From Desulfobacteraceae bacterium (GTDB lineage Bacteria; Desulfobacterota; Desulfobacteria; Desulfobacterales; UBA2174): a stretch of DNA of 33,744 bases. The notes under the pieces are model-generated. The model worked only from the letters and a program-made list of their open reading frames with translations, had not been told where the DNA came from and made no database searches. The translations under genes and the position numbers were made by a program. The stretch is from contig JAQVTF010000016.1 of the NCBI GenBank assembly GCA_028700185.1, positions 1 to 33,744 on the forward strand, given 5' to 3'. Shown here piece by piece: positions 1 to 33,744 of the stretch; within the stretch, counting starts at the first letter, position 1; each line of letters starts with the position of its first letter.

Positions 1-40
1 CATTTGACAACAGCAGCGTCGAAGTTCGATCAGGATTCCT

Positions 41-349
41 TCACTTTAGCTCACTTGACACTTTTTTTAAGTGACTAAAATTACGAGTGACTAAAGTGAC
101 TAAAGTGGTGGTGTCGCTGCGCTCCGGGTTTTTATATAACTGCCAGAATTCATTAACTTTAGCTCACTTTAGTCACTTTAGCTCACTTGACACTTTTTTT
201 AAGTGACTAAAATTACGAGTGACTAAAGTGACTAAAGTGGTGGTGTCGCTGCGCTCCGGGTTTTTATATAACTGCCAGAATTCATTAACTATAGCTCACT
301 TTAGTCACTTTAGCTCACTTGTCACTTTTTTTTAGTGACTAAAGTGTCG
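41..349. repeat. 132-bp tandem duplication with 9-nt repeat arms
   Basis: Bases 41-172 and 173-304 are near-identical 132-bp units; I see one difference in the ATTAACT(T/A)TAG stretch. A partial third copy begins at 305 and diverges after about 30 bases. Each unit holds 9-nt-periodic AGTGACTAA arms and a core containing GTCGCTGCGCTCCGG followed by an AT-rich stretch and GAATTC. The arm at 91-107 is perfectly complementary to 165-181 (17 bp), so each unit can fold into a long hairpin. A related element in reverse orientation lies at 21022-21230. No coding sequence is apparent. Together with the following bases this accounts for the gene-free stretch 1-442. Confidence 0.9.
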
Positions 350-442
350 GCAAAAAAAGTGACGGAACCCCGACTTTGACGGGGCCCTGGCGACGGGACC
401 GGTGGAAGTTGAGTTTTCTCCGTTTTGGCGATAGAATTATAC

Positions 443-1231
443 ATGGTATTTTTCTGGTATTTTTTCAGTTTTCTGTTCGGCCTGTGCATCGGCAGCTTTC
501 TCAACGTGGTGATCCACCGCCTGCCCATGGGCCAATCCCTCACGGATCCGCCCCGATCGGCCTGCCCCCACTGCGGTGAGCCGCTGGCGGCCCGGGACAA
601 CATCCCGCTGGTCAGCTTCCTGTGCCTCAGGGCCCGCTGCCGGCACTGCCACGCCCCCATCAGCTGGCGCTACCCCATCGTCGAGCTGCTCGGCGGAGTC
701 ATGGGGGTCGCCTGCCTGATCCGCTTCGGCCCCGGGGGCGAGGCCGTGGTGGCGTTTTGTCTGATGGCGGTACTGCTGGCGGTGTCCGTCATCGATATCG
801 ATCACCGCATCATCCCCGATCGGGTGATCCTGCCGGCAACGGTGGTGCTGTACCCGGCCGCCGTGGCGTTCACGCCCCTCACCTGGCGCCAGGGACTCGC
901 CGGGACCGTCACCGGGGCCGGTATCCTCTATTCGGTCGCCCTGGTTTACCGCCTCCTCACCCACCGGGAGGGGATGGGGCTCGGAGATGTGAAACTCATG
1001 CTCCTCATCGGGGCCGTGGTCGGCTGGCAGGGGGCGGTCTTTACCCTCTTTGCCGGCGCCTTGTACGGCGCCTTGGGCGGCTTGGGGGCCATGGCACGCA
1101 GCGGCCGGGGCCTGAAAACCGCCATTCCCTTCGGCCCGTTTCTTTCCATGGGCGCGATGACCTATCTGCTGGCCGGCCCGGAAATGATCCTGTGCTACCA
1201 GCGGGGTATCATCCCGGGGATTGGCGGATAA
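443..1231 (+). CDS. pilD: Prepilin peptidase / N-methyltransferase (type IV pilus or type II secretion)
   Basis: This is an inner-membrane aspartyl protease that cleaves the leader of type IV prepilins or type II pseudopilins and usually N-methylates the new N terminus. The 262-aa protein opens with a hydrophobic helix and the family motif GSFLNVVIHRLP. Two zinc-type cysteine pairs follow, CPHC at 41-44 and CRHC at 66-69, as in bifunctional PilD. The two catalytic aspartates lie in the motifs IDIDHRIIPD and GLGDVKLM. Several further hydrophobic segments follow. The start is uncertain: ATG 443 has no clear ribosome site, and an in-frame TTG at 425 would add six residues. No pilin genes are adjacent, so the client system cannot be read from context. 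Confidence 0.93.
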   Translation: MVFFWYFFSFLFGLCIGSFLNVVIHRLPMGQSLTDPPRSACPHCGEPLAARDNIPLVSFLCLRARCRHCHAPISWRYPIVELLGGVMGVACLIRFGPGGEAVVAFCLMAVLLAVSVIDIDHRIIPDRVILPATVVLYPAAVAFTPLTWRQGLAGTVTGAGILYSVALVYRLLTHREGMGLGDVKLMLLIGAVVGWQGAVFTLFAGALYGALGGLGAMARSGRGLKTAIPFGPFLSMGAMTYLLAGPEMILCYQRGIIPGIGG

Positions 1232-1247
1232 GGCGGCAAGGCATCCG

Positions 1248-1302
1248 GAATTCAGGTTCAAAGCCGCTTCGCGGTGTTCAAGGTTCAAAGTTCAAGGTTC
1301 TA
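1248..1302. repeat. Heptamer (GGTTCAA) array with 14-nt hairpin core
   Basis: The gap between pilD and the phosphoesterase gene holds 7-nt-phased copies of GGTTCAA and variants (GTTCAAG, GTTCAAA). They are split by a 14-nt GC-rich core, AGCCGCTTCGCGGT, which contains a CCGC/GCGG hairpin. The core equals two periods, so the 7-nt phase is kept across it. A reverse-complement relative with the same layout lies at 12260-12308. Confidence 0.75.
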
Positions 1303-1331
1303 AGTGGCAACATTGTGGGGAGCGCGAAACC

Positions 1332-2084
1332 ATGCGCATCGCCGTCATTTCAGACATCCATGGCAACCTCGACGCCCTGACGGCCGTTTTGACGGATATG
1401 AAAAATTGCGCCGTTCACCGCATCGTCTGCCTCGGGGACTGCATCGGCTACGGGGCGGAGCCCGAGGCCGTGGTGCAGCGCATCGCAACCCTCGGCTGCC
1501 CCACCGTGATGGGCAACCACGAGGCCGCCGCGCTGGATCCGAGGGTGCGGGGCTGGTTCAACACCGCGGCCCGCCGCTCCCTGGAAATGACGATCCCCCT
1601 CCTGAGCCCGCGCAGTCTCCACTTCATCGCGGCGTTGCCGGAAACTTTCGAACATTGGAACGCACGGTTCGTCCACGGTTTCCCGCCTGATTCCATCTGG
1701 CGTTACCTGTTCCAGGTCTCCGGGGAAGAACTGAACGATTGGTTCGCTGTGATGCCGGAGCGCGTCTGCTTCGTCGGCCACACCCACCGACTGGAACTGG
1801 TGGGCAGCGATGCGAACCGGATCTTTCGCACCGGCCTTGCCCCCGGCCCGGTTTGTCTCGATGCGGCCCTGCGCTACATCGTCAACGTGGGCAGCGTGGG
1901 CCAACCCCGGGACGGCACGCCCGAGGCCAAGTACGTGCTCTGGGAACCGGAGCGCCACCGTCTCGTCTGCCGCAGCGTCCCCTACGCCTACGGCAGCGCG
2001 GCGGACAAGATCCTGCGCGCCGGCATGCCCGAAACCCACGCCCTGCGCCTGCTGCCGGCCTCCTGGCAGGAGAATTGGTTGTAG
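1332..2084 (+). CDS. Metallophosphoesterase, YfcE/calcineurin-like
   Basis: The 250-aa protein has the full calcineurin-like dinuclear metal signature: D8 and H10 in SDIHGN, D36 in GDCIGYG, N62 and H63 in GNHE, a later HG in FVHGF, and GHTH. These residues bind two divalent metals and activate water for phosphoester hydrolysis. The family includes phosphodiesterases and diadenosine tetraphosphatase-like enzymes; the substrate cannot be assigned here. ATG 1332 is preferred because residue 1 then falls just before the first metal motif (MRIAVISD). The upstream reading-frame extension runs back through the heptamer repeat and is unlikely to be translated. It converges on the tesB-like gene. Confidence 0.9.
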   Translation: MRIAVISDIHGNLDALTAVLTDMKNCAVHRIVCLGDCIGYGAEPEAVVQRIATLGCPTVMGNHEAAALDPRVRGWFNTAARRSLEMTIPLLSPRSLHFIAALPETFEHWNARFVHGFPPDSIWRYLFQVSGEELNDWFAVMPERVCFVGHTHRLELVGSDANRIFRTGLAPGPVCLDAALRYIVNVGSVGQPRDGTPEAKYVLWEPERHRLVCRSVPYAYGSAADKILRAGMPETHALRLLPASWQENWL

Positions 2085-2121
2085 CCGGCCCGAAATCCCC
2101 CGGTGAAACCGACCTTCAGGA

Positions 2122-3009
2122 TCATTGCGCTCCGGCCCGATCCCGGATCAGCCCTTCCTGGGCAACCACCGCCACCAGGGAGCCGTCGCGGGTGAAGATG
2201 CGTCCGAAGCTCAGGCCCCGGGCACCGGCGGCCGATGGGCTTTCCATGGCATAGAGCAACCAGTCGTCCATGCGAAAATCACGGTAAAACCACATGGCGT
2301 GATCCAGGCTGGCGGCCTGGATGGTCGCCTGCCACAACCTTCGCTCATACGGCAAAAGGCTGGTGGCCACCAATCCGAAGTCGGAGGCGTAAGCCAACAC
2401 GTAGCGGTGAATGGCGGCATTTTCAGGCAGGGTTCCCGAAGCCCGAAACCAGGCGCAACGCCTTGGGGGAAAACGCTTCAGCTCGAAGGCCGCCATCGGA
2501 TGAACCGGTCGGATTTCGATGGGCCGACGGCACAGGATTCGTTTTCGAATTCCCGGGGGAAATCGATCGGCCACTTGATGGGCGATTTCCAGCTCCGACG
2601 CCAACCCCTCGGGCGGCGGCAGATCCGGCGGCATGGCGTCCTGGTGCTCAAACCCCGGTTCGGCGATTTGAAACGAGGCCGACATGGAAAACACGGCCCG
2701 GCCCTTCTGAATGGCCACCACCCGTCGGGTGGTGAAACTGGTGCCGTCTCGGATACAGTCCACCTGGTAGACGATGGGAAGACGGGCATCGCCGGGGCGC
2801 AGGAAATAGGCATGCAGGCTGTGGGCCCGGCGTTGCTCGGGCACGGTCTGGGACGCGGCCGACAGGGCCTGACCGAGCACCTGGCCGCCGAACACCGCCC
2901 CGTAGCCCAAATCCTGGCTCTGACCACGAAAAATGTTCTCCTCGATTTTCTCCAGCTTGAGCATCTGGAGCAGTTCCGCCAGCACATCGCCTCGGCCGCA
3001 ATCGGTCAT
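2122..3009 (-). CDS. tesB: Acyl-CoA thioesterase II (TesB family)
   Basis: This double-hotdog thioesterase hydrolyses acyl-CoA to free fatty acid and CoA. At 295 aa it is close to the usual TesB length of about 285. The N-terminal hotdog carries GYGAVFGGQVLGQAL and HSLHAYFLRPGD. The C-terminal half has the expected catalytic residues: aspartate in YASDFGL, the ATIQAASLDHAMWF segment and glutamine in VAQEGLIR. ATG 3009 is chosen because GGAGAAAGGA lies just upstream on the coding strand and the usual family N terminus follows. The open frame runs further upstream, but that part looks non-coding. It is transcribed divergently from the MFS gene. Confidence 0.93.
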   Translation of the reverse strand: MTDCGRGDVLAELLQMLKLEKIEENIFRGQSQDLGYGAVFGGQVLGQALSAASQTVPEQRRAHSLHAYFLRPGDARLPIVYQVDCIRDGTSFTTRRVVAIQKGRAVFSMSASFQIAEPGFEHQDAMPPDLPPPEGLASELEIAHQVADRFPPGIRKRILCRRPIEIRPVHPMAAFELKRFPPRRCAWFRASGTLPENAAIHRYVLAYASDFGLVATSLLPYERRLWQATIQAASLDHAMWFYRDFRMDDWLLYAMESPSAAGARGLSFGRIFTRDGSLVAVVAQEGLIRDRAGAQ

Positions 3010-3306
3010 GTGAATCCTTTCTCCGTTCCCGGTTTCTCCATCCCTTTTTTTATTCATCCTGGCTCGGCATCCCACCCGGCAAGCGGTCAATCCCGGTTTC
3101 CCACGGCCGACCCCGCCTCCCCGGAAGCCATAGTTACCCGCAACCCGGCAGCGGGTCAATTTGCCATCCGCTGCAACGCCGGCGCCTTGCAACAAATCAT
3201 CCGCTGCCGCATTGACTTGGATGGGATGTTTGCCTAAGTTGTCGCCTTGCCGCGGCACCGGGCCGCCCTGCCATCAACCTTCGACCGGTTTTGTCAATCC
3301 GACGCC

Positions 3307-4470
3307 ATGACCTCCTCAACCAACCTGCGCATGATCTTCGCCCTGACCCTGGTGCACTTCACCGGGGATCTCTACAGCGCCTTCATCAGCCCGCTGTTTC
3401 CCGCCTTCGTGGACAAGCTGGGATTGTCCCTGGCCCAGGTGGGCATCATCGCCGGCACGGCCCGCTTCCTTGCCTTCATCGTGCAGCCCACGGTGGGCTA
3501 CTTCGCTGATCGTTACCAGTCGCGCCTCTTTCCCCTGGGGGGGCTGGCCATGACGGTGGTCTTCATCCCCTTCTCGGGGATGGCGCCGACCTTTTGGGTG
3601 CTGCTGCTCACCGTGGCCTTGGGCTCGGTGGGCTCTTCGATGTATCATCCCTCGGTGACGGGCATGGTACCGGTCTACGCCGGCCGCAACGCCGGGCTGT
3701 GCATGTCGGTGTTCAACGCCGGCGGCACCCTGGCCTTCGCCCTGGGCCCGGTGTTCGTCACCGCCTACGTGGCCCGTTTCGGTCTACCGGCCCTTCCCTG
3801 GACCATGATGTTCGGGCTGGCGGTGTGGTTGTGGCTCTATCGCATCCTGCCGACGCCGCAAAGCGAGGGCCTCCAGAGCCTCGGTTTTTACCGGGCCCTG
3901 AAAGAGGCCCTGGGCCACGTCTGGCGCACCATCATTCTCATCTGGCTGGTGATGGTACTGCGGGCCATGGTGGGCCAATCCTTTATCACCTTTGCACCGG
4001 TGTTGATGGTTCAGGAGGGATATTCACTGGTGGCCGCCGGCGGCATTTTCGCCCTTTTCACCGCCGCCGGCACCGTCAGCGGATTGCTGGGCGGCCATTT
4101 GGCCGACCGCATCGGTTTCAAACCGGTCTTTTTGACGTTTCACGCGCTGATGACCCCGGCCCTGCTGCTGATGATGTACTGCCAGGGCAGCTGGATCTAC
4201 CTGGGGGCTTTCATCGCCGGATTCATGGTGCTGTCCACCATGCCCCTGGGGGTGGCCATGGCCCAACAGATCGCGCCCCGGGGCCGCTCGATGGTCGCCA
4301 GCCTCATGATGGGTCTGGCCTACGGCCTGGGCGGCCTGTTCACGCCGCTGGTGGGGGCCTTTGCCGACAGCTTCGGCGTACGGCCGGTACTGCTGGCCAT
4401 CTCCTTCCTGCCGCCGGTCACCGTGGCGCTGATTCTGTGGTTTCCCAAGGTGGGGCCGCGACGGGCATAG
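3307..4470 (+). CDS. MFS transporter, fosmidomycin-resistance (Fsr)-like
   Basis: The 387-aa protein has about twelve hydrophobic segments, as expected for a major facilitator. The N terminus (HFTGDLYSAFISPLFPAF) and GSSMYHPSVTG in the fourth-to-fifth helix region resemble the Fsr family of proton-driven drug exporters. A family-type loop, GYFADR, follows helix 2, and a second-half copy, GGHLADRIGF, follows helix 8. Substrate is unknown; fosmidomycin export is only the family name. ATG 3307 gives the normal N terminus, although the ribosome site is weak and an in-frame upstream ATG exists at 3247. It lies divergent from tesB across 297 bp in which I see no further gene. Confidence 0.87.
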   Translation: MTSSTNLRMIFALTLVHFTGDLYSAFISPLFPAFVDKLGLSLAQVGIIAGTARFLAFIVQPTVGYFADRYQSRLFPLGGLAMTVVFIPFSGMAPTFWVLLLTVALGSVGSSMYHPSVTGMVPVYAGRNAGLCMSVFNAGGTLAFALGPVFVTAYVARFGLPALPWTMMFGLAVWLWLYRILPTPQSEGLQSLGFYRALKEALGHVWRTIILIWLVMVLRAMVGQSFITFAPVLMVQEGYSLVAAGGIFALFTAAGTVSGLLGGHLADRIGFKPVFLTFHALMTPALLLMMYCQGSWIYLGAFIAGFMVLSTMPLGVAMAQQIAPRGRSMVASLMMGLAYGLGGLFTPLVGAFADSFGVRPVLLAISFLPPVTVALILWFPKVGPRRA

Positions 4471-4569
4471 GCAACGAAACCTGGGCGATTCGGCGGCACC
4501 GGTCGGAGGTCTCCGACGTGTCCCACCCCTTTGCCCCCTCTCTCCCGCGATGGGAAAAGGAGGACGCCG

Positions 4570-5100
4570 ATGGGCGAAATCAAGAGCACCCTGGATCTGG
4601 TGATGGCCCGGACCCGTCACCTCACCTTGAGCGAAGCGGAAAAACGGCAACAACAACGGGAAGAGGGCCGCAAACGGCTCGCCGGGCTGATCCAGCAGTA
4701 CGAAGATGGCCTGCTGTCCCCCCAGCGGCTGGTGGACGCCGTAAACGCCCTGGAATCCCCTTACGGCATCGCCGGGCGCGACGAATTGGGCCTTGCGGTC
4801 ACCCGGCGCATCGATCTGGACCAGGATCCCCAGCGCTGGCTCGCCGTGATCTCCACGGTGCCGGGCATCGATCTCACCGCCTGGCAAGAGGTGCTGGAAG
4901 AATACCGCCGGCAGCGGGACGACCTGAACCGACGCCACGGCGAAGCGGCCCTGGAGCGACTGGCCGCCGACGGCTTCACCGGGTCGGCGGTGGTGCCCAA
5001 CCTGGTGGCCGATCCGGATTGGCGGGCGGCCCTGGAAGCACTTCAAGCCACCTCCCGCCGCCGCCTGGAAGCCGCCCTGCCAGGGGGGGCCAAGGTCTGA
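4570..5100 (+). CDS. Conserved-looking protein of unknown function (176 aa)
   Basis: I do not recognise a named family. The protein is soluble, rich in charged residues and probably mostly helical. Residues 20-55 are strongly charged (EAEKRQQQREEGRKRL) and could form a coiled coil. The middle contains a short hydrophobic patch (WLAVISTVPGIDLTAW), and the tail is again charged and helical. There are no membrane segments, signal peptide or cysteines that suggest a metal site. ATG 4570 is well supported by AAAAGGAGG ten bases upstream. It lies 99 bp after the MFS gene and converges on the MBL-fold gene, so it may be co-transcribed with the transporter, but nothing links their functions. Confidence 0.8.
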   Translation: MGEIKSTLDLVMARTRHLTLSEAEKRQQQREEGRKRLAGLIQQYEDGLLSPQRLVDAVNALESPYGIAGRDELGLAVTRRIDLDQDPQRWLAVISTVPGIDLTAWQEVLEEYRRQRDDLNRRHGEAALERLAADGFTGSAVVPNLVADPDWRAALEALQATSRRRLEAALPGGAKV

Positions 5101-5110
5101 TGAAAGGTTC

Positions 5111-5779
5111 TCAGATATAGGCAAACCAGGCCCGCTCGACGCTCTCGAAGTTGCGCCGCACCGCCTCTACGCCTTCCACGATGGGCCCGTGGCCCGGAAG
5201 CAGGTAACGCACCCCGTTCAATCCGGCCATGCGCCGGATGCTCGCCTTGAGGGCTTCGGCGTCACCGCCGGGAAGATCCGTGCGCCCCAGGCCGCCGGCA
5301 AAGATCAGATCGCCGCTGAACAGGGCACCGGTCTCCGGCCAGTGAAGACAAACCCCGCCGGGGGCGTGCCCCGGGGCATGATAGACGTGCAGCGCCACCC
5401 CTCTGACGTTCAACGGTCCCTCGGCGATGAAAAAATCAGGCTTCAGGACCGATGCCTCGACGCCGAGGGAGGCTTTGAGCAGAGGGGCCATTTCTTCCAC
5501 CAGGCGCCACTCCTCGCCGTGGAGGGCAAAACGGGCCGGCAGTTCCCTGAAGAGGGTGACGGCCTCGACGTGGTCCGGGTGGGCGTGGGTGCCCAGCACC
5601 AGATCGATGTCTTCGAGCATGATTCCCAGCGCCTCCAGGCCGTGGCGCACATGATCGAAATAGGCCGTGTGGCCGGGGTCGATGAGGATACGCACCCCGG
5701 CGTCGATGAGATAGGTATTGCAGTTGTTGACCCGTGGCGAATCCCACAAGAACCCGTGAAGGCCATCGGTGATCTGCAT
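5111..5779 (-). CDS. MBL-fold metallo-hydrolase (glyoxalase II-like)
   Basis: The 222-aa protein carries the metallo-beta-lactamase metal motif THAHPDHVE (HxHxDH) near residue 65. A later histidine is in YHAPGHAPGG, a metal-bridging aspartate in LFSGDLIFAGG, and a C-terminal histidine in YLLPGHGP. This pattern and length fit the small hydroxyacylglutathione hydrolase/persulfide dioxygenase-like branch. Substrate cannot be fixed: a thioesterase, a sulfur dioxygenase and a general hydrolase all remain possible. The start at 5779 has GGAAAGGCGG upstream on its strand. It is divergent from ileS. Confidence 0.9.
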   Translation of the reverse strand: MQITDGLHGFLWDSPRVNNCNTYLIDAGVRILIDPGHTAYFDHVRHGLEALGIMLEDIDLVLGTHAHPDHVEAVTLFRELPARFALHGEEWRLVEEMAPLLKASLGVEASVLKPDFFIAEGPLNVRGVALHVYHAPGHAPGGVCLHWPETGALFSGDLIFAGGLGRTDLPGGDAEALKASIRRMAGLNGVRYLLPGHGPIVEGVEAVRRNFESVERAWFAYI

Positions 5780-5874
5780 GCGTCCGCCTTTCCTTCCCTA
5801 TGGCTCGGAAACAAATCGGTCTCTGGCCGGCGTGTACCGTCTTTGCGCCGGCGCTGTCAAGACGGCCAAATCAC

Positions 5875-5903
5875 TTGACAGTCCGCAGGCGGCATTCTAT
5901 TTC
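5875..5903 (+). promoter_or_regulatory. Candidate sigma-70 promoter for ileS
   Basis: A perfect -35 hexamer TTGACA at 5875-5880 is followed after 17 bp by TATTTC at 5898-5903, a weak -10. It lies about 45 bp before the ileS start in the divergent gap. The -35 is convincing; the -10 is not, so the exact start is uncertain. Confidence 0.45.
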
Positions 5904-5948
5904 TTCCCGATTGTATCTTGGCGTAACACGTTGTGAAGCGGAGGCGAG

Positions 5949-8759
5949 ATGGACTACAAAAAGACGCTCAACCTGCCCCAAACCGATTTTCCCATGAAGG
6001 CCAACCTGGCTCAGCGCGAGCCGGAGCAGCTCACCGCCTGGCAGCAGGCGAACCTGTACCGCAAGATTCGCCGCCTCTCGGCCGGCCGGCCCCCGTTCAT
6101 TCTTCACGACGGCCCGCCCTACGCCAACGGCCATATTCACATCGGCACGGCGATGAACAAAATTCTGAAGGATTTCATCGTGCGCAGCCGCCAGATGGCC
6201 GGTTTCGACGCCGTTTACGTACCGGGATGGGACTGCCACGGATTGCCCATCGAACACAACGTGGACAAGGAGCTGGGTCCCAAAAAACTCAGCATGAGCC
6301 AGGCCGATGTGCGGCGCCAATGCCGGGTCTACGCCGAACGTTTCATCGATGTGCAACGCGACGAGTTCAAACGCCTCGGGGTTACCGGGGAATGGGAAAA
6401 CCCCTATCTGACCATGGCCTATCCGTACGAGGCAACCATCGCCCGCGAGTGTTTCAAATTCGCCGTGGATGGCAGCCTCTTTCGCAGCAAGAAGCCGATC
6501 CACTGGTGCTGCAGTTGTCAGACGGCCCTGGCCGAGGCGGAAATCGAGTACGCGGACGAATCCTCGCCGTCGATCTTCGTCAAGTTTCCCATGATCGACG
6601 ATCTCGGCCAGTTGGCGCCGGCGCTGGCCGGACGACCGGTGTCCATGGTCATCTGGACCACCACCCCCTGGACGCTGCCGGCCAACCTCGCCGTGGCGCT
6701 GCACCCGGATTTCACCTACGCCGCCGTGGACACGGGCGCCGAGGTGCTCATCGTGGCCGAGGATCTGGTGGACGGGTGCATGGAAAAATTCCAGGTGGCC
6801 GATTACCGGATCATCGCCCGGCTGGCCGCCGCCGATCTCGAGCACAAGCATTGCCGGCATCCGCTCTACCAGCGCCCCTCGCTGATCATCCTCGGCACCC
6901 ACGTCACCCTGGAGGCCGGCACCGGTTGCGTGCACACCGCCCCCGGTCATGGCCGGGAAGACTACGAGGTGGGGTTGACCTACGGCCTGGACAGTTTTTC
7001 ACCGGTGGACGACCAGGGTCGATTCACCGACGAGGTTCCCGATCTGGCCGGCCAGATGGTTTTCGATGCCAACGCCGGGATCATCGCCCGACTCCGGGAG
7101 AACGGGGCCCTGCTGGCCAGCGAGAAAATCCGCCACAGCTATCCCCACTGCTGGCGCTGCAAAAAACCGGTAATCTTCCGGGCCACCCCCCAGTGGTTCA
7201 TCTCCATGGACCGCACCGGGCTGCGGCAAAAATCCCTGACAGCCATCGACACGGTGACCTGGATTCCCGCCTGGGGAAGGGAGCGGATCTACGGCATGAT
7301 CGAAAACCGACCCGATTGGTGCGTGTCGCGCCAGCGGGCCTGGGGCGTGCCCATCGCCGTGTTCTACTGCGCCCACTGCGAACGGGTCCTCACCGACGCG
7401 GCGGCGATGGAGACGGTCTACCGGCAATTCGAGGCCCAGGGCGCCGACGTGTGGTTCGAGAAATCCACCGCTGAGCTGCTGCCGCCGGGCACGGTTTGTC
7501 CGGAGTGCGGCGGCACCGAATTCATCAAGGAAACCGACATCCTGGATGTCTGGTTCGACTCGGGCGTCAGCCATGCCGCCGTGCTGGAGGCCAGGGACGA
7601 TCTCGTCTGGCCCGCCGATCTCTACCTGGAAGGCAGCGATCAGCACCGGGGGTGGTTTCACTCCTCCCTGCTCACCGCGGTGGGCACCCGGGGCCAGGCC
7701 CCTTACAAGGCCGTGCTGACCCACGGATTCGTGGTGGACGCCGAAGGCAAGAAAATGAGCAAGTCCCTGGGCAACGTGGTGGCTCCGGCGGAGGTGATCC
7801 GCCGTTTCGGCGCCGAGGTACTGCGTCTCTGGGTATCGGCGGCCGATTACCGCGAGGACGTGCGCATTTCCGAGAACATCCTGAAGCAGCTCAGCGATGC
7901 CTACCGGCGCATCCGCAACACCTGCCGTTTCATGCTGGGCAATCTCTACGATTTCGACCCGGCCAAGGACGCGGTGGACCGCGAGCGGATGCCGGAAATC
8001 GACCGCTTCGCCCTGCACCGGCTTCAGGAACTGGTGGCCAAGTGTCGCCGGGCTTATGAGCGCTACGAATTTCACACCATCCACCACGCCTTGCACAACT
8101 ACTGCGTGGTGGATTTGTCGTCCTTCTACCTCGACGTACTCAAGGATCGGCTCTACACCACGGCGCCGGCGGATCCGGCCCGGCGCAGCGCCCAGACCAC
8201 CATGGCGCTGATTCTCGACGCCCTCACCCGGCTCATGGCGCCGGTACTCTGTTTCACCGCCGAGGAAATCTGGCGCTACATGCCTGGTGCGGACCGGCCG
8301 GAATCGGTGCACATGGCCACCCTCCCCGAGCCGGATCCGGCGTGGGAAGACCGTTCCCTGGCCGAGCGCTGGAATTTTTTCCTCGAAGTGCGCGGTGAAG
8401 TGACCCGGGCCCTGGAAATCGCCCGGGCCGAAAAACGGATCGGCCACGGCCTGGACGCCGGCGTGACGATTTACGCCGCCAATGAAACCCACCGGCGACT
8501 GGCGCCTTTCGCCGATCAGATGAGCACCCTGCTCATCGTCTCGGCGGCGACCCTGGTGGAGGCGGCCACTCCCCAAGACGCCTTCAAGGCCGAGGCCATC
8601 GCCGAGCTGGGCGTACGGGTGGAAACTGCCCCGGGCCAAAAATGCGCCCGCTGCTGGGTTCGCGATCCGGCCGTGGGCAGCGATCCCGTCCATCCGGACA
8701 TCTGCCCCCGCTGTTTGGCCGCCCTGGCGGCCATCGGCGCCGGGGAAAACGATCATTGA
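5949..8759 (+). CDS. ileS: Isoleucyl-tRNA synthetase
   Basis: This class I synthetase charges tRNA-Ile in the cytoplasm. The protein is 936 aa, a normal bacterial length. The HIGH-type site is GHIHIG at residues 61-66 and the KMSKS loop is at residues 602-606. The central editing domain contains [13 protein letters not shown] and the [12 protein letters not shown] segment. The anticodon-binding domain follows, and the C terminus ends with a zinc-knuckle pattern, CARCW and CPRC. ATG 5949 is preceded by GGAGGCGAG. Its stop overlaps the possible TTG start of lspA. The ileS-lspA pairing is a common bacterial arrangement. Confidence 0.98.
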
Positions 8760-8764
8760 CCTCG

Positions 8765-9253
8765 ATGGTGCCAAGCCGCCGCTACCTTTATCTGGCGTTG
8801 GCGGTGGGGACCATCGTCGCGCTGGACCAGACCGCCAAGGCCCTGGTCCTGGCCCGGATTCCCTTGTACCAGGCGATTCCGGTGATCGAAGGGCTCTTCA
8901 ACCTCACCCATGTGCTCAATCCCGGGGGGGCATTCGGATTTTTGGCCGGCCAGGGGCCGGTGGTGCGTCATTTGCTCTTTGGGGTGGCGACCTTCCTGGC
9001 CGTGGGCCTGATTCTTTACTACTTTCACCGCACACCCCGGGAGTACCGGGCGCTGTCGGCGGCCTTCGCCCTGATTCTCGGCGGCGCCATCGGCAATCTC
9101 ATCGACCGCCTGCGCTTCGGTCAGGTGATCGATTTCCTGGACTTTTACCTTGGCCCCTATCACTGGCCGGCCTTCAATATCGCCGACAGCGCCATCACCG
9201 TGGGGATCGGCATCTTCATCGGACACCTGATCTTCAACCGCCTGCCCGACTGA
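8765..9253 (+). CDS. lspA: Lipoprotein signal peptidase II
   Basis: This inner-membrane aspartyl protease removes the signal peptide of prolipoproteins after lipidation. The 162-aa protein has four hydrophobic segments. The catalytic aspartates are visible in GNLIDRLRFGQVIDF and FNIADSAI. The N-terminal segment DQTAKALV matches the family's DQxxK motif. ATG 8765 is used; an in-frame TTG at 8756 overlaps the ileS stop and would add three residues, so translational coupling with ileS is likely. The TPR lipoprotein at 30294 would be a client of this enzyme. Confidence 0.96.
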   Translation: MVPSRRYLYLALAVGTIVALDQTAKALVLARIPLYQAIPVIEGLFNLTHVLNPGGAFGFLAGQGPVVRHLLFGVATFLAVGLILYYFHRTPREYRALSAAFALILGGAIGNLIDRLRFGQVIDFLDFYLGPYHWPAFNIADSAITVGIGIFIGHLIFNRLPD

Positions 9254-9281
9254 TGCCCGTCGCTGCCGCCGGAACGAGACC

Positions 9282-10742
9282 ATGACCACCCTCTCCCACC
9301 AGGAACTGGATCGGCATCTGGCCACAACCCAACCGGCGGCCCCCCTGTACCTGGTTTTCGGGGAAGAAATGCTCTGTCAGGCGGCGGTTCAGGCCATCAC
9401 AGCGAAAATTCTGGGGCCATCGGCGCCGCAACACCGCCTGGACCGCATCGAAGGGAGTGCCCCCGACGCCTTGGCCGAAGCCCTGGCCCGGATCAATACC
9501 TACAGCCTGCTCGGCGATGCCAAGGTGGTGCTGCTGGCCGATACCACCATTTTTGAATCCGGTATAGACATCCGAACCTACCTGGAAAAGGCCCGCCTCG
9601 CCCATGAAAACGACGATCCGGACAAGGCAAGCCGGGCGCTGATGGCCGTGCTGGCCGCCCAGCAGCTCCCCCCAACGGAAGTGGATGCCGAGGCCCGCCG
9701 CCAACTCCTCGCCGCCGCCGAAATGGATATCGATGACGACGGCTGGCTCGAAGCGCTGGTAACCGGTTGTCTCAGTCGGAATCTCACGTGCGCCGCCGCC
9801 GCGGATCCGGCCGAGACCCTGGCCCGGGCGACGACCAAGGGATTTCCGGCCGGCCACCACCTCATCCTCACCGCCGCCTCGGTGGACCGCCGGCGCAAAG
9901 TGTACAAGGCCATCGAAGCCGCCGGGGTGGTGGTGGACGCCAGCGTGCCCACCGGTGGACGTCGCGTCGATCTGGAAGCCCAGCAGCGCCTGCTCCAGGA
10001 CCAGGTCCAGCGCATCCTCGGCCCCCGCGCCAAAAACCTGGTACCGGCCGCCTATCAGGCGCTGGTGGAAAAGACCGGCTTCGATCTGCGCACCTTCTGC
10101 ACCAGCCTGGAAAAACTGGCCGACTACGTCGGATCGCGCGGGCAGATCACCGCCGAAGACGTCCACCAGCTCCTGCGTCGCAGCAAGAAGGATCCCATCT
10201 ATGCCTTCACCGGGGCCGTGGGAGAACGCCGCCTCGAACAGGCCCTGTTCTACCTCGATTCACTGCTGGAGGCCGGCACCCATCCCCTCCAGGTGTTGGC
10301 GGCCCTGACCAATCACCTCCGTCGTTTGTTGATAGCCCGGGGCTTCCTCGATTCCCCCGAGGGGCGCTGCTGGCGTCGCCGCATGCCCTACCCCGAGTTT
10401 CAGCGTCAGGTGATGCCGGCCCTGCTGGCCCACGACACGCGTCTGACGGAAACCGTACGGAGCTGGAGAGCCGAACCCCAGGCCGTCAAGGGCAAGCGCC
10501 CGTCCAGAAGCGAAACGGACCTGACCCTGGTCAAGAATCCCAAAAGCGTCTATCCTGTCTACCAGCTTTTTCTCCAGGCGGAAGGCTACCCCGCCGCCCA
10601 TCTGGAGGCGGTGCTGCACCGACTCGCCCAAGCGGATCGGGCGCTGAAGTCCAGCGGCACGTCGGCGCGCTGGGTAATCGAAGCCCTGCTCTGGTTCATC
10701 TGCCAGGGCGATGACGCCCGTTACCGGGCCCTTGGGAGGTGA
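9282..10742 (+). CDS. holA: DNA polymerase III subunit delta, unusually long
   Basis: HolA is the wrench subunit of the clamp loader that opens the beta sliding clamp. The N terminus LYLVFGEEMLCQAA matches the YLLxGxE opening of the family. The characteristic domain II/III region includes LVEKTGFDLRTFCTSLEKLADY, split here by family-typical spacing, and the late LLEAGTHPLQVLAALTNHLRRL region carries the LxxLxxxLR-type helix. At 486 aa it exceeds the usual 330-350. Most of the excess is an inserted charged segment at about residues 88-193, between VVLLAD and HHLILTAA, plus a longer C-terminal part. It lies 28 bp after lspA, and its stop is only 2 bp from the pyk start. Confidence 0.88.
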   Translation: MTTLSHQELDRHLATTQPAAPLYLVFGEEMLCQAAVQAITAKILGPSAPQHRLDRIEGSAPDALAEALARINTYSLLGDAKVVLLADTTIFESGIDIRTYLEKARLAHENDDPDKASRALMAVLAAQQLPPTEVDAEARRQLLAAAEMDIDDDGWLEALVTGCLSRNLTCAAAADPAETLARATTKGFPAGHHLILTAASVDRRRKVYKAIEAAGVVVDASVPTGGRRVDLEAQQRLLQDQVQRILGPRAKNLVPAAYQALVEKTGFDLRTFCTSLEKLADYVGSRGQITAEDVHQLLRRSKKDPIYAFTGAVGERRLEQALFYLDSLLEAGTHPLQVLAALTNHLRRLLIARGFLDSPEGRCWRRRMPYPEFQRQVMPALLAHDTRLTETVRSWRAEPQAVKGKRPSRSETDLTLVKNPKSVYPVYQLFLQAEGYPAAHLEAVLHRLAQADRALKSSGTSARWVIEALLWFICQGDDARYRALGR

Positions 10743-10744
10743 AT

Positions 10745-12148
10745 ATGCCGCGCACCAAAATCGTCTGCACCATCGGCCCGTCCAGCCGCTCGGCCGACGT
10801 GATTCGCGGATTGATCCGCAACGGGATGAACGTGGCGCGCCTCAACTTTTCCCACGGCAGCCACGAGGAACACCGCCAAGTCATCGACCGGATCCGGGAC
10901 ATCGCCAAGGCGGAAAACCGTCCCGTGGGGATTCTCCAGGACCTGTGCGGCCCGAAGATTCGCGTGGGGCGACTGCCGGAGGAGGGGGTGCCCCTGGTAC
11001 CGGGACAACCCTTCGTGCTGACCACCGAACCGGTGACGGGCGACGCCCATCGCGTCAGCGTCTCCTATCCCCGGCTGGCCCTGGACGCCAAGGCCGGAGA
11101 CCGCCTCCTGCTCGCCGACGGGATGATGGAACTGGTGGTGGAAGAAACCTCCCCCACCGAGCTGCGTTGCCGGGTTGTCACCGGCGGCACCCTCACCAGC
11201 CACAAAGGCATCAACCTGCCCACGGGCAGCATCCAGGCACCGCCCCTCACCGCCAAGGACGAAGTGGACCTGGCCTTCGGGTTGGCCCATAAGGTGGATT
11301 TCATTGCCCTGAGCTTCGTGCGCCGGGCCGAAGACATCCTGGACGTGCGTCGGCGCATCCACCAGGCCGGTTGGACCACCCCCATTGTGGCCAAAATCGA
11401 AAAGCACGAGGCCTTGCCCCACATCGAGGAGATCATCGAGGTCTCCGATGCCGTCATGGTGGCCCGGGGCGACCTGGGGGTCGAGATTGCCCTGGAAACC
11501 GTGCCGGGAGTCCAAAAAACCATCGTCCGCCAGGCCAACATCGCCGGCAAACCGGTGATCATCGCCACCCAGATGCTCCGTTCGATGGTGGACGCCCCCC
11601 GTCCCACCCGGGCCGAGGCGGCGGACGTGGCCAACGCGGTCCTCGACGGCGCCGACGCGGTGATGCTCAGTGAGGAAACGGCCAGCGGCGCCTACCCCGT
11701 CGAAGCCGTGCACTACATGGCGTGCATCGCGGAAAGCGCCGAAGCCCAATATCCCCATCGCAAGTACATGGACATCGTTCCCCGGCGCGGGGTCTCCCAG
11801 ACCGTTGCCTACGCGGCCTGCATCACCGCCGAGCAACTGAATGCCAGCGCCATCGTGGCCACCACCCGCAGTGGCACCACGGCCATGCACATCGCCAGCT
11901 TTCGGCCCCGGCCCCGGATCATCGCCCTGTCGCCGGACGCCGAGACCGTCCAGCGGCTCACCCTGGTATGGGGTTGCGCGCCGTGCCACCTCGATTTGGC
12001 CGAGGACACCGATGAGATGATCGAAGGCGCCGCCGCATCCGCCCTGAACACCGGCCAGGTGGCCCCCGGCGACATGACGGTGATCACCGGCGGCCGGCCG
12101 ATCTACGAAGCCGGCACCACCAACATGTTGTGGGTCAAACGGCTGTAG
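10745..12148 (+). CDS. pyk: Pyruvate kinase
   Basis: Pyruvate kinase converts phosphoenolpyruvate and ADP to pyruvate and ATP, the last step of glycolysis. The 467-aa protein begins RTKIVCTIGPSS, the family N terminus, with NFSHGSHEEH shortly after. The catalytic core has KIEKHEAL, VARGDLGVEI and the Mg/K-binding segment ending SEETASGAYPVEAV. The C-terminal domain has the usual ATTRSGTTA effector-site motif. ATG 10745 is preferred over GTG 10739 because GGGAGG sits six bases before it. It is tightly coupled to holA. Confidence 0.97.
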   Translation: MPRTKIVCTIGPSSRSADVIRGLIRNGMNVARLNFSHGSHEEHRQVIDRIRDIAKAENRPVGILQDLCGPKIRVGRLPEEGVPLVPGQPFVLTTEPVTGDAHRVSVSYPRLALDAKAGDRLLLADGMMELVVEETSPTELRCRVVTGGTLTSHKGINLPTGSIQAPPLTAKDEVDLAFGLAHKVDFIALSFVRRAEDILDVRRRIHQAGWTTPIVAKIEKHEALPHIEEIIEVSDAVMVARGDLGVEIALETVPGVQKTIVRQANIAGKPVIIATQMLRSMVDAPRPTRAEAADVANAVLDGADAVMLSEETASGAYPVEAVHYMACIAESAEAQYPHRKYMDIVPRRGVSQTVAYAACITAEQLNASAIVATTRSGTTAMHIASFRPRPRIIALSPDAETVQRLTLVWGCAPCHLDLAEDTDEMIEGAAASALNTGQVAPGDMTVITGGRPIYEAGTTNMLWVKRL

Positions 12149-12163
12149 GGAAACTGGATGCTT

Positions 12164-12219
12164 GAAACTCGAAACTTGAAACTCGAAACTCGAAACTCGA
12201 AACTTGAAACTCGAAACTT
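12164..12219. repeat. Eight tandem heptamers GAAACT(C/T)
   Basis: Eight consecutive 7-nt units read C,T,C,C,C,T,C,T at the last position of GAAACT(C/T), with no other mismatch. The array starts 15 bp after the pyk stop. There is no coding potential in it. It adjoins two other short-repeat stretches, at 12233 and 12260. Confidence 0.95.
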
Positions 12220-12232
12220 GGTCATCGGACCT

Positions 12233-12308
12233 CTTGTGTCCTTTTCGTCCCTGCGGTCCCTGAACCTTGAACCTTAAACGGCGCCCCGGGCGCCTTGAAC
12301 CTTGAACT
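12233..12308. repeat. 9-nt GTCC repeats followed by TTGAACC heptamers with GC core
   Basis: Bases 12233-12259 are three 9-nt units ending in GTCC. From 12260 the period changes to 7 nt with copies of TTGAACC. A 14-nt core, GCGCCCCGGGCGCC (12281-12294), is almost a perfect palindrome and keeps the 7-nt phase. The heptamer is the reverse complement of the GGTTCAA unit at 1248-1302, and the core-and-arms layout is the same. Confidence 0.85.
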
Positions 12309-12311
12309 TCG

Positions 12312-12518
12312 ATGAGCTTCTTTCGCGAACAGAAAATCAAACTGGCCCAACGGCTGCTCGCCGGTCAGTACCAACGTCGCCAGATTCCCCCGCCTTCTCC
12401 CGAGGTGCTGCGCCGTCAGGCCGAGGAAGTGGTGGACGAGGCCGGCCGCATCGCCCGTCAACGGGGTCAGAATGTCCTGGCCATCGTCAAGGAGCTGATC
12501 CAGGACCTGCGCCGGTGA
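12312..12518 (+). CDS. Small helical protein of unknown function (68 aa)
   Basis: The 68-aa product is basic and rich in Arg and Gln. After an N-terminal helix-like stretch (FFREQKIKLAQRLL) and a short proline-rich linker (IPPPSP), it has a long amphipathic helix with regularly spaced leucine, valine and isoleucine residues. It has no membrane segment, signal or metal motif. The start codon lies only three bases after the heptamer array, and no ribosome-binding site is visible there, so the start is less certain. Codon use is like the neighbouring genes (G/C-rich third positions), which favours a real gene. Function unknown. Confidence 0.62.
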   Translation: MSFFREQKIKLAQRLLAGQYQRRQIPPPSPEVLRRQAEEVVDEAGRIARQRGQNVLAIVKELIQDLRR

Positions 12519-12670
12519 TGTCGTTTCTCGGGGTCCGTCCCGGGTGTCGCAAATTTCGGCATTGGTTTTAAGTATAGCTAATTCAGAGGGTTGAAGTGAC
12601 CGGCCGGCGGATTTCGAGCCAATTTTTACATTGCGCATCAAACCGGCCTGTGTTATCAGACCAACCTTAT

Positions 12671-12690
12671 CCTGAACCGGTTGGTTCAGG
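12671..12690. promoter_or_regulatory. Perfect inverted repeat upstream of livK
   Basis: CCTGAACC and GGTTCAGG form an 8-bp perfect inverted repeat around GGTT, 49 bp before the livK start. It could be an operator or a transcript hairpin, but no T-run follows. The half-site resembles the local GGTTCAA heptamer, so it may instead be a repeat remnant. I see no convincing sigma-70 promoter in the rest of the 12519-12738 gap. Confidence 0.4.
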
Positions 12691-12738
12691 ACCTACCCCG
12701 ACTTGTTTCCATCTCACATTTTGAAAAAGGAGGAATCG

Positions 12739-13902
12739 ATGCGAAAAGGACGACTGTTGATTGCGGTGCTGCTCTGCGCCGGCCTGGTGATCTCACCTTC
12801 GGTTTGGGCCGCCAGCGATACTATCAACATCGGGTTTCCCATTCCGTTGACCGGCGACAACCCGGACCTCGGCGCATCGAGCAAGAATGCCGCCGAGATG
12901 TACCTGAAGAAATTTCCCACCGTGGAGGTGGGGGCCAAGACCTACAAGCTCAACTTCATCTACGAAGACAACGAATTCAAGGCCGAATCGGCGGTAAAAG
13001 CCGTCACCAAGCTTATCACGGAAGAAGAAGTCCTGGCCATCGTCGGCCCCCAGGCGTCCGCCCAGGCGGTGCCTGCCGGAGAAGTGGCCAACAACTATGC
13101 CACGCCGATGATCAGCCCCTGGTCCACCAATCCCAACGCCACCCTGAACCGACCCTACGTCTTCCGCGGCTGCTTCCTCGACCCCTTCCAGGGCCCGGTG
13201 GCCGCCAACTTCGTCACCGATGAGCTGGGCGCCAAGAAAGCGGCCGTGCTCTACGACATCGCCTCGGACTATCCCAAGGGGCTGGCCGAATTCTTCAAAC
13301 AGGCTTTTGAAAAGATCCACGGGCCCGGCTCGGTGGTGGCCTTCGAGTCCTTCACCACCGGCGACAAGGATTTCTCCGCTCAGATGGCCAACATCGTGGC
13401 CTCCGGCGCCGATGTTCTCTTCACGCCCCAGTACTACTCGGAAGTGCCCCTCATCGTGCGCGCCGCCCAGGAAAACGGGTTCACCAAGCCCATCATGGGC
13501 TCGGACTCCTGGGGCAGCGGAGACCTGATGGGACTCTGCGGCGATGACTGCAAGGGATTCTATTTCTCCACCCACTACGCCGCCGCCGGCGCCCAGGGGG
13601 CCACCAAGGAATTCATCGACGAGTACAACGCCGCCTACGGCAAGACCCCCGACGACGTCGCCGCCCTCACCTGGGATTCCCTGGGCATCATGATCCAGGC
13701 CATCCGGAACACGGGCGGCTTGAGCGGCGACATCAAGGCCGACCGGACCAAGGTCAAGGATGCCCTGGGAGCCATCAAGGACTATCCGGGCATCACCGGC
13801 AAGATGACCTTCACCCCCGAAGGCGATCCGATCAAGTGCGCCGTGGTGGTCAAGATCAACGAAGAAGGCCAGTTCGCCTTTCACAAATCGGTGTGTCCGT
13901 AA
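12739..13902 (+). CDS. livK: Branched-chain amino-acid ABC transporter, periplasmic binding protein
   Basis: This is the periplasmic receptor of a LIV-type (HAAT family) importer. The 387-aa precursor has a clear signal peptide: MRKGR, a hydrophobic core, then a likely cleavage after VWA near residue 25. The mature part starts INIGFPIPLTGDNPDLG, typical of the Leu/Ile/Val-binding fold. Further family features are FIYEDNEFKAESAV, AIVGPQASAQAVPAGEVAN and TWDSLGIMIQAI. ATG 12739 has a strong AAAGGAGG nine bases upstream. Family members bind branched-chain amino acids but also amides, urea or aromatic acids, so the ligand is not proven. A terminator-like hairpin separates it from the permease genes. 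Confidence 0.93.
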   Translation: MRKGRLLIAVLLCAGLVISPSVWAASDTINIGFPIPLTGDNPDLGASSKNAAEMYLKKFPTVEVGAKTYKLNFIYEDNEFKAESAVKAVTKLITEEEVLAIVGPQASAQAVPAGEVANNYATPMISPWSTNPNATLNRPYVFRGCFLDPFQGPVAANFVTDELGAKKAAVLYDIASDYPKGLAEFFKQAFEKIHGPGSVVAFESFTTGDKDFSAQMANIVASGADVLFTPQYYSEVPLIVRAAQENGFTKPIMGSDSWGSGDLMGLCGDDCKGFYFSTHYAAAGAQGATKEFIDEYNAAYGKTPDDVAALTWDSLGIMIQAIRNTGGLSGDIKADRTKVKDALGAIKDYPGITGKMTFTPEGDPIKCAVVVKINEEGQFAFHKSVCP

Positions 13903-13956
13903 TCAGGTCCCGGGCGTGAGCCCGCAACCTGCCAGTGGTTTGCAGACATGAACCGA

Positions 13957-13989
13957 GGGGCTCGGCGAGCACGCTCCCGAGCCCCTTTT
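13957..13989 (+). terminator. Intrinsic terminator/attenuator between livK and livH
   Basis: GGGGCTCGG (13957-13965) pairs perfectly with CCGAGCCCC (13977-13985), with an 11-nt loop, followed by TTTT. It lies 55 bp after livK and 23 bp before livH. The likely role is partial termination, so that the binding protein is made in excess of the membrane components. Confidence 0.75.
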
Positions 13990-14011
13990 GACGTCCCCGG
14001 GAGGGCCCCGC

Positions 14012-14977
14012 ATGAGTTTGAACTTTTTCATGCAAAACTTGATCAACGCCTTGCAATGGGGCAGCTTCTACGCACTGATCGCCCTGGGTTACTCGATGGT
14101 CTACAGCATCCTGATGCTGTTCAACTTCGCCCATGGCGACATCTTCATGGTGGGGGCCTACATCGGCCTGGGGGTCGCGCTGCTGCTGCTGAAAATCGTT
14201 GGAACCGGTACGGCGGCCCTGGTCCCGGGATGGCTGGTGTTGGTAGCCACCATCCTGATTTCCATGTTTCTCACCGCTTTCGTGGGCATCATCGTCGAAC
14301 GGGTCGCCTATCGACCGCTACGGGACGCGCCGCGCGCCTCGGCCGCCATCACCGGCCTGATGGTGGGCATCATCCTGGAAACTTCCAACATCCTGTTTCT
14401 CGGGGGTCAGCGCCTCGCCTTTCCCCAACTGATCCAATCCCAGACGTACAACATCGGCGGCATCTTCATCACCAACAAGAAGATCATGATCGTCATCGTC
14501 TCCATCGCTCTGATGACCGCCCTGCACCAGTTCGTCACCCGCACGCGCTGGGGCATGGCGATGCGCGCCATGGCCTACGACTTCGTGGTGGTCCCCCTGG
14601 TGGGCGTCCCCCTGAACACCATCGCCGTGATGACCTTCGCCATCGGTTCGGCCCTGGCAGCGGCCGCCGGGATTCTCTTCGGCCTCGCCTATCCGGTGCT
14701 CGACCCCTACATGGGGGTCAGCTTCGGCTGGAAAGCTTTCGTGGCGGCGATTCTTGGCGGGCGCGGATCCATCATGGGGGCCTGCATCGCCGGCTTCATG
14801 CTCGGCTTCATCGAGATCATGACCGTGCCGGGGATCCAGATCCTCAACCGACTCTTTTCGCTGAACATCGGCTCCAACCTGCGCGACCTCATCGCCTATT
14901 CCATCGTCCTGGTGATCCTGGTGTTTCGGCCGCACGGGCTCTTTGGAGAGCCGTACAGCGCCAAGCTGAGACTTTAA
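14012..14977 (+). CDS. livH: Branched-chain amino-acid ABC transporter permease LivH
   Basis: This is one of the two membrane subunits of the LIV importer. The 321-aa protein is almost entirely hydrophobic helices. The opening matches LivH: LINALQWGSFYALIALGYSM followed by MLFNFAHGDIFM. The conserved R-P-L-R segment occurs in VERVAYRPLR, and the permease-to-ATPase coupling region is in TRTRWGMAMRAMAYD. ATG 14012 is chosen because GGGAGG lies nine bases upstream. An upstream in-frame ATG at 13988 is buried in the terminator T-run. Confidence 0.95.
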   Translation: MSLNFFMQNLINALQWGSFYALIALGYSMVYSILMLFNFAHGDIFMVGAYIGLGVALLLLKIVGTGTAALVPGWLVLVATILISMFLTAFVGIIVERVAYRPLRDAPRASAAITGLMVGIILETSNILFLGGQRLAFPQLIQSQTYNIGGIFITNKKIMIVIVSIALMTALHQFVTRTRWGMAMRAMAYDFVVVPLVGVPLNTIAVMTFAIGSALAAAAGILFGLAYPVLDPYMGVSFGWKAFVAAILGGRGSIMGACIAGFMLGFIEIMTVPGIQILNRLFSLNIGSNLRDLIAYSIVLVILVFRPHGLFGEPYSAKLRL

Positions 14978-15043
14978 ATTCATTTCAATGGCGGACGCGA
15001 AGATGAAACCAACGGGTATCGATTTCTCACAAGGACGCCTCGC

Positions 15044-16402
15044 ATGAGCCGGACCGATCCTGCTGTCACCGTTTCCCGCGGTCTGCCGGTCTTCATGGGC
15101 CGTATGCTGGCCGGCGTACCACTGCTTGGATGGCTGCTGGGGTTTTTGGTCGCCGTGTTGATCGAACAAGCGGTGGGTGAACCCTTGGCCCAGCTTGTCA
15201 GTCTCCCCAAGATGCCGGTACTCTTCGGGATTTTAACCGTTTCCAAGGTCATCGCCGCAATCATCAACACCGTGTTCAAGGATGCGGCCTTCGATCCTGC
15301 CATTCTGATTCACGTTCCGGCGGCCATCGCCTATCTGACGGTGGTCTACCTGGCGCCCATCGTGGTGGTGGCCCGAATCAGCGCCAACATCGCCAACCGG
15401 GCGGCGGGGGCCATGAACCGTTGGAACCTGTTGCTGCCGGCCATCGTGCACCTGGGACTGATGTATGTCGTCTTGCACATCTGGGCCGGCATGAGCGACT
15501 ACCGACTCATCACGTTGAAGATCACCCTCATCGCGGTGCTGCTCACCTTGAGCCTGAACATCATCAACGGGTACATGGGGGAGTTTTCCTGCTCCCACCC
15601 CGGCTTCATGGCCGTGGGGGCCTACATGTCCTCGCTGTTTACCGTGGGGCTCTTCGTGGATGACAGGGTGCTGGGAAACGCCCTGATGGCTTGTTCCCTG
15701 GATTTTCTCAGCTTCCCGCTGGCCTTGATCTTCGGCGGCATCTGCGCTTCGGCGGCGGCACTGCTGGTGGCCATCCCGTCGTTCAAAACCCGTGGCGACT
15801 ACCTGGCCATCATCAGCCTGGCGTTTCTGTTCATCATCAAGAGCCTATTTGAGAACCTCCAGGCACTCGGCGGCTCCCGGGGAATCGCCGGACAGCCCGA
15901 CTGGGCCACCCTGCCGGTGATCTTTATCGTGGTGGGGCTGGGCATCTGGTCGATCAACAACTTCGTCACCTCCACTTTCGGCAAAGCGCTCAACGCGGTG
16001 CGCGACGACGAGCTGGCCGCCGAAGCGATGACGGTCAACACCCGCAAGGCCAAGATGACCGCTTTTCTGGTGGGCGCCTTCTGGGCCGGCGTCGCCGGCG
16101 GTCTCCTGGCCCACGTGCTGCGCTACATCAATCCGGCCATGTTCGGCATCCAGAAACTCGCCGAAGTGTTGGCGATGGTCTATTTCGGCGGTCTCAACTC
16201 GGTCTACGGCTCCATCGTGGGGGCCGTGTCCATCGGCCTGCTCGGCGAAGCCCTGCGGCCGCTGGAAATTCTCAAGTGGATCATCATCCCGCTGTTGCTG
16301 ATCCTCGTGATGATCTACCGGCCCACCGGGCTGGTGGCCTTCCGCGACTTTGATTTGCGCGAGGCGATGGGACCGAAAACCGAACCGGGGCAAAGGAAGT
16401 AA
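15044..16402 (+). CDS. livM: Branched-chain amino-acid ABC transporter permease LivM
   Basis: This is the second permease subunit. It is 452 aa, longer than many LivM proteins because of an N-terminal extension of about 140 residues with its own hydrophobic segments (GWLLGFLVAVLIEQAV, then a second pair). The LivM core begins near LITLKITLIAVLLTLSLNII and continues with the family motif HPGFMAVGAY. The coupling region is in TSTFGKALNAVRDDELAAEA, and FGIQKLAEVLAMVYFGG is close to the LivM consensus. AAGGA lies nine bases before ATG 15044. It is separated from livH by 66 bp and from livG by 1 bp. Confidence 0.95.
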   Translation: MSRTDPAVTVSRGLPVFMGRMLAGVPLLGWLLGFLVAVLIEQAVGEPLAQLVSLPKMPVLFGILTVSKVIAAIINTVFKDAAFDPAILIHVPAAIAYLTVVYLAPIVVVARISANIANRAAGAMNRWNLLLPAIVHLGLMYVVLHIWAGMSDYRLITLKITLIAVLLTLSLNIINGYMGEFSCSHPGFMAVGAYMSSLFTVGLFVDDRVLGNALMACSLDFLSFPLALIFGGICASAAALLVAIPSFKTRGDYLAIISLAFLFIIKSLFENLQALGGSRGIAGQPDWATLPVIFIVVGLGIWSINNFVTSTFGKALNAVRDDELAAEAMTVNTRKAKMTAFLVGAFWAGVAGGLLAHVLRYINPAMFGIQKLAEVLAMVYFGGLNSVYGSIVGAVSIGLLGEALRPLEILKWIIIPLLLILVMIYRPTGLVAFRDFDLREAMGPKTEPGQRK

Positions 16403-16403
16403 A

Positions 16404-17174
16404 ATGGCGCTGCTGCGCGTAGAGCACATGACCCACTACTTCGGGGGGCTGCGGGCCGTTTCCGACTACAATCTGGAAATGGAACCCGGGCAGATTCTGG
16501 GACTCATCGGTCCCAACGGAGCCGGCAAGACCACGGTCTTCAACCTGCTCACCGGGATCTATAAACCCAGCGAGGGGCGAATCCTTCTGGACGGCGAGGA
16601 GATCACCGGGTTGGCGCCTCACCGCATCGCCGCCCGGGGCCTGGGCCGGACTTTCCAGAATCTTTGCCTCTGGCGACACATGACGGTTCTCGATCACGTG
16701 CGCATGGCCCACTACGCCAAGATCAGCTACGGGCTGATGGGGGCTTTTTTCGGCACGGCCAAGCGGTACCGTCAGGAGGCCGAAATCGAACGCCGTTCCA
16801 GGGATCTCCTCGAACAGTTGGGCATCGGCCACCTGGCCGATCAGGGGGTCCTGAACCTCCCCTACGGAGCCCAGCGGCGGGTGGAGATGGCCCGGGCCCT
16901 GGCCGTGGAGCCCAAGGTGCTGTTTCTCGACGAGCCCACGGTGGGGATGACCCCGGAGGAACTGGAGCAGATGATGGACATCATCCGCCAACTTCACCAA
17001 CGGTTGGGGTTGGCGATCTTTCTCATCGAACACCGGCTCAAGATGGTGATGGAACTGTGCCACCGGATCCAGACCCTGGTGTTCGGAGAGGTGATCGCCG
17101 AGGGATCCCCGGTGGAAATTCAGGGCAATCCCCAGGTCATTGAAGCCTACCTGGGCAAGGAGACGGTGGAATAA
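16404..17174 (+). CDS. livG: Branched-chain amino-acid ABC transporter ATPase LivG
   Basis: This is a cytoplasmic ATPase of the LIV importer. The 256-aa protein has Walker A in GPNGAGKTTVFNLLTG, the LivG-type Q-loop segment RTFQNLCLWRHMTV, the ABC signature as LPYGAQRRVEMARAL and Walker B as VLFLDEPTVGM. The switch histidine is in LIEHRLKMV. The signature is the permuted, LivG-type form (YGxQRR rather than LSGGQ). ATG 16404 follows AAAGGAAG and lies directly after the livM stop. The last base of its stop codon is the first base of livF. Confidence 0.97.
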   Translation: MALLRVEHMTHYFGGLRAVSDYNLEMEPGQILGLIGPNGAGKTTVFNLLTGIYKPSEGRILLDGEEITGLAPHRIAARGLGRTFQNLCLWRHMTVLDHVRMAHYAKISYGLMGAFFGTAKRYRQEAEIERRSRDLLEQLGIGHLADQGVLNLPYGAQRRVEMARALAVEPKVLFLDEPTVGMTPEELEQMMDIIRQLHQRLGLAIFLIEHRLKMVMELCHRIQTLVFGEVIAEGSPVEIQGNPQVIEAYLGKETVE

Positions 17175-17890
17175 TGCTGCTGGAAGTGGAAAACCTCAGG
17201 GTCTCCTACGGGCAGATCAAGGCCCTGCAAGGGATCAGCTTTACCGTCGACGAGGGCGAGATCATCACCATCATCGGGGCCAACGGGGCGGGTAAGAGCA
17301 CGGCCCTGCGTGCCATTTCACGCATGGTACCGGTGGAGGAAGGCAGTCGGATGACCTACCGTGACCAGGACCTGCTCAGTTTTGCGCCGGACAAGGTCGT
17401 CAGCCGTCTGGGCATCTCTCACGTGCCCGAGGGACGCCGGCTGTTCGGCAATCTCACCGTGATGGAAAATCTGATCCTGGCCTGCTTTGCCCGCAAGGAC
17501 CGTGACCGCATCCCCGCGGATCTCAAGCGTGTCTTCAACCTCTTTCCCCGCTTGCAGGAGCGCCAGGAGCAGAAGGCCGGCACGCTCTCCGGCGGTGAGC
17601 AGCAAATGCTGGCCATCGGCCGAGCCTTCATGAGCGGACGGCAAATGATGCTGCTTGACGAGCCGTCCATGGGGTTGGCGCCCCTGCTGATGCTCAACGT
17701 CTTCGAAGCGCTGAAGGAAATCAACCAACAGGAAGGCACCTCGATTCTGCTGGTGGAACAAAACGCCCGCCTGGCCCTCAAGTTTGCCCAGCGGGGATAC
17801 GTGCTGGAAACCGGGAACCTGGTGTTGTCCGGCTCCAGCGCCGAGCTGATGAACAACCCCGAGATCAAGAAGGCGTATCTCGGGGCATAG
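17174..17890 (+). CDS. livF: Branched-chain amino-acid ABC transporter ATPase LivF
   Basis: This is the partner ATPase to LivG, 238 aa. It has Walker A GANGAGKSTALRAI, a canonical signature LSGGEQQMLAIGRAFM, Walker B MMLLDEPSMGL and switch histidine-position residue in LLVEQNARLAL, where glutamine-asparagine replaces a histidine as is normal for LivF. The 1-base overlap with livG implies translational coupling. It ends the operon and is followed by a palindromic 9-nt repeat region that may act as the transcript 3' end. Confidence 0.97.
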   Translation: MLLEVENLRVSYGQIKALQGISFTVDEGEIITIIGANGAGKSTALRAISRMVPVEEGSRMTYRDQDLLSFAPDKVVSRLGISHVPEGRRLFGNLTVMENLILACFARKDRDRIPADLKRVFNLFPRLQERQEQKAGTLSGGEQQMLAIGRAFMSGRQMMLLDEPSMGLAPLLMLNVFEALKEINQQEGTSILLVEQNARLALKFAQRGYVLETGNLVLSGSSAELMNNPEIKKAYLGA

Positions 17891-17906
17891 TTTAGGAGCC
17901 GAAAAC

Positions 17907-18039
17907 AGGACCGATAAGACGCAAAAAAATAGGGCCAATAAGACGCATCAGACCTATTTTCATCAGTCCTATAATCCGCTTTATACGTCCTATGGGCCCT
18001 ATAAGTCTTATCGCTCTTATTGGTCTTATCGGCCTTACC
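17907..18039. repeat. Palindromic array of 9-nt repeats between livF and argC
   Basis: The right half reads as consecutive 9-nt units of form TATNNGTCT (TATAAGTCT, TATCGCTCT, TATTGGTCT, TATCGGCCT). The left half holds complementary units such as GACCGATAA and GCCAATAAG. Nested complementary pairs are visible: 17911-17920 with 18023-18032, 17935-17943 with 18015-18023, and 17930-17936 with 17995-18001. A transcript could fold over about 120 nt. No gene is apparent. Confidence 0.8.
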
Positions 18040-18070
18040 CCCAAAATTCTAAGCGTTTCAGAGGAATCCC

Positions 18071-19108
18071 ATGACCCGCGTCGCCGTTGTCGGGGCCACC
18101 GGCTATGCCGGGGCCGAGCTTGTCCGCATCCTGGCCGGCCACCCGGCCGTAACCCTTACGAGGGTCACCTCGCGTCAATACGCCGGCGTGCCATTCGCCG
18201 ATGTTTTTCCCGCATTGAGCGGACGGGTGGAACTGATCTGCCGGGCCTTCGATCCCCGGGACGTCATTGAGAACGCCGATATCATCTTCACCGCCCTGCC
18301 CCACAAGGTGCCCATGGCCATCGTGCCCGACCTGGTGGCCGCCGGTCGCCGGGTGATCGACCTGTCCGCCGATTTTCGCTTCCGCAACGTGGATCTCTAC
18401 GAGTCCGTCTATCAGCCCCACCAGTCGCGGGATCTGTGCGGCCAGACCGTCTACGGCCTGTGTGAAGTCTATGCCGAAAGCATCACCGGCGCCCAACTGG
18501 TGGGCAACCCGGGCTGTTATCCCACCAGCGTCCTACTGCCGCTGATTCCGTTGTTGCGCCAGGGGTTGGTGGCGCCGGAAGGCTTGGTGGCCGATAGCAA
18601 GAGCGGCGTGAGCGGCGCCGGCCGCGGTGCCTCGCTCACCACCCACATCTGCGAGGTGGCCGAGTCGTTCAAGCCTTACAAGGTGGCCGCCCATCGGCAC
18701 AACCCGGAGATGGAGGCCATTCTCGAGGAACAGGCCGGGCGACCGGTCTCCCTGACCTTTGTGCCCCACCTGGTCCCCATGAGCCGCGGCATGCAGACCA
18801 CCATTTACGCCCGACCGGTGGACGGCGTGGACGAAGCGGCGATTCGCGATTGCCTCTCCCGGTTTTACGCGGGGCGCCCCTTCGTGCGCCTGCGCCCGAC
18901 GGGCAAAGCCCCGGACACCCGCCACGTGCGCGGCACCAACTACTGCGACATCGGCATGGTCCTCGATGACCGGCGCCACTGCCTGGTGCTGATGTCCGCC
19001 ATCGACAACCTCGTCAAGGGGGCTGCCGGCCAGGCGGTGCAGAACATGAACCTGATGCTCGGCTTTGCCGAAACCACCGGCCTGGACCAGGTGCCGTATC
19101 CGGTGTAA
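18071..19108 (+). CDS. argC: N-acetyl-gamma-glutamyl-phosphate reductase
   Basis: ArgC catalyses the NADPH-dependent reduction of N-acetylglutamyl phosphate to the semialdehyde in arginine synthesis. The 345-aa protein begins VAVVGATGYAGAELVRIL, the Rossmann nucleotide motif. The active-site cysteine is in GNPGCYPTS, and the catalytic histidine is probably in HRHNPEME. KSGVSGAGRG is also a family motif. ATG 18071 has AGAGGAA eight bases upstream. No other arginine gene is in view, and the preceding repeat array suggests its own transcription unit. Confidence 0.96.
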   Translation: MTRVAVVGATGYAGAELVRILAGHPAVTLTRVTSRQYAGVPFADVFPALSGRVELICRAFDPRDVIENADIIFTALPHKVPMAIVPDLVAAGRRVIDLSADFRFRNVDLYESVYQPHQSRDLCGQTVYGLCEVYAESITGAQLVGNPGCYPTSVLLPLIPLLRQGLVAPEGLVADSKSGVSGAGRGASLTTHICEVAESFKPYKVAAHRHNPEMEAILEEQAGRPVSLTFVPHLVPMSRGMQTTIYARPVDGVDEAAIRDCLSRFYAGRPFVRLRPTGKAPDTRHVRGTNYCDIGMVLDDRRHCLVLMSAIDNLVKGAAGQAVQNMNLMLGFAETTGLDQVPYPV

Positions 19109-19204
19109 ATAAAAGTTGAGACTGGATCCTTGAAACCTGGTCCTTCTTGTTATTGGGGCCCTTTTTAGCCGGAAATGCGCAAGCCGCCTCCCTGGAGAGC
19201 CGCC

Positions 19205-19636
19205 ATGAAAATCCCTCAACTGTCGCTGTTCGTTCCCAACACCCCCGGCACCATGGCCGACATCGCCGCCATCCTGGGGGACATCGGCGTCAACATCCGC
19301 GCCATGAGCCTGGCGGACACCAAGGATTTCGGGGTGCTGCGCATGGTGGTGGACAACACCGACAAGGCCCGCCAAGTGCTGAAGGACTACGGCTATCCGG
19401 TACGCACCAACGAAGTGATCGCCGTTGAAATCGACGACCAGCCCGGTTCCCTGGGGCGATTGCTGCGGATCCTGGCCGACGGCGGCCGCAACGTGGAGTA
19501 CATGTACGCCTTCGTGCAAAAAAACGCCCATCGGGCCGTGTTGATGCTCCGAATCGAGGATCTGGACGGTGCCATCGCCTGCCTCGGCGCAGCGGGGCTG
19601 AAAGTGCTTTCCGCCCAAGAACTCTACGCGCTTTAG
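19205..19636 (+). CDS. Tandem ACT-domain protein
   Basis: The 143-aa protein consists of two ACT domains. The first starts QLSLFVPNTPGTMADIAAIL and the second starts VIAVEIDDQPGSLGRLLRIL, each with the conserved glycine-x-leucine turn that binds amino acids at dimer interfaces. Stand-alone double-ACT proteins are thought to sense amino acids; many lie beside phenylacetate-CoA ligase or indolepyruvate oxidoreductase genes, but neither is present here. ATG 19205 is used because it begins the first ACT strand directly and has GGAGAG upstream; an in-frame ATG at 19175 would add a short arginine-rich tail. It follows argC by 96 bp, so an arginine-related role is possible but unproven. Confidence 0.88.
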   Translation: MKIPQLSLFVPNTPGTMADIAAILGDIGVNIRAMSLADTKDFGVLRMVVDNTDKARQVLKDYGYPVRTNEVIAVEIDDQPGSLGRLLRILADGGRNVEYMYAFVQKNAHRAVLMLRIEDLDGAIACLGAAGLKVLSAQELYAL

Positions 19637-19659
19637 CCCTATCCCGTCGGATTCTCTTG

Positions 19660-20961
19660 TCAGTGCATCAGGTTCGGCAAGAAGAGCGCCAACTGGGGAA
19701 AGGGAATCAGTAACAGGGTGCAAAAAATCAACGCCACCAGCAGCGGCACCACGCCCCTGAAAATATCCTCCAGCGCCACGTCGGTGGACACCCCGCTCAC
19801 CACGTAGACGTTGACGCCCACCGGCGGGGTAATCACTCCGATCTGCGTCACCATCACCACCACCACGCCGAACCACACCGGGCTAAACCCCAGGTCGATC
19901 ACCACCGGATAGAAAATCGGCACCGTGAGCATGATCAGGGCCAGGGCATCGATGAAGCAGCCGCCCACCAGATAGACCAAGATGATCAGCGCCATGACGG
20001 CCGGCGCCGGCCAGTTGAACCCGGCGACCCAGTTGGCGATGTCAAAGGGAATCCGGGTAACGGCGAGAAAATGCCCGAAAACGGTGGCACCGGCCACGAT
20101 GACCAAAATCATGCAGGAGATTCGGGTACTTTCCTGGAGCGCTTGCCAAAGGTCTTTCAGGGTGATGGTACGACGCACCCCGGCGATGACAAGGGTGCCG
20201 AAGGCGCCGACGGCCCCGGCCTCGGTGGGGGTGAAAAAACCGAGAAACAAGCCCCCCATCACCAGGATGAACAGCAGTAATGTTTCGATGAGTCCGGATA
20301 GGGAGGCAATGCGCTGCTTCCAGGTCGACCGCGGCCCCCGGGGGGCCACCGACGGGTCCAGTATGGCCCAGATGGTGACGGCCAGGCCAAAACTCACCGC
20401 CAGCAGAATGCCCGGCAGGATGCCGGCGATGAAAAGCCGGCCGATGGACTGCTCCGTCATGATCCCGTAGACGATGAAGATGACGCTGGGGGGAATGAGG
20501 ATGCCGAGGCTGCCACCGGCGGCCACCACCCCTCCGGCGAGGGTGTCATGGTAGTGGTAGCGCCGCATTTCCGGCAGCGTCACCGCCGCCATGGTGGCCG
20601 CGGTGGCGTTGGTGGAACCGCAGATGGCCGAAAACCCGGCGCAGGCGCCGATGGTGGCGATGGCCATCCCCCCGGGCCAGTGGCCGATGAAGCGGTGGGC
20701 CACATCGAAAAGCCGTCGGCTGATACCGGAGTGGTAGGCGATCTGCCCCATAAGAATGAACAGGGGAATCACCGTCAGGTTGTATGATCCGAAGACCTCG
20801 TAGATGTCCTTGACCACCACGTTGAGGGCAGCGCTGACGGAGACGACGTACCCGAAACCGATGAAACCGAGCAGCATCATCACGAAGCCGACGGGCATGC
20901 GCGAAAAGATCAGGATCACCAGGGCCGCCAGGCCGACGATGCCGGTTGTTGTTGGACTCAT
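19660..20961 (-). CDS. dctM: TRAP transporter large permease (DctM family)
   Basis: This is the main membrane subunit of a sodium-driven tripartite (TRAP) carboxylate importer. The 433-aa protein is almost wholly hydrophobic, with about eleven or twelve predicted helices. Family motifs are LIFSRMPVGFVMMLLGFIG near the start, GGSLGILIPPSVIFIVYGI in the first half and TPPVGVNVYVVSGVS near the end. The start at 20961 has GAGGA about fourteen bases upstream on its strand, which is weak. It is third in the dctP-dctQ-dctM order but lies 283 bp from dctQ because of an inserted repeat element. Confidence 0.95.
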   Translation of the reverse strand: MSPTTTGIVGLAALVILIFSRMPVGFVMMLLGFIGFGYVVSVSAALNVVVKDIYEVFGSYNLTVIPLFILMGQIAYHSGISRRLFDVAHRFIGHWPGGMAIATIGACAGFSAICGSTNATAATMAAVTLPEMRRYHYHDTLAGGVVAAGGSLGILIPPSVIFIVYGIMTEQSIGRLFIAGILPGILLAVSFGLAVTIWAILDPSVAPRGPRSTWKQRIASLSGLIETLLLFILVMGGLFLGFFTPTEAGAVGAFGTLVIAGVRRTITLKDLWQALQESTRISCMILVIVAGATVFGHFLAVTRIPFDIANWVAGFNWPAPAVMALIILVYLVGGCFIDALALIMLTVPIFYPVVIDLGFSPVWFGVVVVMVTQIGVITPPVGVNVYVVSGVSTDVALEDIFRGVVPLLVALIFCTLLLIPFPQLALFLPNLMH

Positions 20962-21021
20962 GCCGTTTCTTTGATCCTCAGGCCGCGCGTCAAAACCTCG
21001 GCGACCGGTTAACGTTGCAGG

Positions 21022-21230
21022 AAGTTACGAGTGCGTTAAAGTGACTAAAGTGACTAAAGTGAACTAAAGTGACTAAAGTGAACTAAAGTGACTAAAGTGA
21101 AGGAATTCTAACAGTTATAAATATAACCGGAGCGAAGCGACTCCACAATTTTAGTCACTTTAGTCACTCGTAACTTTAGTCACTGAAATTAGTCACTCGT
21201 AACTTTAGTCACTGAAATTAGTCACTCCCA
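21022..21230. repeat. 9-nt repeat hairpin element inside the TRAP operon
   Basis: The left arm carries repeated AGTGACTAA/ACTAAAGTG units. The core, GGAATTCTAACAGTTATAA then ATATAACCGGAGCGAAGCGAC, is a diverged reverse complement of the core at 41-304. The arm at 21040-21058 is perfectly complementary to 21150-21168 (19 bp). The right side also contains a 29-nt direct repeat (21161-21189 and 21190-21218). It fills most of the gap between dctQ and dctM. Confidence 0.88.
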
Positions 21231-21244
21231 ACTCTACTCCCTTC

Positions 21245-21718
21245 TCAATTCCTCAAATTATCCACGACCCTCGCCGCCAGCACCAGACACAGGACGGCGC
21301 AGCCGGCGCCGATTCCGTAAACCACCGGGAAAACGGGCAACTGGAGGGTCATGGAGACTTCTCCGCTGGCCTTGAGCTCGGCGGCGTAAATGACGCACTG
21401 CCAAGTGACCATGGCGAAGAGGACGATGCACACCGCGTCGTTGACGGCATCCACGATGCGCTGGGTGCGTGGTGACAGCCGCATCACCAGAAAATCCACC
21501 GCGATGTGCCCCTTGTCCACCGAGGTCTGGGCCAGGGCGAAGGAAACGAAGAGGGCCGCCAGGAAGCCCATCAGCTCGTAGGTGCCGGTGATGGGCCACC
21601 GCATGAGGCGCAAAACGATGTCGGCACAGGTCAACAGCATCATGGCCATCACCGCCGCGGCCGACAGGGCGTTCAGGGACCGGGTGAGCCAGGCGAGTCT
21701 GTTAGTCAAGGTTGGCAT
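21245..21718 (-). CDS. dctQ: TRAP transporter small permease (DctQ family)
   Basis: This is the small membrane subunit that pairs with DctM. The 157-aa protein has four hydrophobic segments. The family-typical second-third region ITGTYELMGFLAALFVSFA is followed by KGHIAVDFL, as expected. The start at 21718 is supported by GGGAGGAAGT on the coding strand. It lies 24 bp after dctP; the distance to dctM is unusually large because of the repeat element. Confidence 0.93.
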   Translation of the reverse strand: MPTLTNRLAWLTRSLNALSAAAVMAMMLLTCADIVLRLMRWPITGTYELMGFLAALFVSFALAQTSVDKGHIAVDFLVMRLSPRTQRIVDAVNDAVCIVLFAMVTWQCVIYAAELKASGEVSMTLQLPVFPVVYGIGAGCAVLCLVLAARVVDNLRN

Positions 21719-21742
21719 GGCGCCACTTCCTCCCGGTGGTCT

Positions 21743-22765
21743 CTACCGCGGGTTGTCGGCGATGGCCGTCTTGAGGGTATCGACGATTTTCTTTCCATCC
21801 AATCCCTTGTCGTTGGCTTCCTGGACGTAGGCATCGATGATCGGGGTCACCGCTGTCTGCCAGCGGGCCTGTTCAGCTTCCGTCAAGGGGACGATGCCGT
21901 TGCCCAGGCTGAGGGTGAACCGTCGGCCCGCTTCGTCCACTTCGTCCCATTTTTGGCCATGCACGTCGATATACGCCGCGTTGACGGCTTCAAAGATCGC
22001 TTTTTGGTCATCGCTCAGGGCATCCCACTTTTGGCGGTTCATCACCACGAACATGGTGGTGGTGTACCCCACCGCCTGGCATTCGGTGGTGCTCTTGATC
22101 ACTTCGGCCTGGCGCCAGCCCTTGAGTACCTCGATGGGCCCGAAGGTCCCCTCCACCACCCCTTTTTGAAGATTTTCATAGGTTTCATTCTGAGGTTTGG
22201 CCACCGGCACCGCCCCGAGGGCCTCGACGATCTTGGCGCTCAGTCCGGTGGAGCGGATTTTCATCCCTTTGAGATCCTCCAGCGTCTGGACCGGCCTGCG
22301 GGTATGCAGCAGCCCGGGGCCGTGGGCGTGCAGGTACATCACCTGGACATCCGAGAGTTCGGCCGGCTTGAGGGCTTGGTAGAAATCATTGGCGGCCCGG
22401 GTGGCCTGCAAGCCGTTGGCATAGCCCATGGGCAGGTCCACCGCCTCCATGGTGGGAAAACGGCCCCGGGTGTAGGCGAAGCAGGACATGGCGATATCCG
22501 AGATGCCTTTGATCACCCCGTCGTAGGCCTGGGGAGGGGAAGTGAGGGTGCCGCCGGGAAACACGGTAATCTTCACCTGGCCGTCGGTGCGCTTTTCGAT
22601 TTCCTGGGCCCAGTCCATGGCGGCTTGGCACTGACCATGGGTCGCCGGGAAAAAGATGCTGTAGGTCAACTCCACCGGAGCCGCTGCAACAGAGGCCGGC
22701 TGCAGGGCCAGGATGAACGCGCACAGCAATACGGTGGCAAACGACAACAAACGGATGGCTCTCAT
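21743..22765 (-). CDS. dctP: TRAP transporter solute-binding protein (DctP family)
   Basis: This is the periplasmic receptor of the TRAP importer. The 340-aa precursor has a signal peptide with likely cleavage after VAA near residue 29 (SVAAAPVELTYSIFFP). The DctP fold markers are visible: GGTLTSPPQAYDGVIKGISD, then the conserved arginine in LKGMKIRSTG that normally clamps the ligand carboxylate, and NETYENLQKGVVEGTFGP. The ligand is therefore probably an organic acid; nothing narrows it further. AAGGAG lies upstream of the start at 22765. First gene of the operon. Confidence 0.94.
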   Translation of the reverse strand: MRAIRLLSFATVLLCAFILALQPASVAAAPVELTYSIFFPATHGQCQAAMDWAQEIEKRTDGQVKITVFPGGTLTSPPQAYDGVIKGISDIAMSCFAYTRGRFPTMEAVDLPMGYANGLQATRAANDFYQALKPAELSDVQVMYLHAHGPGLLHTRRPVQTLEDLKGMKIRSTGLSAKIVEALGAVPVAKPQNETYENLQKGVVEGTFGPIEVLKGWRQAEVIKSTTECQAVGYTTTMFVVMNRQKWDALSDDQKAIFEAVNAAYIDVHGQKWDEVDEAGRRFTLSLGNGIVPLTEAEQARWQTAVTPIIDAYVQEANDKGLDGKKIVDTLKTAIADNPR

Positions 22766-23111
22766 GGCGCTGCTCCTTTTCTTGCCAGTTGGTTGGACTG
22801 CACATCGACACCCTTCTCAGTTCAAAGGGGAATCGACAGAGGGCACTGCATCGGGATGGAACAATTTTGAAAAAAACGAGAGTAAAACGGTCGGAGGCGC
22901 TTGCTGGGCCGGCTTCATCGCGGCCAGCAAGCCATCAATAGAGGTAGGCGTACAAATGAGCGATTTTCTGGATGGAAACAGTCATGCTTGATCCTGATCC
23001 GTTGTTCACAGCTTCGGGAATTCAAACTACACGTCGGACAGACGACTGTCAAGGCTTTTCCGAAGGCCCCGTCCCGGTAGGGAAAACCGGTATGACCCCG
23101 CCACGGTCCGC
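22766..23111. other. Gene-free divergent region between dctP and folD
   Basis: No coding sequence is convincing here. The only strong structure is a hairpin whose arms, 22899-22911 and 22921-22932, form about 12 bp with one bulged G and a 9-nt loop. No T-run follows on either strand, so it is not a standard terminator. An AT-rich patch at 22861-22888 lies between this hairpin and dctP and may contain the dctP promoter, but I see no clear hexamer pair. Confidence 0.5.
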
Positions 23112-23140
23112 TTGACATCGGACCGCCATTTGACTAAAAG
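23112..23140 (+). promoter_or_regulatory. folD: Sigma-70-type promoter for folD
   Basis: TTGACA at 23112-23117 is followed after 17 bp by TAAAAG at 23135-23140 (four of six consensus bases). The predicted transcript start, near 23147, gives a leader of about 145 nt before folD. A second TTGACA at 23181 lacks a partner -10. Confidence 0.6.
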
Positions 23141-23211
23141 CAGCGATGCCCTGCGGTTCCCGCCTACTGTTAGAAGACGATTGACAATTCCGAATACGCG
23201 AGACCTTCAGG

Positions 23212-23242
23212 AGACGGCCGGCACTGTCGCCGGTCGTCTTTT
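23212..23242 (+). terminator. Terminator-like hairpin in the folD leader
   Basis: AGACGGCCGGC pairs with GCCGGTCGTCT (11 bp, one G-T wobble) with a 6-nt loop, followed by TTTT. It ends 50 bp before the folD start and downstream of the candidate promoter. It therefore looks like a leader attenuator or the end of a short leader RNA rather than the terminator of an upstream gene, since the upstream gene is divergent. Confidence 0.7.
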
Positions 23243-23291
23243 CCCCTTCGAACCGACTGGCAACCAAAAATCCATGAAAGGAGAACGCACG

Positions 23292-24200
23292 ATGACCGCC
23301 AAGCTGATCAAGGGAACGGAAATCCGAGAGCAGATTCTCGAAGAAATCACCGCCGAGGTAACCGAGATCAAGGAAAAGTACGGTAAGGTACCCGGTCTGG
23401 TCACGATCCTGGTGGGAGAAAACCCCGCCTCTATTTCTTATGTAACACTGAAGATCAAGACCGCCCACCGGGTAGGCTTCAAGGAAATCCAGGACAGTCA
23501 GCCGGTGGATATCTCCGAGGCCGATCTGCTGGCGTTGATCGACAAGTACAACAAGGACGAGTCGATTCATGGCATCCTGGTGCAGTTGCCGCTGCCCAAA
23601 CACATCGACGAAAAGAAGGTGCTCAACGCCATCGATCCGGACAAGGACGTGGACGGCTTCCATCCGGTGAACGTCGGGCGCCTGATGATCGGCGGCAGTG
23701 AAGTGAAGTTCCCCCCCTGCACCCCGGCCGGCATCCAGGAGATGATCGTGCGCGCCGGCGTGGAAACCAAGGGGGCCGAGGTGGTCGTGGTGGGACGCTC
23801 CAACATCGTGGGCAAGCCGATTGCCAACATGATGCTCCAGAAGGGCCCCGGCGCCAATGCCACCGTGACCGTGGTGCACACCGGCACCCGTGATCTGGCC
23901 AGCCACTGCCAGCGCGCCGACATTCTCATCGTCGCCGCCGGCGTCCCCGACCTGGTCAAGCCCGAGTGGATCAAGCCGGGTGCCTGTGTCATCGATGTCG
24001 GCGTCAACCGGGTGGGCGAGAAGATCAGCGAAAAGACGGGCAAGAAGGTGGCCATTCTCAAGGGCGACGTGGATTTCGACCGGGCAAAGGAAATTGCCGG
24101 CTACATTACCCCGGTTCCCGGCGGCGTCGGCCCGATGACCATCACCATGCTGATGAAAAACACCCTCAAATCCTTGAAGTTCCAACTCGGCATCGCCTGA
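23292..24200 (+). CDS. folD: Bifunctional methylene-THF dehydrogenase / methenyl-THF cyclohydrolase
   Basis: FolD interconverts methylene-, methenyl- and formyl-tetrahydrofolate in one-carbon metabolism, in the cytoplasm. The protein is 302 aa, slightly longer than the usual 285-290. The active-site Tyr and Lys are in SYVTLKIKTA, and GILVQLPLPKHI, DVDGFHPVN, PPCTPAGIQEMI, the NADP-binding GRSNIVGKP and PVPGGVGPMT are all canonical. ATG 23292 has AAAGGAG eight bases upstream; the longer open frame would run back through the leader hairpin and is rejected. In an anaerobic sulfate reducer it would serve the methyl branch of the Wood-Ljungdahl pathway, but that is inference. Confidence 0.97.
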   Translation: MTAKLIKGTEIREQILEEITAEVTEIKEKYGKVPGLVTILVGENPASISYVTLKIKTAHRVGFKEIQDSQPVDISEADLLALIDKYNKDESIHGILVQLPLPKHIDEKKVLNAIDPDKDVDGFHPVNVGRLMIGGSEVKFPPCTPAGIQEMIVRAGVETKGAEVVVVGRSNIVGKPIANMMLQKGPGANATVTVVHTGTRDLASHCQRADILIVAAGVPDLVKPEWIKPGACVIDVGVNRVGEKISEKTGKKVAILKGDVDFDRAKEIAGYITPVPGGVGPMTITMLMKNTLKSLKFQLGIA

Positions 24201-24446
24201 TCACAGCCCACGGACGGTCGGAACCGGCATCGCGCCGCGTTCCGACCGCCGAAGGCCCCCCGAGCCCCACCGAGTACAGGCGAAAACCCGCAACCGTTAT
24301 TTTTCCCTCAGGGAAAAAGATCGCCCGGCTCATCCCCGGCCCCCTGGCCAAGAGCCCAACGTCGACCGAGGGCATCGGCACGCGTTGACTCCGGCCCATT
24401 TACCAAGCGGGGCCCTCCCTAACCTCTTTCATACAAAGGAGATTCC
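24201..24446. other. Gene-free gap after folD with two hairpins
   Basis: CGGTCGGAAC (24215-24224) pairs perfectly with GTTCCGACCG (24239-24248) fifteen bases after folD, but no T-run follows. A second palindrome, TTTTTCCC/GGGAAAAA around 24300-24318, has an A/T flank on each side and might terminate in either direction. I see no coding sequence. Confidence 0.55.
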
Positions 24447-24578
24447 TTGCCCAGAGCCAACTATAAATTCGAAAAACGACAAAAGGAAATCGCCAAAAAA
24501 AAGAAAAAGGAAGAAAAGCGCCAGAAACGGTCGGAGCGTCAGGAACCAACTGGATCTCAGCCTGAAAACGACGTTTGA
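24447..24578 (+). CDS. 43-aa Lys/Arg/Glu-rich protein, TTG start
   Basis: A short frame starts at TTG 24447, with a perfect AAAGGAG five bases upstream, and encodes 43 residues beginning MPRANYKFEKRQKEIAKK. It then becomes a run of lysines, glutamates and arginines with a polar tail ending in NDV. The sequence is highly charged and would form a single helix. I recall short proteins opening with ANYKFEKRQ and a lysine run in other proteobacteria, annotated only as hypothetical. It may bind RNA or ribosomes, but this is a guess from charge alone. Overlapping longer frames lack a ribosome site. Confidence 0.72.
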   Translation: MPRANYKFEKRQKEIAKKKKKEEKRQKRSERQEPTGSQPENDV

Positions 24579-24663
24579 CCGCCGCGCGCCACCGGCCGCG
24601 GCAAAACCGCCTGGTCTTTTCATAACTAACTGTAATTTTGCGTTATTTATCGCTTTCCCGCAT

Positions 24664-24741
24664 CCGGCCGGTCGTTGACAGGCCGGAGAGAGGGTGTTAC
24701 AGCAATAGTATGGTTTCGGAGTGGCCGGCCGTTGACCGGCC
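24664..24741. repeat. Duplicated GGCCGG(T/C)CGTTGAC motif
   Basis: CCGGCCGGTCGTTGACAGG at 24664-24682 and GGCCGGCCGTTGACCGGCC at 24723-24741 are close copies of one GC-rich, partly self-complementary motif, about 57 bp apart. The first includes a TTGACA at 24675 that could be a -35 box for the following gene, but the facing -10 (TACAGC) is poor. Nothing else is evident in 24579-24815. Confidence 0.5.
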
Positions 24742-24815
24742 TCTACTGCCTACTCAAATGTCTGTTCGCCCTCGCCGTTCCCACTGCCCGGGAATGGCGA
24801 CAGAGGAACCGTGCC

Positions 24816-25124
24816 ATGAGCATCAAAAAGCAGTACCTGAAAACGCGCCCGGTTTGCAAAGTCACGTTTCACCTCACCAGGGATGAGGTCGGAGAGACGG
24901 CATCCGTCCATCTGGTCGGGGACTTCAATGACTGGAGCACCTCCGCCAGTCCCCTGAAAAGGCGTAAGGACGGTTCTTTCAACATCACCTTGGATTTTGC
25001 CATCGGCAAGGACTATCAGTTTCGCTACCTGGTCGACGGCCTGACTTGGCTCAACGATCCCCAGGCCGATGGCTACGTACCCAGCGGGTTCCAGGGAAGC
25101 GACAACTCCGTGGTGTCGGTCTGA
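24816..25124 (+). CDS. Stand-alone glycogen-binding-like (CBM48/AMPK-beta type) domain protein
   Basis: The 102-aa protein is a single early-set immunoglobulin-like domain. Markers are VHLVGDFNDW, then a charged loop with PLKRRKDGSF, and YQFRYLVDG followed by WLNDPQAD. These match the N-terminal domain of branching enzymes and isoamylases and the AMPK beta glycogen-binding module. No catalytic domain is attached. ATG 24816 with AGAGGAA upstream gives just this domain; an in-frame ATG at 24675 would add an unconvincing leader. It may target a partner to glycogen. It lies 2 bp before the membrane protein gene, so the two are probably co-translated. Confidence 0.87.
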   Translation: MSIKKQYLKTRPVCKVTFHLTRDEVGETASVHLVGDFNDWSTSASPLKRRKDGSFNITLDFAIGKDYQFRYLVDGLTWLNDPQADGYVPSGFQGSDNSVVSV

Positions 25125-25126
25125 CG

Positions 25127-26461
25127 GTGGTGGCAGGCAAAGCCGGCACCCGACCGCAACGCTGGATCGATGCGTTCGATCGCGTCATCTGGCACACCCG
25201 CCGCGGAGAACGGTCGGCCACCCGGTGGCTGCTGATCCAACTGGTGCGCACCGCGATTCTCGCCGCCAGGCAATTCAACCGCCACCAGGGACCGTTGCGC
25301 GCCTCGGCGTTGACCTTCTACTCGTTGCTGTCATTGGTGCCGGTGGCGGCCATGGCCTTCGGCATCGCCAAGGGCTTCGGCTTCGAAAAAAGGCTGCAGA
25401 GCGAGCTGCTGGAAAAATTCGCCGCCCAGCAGGAAGTGATGGCCCAAGTCATCAACTTCGCCCAGAACATGCTGGACAATACCAGGGGAGGAATGATCGC
25501 CGGGGTTGGCATCGTGGTGCTTTTCTGGGCCGTGATCAAGGTGCTGGGCAACATCGAAAACGCCTTCAACCACATCTGGGCCGTTCGATCGCGCAACCTT
25601 GTACGCAGACTCACCGACTACCTGACCATCATGCTCATCGGCCCGGTGCTGGTGATCATGTCCTCCAGCGTGACGGTCTACATCACCTCCCAGATTTCGG
25701 ATATCAGTGGCCGCCATACCATGCTCCAGATGGCCGGACCGGCCATCTACGTGGCCCTCAAACTGCTTCCCTACGTGTTGATCTGGATCCTGTTCACCCT
25801 GGTGTACATGATCATGCCCAATACCCGGGTGCGCCTGGGCAGCGCCCTGCTGGCCGGCGTCCTGGCCGGTACCGCCTTCCAGGTGCTCCAGGCCGCCTAC
25901 ATCCATTTTCAAATCTTCGTGGCCAAATACAACGCCATCTACGGCAGCTTTGCCGCCCTGCCCCTCTTTCTCGTCTGGCTTCAGACCAGTTGGCTGATCG
26001 TCCTCGCGGGGGGTGAAATTTCCCATGCCTACCAGAACGCCGAACGGCTGGATCTCCTTGACGGCGAAAAGCAGATGAGCATTTTCGACACCAAACTCCT
26101 CGCCCTGACCATCTGCCGCCATGTGGTAAACACGTTTCGTCGGGGAGCGCCCGCCCAGACGGTATTCCAAATCGCCGATTCCCTCTCCATATCACCCGAG
26201 GTGGTGCAGCGCATGGCCGATCTGCTGCTACAGGCCAGGATCCTGGTTAGAATCGATGCCAACGACGATGGTGCCAAGCCGCTGCAACCGGCCCGCAACA
26301 CCGACGCCATGACGGTCAGCGCCGTGGTGACGGCGGTGGAGGAGGCCGTCGCAAAGCGCTACGTCGACCTGCCGGAGGCTCAACCGGCGGCTGAAGCCCT
26401 GGCGAATTTCCGCGCCGAGCTGGAGCAATCTGCCGCCAACCGGCGCATTGCAGACCTGTAA
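25127..26461 (+). CDS. YihY/BrkB family inner-membrane protein
   Basis: The 444-aa protein carries the YihY/virulence factor BrkB domain, with about six membrane segments. Family features are LRASALTFYSLLSLVPVAAM in the first helix, WAVIKVLGNIENAFNHIW, the YMIMPNTRVRLGSALLAGV region and YGSFAALPLFLVWLQ. The cytoplasmic C-terminal part, after residue 320, resembles a winged helix (FQIADSLSISPEVVQRMADL) and is absent from short members. The start is GTG 25127 or GTG 25130, both without a good ribosome site, which fits coupling to the upstream gene only 2 bp away. Function is not established for this family; the old RNase BN name is erroneous. Confidence 0.88.
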   Translation: MVAGKAGTRPQRWIDAFDRVIWHTRRGERSATRWLLIQLVRTAILAARQFNRHQGPLRASALTFYSLLSLVPVAAMAFGIAKGFGFEKRLQSELLEKFAAQQEVMAQVINFAQNMLDNTRGGMIAGVGIVVLFWAVIKVLGNIENAFNHIWAVRSRNLVRRLTDYLTIMLIGPVLVIMSSSVTVYITSQISDISGRHTMLQMAGPAIYVALKLLPYVLIWILFTLVYMIMPNTRVRLGSALLAGVLAGTAFQVLQAAYIHFQIFVAKYNAIYGSFAALPLFLVWLQTSWLIVLAGGEISHAYQNAERLDLLDGEKQMSIFDTKLLALTICRHVVNTFRRGAPAQTVFQIADSLSISPEVVQRMADLLLQARILVRIDANDDGAKPLQPARNTDAMTVSAVVTAVEEAVAKRYVDLPEAQPAAEALANFRAELEQSAANRRIADL

Positions 26462-26494
26462 CAACACAAGCCAACTCCTCGGAGGAAAGCTGCG

Positions 26495-27124
26495 ATGGAA
26501 CCCGTCAGCCATATCACCCACATCATCGCCTTGACCATGGGAGCCGCCTGGGCCGCCGGAATCAACCTCTATGCGGCCATCGCCACCCTGGGCATCCTGG
26601 GCGCCACCGGCAACATGACGTTGCCCCCGAACCTGCAAGTGCTCGCCGACCCGCTGGTCATCGCCTCGGCTTGCCTGATGTATGCCGTGGAGTTTTTTGC
26701 CGACAAGACCCCCGGCGTGGACACCGGCTGGGACACGATCCATACCTTCATCCGCATTCCGGCCGGCGCGCTGCTGGCCGCCGGTGCCGTGGGTGAAATT
26801 AATCCGGCCGTGACCTTGGCCGCCGCCCTCCTCGGCGGCACCCTGGCCGCCGGCAGTCATGGATTAAAGGCCGGCTCGCGTCTGCTCATCAACACGTCCC
26901 CGGAGCCATTTTCCAACTGGACCGCCTCCATTGCCGAAGACATCCTGGTGATCGGCGGCATCTGGACGGCGGTTCACTATCCCTGGCTGTTTCTTTTTCT
27001 GTTGGTGCTCTTCATCCTGCTGGTCATCTGGATGCTGCCCAAGATCTGGCGCGGCATCCGGCTGCTGGCCGGCAAACTCAAACAGCTGTTCACCCCCCGG
27101 CAGCCGACACCGCCCGTGCGGTGA
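26495..27124 (+). CDS. DUF4126 family membrane protein
   Basis: The 209-aa protein has five or so hydrophobic segments, beginning AAWAAGINLYAAIATLGILG, with FADKTPGVDTGWDTIHTFIR and a following PAGALLAAGA characteristic of DUF4126. A late pair of strongly hydrophobic helices (WLFLFLLVLFILLVIWML) ends in a basic tail. Function unknown. ATG 26495 follows GGAGGAAAG by eight bases. Its stop overlaps the GTG start of the next gene (GTGA), so the two are likely coupled. Confidence 0.87.
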   Translation: MEPVSHITHIIALTMGAAWAAGINLYAAIATLGILGATGNMTLPPNLQVLADPLVIASACLMYAVEFFADKTPGVDTGWDTIHTFIRIPAGALLAAGAVGEINPAVTLAAALLGGTLAAGSHGLKAGSRLLINTSPEPFSNWTASIAEDILVIGGIWTAVHYPWLFLFLLVLFILLVIWMLPKIWRGIRLLAGKLKQLFTPRQPTPPVR

Positions 27125-27954
27125 GCGATCCACGTTCAACCGCACCCCGATGGCGGCGGTGGTTGCTTGCCATCGTCGGTGCATCGGTCTGCTTTGTTTG
27201 CGCCGGCGCTGTTTCCATCGCTCAGGGTGAGATTCCGCCCGGAGAACGACTCGTCTATCAAATCCGCTGGATGCGCATCCCCGCGGGAGAGGCCGTCCTC
27301 GAGGCGGCCGGGCCGGAAGCCCTCGACCGCCAATCAACGCGCCATTTCATCATGACGGTGCGCACCAATTCGTTCGTGGACACCTTCTACAAGGTACGCA
27401 GTCGCATCGAGACGTGGATGAATCTTGAATTGAGCCGTTCGTTGCGTTACCACAAACAACAACGGGAAGGCGGCCACCGCCCGCGGGACGAGGCGGTCGA
27501 TTTCGACTGGACCAACCAGGTGGCCACCTACACCAACCGCGGCCGGGGCCGCCCTCCCGTTTCACTGCGCCCCGGCACGGTGGATCCTCTGGCGGCCCTA
27601 TACTTCACCCGCCAGGCGCCGTTGGTGCCCGGTACGCAGATTGAGCGGCCGGTTTCCGACGGCAAGAAAATGGTCATCGGTCGTGCCCGGGTGATCGGTA
27701 AAGAAAAAATTGAGGTGCCTGCCGGAACCTTCGACACGCTGGTCATCGAACCGGACCTGCGGGATGTGGGCGGGGTATTCGAAAAAAGTCCCGACGCCCA
27801 AATCCGGTTGTGGCTCACCGACGATGCCCACCGGATTCCCGTACGGGTAGAGAGCAAGGTCGTGGTGGGCTACTTCGTCGGCGAGTTGACCTCGATCCAG
27901 GGATATCCCCCTGGATCCGCGATGAACCACGGTTTGCCCGCCCCTCCGCAATAG
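27121..27954 (+). CDS. DUF3108 family exported protein
   Basis: The 277-aa protein has an N-terminal hydrophobic segment (WLLAIVGASVCFVCAGAV) with basic residues before it, so it is probably exported and cleaved. The rest fits the beta-rich DUF3108 fold: GERLVYQIRWMRIPAGEAVL near the mature start, DPLAALYFTR in the middle and DAQIRLWLTDDAHRIPVRV near the end. DUF3108 proteins are of unknown function and are thought to lie in the periplasm or outer envelope. Start GTG 27121 overlaps the stop of the DUF4126 gene. It lies 13 bp before the penicillin-binding protein gene. Confidence 0.88.
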   Translation: MSDPRSTAPRWRRWLLAIVGASVCFVCAGAVSIAQGEIPPGERLVYQIRWMRIPAGEAVLEAAGPEALDRQSTRHFIMTVRTNSFVDTFYKVRSRIETWMNLELSRSLRYHKQQREGGHRPRDEAVDFDWTNQVATYTNRGRGRPPVSLRPGTVDPLAALYFTRQAPLVPGTQIERPVSDGKKMVIGRARVIGKEKIEVPAGTFDTLVIEPDLRDVGGVFEKSPDAQIRLWLTDDAHRIPVRVESKVVVGYFVGELTSIQGYPPGSAMNHGLPAPPQ

Positions 27955-27967
27955 GACGTTCAGGTCA

Positions 27968-30310
27968 ATGGCATCATCAAACAACAAGAAGAGCAAACGC
28001 CGGTTTCATCCGGTGCGTTTCTTGGCCAAGTTCACGCTGGTAACGCTGTTGTTGGCGGCCGTTGTCATGGCCGTTTATGGCGTGTATCTCTCCCGGGACA
28101 TCGAGAAGCGCTTCTCCGGCCGGCGCTGGAGCATCCCCTCGACGGTTTACAGCGACACGACCCTCATCTATCCCGGCCAGCGCATCCGCTCCGACGCATT
28201 GCTGGAAAAGCTCCAACGCCTGGCTTACCGAGCCGTGGATCACGCCCCGAAGCAAAAGGGGCAATTTCGCCGAAGGGGCGAATCTTTCGAAATTTTTCTC
28301 AATGATGTGAATCTGATAGTTTTGGAAAGATCTGGATTTCCTGTAAAAATAGATATTAAAAAAGGAACTATCCTCGATATCCGGCACGGTCTCAGCAGTG
28401 AATCGATTCCGTTGCTGGAACTGGCGCCGGAAGAGCTGATGCTCTTTTTCGGCCCTGAACGCGAGCAGCGTCGGCTCATTTCCATCGAAAACGTCCCCCA
28501 GCAGGTGCAGCGAGCCTTCATGGCGGCCGAAGACACCCGCTTCATGGATCATTTCGGCCTGGATCTGCGGGGGATTCTGCGTGCCGCCTACGTCAATCTG
28601 CGCCACGGCGCCATCCATCAGGGCGGTTCCACCATCACCCAGCAGTTGGCCAAGAATTACTTTCTGACCCCCGAAAAGACCTTCTCCCGCAAGATCAAGG
28701 AAATGGTCCTGGCCCTGGTCATGGAGCAGATGTACACCAAGGCCCAGATTCTCGAAATCTACCTCAACGAAGTCTATTTCGGCCAGAAGGGATCCGTCGC
28801 GGTCACCGGACTGGGCGAAGCGTCCCTTTTCTATTTCGGCAAACCGGCGGCCCAACTCACCGTGGCGGAAGGGGCCACCCTTGCCGGGCTGCTCCGGGCC
28901 CCCAATCGCGACTCGCCTTACGTGAACGCCGAGCGCGCCCGGCAGCGCCGTGACCAGGTGCTTCACACCATGGTTGAACAGGGATGGATCTCGGCGGCCG
29001 AAGGCGCCACCGCCCTCGCTTCGCCGTTGAAGCCGTCCGGATTCAAGGTTTACGGCAAAAAAGCCCCCTATTTCATGGATTATCTCAGCCGGCAGGCCGA
29101 AGCCCTTTACGCCAGGGACGATCTGGCCAAACTGGGCCTGTCCATTTTCACCACCCTGGACACCGAGGTCCAGGAAGCGGCGGAAAAGGCCCTGGCCGTG
29201 GGACTGGAGCGGCTGGAAAAAAACGATCCCACCCTGCGGCGCCGGGAACCGGACCGCCGGTTGCAGGGGGCCATCATCGTCATTCAGCCCAAGACCGGCT
29301 ACATCCTGGCAATGGTGGGGGGCCGGGACTACGCCACCAGCCAGTTCAACCGGGTCACCCACGCCCGGCGACAACCGGGTAGCGCCTTCAAACCGTTTGT
29401 CTTTCTGAGCGCCCTGAACCGCTTCAACCCCGCTTCGGTCCTCTCCAACACACCGGTCACCTACCAGGTGAATGGAAAGTCTTGGCGGCCGGACAACTTT
29501 TCCCCCATGGCGGCGCAAACCGTCACCATGCGCACTGCTCTGGCGCACTCCATCAACATCGCCACGGTGGACCTGGCCATGAAAATCGGCTTGGACGAGG
29601 TGGTGCGGACCGCTTCGGCCTTCGACTTTTCCACCCCTCTGGCGCCGCACCCCTCCCTGGCCCTGGGGGCCATGGAAGTCATCCCCCTGGAACTGGCCCG
29701 CGCCTACTGCGCCTTCGCCGCCGATGGCCTGCTGCCCGTCCCTTTGTCCCTGAAAGAAATCGGCGACGACCACGACCAGGTCCTCAACCGGCGCCACATG
29801 GCCGTCGAGCCGGTGACAACACCGGCCAAGGCTTTTCTGATCAACTCGATGCTCAGCAGTGCCGTGGCCGAGGGAACGGCCCGCTCCCTCAAGGGGCTTG
29901 GCATCGGGCAACCGGTGGCCGGCAAGACCGGGACCACCAACGAATCCCGGGACGCCTGGTTCGTTGGCTATACCCCGGAGATCCTGGCCTTGGTCTGGGT
30001 GGGGTTTGACGATGGGGGTTCAGTGAAGGGCACCGGCGCTTCAGCGGCGCTACCCATCTGGGCCGACCTGATGCGCCGTATTCCGCAGCATCTCTCCGGC
30101 GCCTGGTTCCAGCGCCCGGCAGGGGTCGTGGACCGGGTGATCTGCGCTGACAGCGGCCAGTTGGCCGTCACCGGTCGCTGCCCGCGGCCGGTGCGGGAAC
30201 TTTTTCTCGAAGAACTGGTTCCCGCCGATCCCTGTCCCCTTCATCAGCCACCCCAGAGCCGGTTGCAAAAATTTTTCGAGGAGGTAAAAGAATTTGTGGA
30301 CAAACTTTAA
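27968..30310 (+). CDS. Class A penicillin-binding protein, PBP1B-like
   Basis: This bifunctional enzyme polymerises glycan strands and cross-links peptides in peptidoglycan. The 780-aa protein has one N-terminal membrane helix and then a region resembling the UB2H module (WSIPSTVYSDTTLIYPG). The glycosyltransferase domain has EDTRFMDHFGLD, GGSTITQQLAKN and LEIYLNEVYFGQ. The transpeptidase has the catalytic serine in GSAFKPF (SxxK), SINI (SxN) and KTGTT. All key residues are present. Bases 28280-28378 are markedly AT-rich, unlike the rest of the gene. ATG 27968 has GGACGTTCAGG upstream, which is a weak site. Confidence 0.96.
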   Translation: MASSNNKKSKRRFHPVRFLAKFTLVTLLLAAVVMAVYGVYLSRDIEKRFSGRRWSIPSTVYSDTTLIYPGQRIRSDALLEKLQRLAYRAVDHAPKQKGQFRRRGESFEIFLNDVNLIVLERSGFPVKIDIKKGTILDIRHGLSSESIPLLELAPEELMLFFGPEREQRRLISIENVPQQVQRAFMAAEDTRFMDHFGLDLRGILRAAYVNLRHGAIHQGGSTITQQLAKNYFLTPEKTFSRKIKEMVLALVMEQMYTKAQILEIYLNEVYFGQKGSVAVTGLGEASLFYFGKPAAQLTVAEGATLAGLLRAPNRDSPYVNAERARQRRDQVLHTMVEQGWISAAEGATALASPLKPSGFKVYGKKAPYFMDYLSRQAEALYARDDLAKLGLSIFTTLDTEVQEAAEKALAVGLERLEKNDPTLRRREPDRRLQGAIIVIQPKTGYILAMVGGRDYATSQFNRVTHARRQPGSAFKPFVFLSALNRFNPASVLSNTPVTYQVNGKSWRPDNFSPMAAQTVTMRTALAHSINIATVDLAMKIGLDEVVRTASAFDFSTPLAPHPSLALGAMEVIPLELARAYCAFAADGLLPVPLSLKEIGDDHDQVLNRRHMAVEPVTTPAKAFLINSMLSSAVAEGTARSLKGLGIGQPVAGKTGTTNESRDAWFVGYTPEILALVWVGFDDGGSVKGTGASAALPIWADLMRRIPQHLSGAWFQRPAGVVDRVICADSGQLAVTGRCPRPVRELFLEELVPADPCPLHQPPQSRLQKFFEEVKEFVDKL

Positions 30311-30788
30311 GCGTTTGAATCGATGGCTGGTCCTGGCGTTGCTCCTGGGGTGCGCCGGGTGTGCCACCGCCCCCCTGCCACCGTCCCGGCCACCTGTACC
30401 CGCCCCAGCGCCGATACCGACCCCGAGCCCGGCACCGGCACCGGCACCCGAAGCGCCGGTGGCAAGCCTGTATCCCACCGAATCCATCCGCACGCCGCCG
30501 CCACGGGCCCAGGCCTCTCTCCGGTTGACGGAGCAGGCACGCCAGCTCATCGCCGCGCGCAAGGCGGACGAGGCGATTCGAACCCTCGAGAAGGCATTGA
30601 ACATCGATCCGCAAAACAGCCGCAGCTACTATTACCTTGCCGAAGCATGGCTCTTGAAGGGTGATTCCAACCGGGCCGCCCAGTTCAACCGCCTGGCCCA
30701 ATCCCATCTGGGAAACGACCGGGCCTGGAGATCAAAGGTGAACAACCAAAAACAGCGGATCCATAAAAATCTGGCCCGAACGCCATAA
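30294..30788 (+). CDS. TPR-containing lipoprotein
   Basis: The 164-aa precursor starts at TTG 30294, inside the end of the PBP gene, with GAGGAGG nine bases upstream. Residues 8-20 form a lipoprotein signal ending LLLGC, so Cys20 is probably the lipidated residue; a second cysteine, C23, follows. A proline/alanine-rich stretch (residues 26-52) is a flexible linker. The C-terminal half fits one to two TPR motifs (LTEQARQLIAARKADEAIRT and LNIDPQNSRSYYYLAEAWL). The overlap with the PBP gene suggests that the two are coupled and may act together on the cell wall, as outer-membrane activators do for class A PBPs; that role is inference. Confidence 0.82.
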   Translation: MWTNFKRLNRWLVLALLLGCAGCATAPLPPSRPPVPAPAPIPTPSPAPAPAPEAPVASLYPTESIRTPPPRAQASLRLTEQARQLIAARKADEAIRTLEKALNIDPQNSRSYYYLAEAWLLKGDSNRAAQFNRLAQSHLGNDRAWRSKVNNQKQRIHKNLARTP

Positions 30789-30797
30789 GGGGAATTT

Positions 30798-31880
30798 ATG
30801 ACGTTTTCCAAAGACCAACTCCTGACCATCATTGCAGACATCGCGCCCAACCCCTTGCTCCAGGCGCTGATGATCATCGTCGTCTTTTATTTTCTGGCCA
30901 AGATTTTCGACTTGGTGCTGGTGCGCTTCGTCCGCCGCTGGATCGCCCGGACCCACTTCACCCTGGACGACGACATCCTGGAAATCATCCACCGTCCGGT
31001 TTTCGTCAGTATCATGCTCGTGGGGCTGGGGCTTGCCGCAGAACGCCTGCAACTGCCGTCCAAGGTGGATTTCATCACCTTGGGGGGGCTGAAAACGGTG
31101 GCCATCTTTCTGTGGTCCATGGCGGCAGCCCGCTTCCTGAGGCTCCTGCTGGGGTTCGTGAGCCGGGACCAGCGACGTTTCCTCTTCATCCAGGAACGCA
31201 CCCTGCCCCTGCTCAACAATCTGCTGATCATCGTGGTGACGGCCCTGGCCGTTTACTTCATCTTCCTGGCGTGGCAAATCGACGTCACCGCCTGGATGGC
31301 CTCGGCGGGAATTCTCGGTTTGGCGATCTCTTTTGCTGCCAAGGACACCTTGGCCAACCTCTTCTCCGGGGTCTTCATCGTCGCCGATGCCCCTTACAAA
31401 CTCGGCGACTTCATCGTTCTGGATTCCGGCGAGCGCGGTGAGGTCACCCATATCGGCATCCGCTCCACCCGTTTGCTCACCCGCGACGACGTGGAGGTCA
31501 CCGTCCCCAACTCCATCATGGGCAACGCCAAGATCACCAACGAATCCGGTGGCCCCCACGAGAAGTATCGCCTGCGGGTCAAGGTGGGAGTGGCCTATGG
31601 ATCGGATATCGACAAGGTCCATGCCGTACTCCTGGACGTGGCCAACAGCCACCCGGATGTGGCCCGGGAGCCGGCGCCGCGGGTCCGGTTCCGTGGCTTC
31701 GGCGATTCGAGCCTCGACCATGAACTGCTCTGCTGGGTGGAGAAACCGGTGAAGCGCGGGCTGGTACTCCACCTGCTCAACACGGAAATCTACAAACGGT
31801 TCATGGTGGAAGAGATTGAAATCCCCTTTCCCCAGAGGGATGTGCATCTCTATCCAGCCCAGAGCCCGACGGAACGCTGA
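30798..31880 (+). CDS. Mechanosensitive channel, MscS family
   Basis: The 360-aa protein forms a tension-gated inner-membrane pore that releases solutes on hypo-osmotic shock. Three to four N-terminal helices come before the pore-lining segment SAGILGLAISFAAKDTLANL. The beta domain follows directly, with GDFIVLDSGERGEVTHIG and TRDDVEVTVPNS, then the alpha/beta C-terminal vestibule with VRFRGFGDSSLDHEL. This is the usual MscS arrangement with one extra helix. ATG 30798 has AAGGGGA upstream, only 9 bp after the lipoprotein stop. Confidence 0.94.
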   Translation: MTFSKDQLLTIIADIAPNPLLQALMIIVVFYFLAKIFDLVLVRFVRRWIARTHFTLDDDILEIIHRPVFVSIMLVGLGLAAERLQLPSKVDFITLGGLKTVAIFLWSMAAARFLRLLLGFVSRDQRRFLFIQERTLPLLNNLLIIVVTALAVYFIFLAWQIDVTAWMASAGILGLAISFAAKDTLANLFSGVFIVADAPYKLGDFIVLDSGERGEVTHIGIRSTRLLTRDDVEVTVPNSIMGNAKITNESGGPHEKYRLRVKVGVAYGSDIDKVHAVLLDVANSHPDVAREPAPRVRFRGFGDSSLDHELLCWVEKPVKRGLVLHLLNTEIYKRFMVEEIEIPFPQRDVHLYPAQSPTER

Positions 31881-31940
31881 ACGTGATGAGGCTTTCTTCC
31901 AGAAACCCTCCCGGTGGGCGCTGGCGAGGGAGTTGAAGTG

Positions 31941-32912
31941 ATGTTTTGGGCCATTGTTGCCGTCATTGCCGGAATGATCCTGCTTGTCTGGAGCGCCGAC
32001 CGCTTCGTGCTCGGGGCTTCAGCCACCGCTCAGTATCTGGGCATGCCACCACTGCTTATCGGCATGGTCATCATGGGATTCGGCACCTCGGCGCCCGAAA
32101 TGGTCATCTCGGCCCTGGCAGCGGCCCAGGGGAACCCGGGATTGGCCCTGGGAAACGCCTTCGGATCCAACGTCGCCAATATCGGCCTGATCCTGGGAAC
32201 CACGGCCCTCATCAGTCCCATCGAAATCCCATCCAGGGTTCTACGAAAAGAACTGCCCCTGCTCATGGCGGTCACCATGCTGATGGTCTGGTGGCTGTTG
32301 GACGGCCACCTGACACGCTTCGAGGCCATTTGGATGCTGGTCCTGTTCATCGGCCTCCTCGCCTGGTGGATCTGGCAGGGGATGCGCCGGGAAGCCGACA
32401 GCCCGGCAGAGGAAACGGCGGCCTCGCTCCCGGGACAGCCGCCGTTTCTCGGCCTTGCACTTTTCTGGCTGTTGCTGGGACTGGTCATGCTGTTTGCCAG
32501 CTCCCGGATGCTGGTCTGGGGGGCGGTGGAAATCGCCCGTTGGTTCGCGGTGAGCGATCTGGTCATCGGATTGACCATCGTTTCCCTGGGCACGTCGCTG
32601 CCCGAGTTGGCCGCTTCGATTGTGGCCGCCTTGAAGGGCGAGCACGACATTGCCCTGGGCAACGTCATCGGTTCCAATCTCTTCAACACCCTTGCCGTGG
32701 TGGGCATCGCCGGCGCGATTCATCCCGTGGTGGTGGAACCGCAAATCTTCTCCCGCGACATCCCCGTGATGGCGGCAATCACCGCTTCACTGTTCATCCT
32801 TGGTTACGGTAGCAAGGGTCCTGGCCGCATCAACCGCTTGAAGGGAGGAGCGCTGATGTTATGCTATATCGGTTATATGGGGTACCTGGCCGCCGCAATA
32901 GTGAACCCATAG
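31941..32912 (+). CDS. Calcium/sodium antiporter, YrbG-like CaCA family
   Basis: This is an inner-membrane cation exchanger. The 323-aa protein has ten or so helices in two inverted halves, each carrying an alpha repeat: GMVIMGFGTSAPEMVIS in the first and GLTIVSLGTSLPELAASI in the second. Both keep the G-T-S-x-P-E core that coordinates the cation, and GNVIGSNLFN follows in the second half. Sodium/calcium exchange is the family activity. ATG 31941 is preferred, with GAGGGAG upstream. An in-frame GTG at 31914 would add nine residues. Confidence 0.92.
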   Translation: MFWAIVAVIAGMILLVWSADRFVLGASATAQYLGMPPLLIGMVIMGFGTSAPEMVISALAAAQGNPGLALGNAFGSNVANIGLILGTTALISPIEIPSRVLRKELPLLMAVTMLMVWWLLDGHLTRFEAIWMLVLFIGLLAWWIWQGMRREADSPAEETAASLPGQPPFLGLALFWLLLGLVMLFASSRMLVWGAVEIARWFAVSDLVIGLTIVSLGTSLPELAASIVAALKGEHDIALGNVIGSNLFNTLAVVGIAGAIHPVVVEPQIFSRDIPVMAAITASLFILGYGSKGPGRINRLKGGALMLCYIGYMGYLAAAIVNP

Positions 32913-32934
32913 AAAGAATTTGAATCTCATCGTC

Positions 32935-33059
32935 ACGGACGGTTAGCGGCGAGTTTTCCGATGCGCCGGATTGAGGGTGGTTTGCGGACGTCCGCGGTAT
33001 ATCCGCCGAAATGGTTTCTGCCATTTTTTCAGTTTTCTGAAACCACCGGGGCGCCCAGG
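32935..33059. repeat. Dispersed repeat, copy A
   Basis: About 125 bases here resemble 33483-33606 at roughly 75% identity in the same orientation. Best-preserved parts are GAGTTTTCCGATGCGCCGGA and TTCAGTTTTCTGAAAC. No coding sequence is convincing. Confidence 0.8.
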
Positions 33060-33246
33060 GGGTTGAGTTTTGCCGCCGTCAAGAACTCGGCGCCAAGGGC
33101 CCGTAGGCCGCCACCTCGCCGCAATGCGGGCGACCGGTCGGAGCAAAAGCGCGATGCCATGCCTCTGGCGCAAGCCGAGTTCGGTGGCGCCCAACGCGCC
33201 CTAAACGCCTCAAACAGCTTGCCGATCGTCAAAACTCAACCCCCTG
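33059..33246. repeat. Inverted repeat GGGGTTGAGTTTT / AAAACTCAACCCC
   Basis: GGGGGTTGAGTTTT near 33058-33071 has its reverse complement AAAACTCAACCCCC near 33233-33246, enclosing about 160 bases. It lies directly after copy A. The enclosed bases give only overlapping frames on both strands that I judge non-coding. Confidence 0.7.
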
Positions 33247-33482
33247 ATCGCCCATTCTCATGGTTTCAATCGGCTGAAGGGAAACAGAAGACAGCATTCC
33301 CAACCCGTCTCTATCGCTATCCTCCCCGCCCGGCGGGAGCAAGCCGCGCTGGACCGCCGCCCCGGAACTGTCTGAGGCGCCTATCGTCCGTTGGTCCGGA
33401 CAGTACTCTGCTTGGGCCAAAGAAGTGATTTCTCTCATTGAGGCAGTGCCACATGGCCAACGTTGCGGCCCTGTCCGGGCTT

Positions 33483-33606
33483 ACGGACGGTTGGCGCCGA
33501 GTTTTCCGATGCGCCGGATCCAGAGCGGCTTGCGGACGACGGCGGTACGGCATTCACTGAGTATTCTGTCCTGCTTCAGTTTTCTGAAACGACCGGGGTG
33601 TCCAGG
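33483..33606. repeat. Dispersed repeat, copy B
   Basis: Second copy of the roughly 124-bp element found at 32935-33059, in the same orientation, 548 bp away, with many substitutions and one indel. Its right end runs into the 17-bp hairpin at 33595-33640. I see nothing of note in 33247-33482 between the copies. Confidence 0.8.
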
Positions 33607-33640
33607 AGGCCGACAAGAACTCAGGCCTCCTGGACACCCC
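33595..33640. repeat. Perfect 17-bp inverted repeat with 12-nt loop
   Basis: GGGGTGTCCAGGAGGCC (33595-33611) and its exact reverse complement (33624-33640) enclose 12 bases. No T-run follows on the plus strand (GTTATAAAG). The stem overlaps the right end of repeat copy B. It could be a terminus of a small mobile element or a transcript-end hairpin. Confidence 0.8.
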
Positions 33641-33680
33641 GTTATAAAGACGTCATCCCGCCCAAAGAGAGGACCGGGGT

Positions 33681-33744
33681 TTAGTCCTGGCACCCTTTCG
33701 ACTGGGTCGCACCGATGGTTTCGGCAAACTCCAACGGCGTAATG
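33681..33744 (-). CDS. Possible 3' end of a gene running off the right edge
   Basis: Read on the minus strand from the edge, one frame gives ITPLEFAETIGATQSKGCQD followed by a TAA stop at 33683-33681. Codon choice is like that of the real genes in the window. Only about 20 residues are visible, so neither the gene nor its family can be confirmed. Confidence 0.3.
   Translation of the reverse strand, partial: ITPLEFAETIGATQSKGCQD

Follow-up and report, generated by a model that had tools for sequence, protein, structure and literature searches.

An arm–core–arm element between dctQ and dctM

The window (the whole 33,744-nucleotide stretch analysed here) belongs to a 3.29 Mb Desulfobacteraceae genome in 292 contigs (G000) and carries a TRAP transporter operon in which an element made largely of short repeats lies between the genes for the two permease subunits. 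Its features, and those of a related array at the left end of the window, are as follows.

21743–22765, minus strand: DctP gene of the TRAP operon (Pfam)
21245–21718, minus strand: dctQ, TRAP small permease subunit, the upstream gene (Pfam PF04290, E 6e-26)
21022–21230, plus strand: the entire arm–core–arm element, orientation set by the GGAGC...GCGAC hairpin
21037–21100, plus strand: left arm, about seven iterations of AGTGACTAA / AGTGAACTAA (9/10-mers)
21101–21146, plus strand: core of 46 bp, AGGAATTC, an AT-rich spacer and CCGGAGCGAAGCGACTCCAC
21129–21144, plus strand: right-end mini-hairpin GGAGC-GAA-GCGACTCC, with a GNA triloop at 21134–21136
21147–21227, plus strand: right arm, inverted 9/10-mers TTTAGTCACT, including the 29-nt sub-repeat
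21160–21217, plus strand: 29-nt sub-repeat, two exact copies (local tandem expansion)
19660–20961, minus strand: dctM, TRAP large permease subunit, the downstream gene (Pfam PF06808, E 7e-102)
41–343, minus strand: left-end tandem array with a 132-bp period and two full cores, related to the TRAP copy
344–388, minus strand: right end of the CAGGG-TIR MITE around the left-end array

The dctQ–dctM gap that holds the element is 283 nt long. As throughout the family described below, the arms are inverted arrays of 9/10-mers of the form (A)AGTGA(G/A/-)CTAA that flank the core on both sides, giving it the terminal inverted repeats of a MITE, with inner ends AAGTTAAGGAAT / ATTCCTTAACTT. The first-pass annotation had singled out a pair of 19-bp arms; these are indeed exactly complementary (21040–21058 against 21150–21168, 100%) but are just the longest exact pairing between two 9/10-mer arrays. 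Its 29-nt sub-repeat with local expansion is borne out, 21160–21188 and 21189–21217 being 100% identical, as is the relationship it drew to the left end of the window: the core at 21101–21146 on the plus strand matches the cores at 109–152 and 241–284 on the minus strand, and the two elements are thus related and inverted relative to one another.

At the left end, two full cores and a fragment are arranged in tandem, and this array lies within one half of a distinct MITE with CAGGG ends. Bases 1–129 of the window match the end of contig C197 (L063) exactly. As the contig breaks inside this array, its copy number is uncertain. Other short-period repeats in the window include a GAAACTC/GAAACTT heptamer array (12150–12220, 7-nt period, about eight units), probably in an intergenic gap, and further examples at 1276–1305, 17902–17947 and 17981–18037 (GTTCAAGG/GTTCAAA 14-mer; 24-nt and 18-nt periods).

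A repeat family of one bacterial order

Sequence comparison establishes that the TRAP copy belongs to a family that has spread and amplified. In its own genome, BLAST returned 137 pieces on more than 30 contigs, the best off-site match (E 3e-53) being far beyond chance. Pattern searches and fetched loci provided the inventory for this genome. The core has 42 nhmmer matches in the fetched loci and, with up to one mismatch allowed, 43 right ends were counted (with 27 each in G001 and G015, and 0 in controls), from which we estimate about 50 core-bearing copies. Many of these form tandem clusters with a spacing of about 120–150 bp.

Dozens of related genomes of sulfate-reducer type carry the family. 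Across the order, the pattern AAGTTAAGGAAT-N30-60-AACTTTAG turned up in 51 of the 389 genomes sampled, at most 52 times in any one of them, and a reversed-pattern control gave a single match. A phylum-wide sample of 395 genomes yielded three with matches, two from the order and G742, the one positive among 378 genomes of other orders. The G742 match (L369, contig C388) is one complete unit, which could reflect horizontal transfer or a contaminant contig. The plasmids, phages and viral contigs searched contained no match to the family, and Rfam covariance models gave 0 matches for the window and 0 for 11 element loci at E <= 0.5. A search of open-access literature for the arm and frame motifs found no relevant report, though subscription papers may differ; the family has apparently not been filed before.

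Judged by core identity, amplification has been lineage-specific and has occurred in bursts: cores are 0.88, 0.95 and 0.84 identical within G064, G176 and G265, respectively, versus 0.33–0.67 between these and other genomes. The values within G000 (0.59) and G001 (0.57) are low owing to the odd core types mixed in, and both are excluded as evidence for a recent burst.

The family is intergenic: 45 of 46 arrays in the G000 loci lie between genes as delimited by a simple, purpose-written gene caller. The types of neighbouring gene fit the background in G002 (DQXI01, Desulfobacteraceae isolate HyVt-13), a member of the same genus and the nearest relative. Where a copy whose core is resolved lies between co-directional genes, a hand tally gave about nine copies sense to transcription versus four antisense, in which no bias is evident. 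With nearly all copies intergenic and no detectable orientation bias, we interpret the family as a miniature mobile element that is non-autonomous and acts at the level of DNA.

Exchangeable halves and larger frames

The two ends of the unit differ in constancy. At L048, L050, L055, L056, L057, L060, L062 and L065, and at several G001 loci, the common right end is joined to other sequences, and some one-ended copies lack the left arm. In G000, the least biased set, copies with the right end only (5 of 47) show a weak excess over those with the left end only (about 1 of 30), part of which may be ascertainment; since loci were partly chosen by their right ends, the asymmetry is suggestive only.

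Units are also found nested within unrelated larger repeats. A MITE-like frame with CAGGG(T/C)(C/T)CCGTCAAAG ends, which we take to resemble ISAs1-type ends, is seen at 344–388 in the window and at L037, L039, L042, L043, L047 and L054, and at L039 it is flanked by a 10-bp direct duplication, TTTCCGGCCC. This CAGGG MITE clearly carries some copies along with it. In G176 and G265, the family unit sits within a quite different frame, CCTAACCCGGACAAGCCGGAACC...TTTACAACTAAGGAACTAA (the CCTAACCCGGACAAGCCGG frame), whose end motif has 107 and 57 matches in these genomes, respectively, and 0 in that of the window. At L309–L338 (G176, G265 and G064), the short-period hairpins inserted in a frame CCTAACCCGGACAAGCCGGAACC...ACAACTAAGGAACTAA are interchangeable (GAATTGAGG, GCACAAAGACACAAAGG, CACGAAAGCACGAAG, GAAATTCGAA, GAAGCTGAAAGC or AGTGACTAAA), and some frames have no insert. 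We considered whether the CCTAACCCGGACAAGCCGG frame might be an integron attC site, its 5' part resembling R''-L'', and dropped the idea as no matching L'-R' end was seen. Another mosaic, at L218 in G002 (8094–8187), combines arms of the AGTGACTAAA type with a GC-rich core of unrelated sequence.

Might the unit then have no mobility of its own, spreading only inside other MITEs of the CAGGG-TIR or CCTAACCCGGACAAGCCGG type, with stand-alone copies being remnants of decayed frames or products of repeat recombination? The CAGGG termini at the left-end copy and at L037, L039 (with its flanking duplication), L042, L047 and L054 are as this would predict, as are the interchangeable inserts in G176 and G265. 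However, neither CAGGG nor any other frame sequence is present at the TRAP copy, and L044, L050, L051 and L059 likewise lack a frame; one and the same unit is common to unrelated frames in different genomes, and the insertion at L059, described below, is near-clean. We consider this explanation unlikely, though it survives better than the other alternatives. The copies have ragged ends, and no target-site duplication attributable to the unit itself was seen at the TRAP site, L059 or L050.

Presence and absence at orthologous sites

The first-pass annotation held that the element separates two genes normally close together or fused, and comparison with other TRAP operons agrees that the two are normally contiguous. 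Among 78 DctM relatives with a detectable DctQ, 61 have genes that overlap by 4 nt (a gap of -4 nt), as do dctQ and dctM in the best G001 TRAP operon, and of the gaps printed in this comparison none outside the genus contains a repeat. A second dctP-dctQ-dctM operon in the same genome (L031, contig C142) has a right-end-only copy at about 2620–2690, just downstream of dctM. We rejected this as a parallel insertion because of that position and the single end; dctQ and dctM overlap there as normal.

The element is thus not ancestral to the operon, but the site in G002 is not cleanly empty. G002 is 84–87% identical around the TRAP site, and its dctQ–dctM gap of 80 nt contains AAGTTACAAGTGACTAAAGTGAATTA (26 nt), a remnant or a seed. 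If a remnant, the insertion may predate the G002/G000 split. With remnant-like sequence also found at the G002 sites corresponding to L044 and L051, loss from G002 is as likely as gain in G000 at the TRAP site and possibly at these two. Elsewhere, sequence differs by presence and absence: L059 is a near-clean site, 140 bp being inserted at a point at which a stop and a start codon overlap in G002, and the orthologous G002 sites of L050, L039 and L047 are without the element. At L052 a copy is present in both genomes. Copy number differs strongly between the two, since G002 has just three multi-unit arrays in 1.44 Mb.

The short sequence in G002 could instead be read as a seed of AGTGACTAA units from which the TRAP array grew by slippage with no insertion at all, and the exact 29-nt duplication and variable arm length would fit such growth. 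This is disfavoured by the non-repetitive core, which is common to dozens of loci and to other genera, and by the scarcity of potential seeds implied by the three arrays in G002. We therefore give local expansion very little credence.

Is there a role in RNA?

It had also been suggested that the arms might form a strong transcript hairpin and alter the ratio of the two permease subunits. The fold predicted for the RNA of the TRAP copy (-80 kcal/mol, z -9.5) allows such a hairpin; the predicted DNA fold is also strong (z -10.3). A polar effect of the element on dctM is possible. Lying as it does between two co-directional genes of one operon, the element might on this view act as an operon-specific regulatory RNA whose hairpin would set the dctQ:dctM ratio. 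Against this, about 50 copies occupy unrelated loci, and their mixed orientation relative to transcription speaks against selection for an RNA role specific to this operon; the element is absent from the corresponding operon in relatives; and the one terminator-like match on the transcribed strand is weak (six pairs, tail GTTATATTTA).

Co-variation between arms, as a sign of a selected long RNA hairpin, was looked for and rejected: arms scored 39.4 with their own partners versus 44.4 when permuted between copies. Because complementarity within copies is below that between copies, the arms appear to be conserved as units and not as a matched stem, and units that bind protein or serve in copying would account for this better than a long RNA hairpin under selection. 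Such a regulatory role therefore seems to us highly improbable.

A conserved mini-hairpin at the right end

The most constant part of the unit is its right end. Mini-hairpins of the d(GCGNAGC) type are known from oligonucleotide studies; we know of no description of one as the conserved end of a bacterial repeat. We compiled by hand, from search outputs, 65 unique versions of the right end from 23 genomes. The 16-mer GGAGCGNAGCGACNCC forms a nearly invariant end in which the inner stem positions carry 1.67–2.0 bits and the middle base of the loop 0.35 bits. The first loop base is a purine in all versions but one and the last is always A or G, mostly A. A nearly fixed stem with a freely varying middle loop base is characteristic of mini-hairpins of the d(GCGNAGC) type.

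Two further observations concern the stem. The outer pair (positions 1 and 13) changes from G-C to A-T in four genomes (Fisher p 0.007, with relatedness ignored), and at L049 the hairpin is fully Watson–Crick, AGCGC-GAA-GCGCT. Because position 14 varies freely whilst A3 is fixed, the mini-hairpin is favoured over a longer GGAG/CTCC stem. In the f41 genomes its place is taken by CACGCC-GAA-GGCGTG, and there is a second hairpin on the left.

The search for a mobilising enzyme

An intergenic, hairpin-bearing repeat of high copy number invites comparison with REP/REPIN elements mobilised by RAYT (a Y1 HUH transposase), and Y1_Tnp genes were present in 21 of 22 genomes tested. They are, however, equally common in element-free and positive genomes; G240, with 42 element matches in a genome 80% complete, has no detected Y1 gene; inspection of 30 Y1 loci revealed no arm array; and neither a GTAG nor a CGTC tag is conserved in the 18 columns around the hairpin. 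Mobilisation by IS200/RAYT (Y1) enzymes is thus not supported, and we attach scarcely any weight to it. Nor did the fetched loci contain an autonomous copy in the form of a gene bracketed by arms, other than ordinary ABC-transporter genes between two arrays at L038.

Interpretation and comparison with known systems

Taken together, these results lead us to favour, with a probability of roughly 0.6, the view that a family of non-autonomous miniature mobile elements, spread across the order and inserting into intergenic sites, has one of its copies in the TRAP stretch. With no link to Y1 genes and no autonomous copy found, we infer a mechanism that works in trans, at the DNA level and with polarity from the hairpin end. 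At one end the core carries the almost invariant GNA-triloop mini-hairpin and then AACTTTAGTCACTTTAG; its other half is exchangeable. A trans-acting enzyme would recognise both the hairpin and the iterated units of the arms, probably in DNA that is single-stranded or extruded. Copying would begin at the hairpin, with loss or exchange of left halves as a result, and slippage would lengthen and shorten the arms. The copy at the dctQ–dctM junction would have entered in an ancestor and been kept because it lies between genes.

A bolder proposal, which we put forward tentatively and hold to be rather doubtful, is that this is a single-strand-DNA mobile element of a new class. A non-RAYT enzyme would recognise the GNA-triloop mini-hairpin and the 9/10-mer arms, copy from the hairpin end and build mosaics with exchangeable left halves, and the GAATTGAGG, GCACAAAGACACAAAGG, GTTCAAGG and GAAACTC arm families would be sister elements of the same machinery. 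If one machinery does move several arm families, many of the peculiar short-period arrays found between genes in these genomes would be accounted for. More generally, the family takes up intergenic space in a large number of genomes of a single bacterial order, in mosaic with other repeats; its near-invariant mini-hairpin offers a concrete handle on a putative mobilising enzyme, and the near-empty orthologous sites allow insertion to be tested.

Among known systems, MITEs and ERIC-type intergenic repeat units, the latter of 127 bp (PMC2759123, PMC10969869), are similarly short, non-coding, imperfectly palindromic, intergenic and multi-copy, with no encoded transposase. Here, however, the ends are variable 9/10-mer arrays and not fixed TIRs, no target duplication was found and one half of the core is exchangeable. 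REP, BIME and REPIN sequences with their RAYT enzymes (PMC2817692, PMC3116915, PMC3733652) are also hairpin-bearing intergenic repeats in mosaics and tandems, whereas in our family no GTAG tag or RAYT linkage was recognised and the inverted arms are much longer. CGTC-tagged REPs (PMC3733652) are likewise palindromic families without a dedicated transposase, but no CGTC-tagged palindrome of 20–40 bp was recognised here and iterated-unit arms around a core are not described for them. The TAACTGA heptamer repeats of Beggiatoaceae (PMC4679880) share short iterated intergenic motifs, a patchy distribution and a proposed horizontal spread; those arrays are almost all direct only and lie just upstream of start codons, whereas in our family the two arrays are inverted and enclose a conserved core. 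Finally, PMC4686876 cites GCGNAGC as an extraordinarily stable DNA mini-hairpin motif, and it is this motif, with N free, that the conserved right end of the family contains.
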